Positions 1 to 64,000 of a stretch of 64,000 nt of DNA are shown piece by piece (the stretch's first letter is position 1; each line of letters begins with the position of its first letter). Below the pieces are notes generated by a model, which did not search any database, was not told the origin of the DNA, and was given only the letters and a program-made list of their open reading frames with translations. The stretch spans positions 558,001-622,000 of the forward strand of contig NZ_CP025120.1 in the NCBI RefSeq assembly GCF_002838765.1. Reading direction: 5' to 3'. A program made the position numbers and the translations under genes. Origin of the DNA: Kangiella profundi (GTDB taxonomy: Bacteria > Pseudomonadota > Gammaproteobacteria > Enterobacterales > Kangiellaceae).

Positions 1-1225
1 TAAAACCGCAGCTTTTGGTCTGGCGATTCTTGAAAAGCTTGATACGAAAAACTTCTCGGTACAATCGCTGGTGTTATGTCCAACCCGTGAACTGGCTGAA
101 CAGGTGGCGGAAGAAATTCGTCGTCTGGCACGCCCCATTGCCAACGTTAAAGTATTAACCGTTTGCGGTGGCACCCCGTTGAGACCTCAGGCTGATTCAC
201 TAAAACATGGCGCGCATATCATGGTCGGAACTCCGGGCAGGGTGGTGGACCATCTGGAAAAGCAGACGCTGGATTTAGAAGGCATCACAACCTTGGTGCT
301 GGACGAAGCCGATCGTATGCTCGATATGGGATTCCAGCCAGCGCTCGACACCATCATCGAAGAACTGCCGATTCAGCGTCAGAACTTATTATTCAGTGCG
401 ACCTACCCACCGCAAATTCAATCCATCGCCGAGCGCGTGATGAAACAGCCGGTGCTGGTGCAGTCGATAGACAAACATACCCACGCCAGCATCGCGCAGG
501 ATTTCTATAAAATCAGTGACGAAGGCGAACGCGGGGTTGCCGTCCGATTGTTATTATTGAAACATCGCCCAGACTCTACCGTGATTTTCTGTAATACCAA
601 AAATCATGTTAAAGAGCTGACGCAGGAACTGAAAAACTACGGTTTCAGTGTGCTCGCTCTGCATGGTGATCTGGAACAGAAAGAACGGGATCAGGCGTTA
701 GTCCGATTCTCTAACAACAGCGTGTCGATCATGGTCGCGACCGACGTTGCCGCGCGCGGACTGGATATCGACTCACTAGATCTGGTCATCAACTACCACA
801 TCGCCAGCGATCCCGAAGTACATGTGCATCGCATCGGAAGAACTGGCCGTGCCGGAAATAAAGGCCATGCCTGCTCTATTGTCATCAATAAAGAAAGTCA
901 CAAGCTCGCTCGACTGGCTGACTATCTTGGACAGGAAATCACCACACAACCATTGCCTGATCGACAGCTGTTGAAAGAACCCACTTTCAGACCGCCGATG
1001 TCGACCATCCAGATCGATGGCGGAAAAAAACAGAAACTTCGTCCCGGCGATATCCTCGGTGCGCTAACCGCTGACTACCGAATCGAAGGTAGCGATGTCG
1101 GCAAGATCCAGGTCGCCAACAGTTGGGCCTATGTTGCCGTTAAAACGCCATTGCTGGAAACCGCAGTGCAATTGCTCAACAACGGTAAAATGAAAGGCAA
1201 GAAGTTCAGAGCAAGAAAGATCTAG
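1..1225 (+). CDS. dbpA: ATP-dependent RNA helicase DbpA (5' end cut off by window)
   Basis: DEAD-box helicase that in E. coli acts on 23S rRNA helix 92 during large-subunit assembly. The frame is open from base 2, where it reads KTAAFG, the end of motif I. The Q motif and the first ~50 residues therefore lie outside the window, and the GTG at 71 is internal. Visible motifs: PTREL, TPGR, DEAD (VLDEADRMLD), SAT, VATDVAARGLD and HRIGRTGRAG. The last ~75 residues (from KQKLRPGDILGAL) match the DbpA C-terminal RNA-binding domain, which separates DbpA from other DEAD-box helicases. About 407 residues are visible; E. coli DbpA has 457. Confidence 0.93.
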   Translation, partial: KTAAFGLAILEKLDTKNFSVQSLVLCPTRELAEQVAEEIRRLARPIANVKVLTVCGGTPLRPQADSLKHGAHIMVGTPGRVVDHLEKQTLDLEGITTLVLDEADRMLDMGFQPALDTIIEELPIQRQNLLFSATYPPQIQSIAERVMKQPVLVQSIDKHTHASIAQDFYKISDEGERGVAVRLLLLKHRPDSTVIFCNTKNHVKELTQELKNYGFSVLALHGDLEQKERDQALVRFSNNSVSIMVATDVAARGLDIDSLDLVINYHIASDPEVHVHRIGRTGRAGNKGHACSIVINKESHKLARLADYLGQEITTQPLPDRQLLKEPTFRPPMSTIQIDGGKKQKLRPGDILGALTADYRIEGSDVGKIQVANSWAYVAVKTPLLETAVQLLNNGKMKGKKFRARKI

Positions 1226-1255
1226 AGCTCTAAACGCGTAATCTGCAAAATATTC

Positions 1256-1320
1256 CTGTTATCCCGCTACTGTGACCGTAGGAAATACCTTTAGGTAATA
1301 GCGGGATCCAGTGCCTTTGG
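1256..1320. repeat. dispersed palindromic repeat R1
   Basis: Arms atcccgcta (1261-1269) and tagcgggat (1299-1307) form an inverted repeat. It is followed by ccagtgccttt. The 18-mer at 1301-1318 recurs exactly, in reverse orientation, at 8651-8668, and 13 of its bases recur at 8825-8837. It lies between dbpA and the SRAP gene and has no clean U-tract, so it looks like a REP-type element rather than a simple terminator. Confidence 0.65.
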
Positions 1321-1450
1321 TTCTTTAATTAATAACTCCAAATCCAAAAGCTATGTCATCCTATGCAAGGGCACTTAACACATCTTTTCTCCCATAATGA
1401 GTTTTAAACCAGTTTTCGCTATGATGGAAAAAAATCAGGGAGTGTTAATC

Positions 1451-2104
1451 ATGTGCGGACTGGTAGAGCTTTATAAAAAGCCAGCGAAAAAAATCGAAAA
1501 GACCCTCGACTTGCAGGTTCCTCTCGAGCTGGGAACCTTTCGCTGTTACCACCCGGTTCAGATTATTCATAACAATGGACAAGACAATCAGGTCAATAAA
1601 GCCCTCTGGCAATTCCTGCTCGAACAAAAAGACGGTCAATGGAAAGCGAGTAAATACACCTCCTTTAACAGCCGCTGGTACGAAGGGCAGGGCTTTAAAA
1701 AATCCTTCACCAGCGCATATCGCGAAAGTCGTTGCATTATCCCAGCAAGCGCCTTTGTCGAAGGCATGAATAAAGTCTACCACTTGTTAAAACCCGCCGA
1801 CGGCAGCCCCATCTATTTCGGTGGACTCTTCAAAAACTGGGGCGACGAAGACAATCCTGTCAACTCCGCGTCCATGATCACCATTCCTCCACACCCCAAA
1901 CTCGAAGGCATCCATAACAAAGCCATGCCGCTCATGATCCCTGAAAACGATCTCGACATGTGGCTTGATCCAGAGTTTCACAATACCGATGCTTTTACTG
2001 ACTTAATGCAGCCGCAACTAAAGACAGACTTTGAGGTGGTGAAAATAAAAGGCTGGAGTCAGGTAGAACCAATCGATGATGGCTTTGAAATTAAGGCCGA
2101 TTAG
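1451..2104 (+). CDS. SRAP-family abasic-site-binding protein (YedK/HMCES-like)
   Basis: SRAP proteins bind abasic sites in single-stranded DNA. They crosslink through the Cys that follows the initiator Met and shield the lesion. I chose ATG 1451 because it gives N-terminal MCG, which the chemistry needs; the longer frame from 1397 would bury that Cys. Other family signatures are FNSRWY, CIIPASAFVEG (conserved Glu) and HNKAMPLMI (active-site His). Length is 217 residues, close to YedK (222). The gene stands alone between dbpA and the SIR2 fusion gene. No lexA box was recognised upstream, so SOS control is not supported. Confidence 0.88.
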   Translation: MCGLVELYKKPAKKIEKTLDLQVPLELGTFRCYHPVQIIHNNGQDNQVNKALWQFLLEQKDGQWKASKYTSFNSRWYEGQGFKKSFTSAYRESRCIIPASAFVEGMNKVYHLLKPADGSPIYFGGLFKNWGDEDNPVNSASMITIPPHPKLEGIHNKAMPLMIPENDLDMWLDPEFHNTDAFTDLMQPQLKTDFEVVKIKGWSQVEPIDDGFEIKAD

Positions 2105-2156
2105 AAAGAAAATCTACTCAAACCGCATTAATTCCCTTCTGTATTCAATATGTTGC

Positions 2157-2172
2157 AATGCATTTGTGCATT
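2157..2172. promoter_or_regulatory. perfect 6-bp inverted repeat upstream of the SIR2 gene
   Basis: AATGCA-tttg-TGCATT sits ~145 bp before the SIR2-fusion start, in a 211-bp AT-rich gap. A second aatgcattt lies near 2265. A weak promoter-like pair (TTGCAA 2153-2158, 17 bp, TGTACA 2176-2181) overlaps it. It could be an operator, but chance is possible in AT-rich DNA. Confidence 0.25.
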
Positions 2173-2315
2173 AAATGTACAGTTGTAAAAAAATGTGACG
2201 TGGTATACATTGTTTTGTGCGAATTTAGGTGAGTTCATTTAGCTAAATTGAAGAGAGAATAAACCAATGCATTTAATGTGATTATATGGAATAGATATAA
2301 ACTAATAGGACAATC

Positions 2316-5300
2316 ATGACAAAGAGTATAAATAAAGAAGAGTTTCCTGCCTATATAAAGCAACAAATTGAAAAAGGTAATGCGATTTTATTTCTCGGCT
2401 CTGGCTTTAGTTTTGGAGCTATGTGTCCGAATGGAAATACGCCCCCATCAGGAGAACAGCTAAGGGATGAGTTATGTGATGAATATCTAGATGGGGAGAT
2501 GAAGGATAAGCCGTTAACAACAGTTGCAAATTATGCAAAGAATGAAAGTAGTCGAAGGGTTGTAGAGCAGTTCATCAAAGACCGGCTAATACATCTAGTT
2601 CCACAATCTTATCATTGTGCAATTTCAAACTTCAAATGGCACTCTATATTCACTACAAATTATGATTTAGTTTTAGAAAATGCATACTCTGGAAATCAAC
2701 AAAGACAGCAGCAGTTATCTCCAATCTTATCCGACGAACAAAGCTTTAGTGAAATAATAAAAGATAAAGAGAATGTTCCATACTTTAAATTGCACGGATG
2801 TATTACAGATATTAACTCACAGAATCCATTAATATTAACCACTGAAGAATATGCCAAATATGAAAAAAATCGAATAAAGTTATTTAGGCATTTACGTGAA
2901 AGTGCTCGAGACAGACCGATAATATTCATAGGCTATTCAATAAGCGACCCCAATATAAATTCTATCTTGTTTGATTTAACTGATAGCAATATTGAACGAC
3001 AGATGTATGTGACAGTTGACCCAGGTCTTAATATCTATGATATGAGAATGTGGTCTTCGCATAGGATACATCCTATTAAAGCTACACTTGAAGAGTTTGT
3101 TGAGTTTTTAGAAAGTGAAATAGATACTAGGAAGTATGACTTACTAACGGCATATGATGAACGAGAACATGCTGTTTACAAATACATACCTCAGGATATA
3201 AAAATAACCAATGATGCAATTGAATATATAAATACAGAATTTAAATTTATACATAGTGAAATGAAAGTTACTGGTGTCTCTCCAAAGGACTTTTACAGGG
3301 GGTTAGACAAAGGCTGGGGGGGGATACATCAAGGCTTAGATGTAGAAAGAAAGGTTTGTAATAGAATTATATCAGCATCTATAGATTTGATAGATGAAAA
3401 AAAGCCAACAGTAATATTGCTTAAGGGTTTTGCCGGAAGTGGGAAAACAATAGTTCTTAAACGTTATTCTTGGAGTATGGCTTTTGATTTTGATGAGCCT
3501 GTTTTTTATTTAAACAAAGGGGGGGTTCTTCGAGTTGATTTAATTATGGAAATTTTGGGGGCGTTTAATAGGAGAGTAATACTTGTAATTGATGATGTTT
3601 TGCACTCTTCATCTGAGTTTGTTGAGTTGATGAATGCCATTAAATCCACAAACTTGAATGTTCTGATAATAGTATCGGCCAGAAATAACGAATGGAATCA
3701 AGACGTAAATGAGTGTGATGAGTTAATTGATAATACATTTGAACTTGGAAAGTTATCAGTAAAAGTTATCCCTACATTAGTACAAAAACTTACTAAATAT
3801 AAGTGTTTTGAAGATAGTGTTTTAAATAGTTATACAGAATCGGAGTTAGTTACTCATTTTGAGGAAAAGCTTGATAAATTATTATTGGTTGCATTGCATG
3901 AAGTTACTTCGGGAAAAACCTTTGAAGAAATAATAGTTGACGAATTTAAACGTATCGTGCCTGCTCAGGCCAAAATAATTTATAAAGATATTTGTACTTT
4001 AAATAGGCTTGATGTCCCTGTTCGTGCTGGATTGATATCTCGAGTTTCAGGAGTGAAAATTGAAGATTTCAATAGAAACTTTCTGGCTCCTCTTGAGCAT
4101 GTGGTAACAGTGTTTATGGATTATTATTCTAGGGATTATGCTTACTCATCAAGACATCCGTATATTGCAGAAATTGTTTTTAATTACACTATTGAAAGTC
4201 AAGAAGAGAAATACGAGCAGATAATGAGGTTGGCTAGTAAAATGAATCTTGACTATACATCAGACAATGAAGCATTTAGGCAAATTATTGCCGGCAAGAA
4301 ACTTGCTAACATGTTCACTGATAAATCATATGCTATGGGTATCTATCAAATTTTTGAAGATATTGGTGCTGACCTTTCGCATATTAACCATCAGAAAGCC
4401 ATGTTCGAACTTCACCATATGAATGGAAATCTAAATAGCGCATTGCAATTTATTGCTGAGGCGAAGAGCCATTCTGAGTATGGAGACACTAATAAAGCTA
4501 TAAAACATACTGAGGGAACAATTTTAAGGCGTATCGCAAAGATTGAGAAAAATACTCTTTTAAAAAATAAATATAGAGAGAATGCGAAAGTCATATTTAG
4601 GGAGTTGATGTCTGGGAAGCCTAAGGACTCAAGGAGTCATGTTGGTTATTTGCGAGCATTGTTAAATGAACTAGATGACATGAAAGATATTGTAGAAAGT
4701 GTTGTTGAAGACGAAGTAATTATTGACACAGTCAAACAAGCTCAGTCTACCATTAGCAAGGCTTTACAATTGTTCCCGTCAGATCCTCATGTTTTACAGG
4801 TAGAGGCTGAATTAGAGGGGTTTTTGCAGAATTTCGATAAAGCAAAAGATCTAATAGAAAAAGCGTATTCCATCAACTCTGAAAATTCGTATGTTGCAAT
4901 TCGGCATGCAAGAAACCTTGTCAAATCAGGTGACACTGAAAGTGCCTTAAAGATTCTAAGTAATACTTTATCAAAGCAGCCTAATAATATGGCTATTAAT
5001 TTCGAAATAGCAAAGATATTGATCCAAAAAAATGATGATGGATTGTTGCCTCAAATCGAAACGTATTTAAAGCGTAGCTTTGCTAAATTTGACGGAAATT
5101 ACTTAGCTCAGTTATGGTATGCAAGGCATCAATATCTTTATGGAGATCATTCAAAAGCATATGAAATATTCTCACATTTAAAAGTTGCCAGGGTATCCTC
5201 AAGTGTGAAGAATAATGAAAAGGGGATGGTTCTTGATTCCAGCGGAGCCCCAAAAATATATAGCGGGTATATAAAACAAGACCATGGGAACTTTTACTTC

Positions 5301-5453
5301 ATTTATTCAAATGAGCTGCGTGATACAGTGTTTGCTCACCAAGACGACTTTAATGACTGCATTGATGATGATAACCTTATGAATAAGAATGTTTCGTTTC
5401 AGTTAGTTTTCACCATGAAAGGTCCTAAGGCTAAGTTTATTGATTTTATTTGA
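2316..5453 (+). CDS. SIR2 - P-loop NTPase - TPR - cold-shock-like fusion; probable antiphage NADase
   Basis: Large soluble multidomain protein of 1045 residues. Residues ~20-270 are a SIR2-like domain: GSGFS at 28-32, TTNYD at 113-117 (conserved Asn/Asp), KLHG at 158-161 with His160, and IGYSISDPN at 205-213. Residues ~345-600 hold a STAND-like NTPase: Walker A GFAGSGKT at 371-378, Walker B VILVIDDV at 421-428, sensor-like VSARNN. Helical TPR-like repeats run from ~690 to 955. Residues ~975-1045 resemble a cold-shock/OB fold (GNFYFI, DTVFAHQ, GPKAKFIDF). In known defence families SIR2 depletes NAD+ and STAND/TPR parts sense the invader; that role here is inference. The gene is visibly more AT-rich than its neighbours and ends ~125 bp from tRNA-Met, which suggests transfer. 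No partner gene is adjacent. Start ATG 2316 follows a purine-rich aggac. Avs5 is another SIR2-STAND family but lacks this C-terminus, as I recall it. Confidence 0.82.
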   Translation: MTKSINKEEFPAYIKQQIEKGNAILFLGSGFSFGAMCPNGNTPPSGEQLRDELCDEYLDGEMKDKPLTTVANYAKNESSRRVVEQFIKDRLIHLVPQSYHCAISNFKWHSIFTTNYDLVLENAYSGNQQRQQQLSPILSDEQSFSEIIKDKENVPYFKLHGCITDINSQNPLILTTEEYAKYEKNRIKLFRHLRESARDRPIIFIGYSISDPNINSILFDLTDSNIERQMYVTVDPGLNIYDMRMWSSHRIHPIKATLEEFVEFLESEIDTRKYDLLTAYDEREHAVYKYIPQDIKITNDAIEYINTEFKFIHSEMKVTGVSPKDFYRGLDKGWGGIHQGLDVERKVCNRIISASIDLIDEKKPTVILLKGFAGSGKTIVLKRYSWSMAFDFDEPVFYLNKGGVLRVDLIMEILGAFNRRVILVIDDVLHSSSEFVELMNAIKSTNLNVLIIVSARNNEWNQDVNECDELIDNTFELGKLSVKVIPTLVQKLTKYKCFEDSVLNSYTESELVTHFEEKLDKLLLVALHEVTSGKTFEEIIVDEFKRIVPAQAKIIYKDICTLNRLDVPVRAGLISRVSGVKIEDFNRNFLAPLEHVVTVFMDYYSRDYAYSSRHPYIAEIVFNYTIESQEEKYEQIMRLASKMNLDYTSDNEAFRQIIAGKKLANMFTDKSYAMGIYQIFEDIGADLSHINHQKAMFELHHMNGNLNSALQFIAEAKSHSEYGDTNKAIKHTEGTILRRIAKIEKNTLLKNKYRENAKVIFRELMSGKPKDSRSHVGYLRALLNELDDMKDIVESVVEDEVIIDTVKQAQSTISKALQLFPSDPHVLQVEAELEGFLQNFDKAKDLIEKAYSINSENSYVAIRHARNLVKSGDTESALKILSNTLSKQPNNMAINFEIAKILIQKNDDGLLPQIETYLKRSFAKFDGNYLAQLWYARHQYLYGDHSKAYEIFSHLKVARVSSSVKNNEKGMVLDSSGAPKIYSGYIKQDHGNFYFIYSNELRDTVFAHQDDFNDCIDDDNLMNKNVSFQLVFTMKGPKAKFIDFI

Positions 5454-5539
5454 TTAATTAATTGGAAATTAATGGGGTCAGGGCAAATCAAACTCACATC
5501 TTGGACTTACGGTGGACTTACAAAATCCCAGCCAACAAA
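5454..5539. other. gap with possible mobile-element scar
   Basis: Holds ggggtcagggcaaatcaa (5473-5490), which resembles the GGGGTCAG-type sequences often found near REP-associated tyrosine transposases. A tandem ggactta motif follows near 5502-5520; its second copy reads ggtggactt, a 9-mer also present in the 3' part of the adjacent tRNA-Met gene. These may be remnants of an integration event. This is suggestive only. Confidence 0.3.
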
Positions 5540-5577
5540 AAAGGCTTACAGATTTCTCTGTAAGCCTTTCTTTTTAT
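5540..5577. terminator. bidirectional intrinsic terminator
   Basis: Stem aaaggcttacag (5540-5551) / ctgtaagccttt (5558-5569) with a 6-nt loop. A T-rich tract follows on the plus strand and T6 on the minus strand. It can end both the SIR2-gene transcript and the tRNA-Met transcript. Confidence 0.85.
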
Positions 5578-5578
5578 A

Positions 5579-5655
5579 TGGTAGCTATGGGTGGACTTGA
5601 ACCACCGACCCCAGCATTATGAATGCTGTGCTCTAACCAGCTGAGCTACATAGCC
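5579..5655 (-). tRNA. tRNA-Met (CAU), elongator
   Basis: 77-nt cloverleaf on the minus strand with encoded CCA. The acceptor stem is GGCTATG / CATAGCT with one G-T pair. The D-arm is AGCTCAGCTGGTTAGAGC, the anticodon loop is TTCATAA with anticodon CAT, and the T-loop is GTTCAAGTC. The paired first base and the lack of the initiator's three G-C anticodon-stem pairs argue for the elongator. tRNA 3' ends are common integration sites; the AT-rich SIR2 gene lies on the 3' side. Confidence 0.95.
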
Positions 5656-5753
5656 ATAATTCAGTGGCGCGTATTTTCGTGATTTGGGGGCTTCTTGTCA
5701 AGCCCCTGTCTATAAAAAGTATCGCGAAAATTCTGGCTTGAATTGATCCCGCT

Positions 5754-6845
5754 CTAGACGTTGAAACGGAAGTGCATGACATCGCCGTCCTGGACGATGT
5801 ATTCCTTACCTTCCAAGCGCCATTTACCGGCTTCTTTAGCGCCCGCTTCGCCGTTGCCTGCGATGTAGTCGTCGTAGGCGATGACTTCGGCGCGGATAAA
5901 GCCTTTTTCGAAGTCGGTGTGGATTACGCCAGCAGCCTGTGGTGCAGTTGCGCCCACTTTGACCTGCCATGCGCGAACTTCTTTAACGCCTGCCGTAAAG
6001 TAGGTCTGCAGGTTGAGTAGGTTGTAACCCGCGCGAATTACGCGGTTAAGGCCTGGCTCGTCCTGGCCTAAATCAGCAAGGAATTCGACTTTGTCTTCGT
6101 CGTCCAGTGCAGCAATTTCAGCTTCGATAGCGGCGCAGATTGGAACCACTTCGGAATGCTCGGCGGCAGCGAATTCACGAACTTTATCGAGCAATGGGTT
6201 GTCTTCGAAACCATCTTCGCTGACGTTGGCGATATACATGGTTGGCTTGTTGGTGATGAGCTGGAATTTGCGCATGATTTTCTGCTCATCTTTGTCCAGA
6301 TCCAGCGTACGCAGCGCATTACCTTCATCAAGGCAGGCTTTGGCTTTTTCCAATACCGCTAGTTCAGCTTTGGCTTCTTTATCGCCGCTTTTGGCGATTT
6401 TAGCGGTTTTCAGGATGCGTTTTTCAACCGCTTCAAGGTCAGCCAGCGCTAACTCAGTGTTGATGGTTTCGATGTCGGCGATAGGGTCAACCTTACCGGC
6501 AACGTGGACCACGTCGTCGTTAGCAAAGCAGCGTACTACGTGGGCAATCGCATGCGTTTCGCGGATGTTGGCCAGGAACTTGTTGCCCAGACCTTCACCT
6601 TTTGACGCACCAGCAACCAGACCGGCGATATCGACGAATTCCATGGTCGCGGGTAATACGCGCTGTGGATTAACGATATTGGCCAACGCATCAAGACGTG
6701 GATCAGGGATCGGCACGACACCGGTATTCGGCTCGATGGTGCAGAACGGGTAGTTTGCCGCATCAATGCCCGCATCGGTCAGTGCGTTGAAAAGTGTTGA
6801 TTTACCAACGTTCGGAAGTCCTACAATACCGCAATTTAATGGCAT
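5754..6845 (-). CDS. ychF: redox-regulated ATPase YchF (OLA1 family)
   Basis: Obg-related P-loop protein that prefers ATP and binds ribosomes. It is linked to stress responses and translation quality in E. coli. It has 363 residues, the same as E. coli YchF. Visible: G1 GLPNVGKST near residue 9, G3 [10 protein letters not shown], the NVSE region in place of a classic NKxD, and a C-terminal TGS domain from ~280. Start ATG 6845. It lies 29 bp after pth on the same strand, the usual pth-ychF pair. Confidence 0.96.
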
Positions 6846-6874
6846 GACGTCATCTCTTTAGGTTGTGTTGCTGG

Positions 6875-7468
6875 TTAACTGGCGGGTGGGGTCAGGCTGT
6901 GTAAACGCTGTACTGCCTTGTCCCAATCTCCGCTCAATACGGTGCCGGTTTCGCGTACCGCTTCATCAATCGCAATGTTGATGGCGTTACGGTCATCCGG
7001 ACTTGGCTTACCGAGGACATAGCCTGTGACCTGGCTTTTATGGCCGGGGTGGCCGATGCCGACTCGTAAGCGTACGAATTCTTTATTGTTTCCCAGTTTG
7101 CCGATGGTATCGCGCAGGCCATTATGACCGCCGTGACCACCGCCTCGCTTGAGCTTCAAGGTACCGGGAGGAATATCCAGTTCGTCGTGTGCGACCAGGA
7201 TCTGTTCTGGCTCGACTTTATAAAAGTTGGCAACCGCCTGTATGGCTTTGCCGCTAAGATTCATGAAGGTGGTTGGGATCAACAGCATCACTTCGTGACC
7301 GTCGATAAACCCTTTGCCATAGAGTCCATGAAACTTGCTTTCAACTTTTAGGGGAATCGAATAGGCGCGCGCGAGCTCTTCCACATACCAGGCTCCGGCA
7401 TTGTGGCGGGTGCCTTCGTATTGTGTGCCTGGGTTAGCCAGACCGACAATTAACTTGATGCTGGACAC
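6875..7468 (-). CDS. pth: peptidyl-tRNA hydrolase
   Basis: Cleaves peptidyl-tRNA released early from ribosomes so that tRNA is recycled. 197 residues, typical for bacterial Pth. Catalytic signatures: [17 protein letters not shown] with Asn12 and His22 (E. coli His20), the FMNLSG motif, HDELDIPPG, and [10 protein letters not shown]. It lies between rplY and ychF, as in Pseudomonas and E. coli relatives. Confidence 0.97.
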
Positions 7469-7503
7469 TGCGCAATTTCCCCAAAGTTAAGAAACGTTAA
7501 AAT

Positions 7504-7570
7504 TTAAAAAAAAGGGCTTTAAAGAAAAGACCCCGAAATGGTTGCCCTTAAAAAGGATTTCGAGGTCTTA
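7504..7570 (-). terminator. hairpin and T-run downstream of rplY
   Basis: Arms aagaccccgaaat (7527-7539) and atttcgaggtctt (7557-7569) pair with one mismatch. Read on the minus strand, a gccctttttttt tract follows (7506-7517). An alternative stem, aagggc/gccctt, sits directly on that T-run. Probably separates rplY from pth. Confidence 0.5.
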
Positions 7571-7610
7571 TCATAGCCAGAAATGGCCGACTTAGCTAAG
7601 GAGCCAAAGA

Positions 7611-8294
7611 TTACTCTTTGTCTTCGCCTGCTTCTTCGTCGCCTTTCTGTTCAGATGCTGGAACTTCTGCTGCTGCTTCATCAGCCGCTTCTGCTTCAGC
7701 TTCTTCATCTTCAGATGGGCCACTTGGACGAACAACGTTCGCTACAGACAAGTCGTGCTCTTCGCCTTGAAGTGCTGTTAGTTCAACACCTTCTGGCAAT
7801 ACTAGATCTGACAAGTGGATAGTTTCACCAAGATCCAAGCCACCTAGGTCAACTTCGATGTACTCAGGTAGGTTACGTGGACGACACGCTACTTCTACGC
7901 TAGTGATTTGGTGAGACATTACGCCGCCAGCTTTAACGCCAGGAGCTGATTTCTCGTTAAGGAAGTGCAATGGAACAGTCGCGTTCATGATTTCACCACG
8001 AACGATGCGCTTAAGGTCCATGTGCAATACTTTAGGTTTGAAAGGGTGACGCTGAATGTCTTTAATCACTACTTCTTCAACTTCACCAGCGATGTCCAAT
8101 TTGATGATTGAAGAATAAACAGCTTCTTCATCCAACATATTGATGATCTGGTTGTGATTTAAAGAAATAGATTTAGGTTCTTCCTTACCACCGTAAACGA
8201 TAGCAGGAATCATGTCTGCTTCGCGACGTAGGCGGCGGCTCGCACCTTTCCCCATATCGCTACGCAATTCAGCGTTAAAAATATATTCGCTCAT
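7611..8294 (-). CDS. rplY: 50S ribosomal protein L25, long CTC type
   Basis: Binds 5S rRNA in the large subunit. 227 residues: an N-terminal L25 domain (MSEYIFNAELRSDMGKGASR onward), a C-terminal TL5/CTC beta domain (from ~100), and an acidic Glu/Ala tail of ~40 residues. The enteric short form has ~94 residues. I chose ATG 8294 over an in-frame ATG at 8354 because a GGAG site (8303-8306, minus strand) precedes it and the L25 homology begins there. Upstream of pth-ychF in the conserved order. Confidence 0.95.
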   Translation of the reverse strand: MSEYIFNAELRSDMGKGASRRLRREADMIPAIVYGGKEEPKSISLNHNQIINMLDEEAVYSSIIKLDIAGEVEEVVIKDIQRHPFKPKVLHMDLKRIVRGEIMNATVPLHFLNEKSAPGVKAGGVMSHQITSVEVACRPRNLPEYIEVDLGGLDLGETIHLSDLVLPEGVELTALQGEEHDLSVANVVRPSGPSEDEEAEAEAADEAAAEVPASEQKGDEEAGEDKE

Positions 8295-8407
8295 TGTGTT
8301 ACTCCACAAGTTGAGGGTTAGTATAAACCTGGCTTCGCGACCAAAGACAGGCATGAATTCTTGGGTTTTAGGTCGATTTAACCGGATTGGCCCAAAAATG
8401 GTGCGAA

Positions 8408-8413
8408 ATTATA
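8408..8413 (-). promoter_or_regulatory. candidate -10 of the rplY promoter
   Basis: Perfect TATAAT on the minus strand ~115 bp before the rplY start. No convincing -35 was found at 16-18 bp. A second possible -10, TATACT (8325-8320), lies closer to the gene. Confidence 0.35.
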
Positions 8414-8488
8414 CAACAGCAAGGGTCGCAGAAGCTAGGGAAAATGTGGATTTATTAGCCAATTGGGGGTAGGGGCTTATTTAGATCT

Positions 8489-8563
8489 GTCATTCCGGAT
8501 TTTATCCGGAATCGAGTATGCTTTGTGAGTAAGAGCAGATTCCGTGTCGTAGCACGGAATGAC
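8489..8563. repeat. composite palindromic repeat R2
   Basis: Two hairpins joined: GTCATTCCGGA-tttta-TCCGGAATC, then GATTCCGTG-tcgtag-CACGGAATGAC. The outer ends GTCATTCCG (8489-8497) and CGGAATGAC (8555-8563) are also complementary. The 14-mer at 8530-8543 recurs in reverse at 14590-14603. Confidence 0.75.
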
Positions 8564-8650
8564 AAGCCTGTGTGGTTTTTTAGGCAATTGAGGTGGTAGG
8601 GGCAATGCCTGTGTGCTTGCCCATTAAGGGGTACTTGTCTTGTTTTGTTT

Positions 8651-8706
8651 AAAGGCACTGGATCCCGCGGTACCCTATGGGGCAGACCCTCAAGCCGCGG
8701 GATGAC
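8651..8706. repeat. palindromic repeat R3 (inverse of R4)
   Basis: Reads cactggatcccgcgg (8656-8670), an internal spacer, then ccgcgggatgac (8695-8706). It is the reverse complement of R4 with ~20 extra bases in the loop. Its first 18 bases match R1 in reverse. Confidence 0.75.
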
Positions 8707-8805
8707 GAGCTAGAGGTTATTAGTCAAGGTTGTTTGATTACAGGGACGATCCTGAATATCTTATAGAGCTAATCTTTTCCCTACAGCAGAGCTTTAAATA
8801 CTTCT

Positions 8806-8839
8806 GTCATCCCGCGGCTTGACCGCGGGATCCAGTGAC
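8806..8839. repeat. palindromic repeat R4
   Basis: GTCATCCCGCGG-cttga-CCGCGGGATCCAGTGAC: a 12-bp stem with a tight loop, immediately after the stop of the CadC-like gene on the minus strand. Faces R3 as an inverted pair. It may also help end transcription, but no T-run follows. Confidence 0.75.
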
Positions 8840-8847
8840 TTTTAAGA

Positions 8848-10107
8848 TTAAAGCCCCTCATCGCAGGTATTCTCAGGATCTATGGATAACCTGATGCGTT
8901 GGCAGATTTCCTGGTATGAATCGCGCTGACCATTGGCGTGCATCAGGTTCATGAGTCCCAGATTAGCCTCTTTGTCGAGTGGCGAGTAGTTGAGTACGGT
9001 TCGATACCAGACTTCTGCTTCTTGCAGCTCATTGAGTTCTGCATATTTGTCGCCGATGGCAACGCCGATTCGCGGATACCAGGGGCGAACCTTGGCAATC
9101 TGTTCGTCATACACTTCGGTCATGGCGCGATAGGACTGCTCCATTAATTGCAAATACAACTCATCATCACCATTTAACTGGGCAATCTCTGCCTTGTTAA
9201 TCATGGCACCCCATGCATTAGGGTTGAGCTCGATGGCTTTGTCGTAATGCTTCTCAGCTTCTGCATATTTCTCCTGGGCAGCGTAGACTAATCCCAGTGA
9301 ACGATGAACCGAATAATCGTTGGGACTGAGTCGAACGGCTCTTTCGGCCAATGCTTCGGCTCTTGATAAATAGAGTTTGGCTTCGGGGTTGGATAGGCGC
9401 TGTTCCTGATGCGCCTGAGTCAGCGATGAGTGATCAATATCCGGAGTGCCAAGTTCATTCGGCCAGCGCAGGACTTTTTGCACCAGTGCATTGGCCAGGC
9501 CTGATTGAGCAGGACCAAACTCAGGCTCTGCAGCAATGATCCGCTCATAGAGCTTGATGGCGTTTTCGTTATCAGTTCGAGTGTACTGAAAATAATAGGT
9601 ATCGGCCTGTTCCTTTAAACTCTGCAATTCTGGGCTGAGCTCCTGCTCTTGAACAGCGCTATTCTGTTCTTCGTCTTTGCGTTGGCTGAAGACGGTTATC
9701 AGGGAGACAACCATAATGAAGAGCCATATCGGTAGAAAGAATTTACGGCGGTTTGGCTTCGACTCCTCGAGTGGGACTGTCGTTTCTGCTGTGGTCGGTA
9801 CAACTTTAAAGCGGTAGCCGCGTTTGGGCAGGGTTTCTATATATGTCGGGTCCTTTGGATCGTCCCCCAAGGCTTTGCGAAGCTTTGATATGGTTTTTGC
9901 TAACACATCATCGCTCACAACGGCATTATTCCAGACCGCTTCCATAATGCGATCTTTGTGTAATACAGTAGAGTGATTGTGGGCGAGAAAAAATAATAAC
10001 TCGATGGCTTTGGGCTCTAAAGTTTGTGTTTCATGGCCACTGCTGATCTCTCCAGTAGAAAGGTTGCAGTGCCAGTCCAATATTTGTAATGTTTCTTGGT
10101 TTTCCAT
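8848..10107 (-). CDS. CadC-like membrane transcriptional regulator with TPR sensor domain
   Basis: One-component regulator of 419 residues. Residues ~5-105 form an OmpR/PhoB-type winged helix (LEPKAIELLFFL, then ISKLRKALGDDPKDPTYIET and PKRGYRFK). One membrane segment follows at ~127-145 (FFLPIWLFIMVVSLITVF). The rest (~165-419) is probably periplasmic with TPR-like repeats (SLGLVYAAQEKYAEAEKHYD). This is the ToxR/CadC layout, in which the outer domain senses a signal and the inner domain binds DNA. It is divergent from the S41 peptidase gene 153 bp away, a plausible target. The signal is unknown. Confidence 0.85.
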   Translation of the reverse strand: MENQETLQILDWHCNLSTGEISSGHETQTLEPKAIELLFFLAHNHSTVLHKDRIMEAVWNNAVVSDDVLAKTISKLRKALGDDPKDPTYIETLPKRGYRFKVVPTTAETTVPLEESKPNRRKFFLPIWLFIMVVSLITVFSQRKDEEQNSAVQEQELSPELQSLKEQADTYYFQYTRTDNENAIKLYERIIAAEPEFGPAQSGLANALVQKVLRWPNELGTPDIDHSSLTQAHQEQRLSNPEAKLYLSRAEALAERAVRLSPNDYSVHRSLGLVYAAQEKYAEAEKHYDKAIELNPNAWGAMINKAEIAQLNGDDELYLQLMEQSYRAMTEVYDEQIAKVRPWYPRIGVAIGDKYAELNELQEAEVWYRTVLNYSPLDKEANLGLMNLMHANGQRDSYQEICQRIRLSIDPENTCDEGL

Positions 10108-10260
10108 TTTAGTATTGTTAACCCATTGATTTTAAATGCCATTATCCATTAGGGATAAAAAAGTCAGAGAAATGAGAGACAAAGTTCAGGATATTATAGC
10201 CACTCGGTATCAGGATAGTAGCTTGTTTTGACCGATGACCTATATTAGGAGCAAGTTAAC

Positions 10261-11739
10261 ATGTTAGTAGTAAGAACAATAAAGTCTTTTTTAGTGGCAG
10301 TATCACTGGCCTTTGCTATTCCTCTGTCAGCGGGTGCGAGCGACATAAAGGCTGATAAAGCCTATAGCGCAGCGCAGGTAAAAGAGGACTTTGACGAGTT
10401 GTACCAACGACTGAAAGTCGCGCACTATGATTTGTATGTGAATAAAACTCAGGCTGAGTACGATCAATTGTTCAAAAAGCTAAAGAGTCGTATCAAAGAT
10501 TCGATGACCGAGTCTGAGATTCGATTGTTATTTCAGGAGTTCGTAGCTTTTGGCGAAATCGCTCACGCCAGAATTGATTTACCATCTGACGATTATCGTG
10601 AGTATCGAAAGCAGGGTGGTAGGTCATTTCCACTGTATATCAAAGTGATTGATGGCAAGGTGTTTGTTGCTGAGAACTACAGCGATCATCCAGATGTTTC
10701 TGTGGGCATGGAGTTGCTGGCTATTAACGGAGAACCTGTAGACCAGCTCTTTAAGCGCTTAAGACGATTCAAGTCCGCAGATAACGATTACATTTTTAAT
10801 GGTTTTTTGGAGCTAGAGTTGCCTCTATATCTCTGGTTCGAGTTTGGCCCACAAGCTACTTTTAATGTCACATTAAGACAAGGGCAGAAAGTTGTTGAAG
10901 CAGAAATTAAGGCAGTAACGCACCAAGAGTTGCTGACCAGAATTGAAGCACAGGAAGGGTTGTTGCAACTCAGCTGGGAGAGAAACTTTGAGGTGATTGA
11001 GGGAATTGGCTATTTAAGACCTGGGCCGTTTTTTAACTTTTCAGCGGATGCAGATAACGTTTGGGATAATAGTGAGTTTGCCAAGTTTATTGAAGAGGCA
11101 TTTAACCACTTTAGAGAAAAAGATATTGAGGCTCTGTTGATTGATATTCGCAACAATCCTGGTGGCGATAATTCATTTAGCGATCTGATGGTAAAGCAAT
11201 TTGCTGATAAGCCGTTTAAATTTGCTTCAGAGTTTAACGTCAAACTCAGCGAGGAATTTATTGCGGCCAACGAAGAGCGAATGGACCATCGGCAAGAGAA
11301 TGATTCGGGAACCTCTGTTTCTCAGCAGTATCAGGATGCATATCAGGGCTTGGAGCCAGGCGATATTTTTGAGCTTGAGTTTCCGTTAGTGAAACCGGTT
11401 AGCAATCCTTTCGACAAACCGGTGTATGTTCTGATTAATCGCCACTCTTATTCTAATGCGGTGACGGTGGCTGCTCAGGTACAGGATTACGGATTTGCCA
11501 CGATTATTGGAGAGAAAACGTCTGATCTGGCAACAACCTATGGAGCCATGGAGAACTTCAAGCTAACCCATACTGATATTAATGTTGGTTTTCCAAAGGC
11601 ACATATAATTAGACCCAGTGGCGATAGGAAGAGTGATGGTGTGACGCCGGATATCGTGATTAAAACCCCACTGGTTGAGACTGATTCAGATCCTGTTTTG
11701 CAGGAGGCGTTTGCAATCGTTAGAAGTCGGTTGAATTAA
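10261..11739 (+). CDS. secreted S41-family peptidase
   Basis: 492 residues with a signal peptide (~1-27, ending AGASD). A helical N-domain is followed by a PDZ-like part (VSVGMELLAINGEPV, ~147-161), then the S41 core with RNNPGGDNS (297-305) and INRHSYSNAVT (392-401). The probable nucleophile is Ser398, and GEKTSD (417-422) lies nearby. The family is related to C-terminal processing peptidases and tricorn-core enzymes; the substrate is unknown. SD aggag lies 13 bp before ATG 10261. It is divergent from the CadC-like regulator and ends at a strong terminator shared with prs. Confidence 0.85.
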   Translation: MLVVRTIKSFLVAVSLAFAIPLSAGASDIKADKAYSAAQVKEDFDELYQRLKVAHYDLYVNKTQAEYDQLFKKLKSRIKDSMTESEIRLLFQEFVAFGEIAHARIDLPSDDYREYRKQGGRSFPLYIKVIDGKVFVAENYSDHPDVSVGMELLAINGEPVDQLFKRLRRFKSADNDYIFNGFLELELPLYLWFEFGPQATFNVTLRQGQKVVEAEIKAVTHQELLTRIEAQEGLLQLSWERNFEVIEGIGYLRPGPFFNFSADADNVWDNSEFAKFIEEAFNHFREKDIEALLIDIRNNPGGDNSFSDLMVKQFADKPFKFASEFNVKLSEEFIAANEERMDHRQENDSGTSVSQQYQDAYQGLEPGDIFELEFPLVKPVSNPFDKPVYVLINRHSYSNAVTVAAQVQDYGFATIIGEKTSDLATTYGAMENFKLTHTDINVGFPKAHIIRPSGDRKSDGVTPDIVIKTPLVETDSDPVLQEAFAIVRSRLN

Positions 11740-11766
11740 ACCCAGGCATGAGTACTTTTACACAAA

Positions 11767-11800
11767 CAAAAAAAAGCAGGCCGAGGCCTGCTTTTTTTGT
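11767..11800. terminator. bidirectional intrinsic terminator
   Basis: Stem gcaggc (11776-11781) / gcctgc (11786-11791), extended by A-U pairs, loop cgag. It is flanked by a long A-run and a T7 run, so it can end both the S41 gene and prs. Confidence 0.9.
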
Positions 11801-11817
11801 ATCACTGGTTCTAAATC

Positions 11818-12768
11818 TTAATCTAGAAACATGGTTGAGATCGACTCTTCGGTATTTACACGACGAATTGACTCACCCAATAGTGGTGCCAGATCAAGAA
11901 TCTCAATACGTTCACACGCTTGCGCTTCATCTGAAAGCGGTATGGTATTTGTCACAACCAGTTTATCAAGGCTTGAGCCAGTAATGTTGCTGATGGCTTT
12001 GCCTGATAGAACAGCGTGAGTTGCATAAGCATAAACGCTATTTGCGCCGTGATCTTTAAGCGCCTGAGCAGCCTGACACAATGTACCAGCTGTATCGACC
12101 ATATCGTCAACGATCACACAGTCGCGACCTGAAACATCACCGATGATGTTCATAACGCTGACTTCGTTTGCGCGAGGACGACGCTTATCGATAATCGATA
12201 AGTCTGCATCGTTTAGGCGTTTTGCAATTGCACGAGCACGAACAACACCGCCAACGTCAGGCGATACAACCATCAGGTTTTTACCGGCGATATTGGATTG
12301 GATGTGCTCTAGCAGTACTGGAGTTGCGTAGACGTTATCTACTGGAATATTGAAGAAACCCTGAATCTGGTCGGCGTGCAGGTCAACAGTAAGAACTCGG
12401 TCGAAACCTACGCCGCTAATCATATCAGCAACGACTTTAGCACTGATTGGTACACGCGCTGAACGTACACGACGATCCTGGCGAGCGTAACCATAGTAAG
12501 GAATAACTGCGGTGATACGCTTGGCTGATGCACGCTTGAGTGCGTCGGCCATGATGATCAATTCCATCAGGTTATCGTTGGTTGGTGCGCAAGTAGATTG
12601 AATGATGAAAACGTCTTTACCGCGAACATTTTCAAGAATTTCGACGCTGCACTCACCATCACTAAAGCGTTCGGTATGCGCTTTACCCAGTGGTACGTTT
12701 AAGTAATCAGAAATTCGTTTGGCGAGATCAGGTGTGGCATTACCACTGAAAAGCATTAAATCAGACAT
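11818..12768 (-). CDS. prs: ribose-phosphate pyrophosphokinase
   Basis: Makes PRPP from ribose 5-phosphate and ATP for nucleotide, His, Trp and NAD synthesis. 316 residues (E. coli 315). Visible: [10 protein letters not shown], the ATP-loop region [12 protein letters not shown], the metal-binding [11 protein letters not shown], and the PRPP-binding loop [14 protein letters not shown] chose ATG 12768 ([11 protein letters not shown]), which matches the family start and has AGGG upstream; the ATG at 12795 would add nine unaligned residues. It follows tRNA-Gln and ispE on the same strand. Confidence 0.97.
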
Positions 12769-12835
12769 CGAAAAGCCCTGTAACATTAGCCCCAAAAGTT
12801 ACAGCAAGCAGAATAAAAGCTGGAAGAAGAGAAGA

Positions 12836-12910
12836 TGGCAGGGGTAGCTGGATTTGAACCAACGAATGGCGGCATCAAAAGCCGCTGCCTTACCGCTTGG
12901 CGATACCCCT
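12836..12910 (-). tRNA. tRNA-Gln (UUG)
   Basis: 75-nt cloverleaf on the minus strand with encoded CCA. Acceptor AGGGGTA / TACCCCT, D-loop AAGCGGTAAGGC, anticodon loop CTTTTGA with anticodon TTG, T-arm TTGGTTCAAATCCAG. It lies between ispE and prs, a usual site for tRNA-Gln in gammaproteobacteria. Confidence 0.95.
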
Positions 12911-12917
12911 GCATTGT

Positions 12918-13793
12918 TTACTTTATTAGCGGGGAGGTGTTGATACCTCTAGCTTCTAAAGTTAGCCAGCGCTGCTTGCACAGAGCCGCTATTTTACGGA
13001 CTTCTCGCTCGTTGTCAAAGGTTAAGAAGAGACAACTTCCGGTTCCGGTTAACATCACTTTTCCGTATTGAGACAGATGCTCAAAGGCTTCTTTTATCTC
13101 CGGATAAAGTTCGAGAACCAGTGTTTGCATGGCGTTGTAACCAACTTCAGGCAAACTCCCTTCGCGAGTGGCGCGTAATTTAATGGGTTTGTCGTTTCTT
13201 GTCAACGCTGAATGTGAAAAAATTTTGCCGGTATTCACATGAACGTTTGGATAGACAACAAGATACCACTTTTCAGGGATTTCTGTGTTGGTTAAAAGTT
13301 CGCCAATGCCTTCTGCCCAAGCACTATGTCCATTTACGAAAACGGGTACGTCGGCACCTAACTGTCTTCCCAGATCAATCAATTGTTGCTGATCGAGGTG
13401 CAAACTCCATAGCTGGTTGAGGGCAACTAATGTGGTTGCGGCATTGGAACTACCGCCACCAAGTCCTGCACCGGAAGGTAGCCGCTTGGTTAGTTTGATA
13501 TCAGCGCCAGATGAACTTTTGCAGAATGGCTGTAGGATTCTGGCGGCTTTGATAATCAGGTTCTGGTCGCTGGGGACTTCGTTGTATTCACTGTCCAGTG
13601 TCAGTTCGCCAGAGTCATTGGGTTTGATCCAGATGTCATCGCCGATGTCTAATAGCTGAAACAGGGTTTGCAATTCATGATAACCGTCTGGTCGCTGTCC
13701 AAGCACTCTTAACTCAAGGTTGAGCTTGGCCGGCGAGGGCCAAAAGCTGTAACCCTCTTCATCAAAGCTACCGGTCGTTCTGGTAAAACTCAT
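12918..13793 (-). CDS. ispE: 4-diphosphocytidyl-2-C-methyl-D-erythritol kinase
   Basis: GHMP-fold kinase of the MEP isoprenoid pathway; it phosphorylates CDP-ME at position 2. 291 residues. Signatures: SPAKLNLELRVLGQRPDGYH at the N-terminus, ATP-binding PSGAGLGGGSSNAA (~105-120), and a C-terminal MLTGTGSCLF motif. Its start overlaps the end of lolB by 4 bp, which implies translational coupling. Conserved order hemA | TPR gene, lolB, ispE, tRNA-Gln, prs. Confidence 0.96.
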   Translation of the reverse strand: MSFTRTTGSFDEEGYSFWPSPAKLNLELRVLGQRPDGYHELQTLFQLLDIGDDIWIKPNDSGELTLDSEYNEVPSDQNLIIKAARILQPFCKSSSGADIKLTKRLPSGAGLGGGSSNAATTLVALNQLWSLHLDQQQLIDLGRQLGADVPVFVNGHSAWAEGIGELLTNTEIPEKWYLVVYPNVHVNTGKIFSHSALTRNDKPIKLRATREGSLPEVGYNAMQTLVLELYPEIKEAFEHLSQYGKVMLTGTGSCLFLTFDNEREVRKIAALCKQRWLTLEARGINTSPLIK

Positions 13794-14416
13794 AAGGTCA
13801 GATCCCAGCTACGCAATGACAAAATAATTTTGTTGTCGCCTTGAGTAATTTTGATCTTCTGGGGCAGGGCCAGGGTTTTATCATGATGCCAGGGGTGGCT
13901 GTCGTATCTTTGATAGAGAACCTGGTAATCCTGATAGTTGAGCTCCTGCAAGGTACCATCTGCATTAATTTTTAGATCATCACGATTGATGCCGGTTGGC
14001 AAACCAAGTACCCAGTCTTGCAAATAGTGTACCGGTAAATCCCAACCCAGAACGTCGTATAAAAGCTGTTCGGCGTTGTAACCTTCGAAGTGCTGATCAT
14101 CGCCAGTTTTAAGTGTTGTCAGTTGTGGAGTGATATCGAGCAACACGTAAGTAGTTCCAAATGTGCCATACATACGGACATTTAGAGTGTCGCGGGCTGC
14201 CTGCTTCCACATGATACTGCTCGAGAAGCTATCCTCCGGCTGAGTTATACCGATACGGCCCTGGGCGGTAAATCCTTTGATGGTTTTCAGGCTTTTATAT
14301 TGTTGTTGCCACTTAGGGTCATCCCACACAGTGGTGTCCTGTTTTTCCGGCAAGGTTTCGCAAGCGGTCAGGAATAGTGCAACACTGATTAATAAGGCGC
14401 GCGATAATAAACTCAT
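13790..14416 (-). CDS. lolB: outer-membrane lipoprotein receptor LolB
   Basis: Takes lipoproteins from periplasmic LolA and inserts them into the inner leaflet of the outer membrane. 208 residues with a type II signal peptide and lipobox LTACE (Cys ~19). The residue after Cys is Glu, not Asp, as expected for outer-membrane sorting. The LolB-fold signature KTIKGFTAQGRIGI follows. First gene of lolB-ispE, with a repeat-containing 336-bp gap upstream. Confidence 0.93.
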   Translation of the reverse strand: MSLLSRALLISVALFLTACETLPEKQDTTVWDDPKWQQQYKSLKTIKGFTAQGRIGITQPEDSFSSSIMWKQAARDTLNVRMYGTFGTTYVLLDITPQLTTLKTGDDQHFEGYNAEQLLYDVLGWDLPVHYLQDWVLGLPTGINRDDLKINADGTLQELNYQDYQVLYQRYDSHPWHHDKTLALPQKIKITQGDNKIILSLRSWDLTL

Positions 14417-14752
14417 CCAAAGGTTCTCATTGTTGTATTCATGAATTAGTTAGGACTGGGGTAATACTGTTCAGCCCCAATGGGCTGGATTATGCCTGTT
14501 TTTGGGGCAGTATGCATCTTTGGGTGGGCATAGGGCAGGTTGTTGGAGATTTGCACTATCCGAAAGTTTTGTCATTCCAAACTAGATTTGGAATCTGCTC
14601 TTATTGCTCTTATAGGGTGGGGTAGCGCCAATTGCATATTATAGGCCTTATGCTTATAGAAAAAGCAGATTACCCGAGGGCACTTCCTTCGGTCGCCTGA
14701 ATTAAATTCAGGATGACATGCATGGAGGGATTTGAGCTATCTTTAAAGGGAG
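14417..14752. other. 336-bp intergenic region with repeat R5
   Basis: No supported gene. It contains the composite repeat at 14571-14717. A run of tgggctggattatgcctgtttttggggc near 14479-14506 is unremarkable. Promoter elements for lolB (minus strand) must lie here, but I could not assign them. Confidence 0.6.
14571..14717. repeat. composite palindromic repeat R5
   Basis: Begins gtcattccaaa and ends ttcaggatgac, the same GTCAT/ATGAC ends as R2. Inside are CCAAA-ctag-ATTTGG near 14577-14591, the 14-mer ggaatctgctctta (14590-14603, reverse match to R2), and CCTGAATT-a-AATTCAGG (14696-14712). Looks like a mosaic mobile repeat. Confidence 0.65.
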
Positions 14753-16723
14753 TTATCCAGCATCCCGGGCTTCTGGGAAACGTTGAAGAACTTCCATCAA
14801 GTAGCGGTTATTAGGATTTTGGCGTAAAGCTCTCTGCCAGATTTCAGTGGCTTTTTCTTTCTCGCTCATGACCCAGAGTACTTCGCCAAGATGGGCTGCC
14901 ACTTCCGGCAAAGGTTGCTTTTGATAAGCCAACTGTAAGTACTCGAGCGCTTTTTGGAGATTTCCCAAACGGTATTGGACCCAGCCCATGGAGTCGAGTA
15001 CGGCACTGTTTTCAGGATCGTGCTGATAAGCAGCTTCGATAAGACGCTGAGCTTCGTCCAACGATCGGTTCATATCAGCTAGCGTGTAGCCTAGTGCATT
15101 CATGGCATCGTGGTGATCGGGCTTAATTTTCAGGACTGTCCGCAAATCCTGCTCCATCTGCTGGAAGTAACCCAGTGGTTCGGCAGCTAGGGCTTTAACA
15201 TACAGCAGGTCCATATCATCAGGCATTTGCTTAACTTCTTTTTCCAGCAACATGTAAGCAGACAGATAGCTGTGGCGACTTTGTAACATCCGAGCGCCAA
15301 TAATGGTTATTTCTTTGTGTAGTTGTTCATCTTCAACACTGGCCTGTAACTGCCTGATCGATTCCAGCAGATCTTCGACAGATTGTGTCTGGTTGAGAAG
15401 TTGCAGTTTCTGGTAATAGAGTGAGGTTTTATTGGGCTCGATCAGCAGTGCACTTTCTATGCGCTCGGCAGCCAGATCGTATTGTTGAATCTGGGTCAGA
15501 AAACTGATCTCAAATTGTAATAAGCGCTGTTTTTCCTGCAGGCTGACCATCTGTTGCGCCTGCTCCAGACTTTGCATGGCATAACGCCAGTTGCCTTGTT
15601 CATGGAGTAGATGGGCAAGACGAGTTCGGGCAGTGTAAAAGTAGTTACCTGGAGGCACCATTTCATAACAGCTGATAGCGCGAACCGGATCATTATTGCG
15701 TAGTGCGGAGTCAGCACAATAATAGCTGGTTATGTCTTTTTTGAAGTTTTTGCGCGCAAGTTGCCAGAAATTATCTGAACTTTCGGCATATTCTTCCATC
15801 GCGTACAAGCTGCCCGCCATCAGGAATTGAGCCTGATAGTTCTTAGGTTGTTTGCGCAAAACCTGCTCAAAGGCTTTAACTGCACCGCTATAATTTTTAT
15901 GGGTATAGAGAAGCTCGCCCAGCTCAAATGTTTGTTCAGCATCTAGAATTCGACTATCGACAATCTGATTAAGGTAGTTTGCGCGTTTATCGCTCGATTC
16001 GAGGGCCAGGGCTTCACCCTTGAGCTCGATCGCTGAGAGGAAGGTTTTGTGTTCTGATAACACCTTATCCAGCAGGCGATGAATTCTGCTTTGATAAAAC
16101 TGTGGATTATGGCTGTTAAGTAGTAAATGAGCTTCCAATGCCTTTAATACTGGATGGTTCAGTCGAGTAGATTCCTGGTTAAAATAATGTACAAAGTCAG
16201 CGTTGTCCTGATAACTGGTGACCTGAACCAGCTGATATAGCTGTTCATCCATTGAAGGCGGTAATAGCTTCAACAGTTGGAACAGTTCGTCATTGGCAGC
16301 CACATAATCCTGAGTCGCTACCGAGGTCAGTAGTTTTACTTTGTGGGCATTGGGATCTTCGGGAGCCTGTTTTAACCAGATGGACAGAGCCTGTCTGACC
16401 TGGTCATAGTCATGTTTTTCTAAGGCTGCTACTGCAGCTCGACGAGCAAGCGCGATGCTACCAGTGCGCTCTGCCGAATCTAAAAAATTACTTTGGGCAA
16501 TTTCCTCCAGGTTCTGCTGACTGGCTATATTGGCCAGCAGAATACTGAAATACAATTGGCTGCGCTGATCGGCTGACATATGCGAAATGTCAGGATAGAC
16601 CGCGGGATCAGGGGCCGGTTGCTGCTCTATCTGGGCTGTCATTGGCTGCTTGGTGGAGCAGGCGGCTAACAGAAGCAGGGCGGCGAGCCATTGTGTAAGG
16701 AGGATATAAAAACGCTTGTTCAT
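14753..16723 (-). CDS. TPR-repeat lipoprotein (PA4667-like)
   Basis: 656 residues with a lipoprotein signal (LLLLAACSTK, Cys ~22). Almost the whole chain is helical repeats. Clear TPRs occur near the C-terminus (ALGYTLADMNRSLDEAQRLI, then DSMGWVQYRLGNLQKALEYL and AAHLGEVLWVMSEKEKATEI). It sits between lolB and divergent hemA, where Pseudomonas also has a TPR gene. Residue +2 after Cys is Ser, which predicts outer-membrane sorting. Probably a periplasmic scaffold; exact function unknown. Confidence 0.85.
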   Translation of the reverse strand: MNKRFYILLTQWLAALLLLAACSTKQPMTAQIEQQPAPDPAVYPDISHMSADQRSQLYFSILLANIASQQNLEEIAQSNFLDSAERTGSIALARRAAVAALEKHDYDQVRQALSIWLKQAPEDPNAHKVKLLTSVATQDYVAANDELFQLLKLLPPSMDEQLYQLVQVTSYQDNADFVHYFNQESTRLNHPVLKALEAHLLLNSHNPQFYQSRIHRLLDKVLSEHKTFLSAIELKGEALALESSDKRANYLNQIVDSRILDAEQTFELGELLYTHKNYSGAVKAFEQVLRKQPKNYQAQFLMAGSLYAMEEYAESSDNFWQLARKNFKKDITSYYCADSALRNNDPVRAISCYEMVPPGNYFYTARTRLAHLLHEQGNWRYAMQSLEQAQQMVSLQEKQRLLQFEISFLTQIQQYDLAAERIESALLIEPNKTSLYYQKLQLLNQTQSVEDLLESIRQLQASVEDEQLHKEITIIGARMLQSRHSYLSAYMLLEKEVKQMPDDMDLLYVKALAAEPLGYFQQMEQDLRTVLKIKPDHHDAMNALGYTLADMNRSLDEAQRLIEAAYQHDPENSAVLDSMGWVQYRLGNLQKALEYLQLAYQKQPLPEVAAHLGEVLWVMSEKEKATEIWQRALRQNPNNRYLMEVLQRFPEARDAG

Positions 16724-16812
16724 CCCTGCAATCCTACAATCTCTTTATGACAAGAGGTAGGAATAATTTGTCATATTAAGTAAATTCTTATCAACATAAC
16801 TGACTTTTTCGA

Positions 16813-16842
16813 TTAGCGGACATGACTGCTCAGTGTTATAAT
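16813..16842 (+). promoter_or_regulatory. hemA: candidate hemA promoter
   Basis: TTAGCG (16813-16818), an 18-bp spacer, and a perfect TATAAT (16837-16842), ~75 bp before the hemA start. The -35 is weak. Confidence 0.45.
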
Positions 16843-16915
16843 TCGCGCCAATTATAAGCCTTTGATTTCTCGTTATTTTTAAGCTGGGCTGCAACAACTC
16901 AACATTTTCTTATCT

Positions 16916-18172
16916 ATGTCATTGATTGCATTAGGAATTAACCACAAAACTGCCTCCTTAGCCGTGCGCGAAAAAGTTGCGTTCGCTGATCATGAGCTTG
17001 GCGAAATTATGGCTGAACTGGCAGAAGCTCTGCATCAGAGTGAAGTTGCGGTTTTATCCACCTGCAATCGCGTTGAGTTTTATGTATCCAGTGACCAGCA
17101 GACTCCAGAGCAGCTCAGAGAACAGTTGCTGCATTGGCTGCAAGTCAAAAAGCAGCTACAGGAAGATTTGCACTCGGCTATTTATTGCCATGATGAAGAC
17201 AAGGCTGTATTGCATCTGATGCGAGTGGCCAGTGGCCTGGATTCGATGGTGTTGGGCGAGCCGCAGATTTTGGGGCAGCTTAAAGCCAGTTATCAGAAAG
17301 CACGAAGAGCAGGTACCATCCAGCAGGTGATGGAGCGCTTGTTCCAGAAAACATTCTCGGCAGCTAAAAGAGTTCGACATGAAACCGATATCGGCACCAA
17401 TCCGGTTTCGGTAGCTTATGCCGCGGTAAGCTTAGCTAAGCACGTGTTTGCTGACTTTTCAAAGCTGACGGTGATGTACGTGGGAGCGGGTGAGACCATT
17501 GAGCTTGCAGCGCGCCATTTGCAGCAGCAAGGCGTCGGTAAAATGATTATGGCCAACCGGACTTTAGCTAATGCGCAGAAACTGGCTAAAGAATTTGAGG
17601 GCAAAGCGATTGGTCTGGAGGCTATTCCTCACTATCTATCGCAGGCCGATATTGTGATTTCCTCAACGGGTAGTATGTTGCCGATTATCGGTAAAGGTAT
17701 GGTTGAGCAGGCAGTTAAAGAACGTCGCCGAAGAAGCATGTTTATGGTTGATCTTGCGGTGCCCCGCGATATTGAAAGCTCGGTAGGTAAGCTGGATGAC
17801 GTTTACCTGTATACCGTTGATGATCTGGAAGGCGTGATTCAGGAAAATATGCAGGCGCGCCAGCAAGCTGCTGAAGAAGCCGAGCATATTCTTCGTGACT
17901 TCAGTGAAGAATTCCGTCAATGGCAACAGGGCCGCCAAAAGCATGATACGGTTCGTGAGTTGCAGCAAAAGTATTCGGATATTGCCAATAACGAACTGCA
18001 ACGCGCTAAAGCTCAGTTAGCCAATGAAGGCGACCCTGAACAGGTGTTGGAGCAATTGACTCATCGCCTGACGAAAAAGTTTTTGCATCAGCCTCTGGTC
18101 TGGTTACGCAAGGACGATGACAAAGTGGATGCCCATGAGGTAATCCGCAAGTTATTCGACCTGGATGAATAG
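16916..18172 (+). CDS. hemA: glutamyl-tRNA reductase
   Basis: First enzyme of C5 tetrapyrrole synthesis: it reduces glutamyl-tRNA to glutamate-1-semialdehyde with NADPH. 418 residues (E. coli 418). Catalytic Cys50 lies in VLSTCNRVEFY. Other motifs are GEPQILGQ, the NADPH-domain GAGETIELAARHL, and a C-terminal dimerisation domain. Start ATG 16916 gives the family N-terminus MSLIALGINHKTA. Order hemA-prfA-prmC is conserved in gammaproteobacteria. Confidence 0.97.
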   Translation: MSLIALGINHKTASLAVREKVAFADHELGEIMAELAEALHQSEVAVLSTCNRVEFYVSSDQQTPEQLREQLLHWLQVKKQLQEDLHSAIYCHDEDKAVLHLMRVASGLDSMVLGEPQILGQLKASYQKARRAGTIQQVMERLFQKTFSAAKRVRHETDIGTNPVSVAYAAVSLAKHVFADFSKLTVMYVGAGETIELAARHLQQQGVGKMIMANRTLANAQKLAKEFEGKAIGLEAIPHYLSQADIVISSTGSMLPIIGKGMVEQAVKERRRRSMFMVDLAVPRDIESSVGKLDDVYLYTVDDLEGVIQENMQARQQAAEEAEHILRDFSEEFRQWQQGRQKHDTVRELQQKYSDIANNELQRAKAQLANEGDPEQVLEQLTHRLTKKFLHQPLVWLRKDDDKVDAHEVIRKLFDLDE

Positions 18173-18242
18173 TTTATTTCCGATAGTCTGTCAGCCTCAT
18201 ACCCTGGTGTATTAAGCAGCAGCATACGATAACAAGGTTACT

Positions 18243-19337
18243 ATGTTACAAGATTCAATTATCGAAAAATTACAAGGTCTGGTAGATCGCCACGAAGAGA
18301 TTAGTGCTTTGTTGGGCGATCCTGATGTTATCAGTGACCAGAATAAGTTTCGTGATCTGTCTAAAGAATATTCTCAGCTGGAACAGGTTGTAAATACCTT
18401 TCAGCGTTATCAGGAAGCAGAAGAAAGCTTGCAAACTGCTGAAGAAATGCTGAAGGACGAAGATCCGGATATGCGAGAAATGGCGCAGGAAGAGTTGAAA
18501 GATGCCAAGGCGCAGATTGAGACACTTGAAGTCGAGATGCAAAAGTTGCTGCTGCCTCGCGATCCCAATGATGACAAAAATACTTTCCTAGAAATCCGTG
18601 CTGGAACCGGTGGTGATGAAGCTGCCATTTTCGCTGGCGATTTGTTCCGCATGTACAGCAAATATGCAGAGAAAAAACGCTGGCAGGTTGAAGTCATCAG
18701 TCAAAGCGAAGGTGAGCATGGTGGTTACAAAGAAATTATTGTGCGCATCATAGGTGATAGTGTTTATTCGCATCTGAAGTTTGAATCGGGCGCGCACCGA
18801 GTTCAGCGTGTACCGGAAACAGAATCTCAGGGAAGGATTCATACATCAGCCTGTACCGTAGCGGTTATGCCAGAAGCTGATGAGCTGGATGCAATTGAAA
18901 TTAATTCTGCCGATCTGAAAGTTGATACTTTCCGCGCATCTGGTGCTGGTGGTCAGCACGTTAATAAAACAGATTCGGCGATTCGTATTACCCACTTACC
19001 GACAGGCGTTGTGGTTGAATGTCAGGATGAACGTTCGCAACATAAAAACCGAGCCAAAGCCATGTCCGTATTGCAGGCAAGATTGATGGCTGCGGAGCAA
19101 GCAAAGGCTCAATCTGAGCAAACTGAAATGCGCCGTAACCTGGTTGGAACCGGTGATCGTTCTGATCGTATTCGTACCTACAACTTCCCACAGGGCCGCA
19201 TGACCGATCATCGCATCAACCTGACTTTGTACAAGCTTGATGAAATTATGGAAGGTGATATTGATCAAATCGTAGAGCCTTTGATTCAAGAGCATCAGGC
19301 TGATCAGTTGGCAGCGTTGTCAGGACAAAATTCGTAA
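18243..19337 (+). CDS. prfA: peptide chain release factor 1
   Basis: Recognises UAA and UAG and triggers peptide release. 364 residues. The codon-reading PxT motif appears as PET at 191-193 in [15 protein letters not shown]. The catalytic GGQ is at 236-238 ([13 protein letters not shown]). Its Gln is the substrate of PrmC, encoded 5 bp downstream. Confidence 0.98.
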
Positions 19338-19342
19338 CGACG

Positions 19343-20176
19343 ATGGATACCAAAAGCGTTGCCCAAGCTTTGGCTTGGGCCAGGCAGCAACTCGAGAGCA
19401 TGGATGAGGCTGCCATTGACGCAGATATTATATTGAGCCACGTCATGGGGCAATCCCGGACTTGGCTCAAAACCTGGCCTGAGCACATCCTTTCCAAGCA
19501 GCAGTTTTCTCACTATCAAGAATCTATTGAGCGCCGAAAACAGGGCGAACCAACCGCTTACATTATTGGCGAAAAAGATTTCTGGTCATTAACTCTCAAA
19601 GTCACTCAAGACACACTGATACCGCGTCCAGAGACCGAGCTGCTGGTAGAGCTGGCGCTGCAAAGAATTCCAGAAACTAGCGATTATAAAGTTGCTGATC
19701 TGGGAACTGGGAGTGGGGCCATCGCATTGGCTCTTGCCAAGGAGAGACCGCAGGCAATCATCTGGGCTCTGGATATGAGTGAGGGTGCACTGACCGTTGC
19801 ACAGGCAAATGCTGAGCACAATAAAATTGATAACGTAAGTTTTGGGCGCGGTAACTGGCTTGATGGCTGGCAACATGGCCAGCTGGATATGATTGTTAGT
19901 AATCCACCTTATGTGGCGCCCAACGATCCTCATCTGGCTGATTTGGTTTACGAGCCAGTCACTGCGTTAGTTGCTGAGGACAATGGCTTGTCCGATATCT
20001 ACACCATTACACAACAGGCAATCCAGTATTTAAAACCGAATGGATTCCTGTTGTTCGAGCATGGTTATGATCAGGGAAGCGCCGTTCGCGAGGTATTACA
20101 CAAAGCAGGTTTTACCAAGGTAGAAACCGTTAAAGATTATGCGGGTCAGGATCGCGTGACTTTGGGAAAAAGATAA
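19343..20176 (+). CDS. prmC: release factor glutamine methyltransferase
   Basis: Methylates the Gln of the GGQ motif in release factors. 277 residues, class I SAM fold. GTGSGAI at 121-127 binds SAM; NPPY at 187-190 is the amide-N methyltransferase motif. It starts 5 bp after prfA, so the two are probably translated from one message. Confidence 0.97.
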   Translation: MDTKSVAQALAWARQQLESMDEAAIDADIILSHVMGQSRTWLKTWPEHILSKQQFSHYQESIERRKQGEPTAYIIGEKDFWSLTLKVTQDTLIPRPETELLVELALQRIPETSDYKVADLGTGSGAIALALAKERPQAIIWALDMSEGALTVAQANAEHNKIDNVSFGRGNWLDGWQHGQLDMIVSNPPYVAPNDPHLADLVYEPVTALVAEDNGLSDIYTITQQAIQYLKPNGFLLFEHGYDQGSAVREVLHKAGFTKVETVKDYAGQDRVTLGKR

Positions 20177-20486
20177 TTACGCTTTAATTTGTGTGAGATG
20201 AACCAAGCGCTGACGAAAGTGTCTGTTTATGTAGGTATTTTGCTTGTATTACCACCAATCGAGTTAAAAGCCATTACCGCTTCACAAAAATATGTGAAGC
20301 ATTAGGTTTTTAGCTTGCTCACTCAGGTCAGTATTGTTAGAGTAGCCCGATTGGGTAATAAGCATAAAAGCCTTGCTATTACTGGCGTTAGCCACATTTA
20401 TACTGGTAAGGCTGGCTTCTGGCATAGACCGAAGCCTGAATCCTATAATCATCCTTATTTTTGAAATTAGCGAGAAATTTCCTTAG
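20177..20486. other. 310-bp region between prmC and mreB
   Basis: No gene seen. It contains a hairpin, gcttcaca-aaaata-tgtgaagc (20279-20300), followed by ttttt at 20307-20311: a weak terminator for hemA-prfA-prmC. A near-palindrome gtaataagca ... tgctattac (20355-20383) overlaps the candidate mreB promoter. Confidence 0.55.
20334..20361 (+). promoter_or_regulatory. mreB: candidate mreB promoter
   Basis: TTGTTA (20334-20339), a 16-bp spacer, and TAATAA (20356-20361), ~125 bp before mreB. Other promoters are possible. Confidence 0.35.
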
Positions 20487-21530
<1,044 letters not shown>

Positions 21531-21550
21531 TTTTTAAAGAAATATTGACG

Positions 21551-21577
21551 AAAATCGGGCAATTAGGCCCGATTTTT
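21551..21577 (+). terminator. intrinsic terminator between mreB and mreC
   Basis: aaaatcgggc (21551-21560), loop aattag, gcccgatttt (21567-21576), ending in a T-run. Likely limits read-through so that MreB exceeds MreC and MreD. Confidence 0.8.
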
Positions 21578-21600
21578 GTATCTGCTTCAGGAGTCCAGTT

Positions 21601-22464
21601 ATTAAAAACCTATTTACGAGGGGACCGTCGCTAGTATTACAGCTGATTATAACGCTGGTGTTGGCCTGTGTCCTGATGGTTTTGGACTACCGTTATGGCT
21701 ATTTGACCAGTGCCCGTAAGGCAACGGCCACGTTCCTTTCTCCTCTGTACTTTCTCGCTAATTTACCCAATGAGCTTGCGGCGTGGGCTGATAACAATAT
21801 TGTCAGCCGCAATGATTTGATTGATGAAAATCGTCAGCTTAAAGATGAAGTCCTGATCCTTAAAGCGCAGAACCAACGCCTGATTGGTCTTGAGTCAGAA
21901 AATGCACGTTTGCGTTCGTTACTTGGCTCATCGCGTTCATTCCGCGGAAAGCGCCTGATTGCAGAAGTATTAAATATTGATAGCCAACGTTTTTCAAACG
22001 AGCTGTTGCTAAATAAGGGTAGTGCAGACGGGGTATTTGTTGGGCAGCCAGTTGTCGACTCAGAGGGTGTTATGGGGCAGGTCGTTGAAGTGTCGCTATC
22101 AACCAGTCGCATGATAATGCTTAATGACCAAAAACATGCCATTCCAGTTCGAAATGATCGCAATGGACTAAGAGCGATTGCGCAGGGCGATGGTCAGTTG
22201 TTGTTCTTACGTCATCTTCCAAATACTACGGATATTCGCGAGGGCGACTTGTTATTAAGTTCCGGGCTGGGCGAAAAGTTTCCTGATGGCTATCCAGTTG
22301 CCAAAGTGATTTCTGTTACCAAGCAAACAGCTCAGCCTTACGCACAAATTATTGCCGAACCAACTGCCAACATTAATACAGCCAATCATGTGCTGTTGCT
22401 TTGGCCTTATGAGCCAACAACAAACTCTGTGACAGAAGAGCAGCCGGAAGCAACGGAGAACTAG
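21601..22464 (+). CDS. mreC: rod-shape protein MreC, predicted AUU start
   Basis: Bitopic inner-membrane protein that links MreB to the periplasmic wall machinery. Upstream of GTG 21658 the frame reads KNLFTRGPSLVLQLIITL, which matches the E. coli N-terminus MKPIFSRGPSL, so the gene must begin earlier. The frame is closed by TAA at 21535, and no ATG, GTG or TTG occurs between that stop and 21658. ATT at 21601 has AGGAG (21589-21593) 7 nt upstream and aligns with the E. coli Met. Length becomes 287 residues: TM ~11-30, coiled coil ~60-90, then the beta-rich MreC domain. A start at 21658 would cut off the cytoplasmic part and half the TM segment. Confidence 0.85.
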   Translation: MKNLFTRGPSLVLQLIITLVLACVLMVLDYRYGYLTSARKATATFLSPLYFLANLPNELAAWADNNIVSRNDLIDENRQLKDEVLILKAQNQRLIGLESENARLRSLLGSSRSFRGKRLIAEVLNIDSQRFSNELLLNKGSADGVFVGQPVVDSEGVMGQVVEVSLSTSRMIMLNDQKHAIPVRNDRNGLRAIAQGDGQLLFLRHLPNTTDIREGDLLLSSGLGEKFPDGYPVAKVISVTKQTAQPYAQIIAEPTANINTANHVLLLWPYEPTTNSVTEEQPEATEN

Positions 22465-22467
22465 GCA

Positions 22468-22965
22468 ATGAAGACCATGACTAATGAAACCAAACATGGA
22501 ACCTGGATTATAATCCTGAGCCTGATCATCGGTATGGTTTTGGATATCTTTCCGCTTCCCGAAAGCTGGCAACCTTTCAGACCAAGTTTTACTTTCCTGG
22601 TTTTAGCATACTGGATAATTGCATTACCTCACCGAATTGGTTTGTTGTGGGCATTTACCACTGGACTGGCAATGGATGCACTGCTCGGTACTACGCTTGG
22701 TCTGCATAGCTTTGCATTAGCAATTCTGACTTTTATTTTACAGCTGAACCATCAACGACTTCGTTTATTCCCGTTATGGAAACAGGCTTTTACCATGGTG
22801 TTTCTGAGTATCATTTATTTTGCCATTGTACTGTGGCTGGCGCGCCTTACCGGAAAGCCTGAGAGTAATATCTGGTATTGGCTAGCAACCATAACTAACG
22901 GCATTTTATGGCCATGGTTATTCGTTTTGTTACGTGATATTCGACGTTATTTCCATGTGGTTTAG
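22468..22965 (+). CDS. mreD: rod-shape protein MreD
   Basis: Polytopic inner-membrane partner of MreC in the elongasome. 165 residues with about five membrane segments (e.g. WIIILSLIIGMVLDIFPL). The conserved pattern RPSFTFLVLAYW and the GLAMDALLGTTLGLHSFAL stretch fit MreD. It begins 3 bp after the mreC stop. Confidence 0.94.
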   Translation: MKTMTNETKHGTWIIILSLIIGMVLDIFPLPESWQPFRPSFTFLVLAYWIIALPHRIGLLWAFTTGLAMDALLGTTLGLHSFALAILTFILQLNHQRLRLFPLWKQAFTMVFLSIIYFAIVLWLARLTGKPESNIWYWLATITNGILWPWLFVLLRDIRRYFHVV

Positions 22966-23026
22966 GCTGGCCATGAGCCCATGTTGGCTAAGCAATTTAT
23001 ATCAGTATGTTATTTAAGGAGGCTTG

Positions 23027-23656
23027 ATGTTCGACCAAATCTATTTGGCTTCCGCTTCTCCACGCCGAAAAGAATTATTGAATCAACTGGGTGTTTCCTT
23101 CACTCAGGTTGCTAACGATTTTGATGAAACACCATTAGCTAATGAATCCGCTGAAGACTATGTTAAACGACTGGCCATTGGCAAAGCGAGTTCGGCACTG
23201 CCTTTTTGCGATCCTGAACATTCCCTGCCCATACTTGGTGCTGACACGATTGTTGTCTTGAATGGGATATTTTTAGGCAAACCCAAAGATCTGGACGAAG
23301 CCAAGTTAATGCTGCGCCAATTATCCGGACACACTCATCAGGTCTATAGCGGCGTTAGTCTCTGCTATGAGGATAAGGAGTTGTGGCAGATTTCAAAAAG
23401 TGACGTGACTTTCAGTCAATTATCTCAGCAAACTATTGATGCCTATTGCGACACAGAGGAACCGCTTGGTAAAGCTGGTTCATATGCAATTCAGGGAGTG
23501 GCTGGTAGTTTTGTAACTAGTATCAATGGTAGTTACAGCGGAATTGTTGGGTTACCATTGTTTGAAACCAGAATTCTGTTTGAGCAGATGCAGGTTAAGC
23601 ATTTGCTGTCATCTCGCTTGTCACCTGAGCTCTTACCTCAAGAAGGAGGGCAATAA
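23027..23656 (+). CDS. maf: Maf-family nucleotide pyrophosphatase (YhdE-like)
   Basis: Hydrolyses dTTP, UTP and related modified nucleotides to the monophosphate. 209 residues. Signatures: LASASPRRKELL at the N-terminus, GADTIVVLNG, KPKDLDEAKLML and GKAGSYAIQG. I chose ATG 23027 over TTG 23024; AAGGAGG at 23016-23022 precedes it closely. Lies between mreD and rng as in E. coli and Pseudomonas. Confidence 0.94.
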   Translation: MFDQIYLASASPRRKELLNQLGVSFTQVANDFDETPLANESAEDYVKRLAIGKASSALPFCDPEHSLPILGADTIVVLNGIFLGKPKDLDEAKLMLRQLSGHTHQVYSGVSLCYEDKELWQISKSDVTFSQLSQQTIDAYCDTEEPLGKAGSYAIQGVAGSFVTSINGSYSGIVGLPLFETRILFEQMQVKHLLSSRLSPELLPQEGGQ

Positions 23657-23660
23657 ATTT

Positions 23661-25157
23661 ATGCGTGATGAAATCTTAATCAATGTCACTCCACAGGAAA
23701 CGCGCGTTGCCTTGGTGGAAAATGGTGTGTTACAGGAAGTTCACCTGGAGCGTACCAGCAATCGCGGTATTGTCGGAAATATTTATAAAGGAATTGTGCG
23801 GCGGGTAATGCCGGGTATGCAGGCAGCATTTGTCGATATTGGACATGACCGAGCTGCTTTCTTGCATGTGGCTGATATTGTTGCCATCAAGAGCGATGAA
23901 GACAAGCAAGCTGTTGAAGGCTCTGAGCTTCTGGATAAACAAGAGTCACATGAAGCCGATATTACAACTTTACTGCATGAAGGGCAGAAAATTATTGTTC
24001 AGGTCATCAAAGACCCCATCGGTAGTAAAGGTGCACGCCTGACCACACATATTACAATCCCGTCGCGCTTTCTGGTGCTGATGCCGGATAATCCTCATGT
24101 GGGGGTTTCACAACGAATTGAAGATCTTGATGAGCGAACTCGCCTAAAGGATCTGTTAGCAGATACCGACTTTGGCAGCGATACCGGATATATCATTAGG
24201 ACTGCCGCAGAAGGTGCCAGCGATATTGAACTCGATCGTGACGTAAAATTTTTATCGAAGTTGTGGAGTGGTATTAGCGAGAAAGGGAAGACTGCGAAAG
24301 CTCCTCAGTTAATCCATGAAGACCTTGCCTTAGAACTTAGAATCATGCGAGATATTATTGAAGATGATATTGAGCGGGTCAGAGTGGATAACCAGAAAAG
24401 CTCTAAGCGTATTATGAACTTTGTCATGGAGTTCATGCCTGATATAAAAAATAGAATTGAATTATATGAAGGCGAGCGTCCAATTTTTGATCTCTATAAT
24501 ATTGAAGAAGAAATCAAAAGAGCATTGGAAAGAAAAGTGCCGCTTAAGTCTGGTGGTTATCTGATTATTGATCAGACCGAAGCCATGACAACAGTAGATG
24601 TTAATACGGGTGCATTCATAGGTCATAAAAATCTGGAAGAAACAATTTTCAGAACCAACCTGGAAGCAGCAACTGCGTTGGCTCGCCAGCTTCGATTACG
24701 TAATCTGGGCGGTATTATTATTGTCGACTTTATCGATATGCAGGATGAAGAACATAAGCGCCAGGTATTACGCACATTGGAAAAAGCTGTGGAGCGCGAT
24801 CACGTTAAAACCTCAATATCAGAAGTGTCAACATTAGGTCTGGTTGAGATGACCCGCAAACGCTCTCGAGAAAGTCTTGAGCGTTTAATGTGTGAACCCT
24901 GTCAGCAGTGTAACGGCCGAGGTTTTGTGAAAACACCGGTTACGGTTTGTTACGAAATATTCAGAGAAATCAGTCGAGCATCACGCGCTTATGATGTACA
25001 AAAGTTTTTAGTGCTGGCAAATCAGGAAGTCATTGACTGCTTACTGGATGAAGAAGCCAGTAGTCTAGCTGAGCTCGAAGTTGATATTGATAAACCTATT
25101 CGATTACAGGTAGAGAGTCTCTACTCTCCTGATCAGTTTGACGTTGTATTAATGTAA
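23661..25157 (+). CDS. rng: ribonuclease G
   Basis: Endoribonuclease of the RNase E/G family; matures the 16S rRNA 5' end and decays some mRNAs. 498 residues (E. coli 489). An S1 domain (~35-125) is followed by the catalytic Asp pair Asp304/Asp313 in LIIDQTEAMTTVDVNTG and the Zn-link CEPCQQC. There is no RNase E-like C-terminal scaffold. I chose ATG 23661, 4 bp after maf, with an AGAAGGAGGG site; the longer frame overlaps maf without homology. Confidence 0.96.
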   Translation: MRDEILINVTPQETRVALVENGVLQEVHLERTSNRGIVGNIYKGIVRRVMPGMQAAFVDIGHDRAAFLHVADIVAIKSDEDKQAVEGSELLDKQESHEADITTLLHEGQKIIVQVIKDPIGSKGARLTTHITIPSRFLVLMPDNPHVGVSQRIEDLDERTRLKDLLADTDFGSDTGYIIRTAAEGASDIELDRDVKFLSKLWSGISEKGKTAKAPQLIHEDLALELRIMRDIIEDDIERVRVDNQKSSKRIMNFVMEFMPDIKNRIELYEGERPIFDLYNIEEEIKRALERKVPLKSGGYLIIDQTEAMTTVDVNTGAFIGHKNLEETIFRTNLEAATALARQLRLRNLGGIIIVDFIDMQDEEHKRQVLRTLEKAVERDHVKTSISEVSTLGLVEMTRKRSRESLERLMCEPCQQCNGRGFVKTPVTVCYEIFREISRASRAYDVQKFLVLANQEVIDCLLDEEASSLAELEVDIDKPIRLQVESLYSPDQFDVVLM

Positions 25158-25169
25158 TACGGAAGTCGA

Positions 25170-28100
25170 ATGTTAAAAGGCATCATCACTACAATTCGAA
25201 GATGGTTAACCAAATTACTTTGGTTGGCCTCCATTGTTGTGATCCTTTTTGTGTTATTGGTTTCAGTTGTTAAGCTCATTCTTCCTTACTGGTTAGATGA
25301 TAAAGAAACTGTTATTGAACTGGTTGAGCAGCAAATTGGCGGTGAGTTTGATTATCAGGAACTGGTTATAGACTGGACCCGGTTTAGACCGACGGTTTAC
25401 TTGCAGGAAGTCAGCTGGAAAAGTAACGACCACAGGCTTCAAATATCAAGTGAGCGAAATACCATTGAGTTAAATTTATGGCAAAGTCTGATCGATGGCT
25501 ACTTACAGACAGAGTCTGTAGAAGTTAATGGTGTAAAGCTGAGTTATACACTAAATGACTTAACTCCAGAAGCAGATCCGAATGAGGTCTCAGAATTTTC
25601 AATAAACCGATTAAAACTTGCATTACAAATGCATCCGGAAATTTTGCAGCAACGTAAAATTTCTCTCCGTGATGTAACTTTAACAGCAAGGCACCAGGGT
25701 AATAGTCGAACCCTGGTGGCTCCTCTTATTCTGTACACAAAGCTTGGCAACGAACGCCAACTAATTATAGATGCTCGTAGTGAACTATTTTCTAGTGGCC
25801 GATTTGTGATTGAAAGTGTTGGTCAGCCGCTTTCTGAAAATAGTCATGTTGATCTGTATGCTTCACTTGAAGATACCGATATAAAATCATTAGCAAAATT
25901 TTTAAATCTCAAGCAGGATTATCCAGTTGATCTCATCAATGCAAAAATATGGTTGACCTATGAAGGTGATCGCCCCGTTGAAGGTTACAGTCAAATTCTC
26001 GCTTCCGGTGATCAATCTAGAATTGCTCAGCTGGATGGAGCTATTAGATTCAGTTCTGATGATGCTGGTTTTCGTATAGCCAGCGACCGTTTTCATTTAA
26101 TAGAACGCGTTGGATTAAATGATACGGAACAACAAACAGAGCAAGAAGAGCTTCTGGTTGAGTTTGACAGTGAGTTTAATGTCACTGTTGAACGTAATGA
26201 TTCAGGGGCCAGCTGGGACATGTCTGCTGACAACTTTCCTATTAGCTATTTGGTAACCTCAATTAAACCTTTCTTGCCTGCTGAACATTTTGAGTTGGCT
26301 TCTGGATTAGAGCCTGATGGGCATATTCATAAGTTTCATCTTATAGCAGAGCAGTCACAAGAAACATTTAACCCTATTCATGCTGATATTCATTTAAGCG
26401 ATCTGTTAATAAATGAATATCAGGAAACTCCAGGTTTTAAGCTAGATCAGATAACAATCAATGATGAAGATGGAAAATGGCGAGTTGAGCTTTTCGCTAA
26501 AAATAGTCAGCTTGTAAGCAGCAGTTGGCTTAAAAGTCCGATCGACATCGAGGAGTTATCTTTCAATGGTCTAATAACGAGTGATCGTCAATCCAACATT
26601 GAAATTGATGAGTTGAAAGTTATTAACCCTGACCTATCCATTAGGGCAGAGGGACAAGTAAGTTTAACTGAGGATAGCAAGGGCCAGCCTGATGTGGAGT
26701 TAGCACTTTACGCGGAAGCTACTGATATCAATATTTCAGAGTTGCATCGTTACTGGCCAACAAAGGGAATGAAACAGAAGACAGTCGAATACCTGAATCA
26801 AAGCTTGCTTGGCGGCACTGTCAGTAAAGCCAAATTTTTGATGCGCGGTAACCTCGCAAACTTTCCATATCAGGATGGTACTGGGCAATTTTATATCGAA
26901 GCTGATACACAAGATGTGACATTTAAGTTTGATCCTGAGTGGCCTCAGGCAGAACAGATCAATGCCAAGGCAATTTTTGATAACGATACCATGAGTATTG
27001 TTGCGAATTCAGGCCAGCTTCTTGGAAGTCAGGTCAATCAAGCCACTGCAACTATCGATTCTTTCAGTAATGATATTTCGATGCTGGTAATTACTGTTGA
27101 TGCGCAGGCAACTGATGCCAGCTACCTGGCCTTACATCAGAACTCCCCTTTGAAAGAGGATATAGGGGATGCCGTCACTGACTTCGTTATCAATAAACCG
27201 ATAAATCCAACGCTTGAAATTACAATTCCACTAGGCAACGATGTTCCCGCTTCGCTGAAAGGTGTGATACCACTTGATGGACATCAGATTTCATTAAAAG
27301 ACTATCCGTTAAAACTTGATAGTGTAAAAGGGATTGTTCATTTCACAGAAAATGGTGCTTACTCAGAAAAATTACGTGGAAACCTTTGGGGTAATCCGTT
27401 CTCAATTGATGTCAAAGTTGATGAGTACACTGGTGATGATGATTTGGTCAAACTTGATGCCAGATCAAACTTTTCAGCTGGCAAAGTGTTTGATGCAAAT
27501 AACATTCAATCACCGCTAAGTATTACTGGCAGCAGTGAGTTAGTGGTGCGTTATCGGGTAGCTGACAATGCCAACCAGTCTTTGATTATGAGAACTGATT
27601 TAAAAGGCACTGAAATAATTGGTCCTGATTGGTTAAGTAAGCAAAAAGAAGAAGCTGCCGATGTGTTGATAACACTTTTCGAGTCAAATGGTAAAGTTCA
27701 ATCACGGGCTATTTATCGAAACTCTATCTCATCTCAGTTGAAATTCAGCAGTGATGATATCAATGATGTTAATGGGGTGATTGCAGTAGGAAATCTTGCG
27801 ACAGCAAAAATTCCAGCTCCACAGAATGGAGTGGCTATTCGTGGAGAGTTTAATGAAATTAAAAGTTATGACTGGATTAATAGCTTACAACTTAAAAGTG
27901 GCGGGGCATTCAGTTGGCCTAAGTGGATTAACGATATTGATATCAAAACACCATCACTTGATGTTGCTGGCCAGAAGCTGCATGAAGTACACCTGACCGA
28001 TGAGCAGCTGGCTGGGCAGTACTTACGATTTAGAATGACGGCAAAAGAAGGGAAGGGAAGCTTAACTTTCTATGATGATGGTCGTAAGCATGTTGTTGTT

Positions 28101-29159
28101 GATGAGCTGGATATAGTTCTGGAGCCATTTAGCAAGTTATCGGACGATGATATCCATTTGGAAAAGTCGGCTTTGTATAACTGGCAGCTTGAGTGTGCAT
28201 CCTGTCGTATCAATGGTATTGATACTGGCGTGTTAACTTTAGTTACACAGAAAACAGAGCAGGGTGTTTCAATTCAAGGCGATAGCAAAATTGAGGGCTT
28301 ATTATCAGCTTATCTTGAGGGAAGTTGGAAAGGAGATTTAAGCAAAGTTAACATTACTTTTACCTCTCCGAATGCAGGTCGCTTATTGCAACGTTGGGGC
28401 TACGGTGATGGTATCCGAGATACCAGCACTGAAGGAAAGCTTGAATTGAGTTGGCAGGGTGGCTGGCATCAATTTGAGTTAAACAAAAGTAATGGCAGCT
28501 TCACAGTTAACACCGGACAGGGTGTGGTACGAGAGTTGAGTGATCGCCAGGCCCGTGTATTCAGCCTGTTATCCTTACAAAGTTTACGTCGACGATTATC
28601 GCTGGACTTTAGAGATCTGTTCGAGGATGGTTTTTTCTATGATTCCATCAATGGTAATTTCACCATTAAGCAGGGTGTAGTCCATAGCGATCGAGTGTCT
28701 ATTAATGGTGCAACGGCGGAAGTCACGATTACAGGCTCAACTGATCTGGTTAATAATACCGTTGATCAAAATGTTGTGGTAATTCCAAAATTGGGTTCAA
28801 GCTTACCAGTATTAGCTGGCTGGGCAATTGAGCCTACCACCGGTTTAATTATGCTGTTAATCAATAAAATCTTTGAGCCTGTCTTAGATGTTGTTGTTCG
28901 AATTGAATATAACATCAAGGGTGATTTATCAAATCCAGAAGTAATTGAAGTTGATAAGAAGTCAAAAGAAATTGTCGTGCCTGACGAAGAAGTTCTCGAT
29001 GAGGCGGAAGATAAACCTATTGTTGAAAGTGAATTAATATTGAACGAAGAAGCTCAGGAAACCCAGCTTCCGGAACAACAAAAAGATAGAACTGACTCCA
29101 ATGGTGAGGAGTTAGATGCTTCTTCGGAACAGCAGAAAGAGGATGATGGAAATGAATAA
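25170..29159 (+). CDS. yhdP: YhdP, AsmA-like lipid-transport protein
   Basis: Very long envelope protein (1329 residues; E. coli YhdP 1266). In E. coli, YhdP, TamB and YdbH move phospholipid to the outer membrane. One N-terminal TM helix (~14-37) is followed by a long beta-strand-rich periplasmic region of the repeating-groove type, then the C-terminal AsmA-like block GSSLPVLAGWAIEPTTGLIM. It ends in an acidic ~70-residue tail. The stop overlaps the next gene by 8 bp. Same neighbours (rng, amidase, tldD) as in Pseudomonas. Confidence 0.93.
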   Translation: MLKGIITTIRRWLTKLLWLASIVVILFVLLVSVVKLILPYWLDDKETVIELVEQQIGGEFDYQELVIDWTRFRPTVYLQEVSWKSNDHRLQISSERNTIELNLWQSLIDGYLQTESVEVNGVKLSYTLNDLTPEADPNEVSEFSINRLKLALQMHPEILQQRKISLRDVTLTARHQGNSRTLVAPLILYTKLGNERQLIIDARSELFSSGRFVIESVGQPLSENSHVDLYASLEDTDIKSLAKFLNLKQDYPVDLINAKIWLTYEGDRPVEGYSQILASGDQSRIAQLDGAIRFSSDDAGFRIASDRFHLIERVGLNDTEQQTEQEELLVEFDSEFNVTVERNDSGASWDMSADNFPISYLVTSIKPFLPAEHFELASGLEPDGHIHKFHLIAEQSQETFNPIHADIHLSDLLINEYQETPGFKLDQITINDEDGKWRVELFAKNSQLVSSSWLKSPIDIEELSFNGLITSDRQSNIEIDELKVINPDLSIRAEGQVSLTEDSKGQPDVELALYAEATDINISELHRYWPTKGMKQKTVEYLNQSLLGGTVSKAKFLMRGNLANFPYQDGTGQFYIEADTQDVTFKFDPEWPQAEQINAKAIFDNDTMSIVANSGQLLGSQVNQATATIDSFSNDISMLVITVDAQATDASYLALHQNSPLKEDIGDAVTDFVINKPINPTLEITIPLGNDVPASLKGVIPLDGHQISLKDYPLKLDSVKGIVHFTENGAYSEKLRGNLWGNPFSIDVKVDEYTGDDDLVKLDARSNFSAGKVFDANNIQSPLSITGSSELVVRYRVADNANQSLIMRTDLKGTEIIGPDWLSKQKEEAADVLITLFESNGKVQSRAIYRNSISSQLKFSSDDINDVNGVIAVGNLATAKIPAPQNGVAIRGEFNEIKSYDWINSLQLKSGGAFSWPKWINDIDIKTPSLDVAGQKLHEVHLTDEQLAGQYLRFRMTAKEGKGSLTFYDDGRKHVVVDELDIVLEPFSKLSDDDIHLEKSALYNWQLECASCRINGIDTGVLTLVTQKTEQGVSIQGDSKIEGLLSAYLEGSWKGDLSKVNITFTSPNAGRLLQRWGYGDGIRDTSTEGKLELSWQGGWHQFELNKSNGSFTVNTGQGVVRELSDRQARVFSLLSLQSLRRRLSLDFRDLFEDGFFYDSINGNFTIKQGVVHSDRVSINGATAEVTITGSTDLVNNTVDQNVVVIPKLGSSLPVLAGWAIEPTTGLIMLLINKIFEPVLDVVVRIEYNIKGDLSNPEVIEVDKKSKEIVVPDEEVLDEAEDKPIVESELILNEEAQETQLPEQQKDRTDSNGEELDASSEQQKEDDGNE

Positions 29160-29973
29160 GCAATTAGTGGTTGGCTTAGTACAAATGACTTCATCCAGCC
29201 GTATAGAAGATAATCTCGAAAGGGCAGAAGCTATCATTGAACAGCTGGTTGAGCAGGGTGCAGAAGTCATTGTGTTGCCTGAAAGTTTTGCCTTGATGGA
29301 AAAATATAACGGTCAGAAGCTGGAGCATCTCGAGCAGCATGGGAATGGTCTCATTCAAAGCTGGATGTCCTCGATTGCCAGAAAGCAGAAGGTGCTATTG
29401 GTTGGCGGAACGATTGCTATACAGTCTGACATTGAAAGCCGTCCCTATGCACGTTGTTATATATATGACGAACAGGGCATTGAGCTTACTCACTATGACA
29501 AAATTCATATGTTTGATGTATCAGTAAAAGAGGGTGAAAGTTACTCAGAGTCTGCAAATACTTTAGCTGGTGAGAGGCCTGTAGTATTTGAGTGGAATAA
29601 CATTAAGTTTGGATGCTCCGTATGTTATGACCTTCGCTTTCCAGAGTTATACCGATATTATCAAACGCACAACGTAGACGTTATTCTAGCTCCTTCTGCC
29701 TTCACTTTGGCTACCGGCAAGGTTCACTGGAAATTATTACTTCAGGCCCGTGCAGTTGAAAACTTAGCTTTTGTAGTAGCGCCTAATCAAACCGGAACCC
29801 ATGATAACCAGCGTAAAACTTATGGGCACAGCATGACAGTCGATCCATGGGGTGCTATTGTCGGTGAGTTGGCTGAGCAACAAGGTGGTCTTCTGTGCAA
29901 TTTGGATTTATCAAAAATAGAAACCATCAAAGAAAAATTCCCGGTTCATCAACACCGAAAACTAATGAGTTAA
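29152..29973 (+). CDS. nitrilase-family amidase (Nit1-like, probable deaminated-glutathione amidase)
   Basis: 273 residues. Catalytic triad Glu44 (VLPESFAL), Lys117 (HYDKIHMFD) and Cys158 (GCSVCYDLRFPELYR). The last motif is typical of Nit1/NitA enzymes, which hydrolyse deaminated glutathione; the substrate is inferred from family resemblance. I chose ATG 29152, which overlaps yhdP by 8 bp and has AAAGAGG upstream; the start at 29116 adds residues without homology. Followed by tldD after 6 bp. Confidence 0.92.
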   Translation: MNKQLVVGLVQMTSSSRIEDNLERAEAIIEQLVEQGAEVIVLPESFALMEKYNGQKLEHLEQHGNGLIQSWMSSIARKQKVLLVGGTIAIQSDIESRPYARCYIYDEQGIELTHYDKIHMFDVSVKEGESYSESANTLAGERPVVFEWNNIKFGCSVCYDLRFPELYRYYQTHNVDVILAPSAFTLATGKVHWKLLLQARAVENLAFVVAPNQTGTHDNQRKTYGHSMTVDPWGAIVGELAEQQGGLLCNLDLSKIETIKEKFPVHQHRKLMS

Positions 29974-29979
29974 TACTGA

Positions 29980-31416
29980 ATGAAATCATTATTAGAACAG
30001 GTTGAAACGAATTTATTCCAGGAGAGTGACCTCCATCTGGAAAATTTACAGACTGCAATTCTTAAGCTACATGCTTTTGATATAGATTATTCAGACATCT
30101 TCATTCAGGAAGTTCAACATCAATACTGGCAACTGGAAGATGGTATCGTTAAGGATGCTAGCTTCAACTTGAATAAAGGGCTTGGTGTTCGGGCTATAGA
30201 AGGCGAGAAAACTAGCTTTGCTTATGCGAATCAGCTGCAACTTCAAGCTCTTGAAAATGCTATTACTGCAGCTTCAAGCATGAGTCGTTCAGGTCAGGAA
30301 AAAGTGATTGCTTTTAATGTACTCACTCCTCAATCTCTCTACACAAGCAAGCCAGTTTTATTCGATGTGGCTCAGCAGCAGAAAATTGACTTGTTGAGGG
30401 AGCTCGATGCCAAAGCTCGCCATCTTGATGAGAAAGTTCAGCAGGTTATCGTGAGCTTATCAGCGGTAGATGAACAGATGTTGGTGTTGGCAAGTGATGG
30501 TGTGGTTGCTGCTGATATCCGTCCAATGATTCGGCTTAATGTATCTGTAATCGTCGAGCATCAGGGGCGACGTGAACGCGGAAGCGCAGGCCTGGGTGGT
30601 CGTTATGGGTGGCAGGAATTGATGCAGGCTGATCTCAATGGCTTGGCTAAAACTGCGGTGACGCAGGCCCTAATTAATCTTGAAGCAATCGATGCGCCGG
30701 CGGGTATGATGCCTGTAGTTTTAGGCAGTGGCTGGCCAGGAGTATTGCTACATGAAGCTGTTGGACACGGCCTTGAGGGTGATTTTAACCGAAAGGGTTC
30801 ATCAGCATACGCCAACAAAATAGGTCAGCAGGTGGCGTCAAGTTTATGCACAGTAGTAGATGATGGTACTTTGCCTAATCAGAGAGGCTCCTTGAGTGTG
30901 GATGATGAGGGTACAGTAACTCAGTCTACCGTATTAATAGAAAATGGCGTGCTCAAGGGCTACATGCAGGATAAACATAATGCACGGTTAATGGGGCAGT
31001 CGGCTACAGGTAATGGCCGTCGCGAGTCATATGCACATTTACCTATGCCGCGTATGACCAATACATTTATGAAGTCCGGCGATTCAGATCCCGAAGAAAT
31101 CATTAAAAGTGTTAAAAAAGGTATTTATGCGCCAAACTTTGCTGGTGGGCAGGTTGATATCACATCAGGTAATTTTGTCTTTAGCGCCAGTGAGGCTTAT
31201 CTGATTGAAAATGGTAAAATTACAGCACCGATTAAAGGCGCAACTTTAACCGGCAACGGCCCCGAAGTATTGAAGCGGGTCAGTATGGTTGGCAATGACA
31301 GTAAGCTTGATCCTGGAATAGGAGTTTGCGGTAAGGATGGTCAGAGTGTTGCTGTATGTGTAGGTCAGCCAACCTTGAAAGTTGATCAAATGACGGTTGG
31401 TGGGACTAAGGTTTGA
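29980..31416 (+). CDS. tldD: metalloprotease TldD
   Basis: Catalytic subunit of the TldD/TldE protease that unfolds and degrades peptides (microcin B17 maturation and CcdA turnover in E. coli). 478 residues with the zinc motif [11 protein letters not shown] (His258, Glu259, His263). Its partner pmbA (tldE) lies 3.2 kb downstream, beyond darP and the TonB receptor. Confidence 0.97.
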
Positions 31417-31827
31417 TTTTTAATCCAACCTTTGCCTTATGTCCATGGTATTTTAAAGTTTAAGTTTTGAAATTGCAGACATGTTTAAGGTATATAGGTT
31501 TTGTTAATAGGGGCACATTAATCAACTTTAAATTTCGCTTTTCAGCGAGTTCCTTTTCTTTGCTTGTCCAAAGAAAAGGAACCAAAAGAAACGACACCCC
31601 GATATTGAGGTCACGCTTTGCGTGACTTCCTACGTCACTTCCAAAATACTTAACGCACCAGAATTTACATCACATCCTTGTGCTGAAAATTCTTATCAAA
31701 ATCATCCACGATTTTGATTGCTATATTTTGTCCGTGCCTTAGCTCAATATTAAGGGGGATAATGGGGGCTAACCTTCAAGTGACAATTTATTTAATAACA
31801 TCAACAATAAATATTAATGCTTAGGCT
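31417..31827. other. 411-bp intergenic region with inverted repeats
   Basis: No supported gene. Contains a perfect 14-bp inverted repeat (31549-31582), a 7-bp hairpin gtcacgc-ttt-gcgtgac (31610-31626), and caaaatcatccacgattttg (31698-31717). Convergent with darP; no clear terminator with a U-tract was found. Confidence 0.6.
31549..31582. repeat. perfect 14-bp inverted repeat
   Basis: GTTCCTTTTCTTTG (31549-31562), loop cttgtc, CAAAGAAAAGGAAC (31569-31582), then caaaagaaacgac. This core (ttctttgcttgtccaaagaaa) resembles an element I recall as dispersed in many proteobacterial genomes. Could form a stable RNA hairpin. Confidence 0.75.
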
Positions 31828-32343
31828 CTAGTTCTCTTCGCTAAACCGCATATTATCTCGCAGATAACGGAATAGTTCGCGTTGGACTTTAGGAGCTTTA
31901 TTGAGCTCCTTTTCTTTTTGGGCATTGCGAACCATTTGTCTGAGTTGCTGGCGATCCAATGTTGGCTCCAGTTGCAGTAACTCGAAGGTTGCTTTATCAC
32001 CTTCGTTCATCAGACGGTCTCGCCATTGTTCCAGCAAATGTTGTTTGCGCACTTCCAGTTGATGGTACTGATCGGAAATCGCTAGCTCAGCTCTAATACC
32101 CTCTAAATCTTCATCTCTTAACAGTTTGCCAATATATTTAATTTGACGCTTTTTACCTGTGTGATGATTAATTTTTCTACCTTCTTTGATGGCCTTGAGA
32201 CAGGTTTCAGAAATAGGTAACTTTGCCAGAAGCCCCTCAGGAATTTCTAACAAACGTTCACCCAGATCTGTAATTTCGAGCAGTTCTCTTTTAACTTGGG
32301 ATTTTGATTTTTCGGTAAGGTCGTGCTCGTCTTGCTGTGTCAT
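31828..32343 (-). CDS. darP: ribosome-associated protein DarP (YjgA)
   Basis: Factor bound to late 50S precursors. 171 residues (E. coli 183), highly charged and helical. Signatures: KSKSQVKRELLEITDLGERL near the N-terminus and HHTGKKRQIKYIGKLLR (~76-95). In E. coli it is divergent from pmbA; here a TonB receptor gene sits between them. Confidence 0.93.
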   Translation of the reverse strand: MTQQDEHDLTEKSKSQVKRELLEITDLGERLLEIPEGLLAKLPISETCLKAIKEGRKINHHTGKKRQIKYIGKLLRDEDLEGIRAELAISDQYHQLEVRKQHLLEQWRDRLMNEGDKATFELLQLEPTLDRQQLRQMVRNAQKEKELNKAPKVQRELFRYLRDNMRFSEEN

Positions 32344-32391
32344 AGTATCTAGTCGCTAAAAGCGGTTAACCGTTTTAAGTAAGGTATGAAA

Positions 32392-34500
32392 TTAGAATTG
32401 CAAACTTGCTTTGAGGTAAACGATGTTTTTTGAGTCCCAGACGGTACTGCTATCAAAGTAAGCGCGGTCATTGATATTGTGCTGGATTACCAATGATAAA
32501 GAAAGCTCTTTGTCATCAATCGGTAAGGTCTGACTCAACCGGGCATCAAATCTTTTGAAATCAGCTCCTCTTTCCATATCTTGTAAATAGTATGCACTAC
32601 TGAAAGCCAATCGCTCAGTTAATTGATGGCTAAATAATAATGAGGCGGTTTGCTCAGGTGCCTGATGGCGAAGGCTACGACCAGTCTCAACCTCAATATC
32701 CTGATAACTGTAACTTAGCCATAATCGACTATCAGGACTCAGGTGGTAATCAAGTTGCATATCAACACCCTTAGATTTAAAGCTATTGGCGTTTCGTGGG
32801 TTATAGTCTTCAAGCCCAAACAATCCGTCAATAGTGTCATCGAGATCGTCATAATAGAACTTTATATCAAAATTAAGATCGCTACCCAGGCGATAGAACC
32901 AGCCAATTTCACGGGAAAGTATTGTTTCTGGCTCCAGATTGCCCATAGCTTGTGGAGTTTGATAAAAAGTTGCAAAGGTATCGGTGCCATTGACAGGCAT
33001 CGTTAGGTTACGAACGATATATCGACGATGCCCACTTTCTTCATAAAAATCAGGATTTCTCGTTCCTTTAGCAAGGATAAAACGCCAAGATGAGCTAGGG
33101 GTCGCAAGATAGTTGAGCGCCAGTCGAGGTGAAAATTCTCCCCCTACAAAGTCATCATGCTCGTACATGCTGCCAAAGTTTAGCAGTGTATCTTCTGCCA
33201 GCCGCCATTCTAAATTGCCAAATACCCGATAAATATCGTTGTGGAGCTTTTTCTCGAAGAATGATTCGCCACGAATACTGTCACGTCTTGAACTCAGGCC
33301 TGAAACCAGTCTTAAGTTTTCATTGAAGGTATATGTATCCTGTAATTCTATTTCCCACTTATCCTCATCAATATTCTGATTGGCTATTCCGCAAACTGTG
33401 TTTGCTCCTAGCTCCAGAAATCGGTTATAGACCTGCTGCGTTAGCAAGGCTGCTTCTGGTGTGCCGGGAGTTGGAATTGGAGAGCCTGAAGAAATGGCGC
33501 TAATCAACTGGTCGGTGTAGACCGGGTCATAGTCATAAAGCGCACCTAGCTCATTAGTGAAAAATAACGCAGGTGGGCAGGTTTGCCATTCTTCTTCGAT
33601 GGAGTCCTGGCTGTAATGGGCGTTTAATTTGATGTCATGATCAGATGAAAGCTGACGATCCCATATAAGTTGAACGAAGCTATCATCCGTAGTCTTGAGA
33701 TGGTACGGCTCTGTTTGATAAACATCTAACAAGTCCTGTTGCTCATCGGCCTGACTGTATCCAAAAATGAAGCGCCATTGCTGGTCATGGGCTGGATTGA
33801 AAACCATGTCACCACGGAAATAGTTAGTGTCATGATCATCGTAACGCTCGCTACCATTACGTTGTAAATCAAAGCCATCATCACTGTGACGACCGACAGT
33901 CATTCGATAACTGAAATCTTCTGATTGCTTTGCAATCCGTAATGAGCCATCTGCTATGCCCTTATTGCCAATGGTAACGGTTGCCTGATCGTTAGCAACA
34001 TCTGACGGGTGACGGCTGATAATATTGATGACACCTAAAAATGAATTCGCTCCATAGGTCACGGTATTGGGGCCGCGAACTACCTCTATACGCTCAACAT
34101 CATCAATTGAAAGAGTTAAGTTGCCCCAAAGAACGCGGGACAATGCTGGCTTGAACACAGAACGCCCATCAACCAGGACTTGTAAACGACGCGAAAAATC
34201 GGTGTGCAGGCCGTGGATGCTTACCTCTGGGGTATTGCCACTTAGATAGCCAATATTCATACCTGGAACTAGCCGCAGAGCCTCAACAATATTGCGGGCG
34301 CCTGATGCTTCAATTAGTTCACGGTCGATTATGGTAACTGAGGCTGGGGTTTCGGCCTGAGATTGTTTTAGGCGAGTTGCTGATAATACCGTAGGCAGTT
34401 CTTCTCCGAACAGATCGGTAGTCTCGGTATCTTCCGCAGCATAGCCATTGGGAGCCAATAGCAATGCCAAGAGGGTAACTAGCAACTTCTTTTGGGCCAT
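32392..34500 (-). CDS. TonB-dependent outer-membrane receptor
   Basis: About 702 residues. Signal peptide MAQKKLLVTLLALLLAPNGYA, then the plug domain (TPASVTIIDRELIEASGARN, GMNIGYL, VEVVRGPNTVTYGANSFLGV with EVVRGP), then a 22-strand-type barrel ending in Phe (LKASLQF). The ligand cannot be read from sequence. No cobalamin riboswitch or Fur box was recognised in the ~120 bp before pmbA. An upstream in-frame ATG at 34530 is possible; neither start has a good SD. It separates darP from pmbA, which normally adjoin. Confidence 0.87.
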   Translation of the reverse strand: MAQKKLLVTLLALLLAPNGYAAEDTETTDLFGEELPTVLSATRLKQSQAETPASVTIIDRELIEASGARNIVEALRLVPGMNIGYLSGNTPEVSIHGLHTDFSRRLQVLVDGRSVFKPALSRVLWGNLTLSIDDVERIEVVRGPNTVTYGANSFLGVINIISRHPSDVANDQATVTIGNKGIADGSLRIAKQSEDFSYRMTVGRHSDDGFDLQRNGSERYDDHDTNYFRGDMVFNPAHDQQWRFIFGYSQADEQQDLLDVYQTEPYHLKTTDDSFVQLIWDRQLSSDHDIKLNAHYSQDSIEEEWQTCPPALFFTNELGALYDYDPVYTDQLISAISSGSPIPTPGTPEAALLTQQVYNRFLELGANTVCGIANQNIDEDKWEIELQDTYTFNENLRLVSGLSSRRDSIRGESFFEKKLHNDIYRVFGNLEWRLAEDTLLNFGSMYEHDDFVGGEFSPRLALNYLATPSSSWRFILAKGTRNPDFYEESGHRRYIVRNLTMPVNGTDTFATFYQTPQAMGNLEPETILSREIGWFYRLGSDLNFDIKFYYDDLDDTIDGLFGLEDYNPRNANSFKSKGVDMQLDYHLSPDSRLWLSYSYQDIEVETGRSLRHQAPEQTASLLFSHQLTERLAFSSAYYLQDMERGADFKRFDARLSQTLPIDDKELSLSLVIQHNINDRAYFDSSTVWDSKNIVYLKASLQF

Positions 34501-34621
34501 GATTTTTTCATAAAGAAAACCAGTACTCATTCTTTACAAATTAATAAGTTAAGTCAAGTTTTGTCCTTACCCAACAAACACTTATAATGGCTCATCTTTT
34601 GACTCAATCCTGGAGTGCCGA

Positions 34622-35986
34622 GTGGCTTCTGACAAACACTTAACTTTAACTCAAATTGCTGAGCAACAGGCTGCTACCGAACAGCAGTTGCGGTTGATGG
34701 TGCAGGTTGCCTTACAGCAGGCAGCGGAGGCTGGTGCTGAGCAGTCTGAAATCTGGTGTTACAACACGGTTGGCAACAGCATAGAGGTACGTCAGGGTGA
34801 GCTGGAAACTTTGGAGTTTAATCAGGATAGTCATTTTGGCATCAATGTCTATTTTGGTCAGCGCAAGGGCACAGTCTCAATCAACGATTTAACTGAAGCA
34901 GCAGTGCATAAAGGTGTGCAGGCCGCCTGTGAAATAGCGAGCTTTACCGAGCCAGACCCTTATTCTGGACTGGCGGAAAAGACGCTGATGGCTACCGAGT
35001 TTAAAGACTTACAGCTTGATCACCCCAATGACCTTACCATACCGCAAATGGTTGAGTCGGCCAGGCAATGTGAGGCTAAGGCTTTAACTGATCCCCGTAT
35101 TAAGCAATCAGAAGGGGCCAGCAGCTATAGTCATCGCTCAGTGTCCCTTTATGCCAATAGTCATGGATTTATAGGTGCCAATCACACCACTCGATTTAGC
35201 CTATCCAATTCTGTTATTGCAGAAACAGATAATGGCATGATTCGTGATGGCTATTACACCATTGGTCGTGACGTGGCGGATTTGTTACCTCCTGAAACCG
35301 TCGGTGAGCAGGCCGCAAGCCGCGTCCTGAATAAGCTGGTTCAAGGCAAAGTACCTTCTGGCAATCACCCCGTAATTTTTAGCGCAGAACTGGCGCGTGG
35401 TCTTTGGTCGCATATGCTGTCTGCGCTAAAAGGAGCGGCTCTTTATCAAAGAGCGTCCTTCTTATTGGACAAGAAAGACCAGCTGATTTTGCCGGAGTTT
35501 GTGCAGATTGAGGAAGATCCCTTTTTACTCAAAGGCTTTGGTAGCGGTAGCTATGACAGTGATGGTGTTGCGACCAGAAAACGAAATATTGTGGTGGACG
35601 GTGTTCTGAAAGATTACTTTTTGAGTAGTTACTCAGCAAGGCGACTGGGACTGCAAACTACCGGTAACGCGGGTGGTATCCATAATATATTAATCAAACC
35701 AATGGATCTGTCGTTGCAGGATATGATGAAGCAGTTAGGCTCTGGACTTCTATTAACTGAAGTCATGGGGCAAGGTGTTAATACTGTAACCGGTAACTAT
35801 TCGCGAGGCGCGAGCGGCTTCTGGTTTGAAAACGGGGAAATCAAACATTTCGCTCAGGAGTTGACCATTGCCGGAAACCTTGAGCAGATGCTTAAGAACA
35901 TTGTTGCTATATCCAATGATGTGGATTCCCGTTCTAGTATTCTGACCGGTTCAGTGGCGATTGAAGGAATGATGGTTGCCAGCTAA
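34622..35986 (+). CDS. pmbA: PmbA/TldE, non-catalytic partner of TldD
   Basis: 454 residues, same fold as TldD but without HExxxH. Family pieces: DRGASGFWFENGEI-like (here SRGASGFWFENGEIKHF), GNAGGIHNILI, FGSGSYDSDGVATRKRNIVV. The start is GTG 34622 with GGAG 7 bp upstream. It is convergent with mgtE; the stop codons overlap by 4 bp. Confidence 0.95.
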   Translation: MASDKHLTLTQIAEQQAATEQQLRLMVQVALQQAAEAGAEQSEIWCYNTVGNSIEVRQGELETLEFNQDSHFGINVYFGQRKGTVSINDLTEAAVHKGVQAACEIASFTEPDPYSGLAEKTLMATEFKDLQLDHPNDLTIPQMVESARQCEAKALTDPRIKQSEGASSYSHRSVSLYANSHGFIGANHTTRFSLSNSVIAETDNGMIRDGYYTIGRDVADLLPPETVGEQAASRVLNKLVQGKVPSGNHPVIFSAELARGLWSHMLSALKGAALYQRASFLLDKKDQLILPEFVQIEEDPFLLKGFGSGSYDSDGVATRKRNIVVDGVLKDYFLSSYSARRLGLQTTGNAGGIHNILIKPMDLSLQDMMKQLGSGLLLTEVMGQGVNTVTGNYSRGASGFWFENGEIKHFAQELTIAGNLEQMLKNIVAISNDVDSRSSILTGSVAIEGMMVAS

Positions 35987-37362
35987 CCAAAAAAGAGTGT
36001 CGCTAATCCCAATAACGCAAAGAAGCCAGCTACGTCGGTCACAGTGGTAAGCACTACGCCACCAGCGATAGCAGGGTCAATATTTATCTTTTTCAGAAAC
36101 AGCGGTAAAACGGCACCGCTGACAACACCTGTAACCAGGTTGAAAAGCATGGCGCCACCTATCGTGATTGCCAGGTGTAGATGGTTGATACCTGAGTCTT
36201 TGTAGTAAGAGTAGCCATAAACCAGAGCCGCAATAACCAGCGCCCACAGTACGCCATTAATAATACTGACGGCCAACTCTTTCTTGAGTAGGTAGCCTTT
36301 GTTACCTTCACCAATATGGCCCAGGGACATACCGCGAATGACCAGCGTAAGAGTCTGGGTACCAGCAATGCCACCCATGCTGGGTACGATAGGCAACAGG
36401 ACTGCTAGAAGAGTGACTTGGGCAATGGTTTTTTCAAAAAGACCGATTACTAGCGCTGCCAGAATAACGGTCAGCAAATTAATGCCCAGCCAGATAGCAC
36501 GCTTTTTGGCGGTCGCAGCCACTTTACCGAATGTATCTTCGAGCTCATCCAGACCAGCCATCGACATCAGAGAGTGGTCGGCTTCTTCACGGATAACGTC
36601 AACCACGTCATCAATGGTGATACGGCCCAATAGGCGGCCATTCTCGTCCAGTACCGGCGCAGAAACCAAGTCGTGGCGCTCGAAAATCTGCGCAACTTCG
36701 GTCTCAGGCATTTCCACTGGGATGGTAAAGGTTTCCTTATCGACTATCTGAGTAATTGGCGTATCAGGATCGCAGGTCAGAATTGAGCTGATGGGTACAG
36801 AGCCAATTAGCACATCTCGGGAGTCGACCACATACAAATGGTCAGTGTTGGGTGGCATATTGCCACGAATCCGTAGATAGCGAAGTACCACCTCCACCGA
36901 AACCCGAGGGCGGATCATGATGGTATCGATATTCATCAAGCCACCGGCAGAATCCTCTGGATAGGATAGGGCATGCTCGATCTGTGCGCGATTCTGCTCA
37001 TCCAGTAGGCGAAGTACCTGATTACTGATGTTCTGCGACAGATCACCCAGAATATCTACAACGTCATCGGTATCCAGATCGGCAAGTGCATTAGCCAGTT
37101 CCTGCGGCTGCATCTGCTCAATGAAGGATTGACGAATTTCGTCATTAAGATGCTGAAGAACATCACCTTCCCGCTCTTTATCCAGCAGCTGCCAGATAAC
37201 ATTACGAACGCGAGGTGGTGTGGATTCTAAAAGGTGGGCAATATCTGCCGAGCGTAATTCTTCCAGCAGATTTCTAACCGGAATAAGATGACCACTGTCC
37301 AGCGCATTATTGAGGAGCTGAAGCTGTTCCTGACGTGTTTGTGTTGCTTGTGTTTCCGCCAT
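35983..37362 (-). CDS. mgtE: magnesium transporter MgtE
   Basis: Gated Mg2+ channel of the inner membrane. 459 residues: cytosolic helical N-domain (~15-140), two CBS domains (~145-265), a plug helix, then five TM segments with the signature PSMGGIAGTQTLTLVIRGM. No M-box-like leader is seen in the 75 bp upstream, so Mg2+ control is probably at the protein level. Confidence 0.95.
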   Translation of the reverse strand: MAETQATQTRQEQLQLLNNALDSGHLIPVRNLLEELRSADIAHLLESTPPRVRNVIWQLLDKEREGDVLQHLNDEIRQSFIEQMQPQELANALADLDTDDVVDILGDLSQNISNQVLRLLDEQNRAQIEHALSYPEDSAGGLMNIDTIMIRPRVSVEVVLRYLRIRGNMPPNTDHLYVVDSRDVLIGSVPISSILTCDPDTPITQIVDKETFTIPVEMPETEVAQIFERHDLVSAPVLDENGRLLGRITIDDVVDVIREEADHSLMSMAGLDELEDTFGKVAATAKKRAIWLGINLLTVILAALVIGLFEKTIAQVTLLAVLLPIVPSMGGIAGTQTLTLVIRGMSLGHIGEGNKGYLLKKELAVSIINGVLWALVIAALVYGYSYYKDSGINHLHLAITIGGAMLFNLVTGVVSGAVLPLFLKKINIDPAIAGGVVLTTVTDVAGFFALLGLATLFFG

Positions 37363-37437
37363 AGGTGCATCTTACTGGTTGATTTTGTTGGTATTCTAAC
37401 GCAGATTTGCCATTGCTGGCTATGACACTGTAGGAAT

Positions 37438-38289
37438 TTACTGTTTTTTATCCAGTTGTCGGTGTTCTATTGAGATATTTGGATAAAGCGGTTTAAGGGC
37501 TTTAGCCAGAGTTTCAACCATGTAGACTGAACGGTGACGACCACCGGTGCAGCCAATAGCGCAGGTGAAATAGCTGCGGTCCTGTTTGCTAAACTCAGGA
37601 ATCCAGGTCGAGAAGAAAACTTTGAGCTGCCAGGTATACTCCATGACCATCGAGCTTTGCTCAAGGAAATGTTGAATCTGCGGATCTTTGCCCGTGAAAT
37701 CTCTAAGCTCAGGATCCCAATAAGGATTGGGCAGGCAGCGAACATCAAACACGAAGTCTGCGTCTTTGGGGGCGCCATGCTTGAAGCCAAATGAAACCAG
37801 CCGAATGTCCATGGACTGGCTTTTGTCACTACTAACCCGCTCACGCAGTCGCTCGCGCAATTCATGAGGCGATAACTCTGAGGTGTTAACCACCAGATCA
37901 GCCGAGGCTCGCACTGGTTCAAGTAGCTTCTTTTCTTCTTTTATGGCGTCCCTTAGAGAAAGGCCACTGTTTGTTAATGGGTGGCGGCGACGGGTTTCGC
38001 TGAAACGTTTTAAAAGAGTACTTTCGTCTGCGTCCAGGAATAAAGTCTTTGCCTGCGGTGCTTCTTTCTTGATATTGCTAATTTCTTCAGAGAAGTGTTC
38101 AAGGTCATGGCGGTTACGGGCATCAACCCCAATCGCAATATCTTCATTGCGCAGAATATGGTCATTAATTACATTGAGGGTGAGACTTAACGGAAGGTTA
38201 TCAATACAGTAATAGCCCATATCTTCAAGCGCCTTAAGAGCGACTGACTTACCTGAACCTGAGCGACCACTTACTATTAATAACTTCAT
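37438..38289 (-). CDS. rapZ: RNase adapter protein RapZ
   Basis: P-loop protein that in E. coli delivers small RNA GlmZ to RNase E and senses glucosamine-6-phosphate. 283 residues (E. coli 284). Walker A GRSGSGKS at ~8-15, YYCIDNLPL, and the C-terminal domain with SFGFKHGAP, DVRCLPNPYW and IGCTGGRHRSVY. Start overlaps ptsN by 4 bp. The npr gene that usually follows is missing. Confidence 0.96.
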   Translation of the reverse strand: MKLLIVSGRSGSGKSVALKALEDMGYYCIDNLPLSLTLNVINDHILRNEDIAIGVDARNRHDLEHFSEEISNIKKEAPQAKTLFLDADESTLLKRFSETRRRHPLTNSGLSLRDAIKEEKKLLEPVRASADLVVNTSELSPHELRERLRERVSSDKSQSMDIRLVSFGFKHGAPKDADFVFDVRCLPNPYWDPELRDFTGKDPQIQHFLEQSSMVMEYTWQLKVFFSTWIPEFSKQDRSYFTCAIGCTGGRHRSVYMVETLAKALKPLYPNISIEHRQLDKKQ

Positions 38290-38834
38290 GCGTTGTCTTC
38301 TATCTCTTTTTTCTCTTTGGATTTTTCGTTGTTGGTTCTTTCGCTGTTAACTCTTTCGAGCCCCTGGGCTTTTTCATGCTGCGCTATTGCGCTTTCGATA
38401 ATTTCATAGAGCGCTTGATTGTTGTGAGCGTGACGTATTTGCGCACAGACCTTTTTATCTTTAAGGATTTCAATTAATCCATCAAGTCCATTGAGCTGCT
38501 GAAAGTCGAACTGCTTAGGAACTATCAGTGCAAATACAATATCCACAGGTTCCTGGTCAGGAGCATCGAAATCGATTGGCTCGGCAAGGGTAACAAAAAC
38601 TGCCAAGGGTTCCTCACAGCTTCCAACTCTACCATGTGGAAGGGCTACACCATTACCAATAGCTGTGGTTCCCATCTGTTCACGGGCAACCAAAGCTTTT
38701 AACAGCAGGAAGGGTTCATATTGTGAATTGTGATCAGCGAAAAGGGTAGCTATGAATTGTAACGCTTTTTTTCGGCTTGTAGCTTGCGCCCCGAGCACGC
38801 AAAGCTCGGGGGCAATAACATCTTCAATGTGCAT
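38286..38834 (-). CDS. ptsN: nitrogen-PTS EIIA component PtsN
   Basis: Regulatory phosphoprotein of the PTS-Ntr chain. 182 residues; the phospho-His is His67 in GNGVALPHGRV. The EIIA fold ends near 152. The last ~30 residues (EKAQGLERVNSERTNNEKSK onward) are a charged, low-complexity tail absent from the 163-residue E. coli protein. Lies 4 bp after hpf. Confidence 0.94.
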   Translation of the reverse strand: MHIEDVIAPELCVLGAQATSRKKALQFIATLFADHNSQYEPFLLLKALVAREQMGTTAIGNGVALPHGRVGSCEEPLAVFVTLAEPIDFDAPDQEPVDIVFALIVPKQFDFQQLNGLDGLIEILKDKKVCAQIRHAHNNQALYEIIESAIAQHEKAQGLERVNSERTNNEKSKEKKEIEDNA

Positions 38835-38838
38835 AAGG

Positions 38839-39126
38839 TTAATGACGTGTCATCTTTTCCTTATGTTTTATCACTTGTCTATCCAGTTTATCAATCAATA
38901 AATCAATCGCGGCATACATATCTTCTGATTCACTGTTAGCAAATATCTCCCCACCATTGACATGTAAGGTCGCTTCAGCGATCTGACGTACTTTTTCAAC
39001 AGTGAGCGTAACGTATACGTTATTAATATGGTCAAAGTGGCGCTCTAGTTTGGCAAACTTCTCATTGACGAAATCTCTTAAGGCATCAGTGATATCAAGG
39101 TGACGACCAGTTAGATTGATTTGCAT
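38839..39126 (-). CDS. hpf: short ribosome hibernation promoting factor
   Basis: 95 residues, short HPF type. It binds the 30S decoding region during stationary phase; the short form works with RMF to make 100S dimers. Signatures: MQINLTGRHLDITDALRDFV and ATLHVNGGEIFANSESEDMY. Lies 26 bp after rpoN and just before ptsN. Confidence 0.95.
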   Translation of the reverse strand: MQINLTGRHLDITDALRDFVNEKFAKLERHFDHINNVYVTLTVEKVRQIAEATLHVNGGEIFANSESEDMYAAIDLLIDKLDRQVIKHKEKMTRH

Positions 39127-39152
39127 AATGCTTATTCCTTCTATCGAATAGT

Positions 39153-40625
39153 TTAAGAATTTGTGAATAACTTACGCTGGCACGCAGGAGGGATATTCAA
39201 TGCTTCGCGATATTTTGCAACAGTGCGACGAGCAATTGAGACACCTTCCTGATTAAGTAACTCAGCAAGTTTAATATCACTCAAAGGTTTGCGGGAAGGT
39301 TCCGCGTTTACATACTGTTTAATTTTGTTTTTTATTGCTTTAGATGACCATTCACCTCCTTGGGTTGATGGAATTGCATTTGAGAAAAAATATTTAAGCT
39401 CGTAAATGCCTCTGGGTGACTGCAAATATTTATCGCTGCAGGCACGTGAAATGGTTGATTCATGCAGATCGAGATCTTGCGCAAGATCTTTTAATCGCAT
39501 GGGTCTTATTGATGACTCTCCATTATCAAAAAAGTTCTGTTGGTAATGAACAATCCAGTCTGCAACCCGCTTAAGGGTATCGTTGCGTGCTTGAATGCTT
39601 TGCATAAACCAGCGCGCACTTTGTAGTCTGTCCCTTAAGTACTGGTGATCAGTGGGGTTGCGTGATTTACGCAAAGAATCGGCATATTGATGATTAATGT
39701 CCAGGTGTGGCGTGCTATGTCCTGCAAGCTGTGCCTGCCACTCATTGTCCAGTTTGTAAACCAGTACATCGGGTTTGATATATTCTGTGGACTCACCAAT
39801 AAATTGATAGTTGGGCTGAGTGCGAAGGTGCTTTATCAAATTCAATGCGTCATTCATTTCCAGCTCGGTTAAAGACAATCGCTGTATCAGATCCTGATAC
39901 TGATGCTTTTGAAGTGCGTGAAAATGATGAGTCACCAATTTAACAGCTAATGAAATATTGGGGTTCTGTTGAGATGCAGCTTCGCGCTTCATAGAATTTA
40001 ATTGAATAATCAGAAATTCCTGCAAATCTTTACTGGCACATCCCAAGGGTTCCAGTTGTTGTACCTGATGAATAACTGCAACAATTTCATCTGCTTCAAC
40101 TTCATGCATGAAATCTTCTTGTATCTGTACGGCTATTTCTTCAGGGTTGACCGTCAGGAATCCTGCATCATCAATGTTTTCGATAACATAATACGCGATT
40201 TCCATATCTCCTCTGCTTAACGATGACATCTGAATTTGCCATTCCAGGTGCTCGCGTAACCCGACAGAGTCTTGCATCAGGGTTTCAAAGTAACTATCGC
40301 TTATAGTAGTTGAACCTTTACCATATGAGGATTGATCCAGGTCAAAGTATGATTGACTAAGCATTTGAGATGATTGGCTATTATCGCGACTTTCAGGTGC
40401 TGACTTGGTTGATGATTTTTGGAAATTATCGGCTAGTGAATCATTCTGATCGTTAACTTCAAAGTAGCTATCATCAACTAAATTAAGAAGAGGATTGGTT
40501 TCCAGTTGATATTGTATTTCCTGTTGCAAAGCCAGATGAGATAGTTGTAACAGTTTTATGGACTGTTGTAACTGAGGGCTCAGTTTCAGTTGTTGGCTAA
40601 GGTTTAACTGGAGAGTTGGATTCAT
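39153..40625 (-). CDS. rpoN: RNA polymerase sigma-54 factor
   Basis: Recognises -24/-12 promoters and needs enhancer-binding ATPases. 490 residues (E. coli 477). Region I is Gln/Leu-rich (LNLSQQLKLSPQLQQSIKLL), an acidic region II follows, then the core-binding domain and HTH. The RpoN box ARRTVAKYRE lies near the C-terminus. Head of rpoN-hpf-ptsN-rapZ, downstream of lptB with a weak hairpin between. Confidence 0.98.
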   Translation of the reverse strand: MNPTLQLNLSQQLKLSPQLQQSIKLLQLSHLALQQEIQYQLETNPLLNLVDDSYFEVNDQNDSLADNFQKSSTKSAPESRDNSQSSQMLSQSYFDLDQSSYGKGSTTISDSYFETLMQDSVGLREHLEWQIQMSSLSRGDMEIAYYVIENIDDAGFLTVNPEEIAVQIQEDFMHEVEADEIVAVIHQVQQLEPLGCASKDLQEFLIIQLNSMKREAASQQNPNISLAVKLVTHHFHALQKHQYQDLIQRLSLTELEMNDALNLIKHLRTQPNYQFIGESTEYIKPDVLVYKLDNEWQAQLAGHSTPHLDINHQYADSLRKSRNPTDHQYLRDRLQSARWFMQSIQARNDTLKRVADWIVHYQQNFFDNGESSIRPMRLKDLAQDLDLHESTISRACSDKYLQSPRGIYELKYFFSNAIPSTQGGEWSSKAIKNKIKQYVNAEPSRKPLSDIKLAELLNQEGVSIARRTVAKYREALNIPPACQRKLFTNS

Positions 40626-40759
40626 TGAAATTTATATACCAATCTTTGCCTTTTAATGTGTCCCTTAACTACAAATTACTCCTAGTAAACCAGGGTTGCA
40701 AGGGCTTATTAAATAACTGAGGATTGGTTGACCGAATTTCAAGAGCTTAGGTAATGAAA

Positions 40760-40782
40760 AGCCAATGGGGAAACCATTGGCT
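40760..40782 (-). terminator. weak terminator between lptB and rpoN
   Basis: Stem agccaatgg (40760-40768) / ccattggct (40774-40782), loop ggaaa. On the minus strand it is followed by tttt only. It may attenuate rather than block read-through into rpoN. Confidence 0.5.
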
Positions 40783-40831
40783 CATTAATTTTGAAAGGCT
40801 AGTGATCTTTAAAGTGATATCACAGCGTAAT

Positions 40832-41557
40832 TTACATTTTGAAGTGCTCGCCCAGGTAACGCTTCTTCACCAGATCATTGGATAGGACTTCTGCCGGTGT
40901 TCCTGAAGCGATGATGTTTCCTGAGTCAACGATATAAGCCTGCTCACAGACATCCAATGTCTCGCGAACATTATGGTCAGTAATCAGAACCCCGATACCA
41001 CGTTCTTTTAACTGTATGATGATGGTTTTAATATCCAGCACTGAAATAGGGTCGACACCGGCAAATGGTTCATCAAGCAAAATAAATTTAGGGTCGTTCG
41101 CTAGTGCTCTGGCAATCTCAACTCGTCGACGCTCGCCACCGGACAGGCTCATACCGTGGCTCAGTCGGATATGCTCAATGTGAAACTCTGACAGTAACTG
41201 GTCCAGCTTTTCTTCGCGTTGAGCGGCTGTTAAATCTTTTCGTAACTGCAGGATAGCCATGATGTTATCTTCAACGGACAGTTTACGAAAAATCGAAGCT
41301 TCCTGAGGTAAATAACCAATACCTTTTTTGGCGCGAGTGTGCATCGGATCAGTAGTGATATTGTCATCGCCAAGAAATATCTGGCCACCATCGGAAGGTA
41401 CCAGACCAACTATCATGTAGAAGGAGGTGGTTTTGCCTGCGCCATTTGGTCCAAGCAGACCAACAATCTGTCCTTGGTTAACTTCCAGTGAGACATTTTC
41501 AACCACTTTGCGATCTTTATAACTTTTGGCCAAACGCCTGGCTTGAAGTGAAATCAT
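40832..41557 (-). CDS. lptB: LPS export ATPase LptB
   Basis: ABC ATPase that powers LPS extraction by LptFG. 241 residues. Walker [10 protein letters not shown] (~36-44), signature LSGGERRR, Walker [11 protein letters not shown], and the switch His in ITDHNVRET. It overlaps lptA by 4 bp. LptF and LptG are not in this window. Confidence 0.98.
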
Positions 41558-42315
41558 TGCTGTTGCTCTTTTTCGGTCTGCTGTTCAGTGGCCGACTGAT
41601 TCGAAGTGGCGTTATCGCCTTGTTCCTGTTCCCAGAAAAACTCAGTTTCAACACGTTGATCGCCCGAGTCACTTTTGCCGGCTGAGATAACTTTGCTGGT
41701 GCCGTCATAGGTCAGGAAAGCGGCGGTCATGTTGGAGTCGCCCTGCTGTAATTTTACATTACCGACAAGTTCAGTTTGCTTATCTTTACCATTAGAACGA
41801 AGCTGATCTGCGGTAGCATATATAGCTGGCTGAGAAGGTTGCTCTATGCGGAATTCAGTTGGAGCACCGTTAAGCACAAAACCAAAACCTTCGGTTGCAC
41901 CCTGATTTGCGGTTAATTGATTACCAAGCAAGGTTAACCTGTCTATGCCTGAGGATTGAACGATTTTAATATCACCACTGGCTGAAAGCTCTCCGCTTTG
42001 TTGGCGATAAATTATTTTAGGAGCATCGATGTCAGTTGTTTCACCCGTTTCGTCAACGTAGTGAATTTTAACCGGGCTTCCTAATGCAGTAATGGTTCCT
42101 GCATTTTCACCCTGTTTGGTGAGTGAGTCGGCATAAATTGTCATGTTGCCATGCTCGTAAATCACATTATCACGATAAATGATGATGTTCTTTTGTACAT
42201 CAAGGTTAGACCTATCCGAACGTAAGCGTGATTTTTCCAAGGTCGCAGCCTGAACTAAAGACACGCTAGTCAGCGAACTTAACATTAATGCAGCTGTAAG
42301 GAGGCGAAACTTCAT
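41554..42315 (-). CDS. lptA: LPS transport bridge protein LptA
   Basis: Periplasmic beta-jellyroll that carries LPS from LptC to LptD. 253 residues (E. coli 185), with a signal peptide (ending SLVQA). The OstA-like domain starts at [21 protein letters not shown] ~50-residue C-terminal extension is rich in Gln, Glu and Ser and looks disordered. Overlaps both lptC and lptB by 4 bp. Confidence 0.94.
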
Positions 42316-42869
42316 AATTCTTCTGTAAAGACCTCAGACATAAATTCGATATTATTAGTACGCAGGTCGGCCTGCATACCTTTGGCGGTCATTCTAAAGC
42401 GACCATCAATTAGTTCAATTTGTTCATCAGTAAAAGCAGTTTCTGATGCAAAGTCAATTTTTAACATTGGCATGGTTAGTACTGCATTGGATTCAGACGG
42501 GCGACGTTCAAGCTCGATAGTTACATTGCCTTCGAGCGTTAATTGCTCACTCAGTTCATTGCTTACAGCTTTTTCCGAACTTACTGTCCAGCTGGGGTCT
42601 TGTTCGTCATTAAAGCGCATGACTGGCTTTAACAGATGAGTCTGCATGATCTCTTTATAATGTAGAGTCTTTTCTGTCGTGAATGATCGCTGTGGTTTAC
42701 CGTTCACATCAAACTCTATGGTTTGAGTATTGGAGAGATAGTAATCTGGGTTGGTTGATACTTCTACGAAATCAGGTTTGGATTCCGTTGAGCGGTCCCA
42801 CCAGTAGGCAATAGCAAATGTGGCTGGAACTAGCAGCCATAACATTGAACGACCTTTGAGGAAGGTCAT
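42312..42869 (-). CDS. lptC: LPS export protein LptC
   Basis: Bitopic inner-membrane protein that receives LPS from LptBFG. 185 residues: TM ~8-24 (MLWLLVPATFAIAYWW), then the beta-jellyroll. Overlaps kdsC by 4 bp. Identity rests on fold features and on operon position, since LptC diverges fast. Confidence 0.93.
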   Translation of the reverse strand: MTFLKGRSMLWLLVPATFAIAYWWDRSTESKPDFVEVSTNPDYYLSNTQTIEFDVNGKPQRSFTTEKTLHYKEIMQTHLLKPVMRFNDEQDPSWTVSSEKAVSNELSEQLTLEGNVTIELERRPSESNAVLTMPMLKIDFASETAFTDEQIELIDGRFRMTAKGMQADLRTNNIEFMSEVFTEEL

Positions 42870-43447
42870 TCTTTAACCTCGGATATTTTTCCGGCAGCCA
42901 GATATTCCTGATGAATGGCTTCCAGCTTGTTCTGACTCTCAAGAATCAAGTCGCACACTTCGCGCACAGCTCCAAAGCCACCGTTATGTTGCGTGATCCA
43001 GTCAGCATGCTGCTGCATTAACCAGTGACCATCAGCGACCGTGACTCCTAAACCTACTTGCAGTAATAACGGCAGATCCGGCAGATCATCTCCAATGTGG
43101 CAAACTTCTTCTGGAGTTACCGATAGCTTCTCACATAAGGAATCGAAAGCCTTTTGTTTGTCAGATTGACCCTGGTGGTAGTGCTCAATACCAAGTTCCT
43201 GACAACGCTTTTCGACAATTTTTGAATTACGGCCGGTAATAATGGCAACAGCGATTCCTGATTTTTGCAGGCACTTGATACCGAAGCCATCTTTGATGTT
43301 AAACGTTTTGAATTCTTCACCATGGTTGCCAATAATGACCTGACCATTACTCAGCACACCATCAACATCACAAATTACGAGCTTAATTTTCTGTGCCTTG
43401 TCTACAACAGAATCTGGGTAGCTGGGTCTGCTCATTGGGTTACTCAT
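42866..43447 (-). CDS. kdsC: KDO-8-phosphate phosphatase
   Basis: HAD phosphatase that yields free KDO for LPS. 193 residues. Catalytic motif VICDVDGVLSNG (DxD) at ~24-35, ITGRNSK, and the metal-binding HIGDDLPDLPLL. Lacks a cap domain, as C0-type HADs do. Shares one base with the kdsD stop (TAATG), which indicates coupled translation. Confidence 0.96.
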   Translation of the reverse strand: MSNPMSRPSYPDSVVDKAQKIKLVICDVDGVLSNGQVIIGNHGEEFKTFNIKDGFGIKCLQKSGIAVAIITGRNSKIVEKRCQELGIEHYHQGQSDKQKAFDSLCEKLSVTPEEVCHIGDDLPDLPLLLQVGLGVTVADGHWLMQQHADWITQHNGGFGAVREVCDLILESQNKLEAIHQEYLAAGKISEVKE

Positions 43448-44427
43448 TACACAACTCCTGCTTTCAGCAAATCGTGCATATGAATGACACCCAACGGCTT
43501 GCTGTTTTCATCAACCACGATTAAGGATGTGATGCTGCTTTCTTCCATCAGATTCACCGCATCCACAGCAAGTGTTTGTGTCTTTACTGTTTTGCATCCT
43601 TTGGTCATAACGTCACTGATAGGTGCATCGATATCGACATCTCGTTCAAAGGCGCGACGTAAATCACCATCGGTGAAGATTCCTAATAAATTACCTTGCT
43701 CGTCAGTAACAGTAGTCATCCCCATACGCTTATCCGTCATTTCAAATAGCGCATTGCGAATTGAGATATTGGGCTTGACCGAAGGGAAAGCATCACCGCT
43801 ATGCATCAGGTCATTGACTTGCATAATTAGGCGCTTGCCTAAACTGCCGCCAGGGTGAGATAGCGCAAAATCATCAGGTGTGAAGCCTCTTGCCTCAAGC
43901 AGACTGACAGCAATGGCATCGCCCAGAGCCAGAACGGCTGTGGTTGAAGCCGTCGGTGCCAAGTTGTGAGGGCAGGCTTCCTGCTCGACTTGTACCTTTA
44001 TATGAATATCGCTGGCTTTGGCTAAGCTGGAGTTGTCATTGCTGGTGATTGAAATTAACTCAATGCCACGACGTTTAATGACCGGAAGCAGGGCAGTGAC
44101 TTCATGGGTTTCACCAGAATTGGACAGGGCTATAACAACATCCTGTTCACCGATCATTCCTAGGTCGCCATGACTGGCTTCAGCTGGGTGAACGAAAAAT
44201 GCCGGAGTGCCAGTGCTGGCAAGAGTTGCAGCCATCTTACTGCCAATATGACCTGATTTACCCATACCAATGACCACTACTTTGGCCTGGCAGGCCAGCA
44301 ATTTAGTACAGGCGGCAACAAAGGTTTGATCCAATTGTTGTTTGAGGTCTGCCACAGCATTACTTTCAATAGAAATAACACGTTCAGCACTGTGTAAAAT
44401 TTGCTGTTCCAGATTTGAGTCAGTCAT
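43447..44427 (-). CDS. kdsD: D-arabinose 5-phosphate isomerase
   Basis: Makes arabinose 5-phosphate from ribulose 5-phosphate, the first step to KDO. 326 residues: SIS domain (~30-175; GMGKSGHIGSKMAATLASTG, SNSGETHE) and two CBS domains (~205-326). It lies between yrbG and kdsC as in E. coli. Confidence 0.96.
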   Translation of the reverse strand: MTDSNLEQQILHSAERVISIESNAVADLKQQLDQTFVAACTKLLACQAKVVVIGMGKSGHIGSKMAATLASTGTPAFFVHPAEASHGDLGMIGEQDVVIALSNSGETHEVTALLPVIKRRGIELISITSNDNSSLAKASDIHIKVQVEQEACPHNLAPTASTTAVLALGDAIAVSLLEARGFTPDDFALSHPGGSLGKRLIMQVNDLMHSGDAFPSVKPNISIRNALFEMTDKRMGMTTVTDEQGNLLGIFTDGDLRRAFERDVDIDAPISDVMTKGCKTVKTQTLAVDAVNLMEESSITSLIVVDENSKPLGVIHMHDLLKAGVV

Positions 44428-44462
44428 TGACGATACCGTTGGTGGCTTTAATATTCAATTAG

Positions 44463-45446
44463 TTAGAAAACGCGAACTATATAATACCCAATGAAGGCCG
44501 CAAGTAAAATAGCACCGGCAAGTCGGTTAATTTTACCTGGCCCTCGAATACCATAGGCTAAAACTGCTAAAAGGATACATAATCCGAACATTACCGGGTA
44601 ATCAATGGTCAGAATTTCTTTCTCCACCATTGGCGCAGCAATCACTGCCGGAATCCCAAGAACTCCTAGCAAGTTAAAGATATTGGAGCCGACAACATTA
44701 CCTATCGCAATTTCATGCTCATTCTTCAAAACGGCTGAAATTGAAGCTGCCAGTTCCGGCAGGCTGGTACCCAGAGCCACAATGGTCAAACCAATCAAGG
44801 TTTCGGAAACACCCATCTGCAGGGCAAAACCACTGGCACCCACAATTAAGATCTTGGAGCTTACAACTAATAAAACGAGTCCTAAAAATAGCCAAAAAAT
44901 TGCTTTTGGACTCGACATCTGTTCTGGCAGTTCGTCAACAATTTCTTCAAGCATACGGTCATTGGTGGCACGTGACTTGATACCCATATGCACCAGCCAG
45001 ATAAAGTAGGCCACCAATGAACTTAGCAGAATAATGCCTTCAATATGCGACAGTCGCAGGTCCCAGAAGAAATAGAGAACGGCAAATGACACCACGAACA
45101 GGATAGGAATTTCACGCTTAATCATGCCTGAATTAATGAGAAGCGGCTTAACCAGAGCAGTGATACCAAGTACCAGCGCCACATTGGTGATATTCGAACC
45201 AATGGCATTGCCGATAGCGACCTCTGGGCCGCAGTTTTCGACGTCAGGCGCACAGGTTTTAAAAGAGTCCAGAATCGACACAAAAATTTCAGGAGCAGAA
45301 GAGCCAATAGCGACGATGGTTAATCCTACTATCAGGCGCGAAACACCAAAGTTCTGAGCAACTGCTGCGGCACCATCGGTAAAGCGATCAGCGCTCCAGA
45401 CCAGCAATGTAATACCAACCAGAATATAGGCAATGTGTTCTATCAT
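44463..45446 (-). CDS. yrbG: calcium/sodium antiporter YrbG
   Basis: CaCA-family exchanger with two homologous halves. 327 residues and ~10 TM helices. Paired alpha-repeats are visible: GLTIVAIGSSAPE in the first half and GLTIVALGTSLPELA in the second, each followed by a GNxxGSN motif (GNAIGSNITN, GNVVGSNIFN). First gene of the minus-strand LPS operon. Confidence 0.95.
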   Translation of the reverse strand: MIEHIAYILVGITLLVWSADRFTDGAAAVAQNFGVSRLIVGLTIVAIGSSAPEIFVSILDSFKTCAPDVENCGPEVAIGNAIGSNITNVALVLGITALVKPLLINSGMIKREIPILFVVSFAVLYFFWDLRLSHIEGIILLSSLVAYFIWLVHMGIKSRATNDRMLEEIVDELPEQMSSPKAIFWLFLGLVLLVVSSKILIVGASGFALQMGVSETLIGLTIVALGTSLPELAASISAVLKNEHEIAIGNVVGSNIFNLLGVLGIPAVIAAPMVEKEILTIDYPVMFGLCILLAVLAYGIRGPGKINRLAGAILLAAFIGYYIVRVF

Positions 45447-45759
45447 GGAAACCTTAGAGAGCTTGAGTTTTCAGTAACTGGGCTTAGCTTATTATAGGAT
45501 AAGCACGACTTTGACTGACAAATTGAAATTGTTTCAAAGCGTTGCCCCAGGTGATGTGAAATGACGACAAACAAGCGCGACATTGTACAGTGAATGAGGT
45601 TTGATGTCATTCACAGGTGTTTATCAAGGGGAATTCAGGTAAAATCACGCCACTTTAGTGCCAACTTTGCTAATGATTCATACTTTTGTGTCTATATTGA
45701 CGCAGTTTTTGGCGTTATCATGCTTGGCCATAACTTCGATTAACGTAAGTAACTAACAG
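45447..45759. other. 313-bp divergent intergenic region (yrbG | ibaG)
   Basis: No gene seen. It must hold promoters for both directions. It contains a perfect 8-bp inverted repeat GTGAATGA-ggtttgatg-TCATTCAC (45590-45614). In E. coli mlaFEDCB lies between these two genes; nothing of it is recognisable here. Confidence 0.65.
45590..45614. promoter_or_regulatory. 8-bp inverted repeat, possible operator
   Basis: GTGAATGA (45590-45597) and TCATTCAC (45607-45614) are perfect arms with a 9-nt spacer, ~145 bp before ibaG and ~145 bp before yrbG. Could be a dimeric regulator site. Confidence 0.3.
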
Positions 45760-46005
45760 ATGATTGAACAGATAAAATCCCTGATTGAAAAAGAAATTGA
45801 TTGTGAAGAGCTGCGAGTGGATGGTGATGGTAGTCATTTTCAGGTCATTGTTGTCAGCAAAGCCTTTGAGGGCTTACGCAGTGTTAAAAAACAGCAAATG
45901 GTATACGCTGCTGTAAATGAGCATATTGCCAGCGGTGATATCCATGCATTGACTATCAAGGCATACACGCCTGAAGAATGGTCAAAAGCTAAGCATTTTG
46001 CATAA
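45760..46005 (+). CDS. ibaG: BolA-family protein IbaG
   Basis: 81 residues. BolA proteins pair with monothiol glutaredoxins in Fe-S and iron handling; IbaG is the acid-stress member encoded before murA. Signatures: CEELRVDGDGSHFQVIVVS and the invariant His in EHIASGDIHALTIKAYTPEE. Lies 16 bp before murA. Confidence 0.95.
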   Translation: MIEQIKSLIEKEIDCEELRVDGDGSHFQVIVVSKAFEGLRSVKKQQMVYAAVNEHIASGDIHALTIKAYTPEEWSKAKHFA

Positions 46006-46015
46006 GCCAGAGTAA

Positions 46016-47281
<1,266 letters not shown>

Positions 47282-47310
47282 TTGATACTGTATCCATTGC
47301 TTAAAAATAA

Positions 47311-47334
47311 AAAGGGCCAACAGGCCCTTTTTTA
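47311..47334. terminator. bidirectional terminator between murA and degS
   Basis: aaagggcc (47311-47318), loop aaca, ggcccttt (47323-47330), then T-run; an A-rich run on the other side serves degS on the minus strand. Confidence 0.9.
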
Positions 47335-47358
47335 TGCTCTATCTATTTGAGGTGATTT

Positions 47359-48522
47359 TTAGTCTCGATAGCCTAATACGACTTCTGTCTGATTTTTCTG
47401 ACCAGCACGATAATACTCAAGCTGTATCTCGGTTTCAGGGGCTACATTCCAAATTGCTGCCATTAAATCAGCGGTGCTGTTGATAGGTTTGCCATTTACC
47501 TCGGTAATAATGTCCAGCGCCTGCAAGCCGGCTTTATCCGCTGGGCCATTGCCATTAACGGCAGTGATCACAATCCCTTGTCCGAACGGTAACTGTTCAA
47601 TTTGAGATGCCAGCATTTGCTGCTGTGGGAGAGGTAAGTTCATTTCCTGAACGATAGAGCGGAAGTTGATGGTCATATCTCCATTGAGCCCAAGCCAGCC
47701 TCTTTGGACCACACCATTTTCTAACAACTCATTCACCACATGCTGTACGTCAGCCGCTGCAATCGCAAAGTTCTGATAAGTTTTTTCTCCAGACTCGTCG
47801 CGTGAGCTTAAAGCTGTGATACCAACCAGTTCTCCCTGACTATTTACCAGCGCACCGCCTGAGTTTCCTGAGCGAAGAGCGGCATCGGTTTGAATATAGT
47901 GAGATACCCGAGAGAAAAACTTGGCACTGATGATGCCCTGGGTCACCGTTTGTTCAAAGGCCATATAAGGGGTACCAATCGCAAATACGATGTCACCAAC
48001 CCGGCTTTTATCTTCTGTGCCAAGGGGTAAAATATGTTGCGGTTGATAGTCTACTTTTAATAGGGCCAGATCTGAGTCCTTATCTAGACCAATGACCCTG
48101 GCAGCAAACTTGTGTCCGCTGAGTAGCTCCACGATAATTGACTCAGCCTTATCCAGCACATGAGCATTGGTTACGATATGGCCTTGCTCATCAATAAAGA
48201 CTCCTGAACCATTATTAAGAAAGGCGCAGGCATTGGTACCTGATGGAATTGCTCGTAAGCTATTCTGGCACTCAGGATCATTCAAAGGATATAGCTTAGA
48301 ACGAGCCTGAATTGATACAACAGCTGGACGAGCTTTATCCAGCATATCGGCATATCCTGAGAAGGGTGCGGACTGTTGTGCTACCTGCCCAGTGTCAGTG
48401 GTTTGTTGAGCTGGGCTATTGATTGAAAAGCGTCCGGGTATAAACACGATAAAGAGGGCGGCAATGCCAAGGCCGACCAAAAGATATTTAATAATGTAAC
48501 CAATGTAGGTAAGAAATTGCAT
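47359..48522 (-). CDS. degS: DegS-like site-1 serine protease
   Basis: Membrane-anchored HtrA-family protease; in E. coli it cuts RseA when misfolded porins bind its PDZ domain and so starts the sigma-E response. 387 residues: one TM helix (~8-29), protease domain with His121, Asp151 and Ser221 (RSGNSGGALV), one PDZ domain (~285-385). A single PDZ plus an anchor fits DegS rather than DegP/DegQ. An insert with two Cys (~85-99) is unusual and could form a disulfide. Confidence 0.93.
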   Translation of the reverse strand: MQFLTYIGYIIKYLLVGLGIAALFIVFIPGRFSINSPAQQTTDTGQVAQQSAPFSGYADMLDKARPAVVSIQARSKLYPLNDPECQNSLRAIPSGTNACAFLNNGSGVFIDEQGHIVTNAHVLDKAESIIVELLSGHKFAARVIGLDKDSDLALLKVDYQPQHILPLGTEDKSRVGDIVFAIGTPYMAFEQTVTQGIISAKFFSRVSHYIQTDAALRSGNSGGALVNSQGELVGITALSSRDESGEKTYQNFAIAAADVQHVVNELLENGVVQRGWLGLNGDMTINFRSIVQEMNLPLPQQQMLASQIEQLPFGQGIVITAVNGNGPADKAGLQALDIITEVNGKPINSTADLMAAIWNVAPETEIQLEYYRAGQKNQTEVVLGYRD

Positions 48523-48549
48523 AGAAATCCTTAATTGAGGAGTAAGCCA

Positions 48550-49176
48550 CTAGCCTGTAGATTGTTGTTTATCATTGGAGCCTGTTTTAGATTCCTTGTC
48601 TGTTGCTGCCGTAGAACTTTTGTCCTGTTTTTCGTCAGCTAGCTCTGATTCTTTTTCAGGCTTAGAGTTCCCAGCTCTATCCGCATGAGTAATGTCGTCT
48701 GGCTGAGGAGCATCCTCAGATTTTTCAACAGTATGACTTGGGTGGTAGTCATCATCCATATCGTCATCGGCATAATCTCTTGGTTGCTGAGGGCCAAAAC
48801 CATGTTCCGAGATCTCTTTTGCTTCGCTATCTATGACGGATTCTTCAAAAGGTTTGCTACCAGCATCGCTCAGCCCTGGTAGACCACTGGTGTTGCTACT
48901 GAGTTTAAGGTCAAATTTCCGGTTGCCTAATTTGTTGGCGCTACTGGCGAGGTGCTGATAGAGCAACTTATATTCTTCTGTGACGTTACTGAATAGGCGC
49001 GCAGTTTCATCGAAGTGTTTGTTCACATCATCTTTTAATGAATTGAGTTCTTCATCTTTAGCTTTTAGCTCTTCCGATAGCGCTTTACTTCGTTGTGACA
49101 CACCATGCCAGCGACCAAAGAAGAAAGCCGCAACTGCAATAATAAGGAGCAAGAAGATAATAAATGGACTGGACAT
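48550..49176 (-). CDS. zapG: ZapG/YhcB-like membrane coiled-coil protein (DUF1043)
   Basis: Inner-membrane protein tied to envelope growth and division in E. coli. 208 residues versus 132 in E. coli. TM at ~4-20, coiled coil ~28-60, and the conserved core FDETARLFSNVTEEYKLLYQ. The extra ~80 C-terminal residues are acidic, low complexity and rich in Asp, Glu, Ser and Lys. Lies next to degS, as yhcB does near degQ/degS in E. coli. Confidence 0.88.
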   Translation of the reverse strand: MSSPFIIFLLLIIAVAAFFFGRWHGVSQRSKALSEELKAKDEELNSLKDDVNKHFDETARLFSNVTEEYKLLYQHLASSANKLGNRKFDLKLSSNTSGLPGLSDAGSKPFEESVIDSEAKEISEHGFGPQQPRDYADDDMDDDYHPSHTVEKSEDAPQPDDITHADRAGNSKPEKESELADEKQDKSSTAATDKESKTGSNDKQQSTG

Positions 49177-49281
49177 GAATCAATATTCCTCAATCTGTCA
49201 ATGTCGTCTAAGCGAAAATTGCCTGAATCCCTGATTTGATCTTATGATACACAATAATTGGCCGGAAGTTCGAGAGGATTC

Positions 49282-49968
49282 ATGACCTATAACACAAAAT
49301 TCTTACTGACTTTGAGCGGCATCTTTCTTGTTATCTTCATTCTATGTGCCATTAACCCAATCGACCGAACAACATGGCTCTTAGAAAATATACTGATGTT
49401 CCTGTTAATTGCAGGCATGATTGGCAGTTATAATAAATTCCGCCTTTCGAGAATATCCTACTTTTGTATATTTCTATTTCTGTGCTTTCATGAAATAGGT
49501 TCTCACTATACTTATTCGCAGGTACCTTATAACCAGTGGACTGAATCAGTTTTCGGATCACCTCTGAACGATTGGTTTGGTTGGGAACGTAATCATTATG
49601 ACCGATTCCTACATTTTGCTTATGGCTTATTATTTGCTTACCCAATTCGTGAAATATTTATTCGTGTCGTTAAGGTTAAAGGATTCTGGGGCTACTTTTT
49701 GCCTTTGGATCTGACCTTGTCTACCTCAGCCATCTATGAACTTATTGAGTGGGCTGCAGCGCTTGTATTCGGTGGCGATGTTGGAGCCGCTTATCTTGGG
49801 ACACAAGGTGATGTCTGGGATGCACATAAGGATATGGCTTTAGCTGGCTTAGGAGCTTTAATCGCCATGGTAACGTTGGCATTTATTAACTGGCGCTGGC
49901 AGCGAGACTTTGCTCGTGAGTGGAATGAAAGTCTTACACCTCAGACTTCAAACCCTGAAACCTTGTGA
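49282..49968 (+). CDS. YjdF-like inner-membrane protein (DUF2238)
   Basis: 228 residues with ~6 membrane segments. Family pattern: HEIGSHYTYSQVPYNQW, NHYDRFLHFAYGLLFAYPIR and YLGTQGDVWDAHKDMALAGL, with conserved His and Asp residues near the membrane face. I chose ATG 49282 with GAGAGG upstream; TTG 49258 is weaker. Function unknown. Divergent from zapG. Confidence 0.85.
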   Translation: MTYNTKFLLTLSGIFLVIFILCAINPIDRTTWLLENILMFLLIAGMIGSYNKFRLSRISYFCIFLFLCFHEIGSHYTYSQVPYNQWTESVFGSPLNDWFGWERNHYDRFLHFAYGLLFAYPIREIFIRVVKVKGFWGYFLPLDLTLSTSAIYELIEWAAALVFGGDVGAAYLGTQGDVWDAHKDMALAGLGALIAMVTLAFINWRWQRDFAREWNESLTPQTSNPETL

Positions 49969-50094
49969 GCCTGTCGTGCCCGCAAACGTAAACCGCTTGG
50001 CACTTTTACATTAAAGCATTAGCAAGTGCTTTTCTTACTATTGGTGATGCAAAATAATAGTCGCCATTATCTATAAATACCCAGGATAAGACTT

Positions 50095-50430
50095 ATGAAG
50101 TCCATAATCATGATTGGTCTGTTGGCTGCTGTTTGTTTAGTCAATCCGGCTGTCGCATTCGATGATCTTAAGAAGCAAAAAGAATTACTTAAAGAGCGCG
50201 CAGAGTTACTTAAAGAGCGCGAGCAGCTTGAAAAAGAGCGTGAAAAAAAGTTGCTCGAACTTGAGAGGGCAGACCGGAAAGCTTATGAGGAAATGCTTCG
50301 TGAGCAGGAAAAATCACGAGCTGAATCAGAGCTAGAGTTGAATAAAGAGCGAAAAGAAGCAGAAAAAGAGCTCCGCAAAAAACAGTCAGAAGAAGACAAA
50401 AAGGCAACTGAGGACTTTAATAAGTACTAG
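50095..50430 (+). CDS. small secreted coiled-coil protein
   Basis: 111 residues. Signal peptide ~1-21 (ending PAVA), then almost pure Glu/Lys/Arg-rich heptads (repeats like LKERAELLKEREQLEKEREK), predicted as one long helix. No family recognised. Start ATG 50095 follows taagact. Flanked by an alpha/beta hydrolase gene and ended by a terminator. A periplasmic structural or chaperone-like role is possible but not shown. Confidence 0.75.
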   Translation: MKSIIMIGLLAAVCLVNPAVAFDDLKKQKELLKERAELLKEREQLEKEREKKLLELERADRKAYEEMLREQEKSRAESELELNKERKEAEKELRKKQSEEDKKATEDFNKY

Positions 50431-50454
50431 TCTCGCCACTCTTCTTATCTATTG

Positions 50455-50480
50455 AAAAAGGAGGCTTAGGCCTCTTTTTC
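50455..50480 (+). terminator. terminator after coiled-coil gene
   Basis: gaggc (50461-50465), loop ttag, gcctc (50470-50474), extended by A/T runs on both sides with a bulged G, ending in ttttt. Confidence 0.75.
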
Positions 50481-50534
50481 CGTTATATGGCTGTTGGTTT
50501 CCAAGCTCACTAAAACGTGCGAAAATAGCCCGCA

Positions 50535-51197
50535 TTGTCCATCAATGACTACAATCAAGTGAATAAAAATCATTTCTTGATAGAAGGTGATAACGGTGAT
50601 ATTGAAGCAACTCTTGATCAGCCTGACTCACCTGAACGCAATGCTATTGCTGTGTGTTGCCATCCTCATCCACTCCATGGCGGAGCCATGACCAATAAAG
50701 TAATCTACACGGTTTCAAGAACACTGGCCGGGCTAGGTATTCCTTCCGTTCGATTCAATTTTCGTGGTGTTGGAGAATCGCAAGGTGAATATGATGAAGG
50801 CAAGGGTGAGCAACAGGATTTGATTAAAGTTGTTGAATGGATGCAACAAAAATATCCAGGTCGCCCTCTATGGCTTGCCGGGTTTAGCTTTGGTTCCTGG
50901 ATTGCAGCACTACAAGCTAAAAAATTAGGCGCTCAACAGCTGATCAGTATCGCGCCGCCAGTAAATCGCTTTAGTTTTGATGAGTTTGAAATTCCTGACT
51001 GTCCCTGGTTAGTGGTGCAGGGTGATGCTGATGAAGTGGTTGACCCGAAGGCTGTATTCCAATGGCTGGATGATTTGCCGAAGCAGCCCGAGGTAATTCG
51101 CATGGAAGGAGCGGGACATTTTTTTCATAGCCGATTAGTTGATCTGCGTGAATCTATGGAAGACAAATTACAGGCTCATTTGCCTGAAGAGTTATAA
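50535..51197 (+). CDS. alpha/beta hydrolase (COG2945-like)
   Basis: 220 residues. HPHPLHGGAMTNKV (oxyanion region, ~43-56), RFNFRGVGESQG, nucleophile elbow GFSFGS (Ser ~118), acid in VQGDADEVVDP, and catalytic His in GAGHFFHSRL. Substrate unknown. The start is unclear: TTG 50535 or GTG 50559, neither with a good SD; the intervening ATG at 50545 is out of frame. It lies 5-11 bp before zapE, so the two are probably co-transcribed. Confidence 0.86.
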   Translation: MSINDYNQVNKNHFLIEGDNGDIEATLDQPDSPERNAIAVCCHPHPLHGGAMTNKVIYTVSRTLAGLGIPSVRFNFRGVGESQGEYDEGKGEQQDLIKVVEWMQQKYPGRPLWLAGFSFGSWIAALQAKKLGAQQLISIAPPVNRFSFDEFEIPDCPWLVVQGDADEVVDPKAVFQWLDDLPKQPEVIRMEGAGHFFHSRLVDLRESMEDKLQAHLPEEL

Positions 51198-51208
51198 GTA
51201 CTTTGACT

Positions 51209-52312
51209 ATGCGCACAATCGATTTAACTCCTCAGCAGAAGTATGAGCAGGATCTGGCCAGCGGTTTTGCTAAAGACCCTGCGCAGGCAGAAGCTGTTGC
51301 CGCATTGCAGAGGGTTTACGATGATCTTCTAGACAGCCGACCGAGTGGTGGCTTTATGGAGTTAGTAAAACGTTTACTCTCTTCAGATCTCGACCCGGTT
51401 AAAGGATTATATATGTGGGGCGGGGTAGGTCGTGGCAAGACCTGGTTAATGGATACCTTTTTCAACTGCTTGCCGATTAAAGGTAAAATCCGACTTCATT
51501 TTCATCGCTTCATGCACGAGGTGCATAACGAACTAAAAGCCCTTGCTGGGGAAAAAAATCCGCTCATTAAGATTGCAGATCAGCTGTCGCAACGAGCACG
51601 TGTTATCTGTTTCGATGAGTTTTTCGTCACCGACATTACCGATGCGATGATTTTGGGCGGGCTCTTCAAGGAATTGTTTGAGCGCAATATTGTTCTGGTT
51701 GCAACTTCGAATATTCCCCCAGAACGACTCTACTGGAATGGCCTGCAGCGAGAACGTTTCTTACCGGCCATTGAACTGATACAAAAGCATTGTCAGGTCT
51801 TAAACGTGGATGGTGGCACTGACTATCGTCTTCGTACTTTGGAAAAGGCTGAAATTTATCATTACCCCTTGGACGCCGCTGCTGATAGCAATATGGAGCA
51901 GTACTTTCTACAGTTATCTGGTGAAGAAGGGCAACAGCATTGTAAACTCAAGGTTGAAGGGCGTTTAATTGATGCGGTTCGCCTGTCCGATAACGTGGTC
52001 TGGTTTACCTTTGATGCTATCTGCAAAACTGAGCGTTCAGCCAATGATTACATTGAACTATCGCGTAATTACCATACGGTGTTTGTTAGCAGAGTCCCGC
52101 AAATGACTGACGCGATAAATGATGCTGCACGCCGCTTCATTGCATTAGTGGACGAGTTTTATGAGCGTCACGTCAAGTTAATCATGTCTGCTGAAGTGGC
52201 TTTTGAAGATCTTTATGTAGGGAAGGGTTTGGCTTTCGAGTTCGAACGAACGGTTAGCCGACTGCAGGAGATGCAGAGTAAAGAGTATCTTGCCAAGGAG
52301 CATTTGGCTTAG
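51209..52312 (+). CDS. zapE: cell division ATPase ZapE (AFG1-like)
   Basis: AFG1/LACE1-family ATPase that in E. coli acts at the Z-ring under stress. 367 residues (E. coli 375). Walker A GGVGRGKTWLMD (~70-81), Walker B VICFDEFFVTD, sensor VATSNIPPERLYWNGLQRER. I chose ATG 51209 over TTG 51203. The rplM-rpsI-petABC-sspAB block follows, with an HU-like gene between. Confidence 0.95.
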   Translation: MRTIDLTPQQKYEQDLASGFAKDPAQAEAVAALQRVYDDLLDSRPSGGFMELVKRLLSSDLDPVKGLYMWGGVGRGKTWLMDTFFNCLPIKGKIRLHFHRFMHEVHNELKALAGEKNPLIKIADQLSQRARVICFDEFFVTDITDAMILGGLFKELFERNIVLVATSNIPPERLYWNGLQRERFLPAIELIQKHCQVLNVDGGTDYRLRTLEKAEIYHYPLDAAADSNMEQYFLQLSGEEGQQHCKLKVEGRLIDAVRLSDNVVWFTFDAICKTERSANDYIELSRNYHTVFVSRVPQMTDAINDAARRFIALVDEFYERHVKLIMSAEVAFEDLYVGKGLAFEFERTVSRLQEMQSKEYLAKEHLA

Positions 52313-52340
52313 ATTATCTAACCACTTCTTTCAGGGTTAA

Positions 52341-52366
52341 AAAAGCCGACTGTGTAGTCGGCTTTT
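52341..52366. terminator. bidirectional terminator (zapE / HU-like gene)
   Basis: aaaagccgac (52341-52350), loop tgtgta, gtcggctttt (52357-52366). T4 on the plus strand and T6 on the minus strand. Confidence 0.85.
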
Positions 52367-52387
52367 GAGTTCAAGGAAGGGTCAGTA

Positions 52388-52729
52388 TTACTTAACCATA
52401 TCCTTTAATTTCTTAAGTGGGCGTACTTTAACTGCAACGCTGGCTGGCTTTGCTTTGAACATGGTTTCTTCACCAGTGAAAGGGTTGATACCTTTACGAG
52501 CTTTTACAGCTGGCTTTTTAACTGTGCTGATTTTTAGTAGGCCAGGTAGCGTGAACTCACCAACCGCACGCTTTTTTACGTGGCGCTCAATAACTACGCC
52601 TAGCTCGTCTAGAACCGCTGAAACGTCTTTCTTGGTTAGGCCTGTTTGTGCTGAGATTTCATTAAGGATTTGAGTTTTTGTGAATTTTTCTTGAACCGCT
52701 GTAACTTTGCGGGCTTTATTATCTGCCAT
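52388..52729 (-). CDS. HU-family DNA-binding protein
   Basis: 113 residues. A basic N-terminal stretch precedes the HU/IHF fold (FTKTQILNEISAQTGLTKKD). The DNA-contacting beta-arm is RKGINPFTGEETMF, with Pro in the intercalating position of the HU arm. It is longer than HU-alpha/beta (90) and resembles the extra HU paralogues of several gammaproteobacteria. A nucleoid role is likely. Divergent from rplM. Confidence 0.88.
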   Translation of the reverse strand: MADNKARKVTAVQEKFTKTQILNEISAQTGLTKKDVSAVLDELGVVIERHVKKRAVGEFTLPGLLKISTVKKPAVKARKGINPFTGEETMFKAKPASVAVKVRPLKKLKDMVK

Positions 52730-52924
52730 TTTTCCTTTGCCTCTTATGTTAGTTGACTGTTAAAATATCGGTCGTCTTGGCGAGTATTGCAAAATTGACT
52801 CCCCATCAGCGCTTTTTATAGCGCTAAAAGCCCCGTAAATAAAGTCTTTTTAGCAGGATTTTACTTAAAATTCATAAATTTGGCCGAGACATTTAATAAT
52901 TTTTGAAAATCCTGGTGTCGCCTC

Positions 52925-52953
52925 TTGTTTTATAGGGGTGATTTCTGTAGAAT
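52925..52953 (+). promoter_or_regulatory. rplM: candidate rplM promoter
   Basis: TTGTTT (52925-52930), a 17-bp spacer, and TAGAAT (52948-52953), ~75 bp upstream of rplM, in a 297-bp divergent gap that otherwise shows no gene. Confidence 0.55.
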
Positions 52954-53026
52954 TCGCGCTCTCTTTTTTAGGGCCGTGATCGGTTCCCTATTGCGGGTGC
53001 AAATGGCTTTTTGGAGCTTAAAGAAT

Positions 53027-53455
53027 ATGAAAACATACAGTGCAAAGCCTGAAACTGTTAAGCGTGACTGGTTCGTAGTCGACGCTAGCGGCAAGACTTT
53101 AGGCCGCCTGGCGACTGAAGTAGCTCGCCGTTTGAAAGGCAAACACAAAGCAGAATATACGCCTCACGTTGATACTGGTGACTACATTATCATCATTAAC
53201 GCTGAGAAAGTGACTGTGACTGGTAACAAGGCACAGGACAAAATGTATTATCGTCACTCTGGCTACCCAGGTGGCATTAAAGAAACCAACTTCGAGAAAT
53301 TACAGGCGACTAAACCTGAAATGATCATCGAGAAAGCGGTAAAAGGTATGCTTCCTAAGAATCCTTTGGGCCGTGCGATGTTCCGCAAGTTGAAAGTTTA
53401 CGCTGGCTCTGAGCACAATCATACTGCTCAGCAACCAATCCCATTAGAAATCTAA
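53027..53455 (+). CDS. rplM: 50S ribosomal protein L13
   Basis: Early-assembly large-subunit protein. 142 residues, equal to E. coli. I chose ATG 53027 ([15 protein letters not shown]), the family N-terminus; the longer frame from 52925 has no homology and covers the promoter. Signatures: [20 protein letters not shown] and [19 protein letters not shown]. Lies 10 bp before rpsI. Confidence 0.98.
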
Positions 53456-53465
53456 GGTGAGAACA

Positions 53466-53855
53466 ATGGCTGAACAATATTACGGAACAGGTCGTCGTAA
53501 AAGCTCTACAGCTCGCGTTTTCCTGCGTCCTGGGAATGGCTCAATTACCGTTAACCAGCGTAGTCTTGACGAGTATTTTGGTCGTGAAACATCGCGTATG
53601 GTGGTTCGTCAACCGCTTGAGCTAACTGAAACTCTAGAAAAATTTGATGTGTACGTAACTGTTGCTGGTGGCGGCGGTACTGGTCAAGCCGGTGCTATTC
53701 GTCACGGTATCACTCGTGCATTAATGGAGTATGATGAAGAATTGCGTGCTCCATTGCGTAAAGCTGGCTTCGTTACCCGTGACGCTCGTGCCGTTGAGCG
53801 TAAGAAAGTGGGTCTACATAAAGCACGTAAGCGCCCTCAGTTCTCGAAACGTTAA
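53466..53855 (+). CDS. rpsI: 30S ribosomal protein S9
   Basis: 129 residues (E. coli 130). Start ATG 53466 ([19 protein letters not shown]) with GGTGAG upstream. The basic C-terminal tail ([16 protein letters not shown]) reaches the P-site tRNA. Followed by two hairpins. Confidence 0.98.
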
Positions 53856-53870
53856 GTTTCAGACAGAATT

Positions 53871-53924
53871 GCCGGAGAGGAACTCCGGCATTATTTACAC
53901 CCGCACACTGCGGGTGTTTTTTTA
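53871..53924 (+). terminator. tandem hairpins ending rplM-rpsI
   Basis: First hairpin gccggag-aggaa-ctccggc (53871-53889). Second is acacccgca-cac-tgcgggtgt (53897-53917) with a T7 tract to 53923; the second is the effective terminator. Confidence 0.9.
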
Positions 53925-53988
53925 TCTATGCCTTTCTGAAATTTTCCAACTATCAATAAGTTACATACTCTCCTCTGGTCTGACCTCA

Positions 53989-54017
53989 TTGTTTTTGTGG
54001 GTATTTTCCTATATGAT
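53989..54017 (+). promoter_or_regulatory. petA: candidate petABC promoter
   Basis: TTGTTT (53989-53994), a 17-bp spacer, and TATGAT (54012-54017), ~150 bp upstream of petA. Confidence 0.5.
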
Positions 54018-54165
54018 CCCTGCGCAGTATTCTGCCGTAGAAGTAATAATAAGTGTTTGAAGGCAATTTTTTTGGCTTGCTTCATTGCAGAATCGACATA
54101 AATCATGATTTTCCAACGCCATCCATTGGTGGGTGGTGCTATTTCTTCGTGGGGAGACTAACCGA

Positions 54166-54753
54166 ATGAGTAATCAGGGCGTCAACAAAGGACGCAGAAA
54201 TCTGCTAATCGGTGCTACTTCAGTAGTAGGTGCGGTTGGTGTGATTGGTGCGGCAGTACCTTTTGTTCGTTCCTGGGCACCAAGCGCCAAAGCGCAGTCT
54301 GCAGGTGCTCCAGTTGCGTATGACTACACAAAACTTGAGGTAGGACAGCAAATAACTGTGGAGTGGCGTGGTAAGCCTGTATGGGTTATGCGTCGTGACG
54401 ACAAGATGTTACAAAGCATCACTAAAAGTGAAGCGCTTGTAGCGGATCCAGCGTCAGAAAAACCACAACAACCTGAATATTGTAAAAACGAATACCGTTC
54501 AATTGAGCCTGACATCTTTGTCGCGGTCGGTATTTGTACACACCTGGGTTGTTCACCGCAGCTTTTTGCAGATGCGGGTTCTTTAGAAGGTGGCTGGCTA
54601 GGTGGTTATTACTGCCCATGTCACGGTTCTAAGTTTGATTTGGCTGGCCGTGTTTATAGCGGTGTTCCAGCTAACGCTAACTTAGAAGTTCCTCCTTATA
54701 CTATCGACACAGCAGCTAAAATGATTGTGATTGGTGAAGAGGGAGGTGCCTAA
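54166..54753 (+). CDS. petA: ubiquinol-cytochrome c reductase Rieske Fe-S subunit
   Basis: Carries electrons from ubiquinol to cytochrome c1 in complex III. 195 residues. An N-terminal Tat-like anchor (GRRNLLIGATSVVGAVGVIG) stays as TM. [2Fe-2S] ligands are Cys124, His126, Cys150 and His153 (CTHLGC, CPCHGS), with disulfide Cys129-Cys152. I chose ATG 54166. The stop shares a base with petB (TAATG). Confidence 0.97.
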   Translation: MSNQGVNKGRRNLLIGATSVVGAVGVIGAAVPFVRSWAPSAKAQSAGAPVAYDYTKLEVGQQITVEWRGKPVWVMRRDDKMLQSITKSEALVADPASEKPQQPEYCKNEYRSIEPDIFVAVGICTHLGCSPQLFADAGSLEGGWLGGYYCPCHGSKFDLAGRVYSGVPANANLEVPPYTIDTAAKMIVIGEEGGA

Positions 54754-55964
54754 TGTTTAAGAATTTCATGACATGGCTTGACGCCCGTTTCCCAGCTACT
54801 AAAGTCTGGAACGAACATTTAGCTGAGTATTATGCGCCAAAGAACTTCAACTTCTGGTATTTCTTTGGCTCATTAGCAATGCTGGTTCTTGTTAACCAAT
54901 TGCTAACCGGTATCTGGTTAACCATGTTCTACAGCCCAAGCGAGCCATTTGCTTCTGTAGAATACATCATGCGTGATGTTGAATATGGTTGGCTTATTCG
55001 TTACCTCCACTCAACAGGTGCTTCAGCATTCTTCGTTGTGGTTTATTTGCATATGTTCCGTGGCATCATGTACGGCTCTTATAAAAAACCACGCGAGTTG
55101 ATCTGGATCTTCGGTATGATCATCTTCGTTCTATTGATGGCGGAAGCCTTTATGGGCTACCTATTGCCATGGGGACAGATGTCATTCTGGGGAGCTCAGG
55201 TGATTGTTAACCTGTTTGGAACCGTTCCTGTAGTTGGTCCTGATTTGGTTGAGTGGATTCGTGGTGACTTTACTTTATCATTAGCGACTCTTAACCGTTT
55301 CTTTGCTTTACACGTAGTAGCAGTACCATTGGCATTGGTTGCGATGGTCTTCTTGCACATTGTGGCGCTACATAAAGTTGGTTCAAACAATCCAGACGGT
55401 GTTGAAATCAAAGAGAAGAAAGATGAGAACGGTATTCCATTAGATGGTATTCCTTTCCATCCTTACTACACGGTAAAAGATATCGTCGGTGTAGTGGTCT
55501 TCATGATGATCTTCCTTGGCGTGGTCTTCTTTGCTCCAGATTTTGGTGGCTATTTCCTTGAGCGCCCAAATTTTGAGCCAGCTAATCCGCTGAAAACACC
55601 TCCGCACATTGCTCCAGTTTGGTACTTCACACCATTCTATACCATGTTGCGTGCGGTTCCGGATCCGTTCGGTGGCTTTGTGGTAATGGCGTTGGCAATT
55701 GTAATTTTGTTCTTGCTTCCTTGGCTTGACCGTCAAAAAGTGAAGTCAATCCGTTACCGTGGTGCTTCGTACAAAATTCTATTAGCACTGTTTGTTATCT
55801 CTTTCATCATTCTAGGTATTCTGGGTGTTGTTCCAGTAACAGACTTTACTAAGTGGTTAGGACGTATTTGTACCGTCTATTACTTCTTCTTCTTTATCGC
55901 CTTGTGGTTCTTGCCCAAGTTCGAGAAAACTAAACCAGTACCAGAGAGGGTAACAGACAAATGA
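54753..55964 (+). CDS. petB: cytochrome b of the bc1 complex
   Basis: 403 residues with eight TM helices; holds hemes bL and bH. Visible His ligand regions: YLHSTGASAFFVVVYLHMFR and ALHVVAVPLALVAMVFLHI. The Qo-site motif is PVWYFTPFY, the PEWY equivalent with Val in place of Glu. Overlaps petC by 4 bp. Confidence 0.96.
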   Translation: MFKNFMTWLDARFPATKVWNEHLAEYYAPKNFNFWYFFGSLAMLVLVNQLLTGIWLTMFYSPSEPFASVEYIMRDVEYGWLIRYLHSTGASAFFVVVYLHMFRGIMYGSYKKPRELIWIFGMIIFVLLMAEAFMGYLLPWGQMSFWGAQVIVNLFGTVPVVGPDLVEWIRGDFTLSLATLNRFFALHVVAVPLALVAMVFLHIVALHKVGSNNPDGVEIKEKKDENGIPLDGIPFHPYYTVKDIVGVVVFMMIFLGVVFFAPDFGGYFLERPNFEPANPLKTPPHIAPVWYFTPFYTMLRAVPDPFGGFVVMALAIVILFLLPWLDRQKVKSIRYRGASYKILLALFVISFIILGILGVVPVTDFTKWLGRICTVYYFFFFIALWFLPKFEKTKPVPERVTDK

Positions 55965-56803
55965 AAAAGTTAATTACAGCTATTTTATTCCTGCTACCTG
56001 TATCTGCATTCGCTGCGGGTGGTGGTACAACATATCCAAACGATCCGGCAAATATTGATTTATCGGACAAAACATCATTGCAGAATGGTGCCAAGTTATA
56101 CGTCAACTATTGTTTGGGTTGTCACTCGATGGAATACGTGCGTTATTCACGTATCGCCCAAGACCTTGAGATCCCAGAAGAACAGGTTATGAACAACCTG
56201 GTTTTAGGTGATCAAAAGTTCGGTGATACCATGGATAAAAGTATGGATAGTGATTTAGCCAAGAAGTGGTTCGGCGTAGACCCGCTGGATCTGTCTTTGG
56301 CTGCTCGTGTTCGTGGAGAGGACTGGGTGTATAACTATTTGCGTTCTTTCTACGTCGATCCATCACGTCCATTTGGGGTAAACAATACCGTTTTCCCTGA
56401 AGTGGGTATGCCGCATATTCTTGCTGATCTGCAAGGGTTGCAGGCAAAAAGTGATGAACTGCTTTCTGTTGAAGAGCAAATTGCTGAAGCCAAAGCTGTG
56501 TTGAATGATTCTGAAGCAAGCGAAGAAGCAAAAGCTGCAGCAGAAGAAAAACAACATGAAGCAGAAGCGGCTATGGCTAAATTAGCAGCTGAAGGCAAGA
56601 TGTTTGTTCAAATTAAAGAAGGGCAAATGACCCCAGAAGAATATGACGAAAATATTCGTGACCTAACTGCGTTTATGGCCTACACCGCCAATCCAGTGAA
56701 ACTGGAAAGTAAGCGTATGGGTGTTTGGGTTCTATTGTTCTTATTTGTGCTATTAATATTTGCCTATTTCCTGAAGAAAGAGTTCTGGAAAGACATTCAT
56801 TAA
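55961..56803 (+). CDS. petC: cytochrome c1 with an internal coiled-coil insert
   Basis: 280 residues. Signal peptide (~1-19), heme site CLGCH at 51-55, probable axial Met150 (FPEVGMPH), and a C-terminal anchor at ~253-271. Between Met150 and the anchor lies an Ala/Glu/Lys-rich stretch (~163-213) predicted as a coiled coil, which I do not recall in typical cytochrome c1. It could be a helical hairpin beside the heme domain. Last gene of petABC. Confidence 0.95.
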   Translation: MKKLITAILFLLPVSAFAAGGGTTYPNDPANIDLSDKTSLQNGAKLYVNYCLGCHSMEYVRYSRIAQDLEIPEEQVMNNLVLGDQKFGDTMDKSMDSDLAKKWFGVDPLDLSLAARVRGEDWVYNYLRSFYVDPSRPFGVNNTVFPEVGMPHILADLQGLQAKSDELLSVEEQIAEAKAVLNDSEASEEAKAAAEEKQHEAEAAMAKLAAEGKMFVQIKEGQMTPEEYDENIRDLTAFMAYTANPVKLESKRMGVWVLLFLFVLLIFAYFLKKEFWKDIH

Positions 56804-56812
56804 TCGGCATCC

Positions 56813-56845
56813 TGAGCCTCGGTGAATCCTTACCGGGGCTTTCTT
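56813..56845 (+). terminator. weak hairpin between petC and sspA
   Basis: agcctcggt ... accggggct pairs with one mismatch per side, followed by ttctt. Partial termination is plausible. Confidence 0.4.
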
Positions 56846-56867
56846 GTTATTCGCAGGAGAAAACAGT

Positions 56868-57500
56868 ATGGCAGTAGTTGCCAAACGTTCAGTTATGACA
56901 CTTTTTTCTGGCAATGATGTGTACAGCCATCAGGCGCGCATTGTTTTAGCAGAAAAAGGCGTAAATTATGAAGTTGTAGAAGTTACCCCTGATAATGTTC
57001 CGGAAGATTTGCTGGACTTGAATCCATATGGTTCAGTTCCAACATTAATTGACCGTGATTTGGTTTTATACGAAGCCAGTATTGTCATGGAGTATCTGGA
57101 TGAGCGTTTCCCTCATCCCCCATTAATGCCTGTATACCCAGTGACTCGTGGTCGTAGCCGCCTGATGATGCATCGCATCCAGAAAGAGTGGTATAGCCAA
57201 TACGAAATAATCGTCAATGGTACCGAGGCAAAGGCTAAAAAAGCTCGTAAGGAATTACAGGAAAGCATTATGGCTTTAGCGCCTGTGTTTGCCAGCAACC
57301 CTTACTTTATGAGTGAAGAGTTCTCCCTAGTTGATTGTGTCATTGCTCCTTTGTTATGGCGCGCTGATCAATTAGAAATTGAGATCTCTGGTCGTGGTAG
57401 CAAAGCTATTCACGATTATATGGAGCGTATTTTTGATCGCGAATCTTTCAAGGTCAGTTTGACTGAAGAAGAACGTGAAATCAAAATGGGTCTAATGTAA
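56868..57500 (+). CDS. sspA: stringent starvation protein A
   Basis: GST-fold protein that binds RNA polymerase and acts in stress and acid survival. 210 residues. Start ATG 56868 with GGAG upstream. Signatures: MTLFSGNDVYSHQARIVLAE and NPYGSVPTLIDRDLVLYEA. The catalytic residue of true GSTs is not conserved, as in other SspA. The stop shares a base with the sspB ATG. Confidence 0.96.
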   Translation: MAVVAKRSVMTLFSGNDVYSHQARIVLAEKGVNYEVVEVTPDNVPEDLLDLNPYGSVPTLIDRDLVLYEASIVMEYLDERFPHPPLMPVYPVTRGRSRLMMHRIQKEWYSQYEIIVNGTEAKAKKARKELQESIMALAPVFASNPYFMSEEFSLVDCVIAPLLWRADQLEIEISGRGSKAIHDYMERIFDRESFKVSLTEEEREIKMGLM

Positions 57501-57967
57501 TGGCGGGTAACTCGCCATTACAACCTTATTTATTAATCGCTTATTACGAGTGGATACTCGATAATGAGTGGACTCCCCAGATCCTTGTTGACACGTCCCA
57601 TCCTCAAGTTGATGTCCCAATGCAGTTCGCCAATGACGGAAAAATTGTTCTCAACATTGCCCCAACTGCTGTTGCTAACTTCGAACTGAATCATGACTTT
57701 GTAAGCTTCAATGCCCGCTTTTCGGGGCAATCTTTAGGCTTATATATTCCTACCAGCTCAATTATCGCAATTTATGCCAGAGAAAATGATCAGGGGATCA
57801 TGTTTTCGGCTAATATGTATTCTGATGAGACAACTGAGCCGGAGTTGGCGCCAATTAAAGATGAAAATGGCTCGGAAACTGACGGTAATGGAGCAGACGG
57901 CGATGGTCCAGACGATGAGCCACCCAAGCCTCCAAAAGGTAAGCCTAACCTAAAAGTCGTTAAGTAA
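57500..57967 (+). CDS. sspB: ClpXP adaptor SspB
   Basis: Delivers ssrA-tagged proteins to ClpXP. 155 residues: folded domain ~8-112 (LIAYYEWILDNEWTPQILVD), a Gly/Asp/Glu-rich flexible linker, and the C-terminal ClpX-binding tail KGKPNLKVVK. sspA-sspB is a conserved operon. Confidence 0.96.
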   Translation: MAGNSPLQPYLLIAYYEWILDNEWTPQILVDTSHPQVDVPMQFANDGKIVLNIAPTAVANFELNHDFVSFNARFSGQSLGLYIPTSSIIAIYARENDQGIMFSANMYSDETTEPELAPIKDENGSETDGNGADGDGPDDEPPKPPKGKPNLKVVK

Positions 57968-58000
57968 TAGACGTGCTCGGTCAAACATGTTCAATGAATA

Positions 58001-58030
58001 AAAAAGGCGAGCACTATGCTCGCCTTTGCA
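58001..58030. terminator. bidirectional terminator (sspB / dolP)
   Basis: aaaggcgagca (58003-58013), loop cta, tgctcgccttt (58017-58027). Read on the minus strand it ends in T6, so it mainly serves dolP. Confidence 0.85.
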
Positions 58031-58053
58031 CTTGTATCGACTGTGAATTTTAC

Positions 58054-58581
58054 TTAGTCAATATACTCAAAGATTTTTACTACTTTTTTAACACCAGAAA
58101 TATTACGTGCAACGAGGGCCGCCTTGTCACCCTCTTCACGAGTAACCATTCCCATAAGGAACACTTCCTTATCTTCGGTAATGACTTTTATACGTTTCGA
58201 GTCTAACCCCTTTTCTGCAGCAAGGCTGGATTTGACTTTAGTTGTAATCCACACATCTGAAGCGGTGCTGACATTTTCAGGGTTACCTATACGTAACTCA
58301 TTAAATGCTTTCTTCATTTCAGGCACACCTTTAATGGCATTGGAAATCTGATTGATTACATCTTCGCTTGGCACTTGCCCATAAATGAGAACATAAAGAT
58401 TATGACTTACTACATCCACTGCATTAGGTTGGTTCTTTTCAAGAATAGGCTCGATACGGTCTTTGATACGGCCTTCAATACTTGAGTCTTCTGCAACTGT
58501 GCCAAAAGTTGTACAGGCTGATAGCCCAAGCAGTAGAGCTGGAAGTAGAATTAGTAAGCGGAGTGAGTTTTTAGTTGGCAT
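58054..58581 (-). CDS. dolP: dual-BON-domain lipoprotein DolP (YraP)
   Basis: Outer-membrane lipoprotein that supports envelope integrity and BAM function in E. coli. 175 residues. Lipobox LSACT (Cys ~22), then two BON domains (~35-95 and ~105-172). Lies 2 bp after diaA in the order yraN-diaA-dolP. Confidence 0.94.
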   Translation of the reverse strand: MPTKNSLRLLILLPALLLGLSACTTFGTVAEDSSIEGRIKDRIEPILEKNQPNAVDVVSHNLYVLIYGQVPSEDVINQISNAIKGVPEMKKAFNELRIGNPENVSTASDVWITTKVKSSLAAEKGLDSKRIKVITEDKEVFLMGMVTREEGDKAALVARNISGVKKVVKIFEYID

Positions 58582-58583
58582 TA

Positions 58584-59174
<591 letters not shown>

Positions 59175-59202
59175 CTACCTGGTCGAGTAACTGATACAAT
59201 AC

Positions 59203-59571
59203 TTACCAGGCAGAGGCCTGAAAAGCATTCTGATGCCATTCTATCATTGGCTCATTTGATGCCAATGTTACGGAAACCACATCAAAACGACAATCACGTT
59301 GCTGCATTTTTTTATTTGACTGCAAATACAACTGAGCTGTTTTGATGATTTTTTGTTGCTTGCGAAAATCAACGGTTTCAGCACCGCTACCGAAGCTGGT
59401 ATTGGCGCGAAATCGAACCTCAACAAATACTAAAGTCAAACCATCCAGCATAATCAGGTCAATCTCACCGTAACGGGAACTAAAGTTCCTCTCGATTAAC
59501 TTGATTCCCTGTTTTTGGAGATGATTTTCAGCGAAGAGTTCAACCCTATCACCACGCTGTCGAGTACTCAT
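59203..59571 (-). CDS. yraN: YraN, UPF0102 nuclease-like protein
   Basis: 122 residues. Restriction-endonuclease-like fold pattern: NFSSRYGEIDLIMLDGLTLV and FVEVRFR, which resembles PD-(D/E)xK with Arg for Lys. Function unknown. It follows lpoA and precedes diaA, the conserved order. Confidence 0.93.
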   Translation of the reverse strand: MSTRQRGDRVELFAENHLQKQGIKLIERNFSSRYGEIDLIMLDGLTLVFVEVRFRANTSFGSGAETVDFRKQQKIIKTAQLYLQSNKKMQQRDCRFDVVSVTLASNEPMIEWHQNAFQASAW

Positions 59572-59616
59572 TTATCGTACTATTCCTTGATGACCAATTT
59601 ATTAAAGTTAGTATCG

Positions 59617-61455
59617 CTAAGGATTAACTGGTCTCCACTGTCCATTCTGGTATTTAGCCCAGGCCAGCTTGCGAACAATTCTTCCATAAAAATCTAATGT
59701 AAGCTCACCTGAAAGACCTTCAACAGAGTAATCGGATAATGCGGATAATTGGCCAATTTCAGGTATTAGCAGGAATGAGTCATAGCCCAATGCAAAAAAA
59801 CGTCCAAGGCTACCGCCAGCTGTTGGGAACATTTTTGTGATTTTTTGCTTATTGGAAGCCTGTTCCTCAGTTTGCGGTATCATCCAGGGGGCGTCGACAA
59901 AATAAATGCCATTGAGATCATTTTCCCGTCTATTACTACCATTATAAAGGTTTGAAGTGGCGTAAACAGGCAGGTTGTAAGCATAATAGTAGTTCAAGTA
60001 TGGCTTGATAATGCGAGCTTTCTCCGGCTCTGCAATCATAAAGATGAAATCAGCAGTAGTAGAAATTTGTGCTGAAGACTCAATAGGAAGATTGAGAAGG
60101 TTTTGCAGTTCTCGTTTTCGTTTTTCGGCCTGATCAGCTCCAAGCATCTGCATCACAGCAACTTTAGGATCCGGAGTTCGAGATAAGTCGGCACTTCTTA
60201 CTACGGTACCGCCGTGGCGCTGGAATACGTCGTTAAATGTTTCGACTGCTCGACTGCCAACAGTTTTATCGGCATTGATAACAAAGGCACGGGTTTGTCC
60301 CTTATCAATAGCAAAGCGGGCGATCTGTTCTGCTTCATCTTCAATTGGCAGTCCAAACTGGAACATTCCTGTTGGAGCATAGGTATTGTCCAGTCGATTT
60401 AAAACTAAAGTTGGAATGGGTAGTTTTTGATATTGGGCAATATCGTTGGCTTTATTCTTCAATAAAGGGCCAATCACAAACTCGACACCGTCAGCTAAAG
60501 CTTGCTGATAAAGAAGTTCCACTGGGTCACTGGCTGTGTCATAAACAACCACCTCAGGCTTCTCGCTACCCATCATCTGGGTGTCATAAAAGGAGGTCAT
60601 GAAGCCATCAAGAATCACATTACCGACTGTAGACAGGCGACCGCTAGTTGGAAGAAACAGTCCTATTTTTGTTGGAGCGCCAATATCAACGACAACACTT
60701 TCTCTTTGGACTTTAATATCAATATAGTAAAGAGCCGGATGGTTGGGGTAGAGGATATTCCATTCCTGCATGGCCTCAGAAAGAGCTGCTGGATTATTAG
60801 TAAATTGCTGCTGAATGATTGCCATGTCTAACCAGCCGAGCTCATCATGCTGATCAGCTCGGTTACGAGTGATTTCCAGAGCCCCGGTTGGCGAAGTCAT
60901 CAACTCAATCCAGACTTTACGCTCCTGTTCTTCGCGTAGGTCAGGGTCAGTAAATAAATGCATGACTTCTATGCGTGTCATTGCCGCATCAGCATGACGT
61001 TGGTTGGCGGCCAGGCTATCCGCAAGTAATCTGTAATAATGTGATTGCCACTCAAGACTAAACTGTTCAGGGTTACGCACTGTTTGCAGAGCGCGAATAG
61101 AATCAAATGGTTGATCCTGAGTCAAAGCCACTTCACCAACCAGCAAATACCAGTCTTTGCGTAACTCGAGAGGCAATTGAGTTGGATAAAAGCTATTTAA
61201 CACATCGTAGGCTTCAGCATATTGCTCCCTCTGCACATAGGCTTTTGCTGCTTGAAGCAGAAAAGGGGCTCTATCGGCTTCTTCGGCTGCTTCTGCCTGC
61301 TGCAAATAAAATTCCGCAGGCTGCATGTCATAGTCTGCAACAGCTGGCGAGTCAGACTTACGAGAAGAGGTGGTTGTACAAGACGTTACCATCAATACGC
61401 TGAAAAAGGCCGTGAATACTAATATGAGGTTCTTATGCATACGCTTTTTTGTCAT
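59617..61455 (-). CDS. lpoA: penicillin-binding protein activator LpoA
   Basis: Outer-membrane lipoprotein that crosses the periplasm to activate PBP1a. 612 residues (E. coli 678). Lipobox VTSCT (Cys ~26), TPR-like N-domain (~45-240), then a periplasmic-binding-protein-like domain (IGLFLPTSGRLSTVGNVILD onward). Start ATG 61455 with GGA upstream; ATG 61440 is possible. Divergent from rsmI as in E. coli. Confidence 0.94.
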   Translation of the reverse strand: MTKKRMHKNLILVFTAFFSVLMVTSCTTTSSRKSDSPAVADYDMQPAEFYLQQAEAAEEADRAPFLLQAAKAYVQREQYAEAYDVLNSFYPTQLPLELRKDWYLLVGEVALTQDQPFDSIRALQTVRNPEQFSLEWQSHYYRLLADSLAANQRHADAAMTRIEVMHLFTDPDLREEQERKVWIELMTSPTGALEITRNRADQHDELGWLDMAIIQQQFTNNPAALSEAMQEWNILYPNHPALYYIDIKVQRESVVVDIGAPTKIGLFLPTSGRLSTVGNVILDGFMTSFYDTQMMGSEKPEVVVYDTASDPVELLYQQALADGVEFVIGPLLKNKANDIAQYQKLPIPTLVLNRLDNTYAPTGMFQFGLPIEDEAEQIARFAIDKGQTRAFVINADKTVGSRAVETFNDVFQRHGGTVVRSADLSRTPDPKVAVMQMLGADQAEKRKRELQNLLNLPIESSAQISTTADFIFMIAEPEKARIIKPYLNYYYAYNLPVYATSNLYNGSNRRENDLNGIYFVDAPWMIPQTEEQASNKQKITKMFPTAGGSLGRFFALGYDSFLLIPEIGQLSALSDYSVEGLSGELTLDFYGRIVRKLAWAKYQNGQWRPVNP

Positions 61456-61520
61456 AATTCCATACTCATCAAATAATTATCGGTATTTTAGGCGCTTAGG
61501 CGCAGCAAGGCAAAAAAGCT

Positions 61521-62390
61521 ATGGCAGAATTCGCACAAAGTGATACAGCATCGGCACAATTAGGCATTTTATATGTGGTGGCCACACCGATTGGCAATAT
61601 TGAAGACATATCTGCGCGTGCGATTCGTCTACTTAAAGAAGTTGATCTGATTTTTGCTGAAGATACACGACACAGTCAAAGGCTCATGCAGCATTACGCC
61701 ATAGATACTCAGATGATGTCGCTCCATGAGCATAATGAGGTAGCTAGAATTGAACAAATTGCAGGGTTTTTGCAGCAAGGAAAGCATATAGCCTTGATCT
61801 CTGATGCCGGTACTCCCCTGATATCAGACCCCGGCTTTAAGCTCGTACGAGAAATAAGAAAACAAGGGTTTCGCATCAGTCCTGTCCCTGGGGCCAGCGC
61901 AATCATTACAGCCTTGAGTGTTGCAGGTCTGGCGACTGATAGTTTTAGTTTCTGGGGTTTTTTACCAGCGAAATCATCCGGACGAAAACAAGTTTTCAGT
62001 GATGTGTCTCAAAATAGGGAAACACTGGTATTTTATGAGTCATCTCATAGAATCTTAGACTGTCTGAAAGATTTAAGCGAAATCATGGGGAGTAGGGAGT
62101 TAGTAATTGCTCGCGAACTGACCAAAACCTTTGAAACTATTCTAACCGGTACGGCTTCTAGTTTAGCCAAACGTCTGGAACAAGATCTAGATCAGCAAAA
62201 AGGAGAGTTTGTCCTGATGGTTTCTGGATCTGACGATAAACCGACAGAAATGGATTCCAATACTCAGACCCTAATGGCTGCTTTACTCGATGAGTTACCT
62301 CCAAATAAGGCTGCTAAAATTGTTGCTAAGGTGTCAGGATTAAAGAAAAAGGTCCTATATCAATGGGCCTTAGAGCAGAAAGAAAAATAA
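61521..62390 (+). CDS. rsmI: 16S rRNA (cytidine1402-2'-O)-methyltransferase
   Basis: Tetrapyrrole-methylase-fold enzyme that, with RsmH, modifies C1402 in the P site. 289 residues. Signatures: LYVVATPIGNIEDISARAIR, AEDTRHSQRL, ALISDAGTPLISDPG and PVPGASAIITALSVAGL. Starts 65 bp from divergent lpoA. Confidence 0.96.
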   Translation: MAEFAQSDTASAQLGILYVVATPIGNIEDISARAIRLLKEVDLIFAEDTRHSQRLMQHYAIDTQMMSLHEHNEVARIEQIAGFLQQGKHIALISDAGTPLISDPGFKLVREIRKQGFRISPVPGASAIITALSVAGLATDSFSFWGFLPAKSSGRKQVFSDVSQNRETLVFYESSHRILDCLKDLSEIMGSRELVIARELTKTFETILTGTASSLAKRLEQDLDQQKGEFVLMVSGSDDKPTEMDSNTQTLMAALLDELPPNKAAKIVAKVSGLKKKVLYQWALEQKEK

Positions 62391-62488
62391 AATTAGTGTC
62401 ACTTTTCTCTCTTAACTAGAGTCTTAGTAGGTAACGAAAAGTTCTATAAATTGGAACTTAATGAGTATTAACCGAACTGGAGTTGTTT

Positions 62489-62983
62489 ATGAAATTAATT
62501 AAATCAGCAGTTGCTATTTTACTAACGCTTCCGATGATGGCGCTTGCCGGTGAGGTTAAAGTCAGCTGGGGTGATTTTGATGACTTTATTGATGTCCGGC
62601 CAGCAAGTGAAACGAAATCAGCTTTTTATAAGCGAGTGAAAACAAGTCTTGAGAAGTCTTTTACCGAGCTTGGTGAAAAACTGCCCGATGGTGCGGTATT
62701 CGAGTTCAGGGTTACCGATCTCGATCTGGCAGGCGATGTTCGTTATGGCGGTATTCGCGAATATCGACTGGTGGAGCGAATTTACTTTCCAAAAATGAAG
62801 TTTGACTATCAGTTGATTGATGGAGAAGGGAAGATTTTAAAAGAAGGCTCTGAGTCATTGAAAGACATGAACTTTCTTGACCGTATCAGAACTCCTGCAC
62901 AGTATCGTAATGATGGTTTTTATTACGAGAAATACATGTTTGAGCAGTGGTTTGATGAGAATATCGTGAGTCAATTTAAATAA
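62489..62983 (+). CDS. secreted DUF3016 protein
   Basis: 164 residues with a signal peptide (~1-21, MALAGEVKV). The body fits DUF3016: VSWGDFDDFIDVRPASETK, DLDLAGDVRYGG, and C-terminal YYEKYMFEQWFDENI. Periplasmic, function unknown. Start ATG 62489 with GGAG 6 bp upstream; TTG 62483 was rejected. Confidence 0.85.
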   Translation: MKLIKSAVAILLTLPMMALAGEVKVSWGDFDDFIDVRPASETKSAFYKRVKTSLEKSFTELGEKLPDGAVFEFRVTDLDLAGDVRYGGIREYRLVERIYFPKMKFDYQLIDGEGKILKEGSESLKDMNFLDRIRTPAQYRNDGFYYEKYMFEQWFDENIVSQFK

Positions 62984-63004
62984 GAGTTGTTAAATCAGTG
63001 TTTA

Positions 63005-63036
63005 GAGGCAGGCCATTGAGCCTGCCTTTTTTATTT
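63005..63036 (+). terminator. terminator before rnpB
   Basis: aggcaggc (63006-63013), loop cattga, gcctgcct (63020-63027), then a T6 tract. Ends the DUF3016 transcript just upstream of the rnpB promoter. Confidence 0.88.
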
Positions 63037-63040
63037 TTGC

Positions 63041-63068
63041 TTGCTTTTTCACCAGTGAAGACTAAACT
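63041..63068 (+). promoter_or_regulatory. rnpB: rnpB promoter with GC-rich discriminator
   Basis: TTGCTT (63041-63046), a 16-bp spacer, TAAACT (63063-63068). The RNA begins 8 nt later. The stretch TGCCCAC between -10 and +1 is GC-rich, as in stringently controlled stable-RNA promoters. Confidence 0.55.
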
Positions 63069-63075
63069 TGCCCAC

Positions 63076-63426
63076 AAGCTGGCCAGACAGTCGCTGCCCA
63101 CCATTTGGTGGGGAGAGGAAAGTCCGGACTTCACAGAGCAGGGTGCCAGGTAACGCCTGGGCGGCGCAAGCCGACGGCAAGTGCAACAGAAAGTATACCG
63201 CCGATGGAATCGAGAGATTCACAGGTAAGGTTGAAATGGTGCGGTAAGAGCGCACCGCACTGCTGGTAACAGTATGTGGCGAGGTAAACCCCACCCGAAG
63301 CAAGACCAAATAGGGTTCCGTATGGCGTGGCTCGCGTTGGAACCGGGTAGGTTGCTTGAGCCATGGAGTGATCCATGGCCTAGACGAATGACTGTCCTTG
63401 ACAGAATCCGGCTTACCGGCCAGCTT
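63076..63426 (+). ncRNA. rnpB: RNase P RNA, bacterial type A
   Basis: Catalytic RNA that matures tRNA 5' ends. 351 nt. Conserved blocks: gaggaaagtccggactt (CR-I), cagggtgccaggtaacgcctgg, gaaagtataccgccgatgg-like core, and the 3' block gaatgactgtcc with ggcttaccggcc. P1 pairs aagctggcc (63076-63084) with ggccagctt (63418-63426), which sets both ends. It is followed by two partial copies of its own 3' end. Confidence 0.96.
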
Positions 63427-63470
63427 AATTTTCTAATATTATTCGGAATTCTAAATATCTATAATAGTCA

Positions 63471-63536
63471 TTCGAACGAAATGACTGTCCAAGACGTACT
63501 TTCTACAAGAGAAGCGGCTTACGGGCCAGATTATTT
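63471..63536 (+). repeat. degenerate copy of rnpB 3' end (copy 2)
   Basis: Carries atgactgtcc (63481-63490) and cggcttacgggccaga, which parallel the rnpB 3' strand of P2 and P1. It starts 93 bp after the genuine block. A hairpin agtcatt-cgaacga-aatgact precedes and overlaps it. Confidence 0.75.
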
Positions 63537-63573
63537 TTACTTCCTAACCAATTATCAGAATCAAAAGTTCCAG

Positions 63574-63635
63574 TCATTCGTCAATGACTGTCCAAGACAA
63601 ACTTTTCACAAAAGAAGCGGCTTACCGGACAGCTT
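63574..63635 (+). repeat. degenerate copy of rnpB 3' end (copy 3)
   Basis: atgactgtccaagac (63584-63598) and aagcggcttaccggacagctt (63615-63635), 103 bp after copy 2. The hairpin agtcatt-cgtc-aatgact precedes it. No T-run follows at once. Confidence 0.75.
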
Positions 63636-63698
63636 ATAGCTTATTGCATTAATCCAATTGTATGCCGATTTACGGTCTTCAAGGGTTATACTAACTCT

Positions 63699-64000
63699 AT
63701 GAACTCTTCTGACTTCTATATTTTGCTGGCCGATTTAATCCTTATCATTCATGCACTCTTCGTGGTGTTTGTGGTGACCGGATTAATAATGATTTTAATT
63801 GGTGGCGTTTTAAGGTGGTCTTGGGTTCGTAACCCCTGGTTTCGGTTGTTGCACTTAATTGCGATTGGTTTTGTTGTCATTCAAACGTGGCTTGGTGCTA
63901 TCTGTCCGTTGACTATCTGGGAAAACGCATTACGAAAAAATGCTGGAGAAGCGGGCTATCAGGGCTCTTTCATTTCATATTGGCTGGAAACAATTCTCTA
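63699..64000 (+). CDS. DUF2784 membrane protein (3' end cut off by window)
   Basis: The frame starts at ATG 63699 and stays open to the window end (100 codons). It has three hydrophobic segments and the family pieces LLADLILIIHALFVVFVV, RNPWFRLLHL, TWLGAICPLTIWEN and GSFISYWLE. The His and Cys positions fit DUF2784. Function unknown. Confidence 0.85.
   Translation, partial: MNSSDFYILLADLILIIHALFVVFVVTGLIMILIGGVLRWSWVRNPWFRLLHLIAIGFVVIQTWLGAICPLTIWENALRKNAGEAGYQGSFISYWLETIL

Follow-up and report, generated by a model that had tools for sequence, protein, structure and literature searches.

What role does a single protein of four domains play in Kangiella profundi, where an intact gene of 1045 codons occupies a variable site of the chromosome? 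The gene lies in a stretch of 64,000 nucleotides of NZ_CP025120.1, called the window here, and its GC content is 34% vs 44% for the window. A first-pass annotation, made from the letters alone, had proposed a one-gene antiphage system in which an NADase-type SIR2 domain, a P-loop NTPase switch, a TPR array and a nucleic-acid-binding-like tail follow one another. The coordinates, strand and length that it gave for the 1045-residue gene proved exact, and GSGFS, TTNYD, KLHG, GFAGSGKT, VILVIDDV, His160 and Lys377 were all found where it had placed them (GSGFS at residues 28-32, TTNYD at 113-117, KLHG at 158-161; the NTPase motifs are in Table 1). Pfam matched SIR2_2 (PF13289) over residues 110-254 (E 2.6e-23), nSTAND_NTPase5 (PF25199) over residues 325-462 (E 3.4e-25) and TPR_19 (Table 1); Pfam, the family profile and AlphaFold also support the TPR array and the nucleic-acid-binding-type tail. 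The arrangement of the domains in the AlphaFold model is uncertain (pTM 0.57).

Table 1. Coordinates, within the window, of the gene, its domains and residues, and the surrounding features
Feature	Position	Strand	Remark
Variable cassette	2226..5464		DNA homology with congener G374 ends at 2225 and resumes at 5465
Noncoding block upstream of gene, promoter/operator-like	2156..2213	+	Conserved before different cassettes in congeners
SIR2-nSTAND5-TPR-CSD gene, 1045 codons and stop	2316..5453	+	
SIR2 NADase-type domain, residues ~1-270	2316..3125	+	
Asn115, predicted catalytic, invariant 28/28	2658..2660	+	Aligns with ThsA Asn
His160, predicted catalytic, invariant 28/28	2793..2795	+	Aligns with KomC His146
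STAND NTPase and helical part, residues ~323-660	3282..4295	+	PF25199; outer limits by eye from AlphaFold model
Walker A GFAGSGKT, residues 371-378, Lys377 invariant 28/28	3426..3449	+	
Walker B VILVIDDV, residues 421-428	3576..3599	+	Column 426: D 26/28, E 2/28
TPR superhelix, residues ~661-960	4296..5195	+	TPR_19 E 1.1e-11; helix pairs in model
Cold-shock-type OB domain (CSD), residues ~979-1045	5250..5450	+	FYFI and VFAH, which we take to be RNP1-like and RNP2-like
Terminator-like hairpin, downstream of gene	5540..5569	+	
tRNA-Met (CAT), hotspot marker	5579..5655	-	

To gain insight into this role, the gene neighborhood was explored. The gene is preceded by yedK (named by eye) and followed by the tRNA-Met gene, so the earlier statement that no partner is adjacent holds. 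At the same yedK/tRNA-Met site, other Kangiella genomes carry AbiL, SIR2+HerA, Cas9, a type III RM or HEC-06. Seventeen congener sites were fetched: seven held proteins matching PADLOC models, and one held a homologue at 81%. All ten congener-site proteins tested with PADLOC matched, the ten having been chosen by eye. These fillings, together with relatives located in a P4 hotspot, support the defence-island context that had been anticipated. A promoter scan gave 14 sites vs 14.9 expected in shuffles and is given no weight. In two Kangiella species that carry the gene at the same site, the SIR2 protein (81%) and the neighbouring RhlE-like protein (82%) have diverged to a like degree, as might be expected of a housekeeping protein deacetylase or a gene of NAD metabolism. 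However, the gene was present in only 2 of 20 Kangiella genomes and in 3 of 369 genomes of the class, its own included, and this patchiness, the low GC and the hotspot location make a housekeeping role very improbable, and we rejected it.

Relatives of the protein occur in Proteobacteria, Bacteroidota and other phyla. One distant relative, in E. coli NZ_CP047277, lies between psu and the integrase gene, the published P4 hotspot slot, in which defence was seen for 7 of the 18 systems tested. A relative in E. coli N18-04097 is the protein WP_097725118.1. Three others (L015, L018 and L019) are located in P4-like elements (satellites), and L016 belongs to a P2-like prophage, where it is flanked by the replication-initiator and the portal/terminase genes; the surroundings of L089 and L096 look housekeeping when read by eye. 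On plasmids, 14 records reached a coverage of 80% or more, and 9 of these were from Klebsiella. No match to the window protein or to L019 was found among 50,697 phage genome records. Megablast on 5,426 E. coli genomes, a search that would overlook relatives as remote as the gene in the window, recovered the L019 gene in one genome and the L015 gene in none. Carriage on plasmids and satellites would also suit a protein whose suicidal response keeps out other mobile elements, such as plasmids or rival satellites, and hardly affects phages. We consider this quite unlikely, as the Kangiella site holds Cas9, RM, AbiL and HEC-06 and the P4 slot has been described in print as an antiphage hotspot. 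The window gene and its K. taiwanensis counterpart differ with pN 0.12 and pS 0.84 (saturated), with a pN of 0.11 for the CSD alone, a codon-level comparison that indicates purifying selection; neither such selection nor patchiness distinguishes a role against phages from one in another conflict, for instance the exclusion of plasmids.

The SIR2 and Walker residues are strongly conserved. In an alignment of 28 relatives, which includes three mutually close rows (L017, L019 and L098), Asn115, Asp117, His160, Gly374, Gly376, Lys377, Arg456 and Trp460 were invariant in all 28, and PF25199 matched every one of them. With the predicted catalytic Asn and His kept throughout, the first-pass reading of an NADase-type SIR2 gains support, as does that of an NTPase switch with its P-loop intact. 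In chain 8bto_A as deposited, Ala stands in place of the ThsA Asn that aligns with Asn115. Because the EfAvs5 chain has Asn at the position aligned with His160, a His of this type is, judging from these aligned chains, not universal among SIR2-STAND proteins.

The solved SIR2 domains nearest to that of the window protein all belong to defence proteins, namely ThsA, KomC, DSR2 and EfAvs5. Those of ThsA (Thoeris) and KomC (Kongming) are close to it in sequence and fold. Kongming is a system of two or more genes that is switched by a small molecule. ThsA is likewise part of a multi-gene system with a small-molecule switch, whereas the window protein would hold switch and sensor in one chain and has no adjacent partner. 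Thoeris ThsA moreover joins SIR2 to SLOG and works with the TIR partner ThsB, in contrast to the window gene with yedK and tRNA-Met as neighbours. The search of defence-system models suggested in the first-pass annotation, run with PADLOC, did return matches, but to parts of the window protein only, the ThsA models covering just residues 1-225. DSR2, found from Foldseek rank 7 onward, likewise has a SIR2 domain, an NADase in DSR2, ahead of a long helical part that acts as sensor; beyond SIR2, its full-length chains aligned only at rmsd 13.7-20.4, and it is not known to have a STAND NTPase or CSD. The P4-hotspot TIR-NLR described by Rousset 2022 (PMC9122126) has the same effector-STAND-TPR layout in a single protein and the same psu-int slot but carries a TIR effector, and the excerpted text mentions no CSD; hotspot proteins with SIR2 replacing TIR are noted there. 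The window protein unites an effector, a STAND switch and repeats at the C terminus in a single chain, and so has the architecture of the broad SIR2-STAND NLR-like kind of defence protein. The BFVD fold matches listed were mainly AAA ATPases and Sel1 or unnamed proteins.

Avs5 shares the N-terminal SIR2 (PF13289; an NADase in Avs5), the STAND NTPase and the C-terminal repeats. EfAvs5 was the best whole-model Foldseek match, and the family profile finds it through both SIR2 and NTPase. However, Avs5 is described with nSTAND3 PF20720 (PMC12931631), while the window protein has nSTAND5 and an added CSD, and with 1045 residues it is 176 longer than the EfAvs5 chain of 869. PF20720 had no match at E <= 1 in the window protein, and was found at E <= 0.01 besides nSTAND5 in 5 of the 28 relatives. 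No Avs5-named PADLOC model matched at E <= 1, a result that counts only if PADLOC-DB includes such a model.

By analogy with these systems, the four-domain protein, with its invariant SIR2 and Walker residues and its place in a defence hotspot, is most likely an NLR-like NADase. The TPR array and cold-shock-type tail would act as sensor and detect phage infection, ATP-driven assembly through the STAND NTPase would switch the protein on, the SIR2 domain would then likely hydrolyse NAD+, and the loss of NAD+ would leave the infected cell no longer able to support the phage. The NADase activity, the assembly on activation and the abortive outcome are extrapolated from Avs5, ThsA and DSR2. We consider it probable that the protein is such a phage-sensing NLR-like protein of SAMD9-core order.

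The input may instead be that of an Avs5-type sensor, with the TPR array binding a conserved phage protein and the CSD only capping the structure or making contacts in assembly, with no binding of nucleic acid. In three Avs5 clades a phage protein, JADA, is recognised; immunity requires the C-terminal repeat domain of these proteins, and NAD+ hydrolysis sets in upon infection (PMC12931631). Besides its whole-model rank, EfAvs5 had the higher Z in the C-terminal-model VIA comparison (16.3 vs 14.1 for SAMD9). Three cousins (L149-L151) have SIR2 and nSTAND5 without any CSD match, so the core can exist without the CSD. Yet EfAvs5 aligns to residues 3-555 only of the 746 in the C-terminal model, stopping before the end of the TPR array and the CSD, and the CSD aromatics persist in 25 to 27 of 27 relatives that span several phyla, a conservation with no obvious reason if the domain were just a cap. 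We regard this as possible but doubtful.

The CSD match of the window protein itself is weak, with Pfam (residues 992-1040, E 0.12, below cut-off) and with the PADLOC model CSD_V (E 0.035). At E <= 0.01, 13 of the 28 aligned relatives have a PF00313 match (best 1.2e-9), a PDB search with the family profile finds CSDE1 and Csp chains, and the AlphaFold tail has five strands with pLDDT 86-93 per ten-residue block, one loop block being at 75. Aromatic residues occupy column 993 in 25 of 27 rows, column 995 in as many, and column 1006 in all 27 rows having a residue; in the window protein these are Phe993, Phe995 and Phe1006. Column 1008 (RNP2 His) is His in 13 of 27 only. This fold and these aromatic residues suggest that the tail may bind single-stranded RNA or DNA made or exposed in infection. 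CSDs are RNA-binding, and the protein might instead guard host translation or transcription, its CSD resting on cellular RNA whose loss or change in phage takeover would free the NADase, the trigger being the state of the host rather than a molecule of the phage. CSD_V, which we take to be linked to retrons, matched the tails of two of the five relatives scanned (L016 and L019, E <= 0.001), and the NCBIfam retron Se72 effector weakly matched the window tail (E 0.064). As the window protein gives short and weak retron-type matches, such a guard seems unlikely.

The first-pass annotation had known of no described system with this four-part order. This claim fails: SIR2-NTPase-TPR-OB is the published SAMD9 core order (Mekhedov, Makarova, Koonin 2017, PMC5445408), and SAMD9 ranks with the best of the fold matches. 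Human SAMD9 was the top Foldseek match in the PDB for residues 300-1045, and whole-model ranks 1-6 were taken by EfAvs5, human SAMD9 (two entries) and an AVAST5 filament. SIR2 rows filled the whole-model VIA table, and none of its 50 rows was SAMD9; with the C-terminal model the SAMD9 Z was tied with AAA ATPases, and only the aligned length stands out. This likeness is one between structures. Both proteins have a SIR2-like domain ahead of the NTPase (PF13289 in the window protein), then a TPR array and a C-terminal cold-shock-type OB fold. In contrast to the SAMD9 family, the window protein keeps the catalytic-type SIR2 residues, and its P-loop has GKT where SAMD9 has GGT/S in place of GKT/S (PMC5445408). 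SAMD9 carries an N-terminal AlbA_2 (lost in some members); in the window protein SIR2 starts at the N terminus, AlbA had no match at E <= 1, and no AlbA/tRNase or SAM domain was found. Among bacterial holders of the SAMD9 family, actinomycetes in particular are named, and many bacterial members are said to have a kinase N terminus (PMC5445408). Since SAMD9 has already been reported to resemble Avs5 in structure (PMC12931631), likeness to SAMD9 is not peculiar to the SIR2-nSTAND5-TPR-CSD family; in the models, coverage through to the end of the OB domain is what separates the window protein from the Avs5 chains compared. We suggest only tentatively that the protein is a bacterial version of the SAMD9 core that still works, with both enzymes intact: a STAND NADase whose cold-shock domain would read nucleic acid that is damaged or of phage origin, which P4/P2-type elements and plasmids would have spread, and which is of the kind ancestral to the animal SAMD9 core.

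In humans, SAMD9 acts against viruses and is also a disease gene, yet little is understood of its SIR2-like, NTPase and OB parts. One bacterial gene of the same order, with SIR2 and P-loop residues intact and small enough for E. coli phage assays, would make SAMD9-type parts testable singly, and the predicted NAD+-destroying function, if true, would offer a simple bacterial model of SAMD9-type immunity. Nucleic-acid sensing, if true, would add an input to SIR2-STAND immunity, the inputs of Avs5 and DSR2 being phage proteins in the literature consulted. In the open-licence PMC literature we found no paper on a SIR2-nSTAND5-TPR-CSD antiphage system and no measured activity of any kind for this family.

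We also searched for swapped effectors, with residues 300-1045 alone as the query. No swapped effector on the same C-terminal core was found in plasmids (14 of 14 records were the SIR2 proteins already found), in a viral scan with two strict patterns (two loci, both on contigs already found) or in 398 genomes of the phylum, where the four matches were the window protein and three cousins with SIR2 and nSTAND5 and no CSD match. A broader viral scan, keyed on SIR2 motifs and thus unable to reveal swapped effectors, gave 70 loci, eight of them full length.

Besides the Pfam domains tabulated below, the window protein matched the cold-shock-type OB domain (CSD) at its tail (residues 992-1040), with an E value of only 0.12. 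The GC content of the gene is 34.2% against 44.1% for the window, where the remaining genes look by eye like housekeeping genes. We class the protein as a SIR2-STAND variant that follows the domain order of the core of SAMD9, a human antiviral protein. That core comprises AlbA_2, SIR2-like, P-loop NTPase, TPR and cold-shock-like OB domains (Mekhedov et al. 2017, PMC5445408), so the four-part order that the first-pass annotation knew from no described system had already been published. Bacterial SAMD9-family members exist, many with kinase domains (PMC5445408), and the functions of the bacterial homologues are described in a review as harder to predict (PMC13245274). Although the core order is shared, the GGT/S P-loop of the SAMD9 family (PMC5445408) and the AlbA domain were looked for in the window protein and not found. 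The bacterial SIR2 defence protein Avs5 joins SIR2 to nSTAND3, recognizes a phage protein in three clades and has a predicted structure reported to resemble SAMD9 (PMC12931631); nSTAND3 was also sought in the window protein and not found, nSTAND5 being present instead. The window protein was therefore placed in neither family.

Kangiella has a defence and integration hotspot at the ychF-adjoining tRNA-Met (window 2226-5578; L129-L145 in other genomes). Homology between the window and the congener genome G374 ends at 2225 and restarts at 5465, delimiting the cassette to 2226-5464. The tRNA-Met/ychF query matched 20/20 Kangiella genomes, and in all 17 sites retrieved from the 19 other genomes (G371 and G376 were excluded) tRNA-Met adjoins ychF. 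Ten proteins picked by eye from seven of these 17 loci were scanned with PADLOC, with L131, L133, L134, L135, L136 and L140 outside the scan, and all ten gave matches at E <= 1e-5. Integrase-like genes were seen by eye inside the inserts of L134, L135, L136 and L144; no insert was recognized at L142, L143 and L145.

Features of the window gene and of the tRNA-Met/ychF sites of other Kangiella genomes
Feature	Location	Strand	Remarks
SIR2-nSTAND5-TPR-CSD ORF	window 2316-5453	+	1045 residues encoded
SIR2_2 domain	window protein, residues 110-254		Pfam, above cut-off
nSTAND_NTPase5 domain	window protein, residues 325-462		Pfam, above cut-off
TPR_19	window protein		Pfam, above cut-off
Noncoding block	window 2156-2213	+	about 58 bases
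AriA-like ATPase	L129		PADLOC, weaker match
AbiLi/AbiLii	L130		PADLOC
K. taiwanensis homologue of window gene	L132
HerA + SIR2	L137		PADLOC
Cas9	L138 2384-6781		range of Cas9 (1052 aa, PADLOC) and the Cas1-/Cas2-like genes that follow it (by eye)
Type III Mod + Res	L139		PADLOC
HEC-06	L141		PADLOC
SpbK-type TIR	L144		PADLOC, weaker match

The noncoding block contains, in the window, an inverted repeat AATGCA-N4-TGCATT followed by TTGnAAAAAA..TATACATT, and has a single match in each of 8/20 Kangiella genomes. The seven aligned copies (the window's own and those of L129, L132, L133, L136, L137 and L141) all lie at the hotspot, upstream of the cassette and codirectional with it, and only two of the cassettes behind them hold the same SIR2 gene; the eighth copy (G380) is on a different contig. 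It looks like a promoter/operator, or else a left border, that interchangeable defence genes have in common.

The family is rare, being found in 3/369 genomes class-wide (own included) and 2/20 within Kangiella. Relatives from K. taiwanensis (81%) and Pseudomonas rustica (44%) span most of the protein, as do plasmid relatives (28-38%) from Klebsiella, Vibrio, Acinetobacter, Methylobacterium and Psychrobacter and genomic ones from Bacteroidota, Planctomycetes, Tectomicrobia, Neomarinimicrobiota and others. In one genome search, 11 of the 15 loci matched nearly end to end (start <= residue 16, end >= residue 1037). The elements that carry the distant relatives L015, L018 and L019 each encode an integrase and a primase (identified as PHROG DNA primase for L015 and L019, by eye for L018), and we read them as P4-like; L016 is flanked by a replication-initiator gene and P2-type portal/terminase genes, and L017 adjoins an integrase and tail genes. 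Among 5,426 E. coli genomes, the L019 gene matched one (84% DNA identity) and the L015 gene none. A relative in E. coli NZ_CP047277 sits between psu and the integrase, a slot described as an antiviral-system hotspot of P4-like satellites, where SIR2-STAND proteins with C-terminal repeats have been noted (Rousset et al., PMC9122126). The surroundings of L089 and L096 look housekeeping by eye.

Across the 28 aligned rows (L003 lacks the tail, its reading frame stopping early, and L093 the N terminus), Pfam matches at E <= 0.01 were obtained for nSTAND5 and SIR2_2 in 28, TPR_19 in 27 and CSD in 13. Asn115, Asp117, His160, Gly374, Gly376, Lys377, Arg456 and Trp460 are invariant (28/28), the Walker B acid at 426 is mostly D (26 rows, with E in the other two), and His614 is conserved in 27. 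In sequence alignments, Asn115 pairs with the ThsA Asn that is Ala in deposited chain 8bto and His160 with KomC His146, altered in deposited KomC H146N; a DSR2 H171A mutant is also among deposited structures, and the EfAvs5 chain has Asn opposite His160. Between the window and K. taiwanensis genes pN is 0.12 and pS 0.84 (saturated); by domain, the CSD (pN 0.106) is about as constrained as SIR2 (0.102), with TPR at 0.146.

The tail is likely to bind nucleic acid, a prediction from sequence and modelling, because an eight-relative profile matches CSDE1, CspA, CspB and other Csp chains (profile positions about 966-1039), the AlphaFold model (23 sequences, mean pLDDT 83.4, pTM 0.57) has five strands there (981-989, 993-998, 1003-1008, 1025-1033, 1036-1044), aromatics are conserved (993 and 995 each in 25/27 rows; F or Y at 1006 in 27/27) and PADLOC CSD_V matches the tails of two of five relatives scanned (L019, E 1.5e-6; L016, E 2.8e-5). 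For the window protein itself CSD_V gave only E 0.035, and position 1008 is His in just 13/27 rows.

We moderately favor a model in which the protein would rest in a closed state, its TPR-CSD part would sense a product of infection, ATP-dependent STAND assembly would follow, and the SIR2 domains would then destroy NAD+, presumably with an abortive outcome. The domain anatomy, the conserved residues, the selection and the hotspot setting were observed directly, whereas enzyme activity, assembly, outcome and trigger are predicted. That the trigger is a nucleic acid is a more tentative proposal within this model. Filament formation is an apparent prerequisite for ThsA and Avs5 activity (FAM118 work, PMC12700824).

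Shorter SIR2-nSTAND5 cousins (818-839 aa) without a CSD match were seen at L149 616-3069, L150 631-3147 and L151 310-2775; the SIR2 of L149 and L150 may be degenerate, since KLHG reads ALNG and KLNG, respectively. On Klebsiella plasmid L008 (8001-11018) the annotation splits the relative into two genes adjoining an IS element, and seven further records carry the identical two-gene annotation; these copies are broken, unlike that of CP043374, which is intact.
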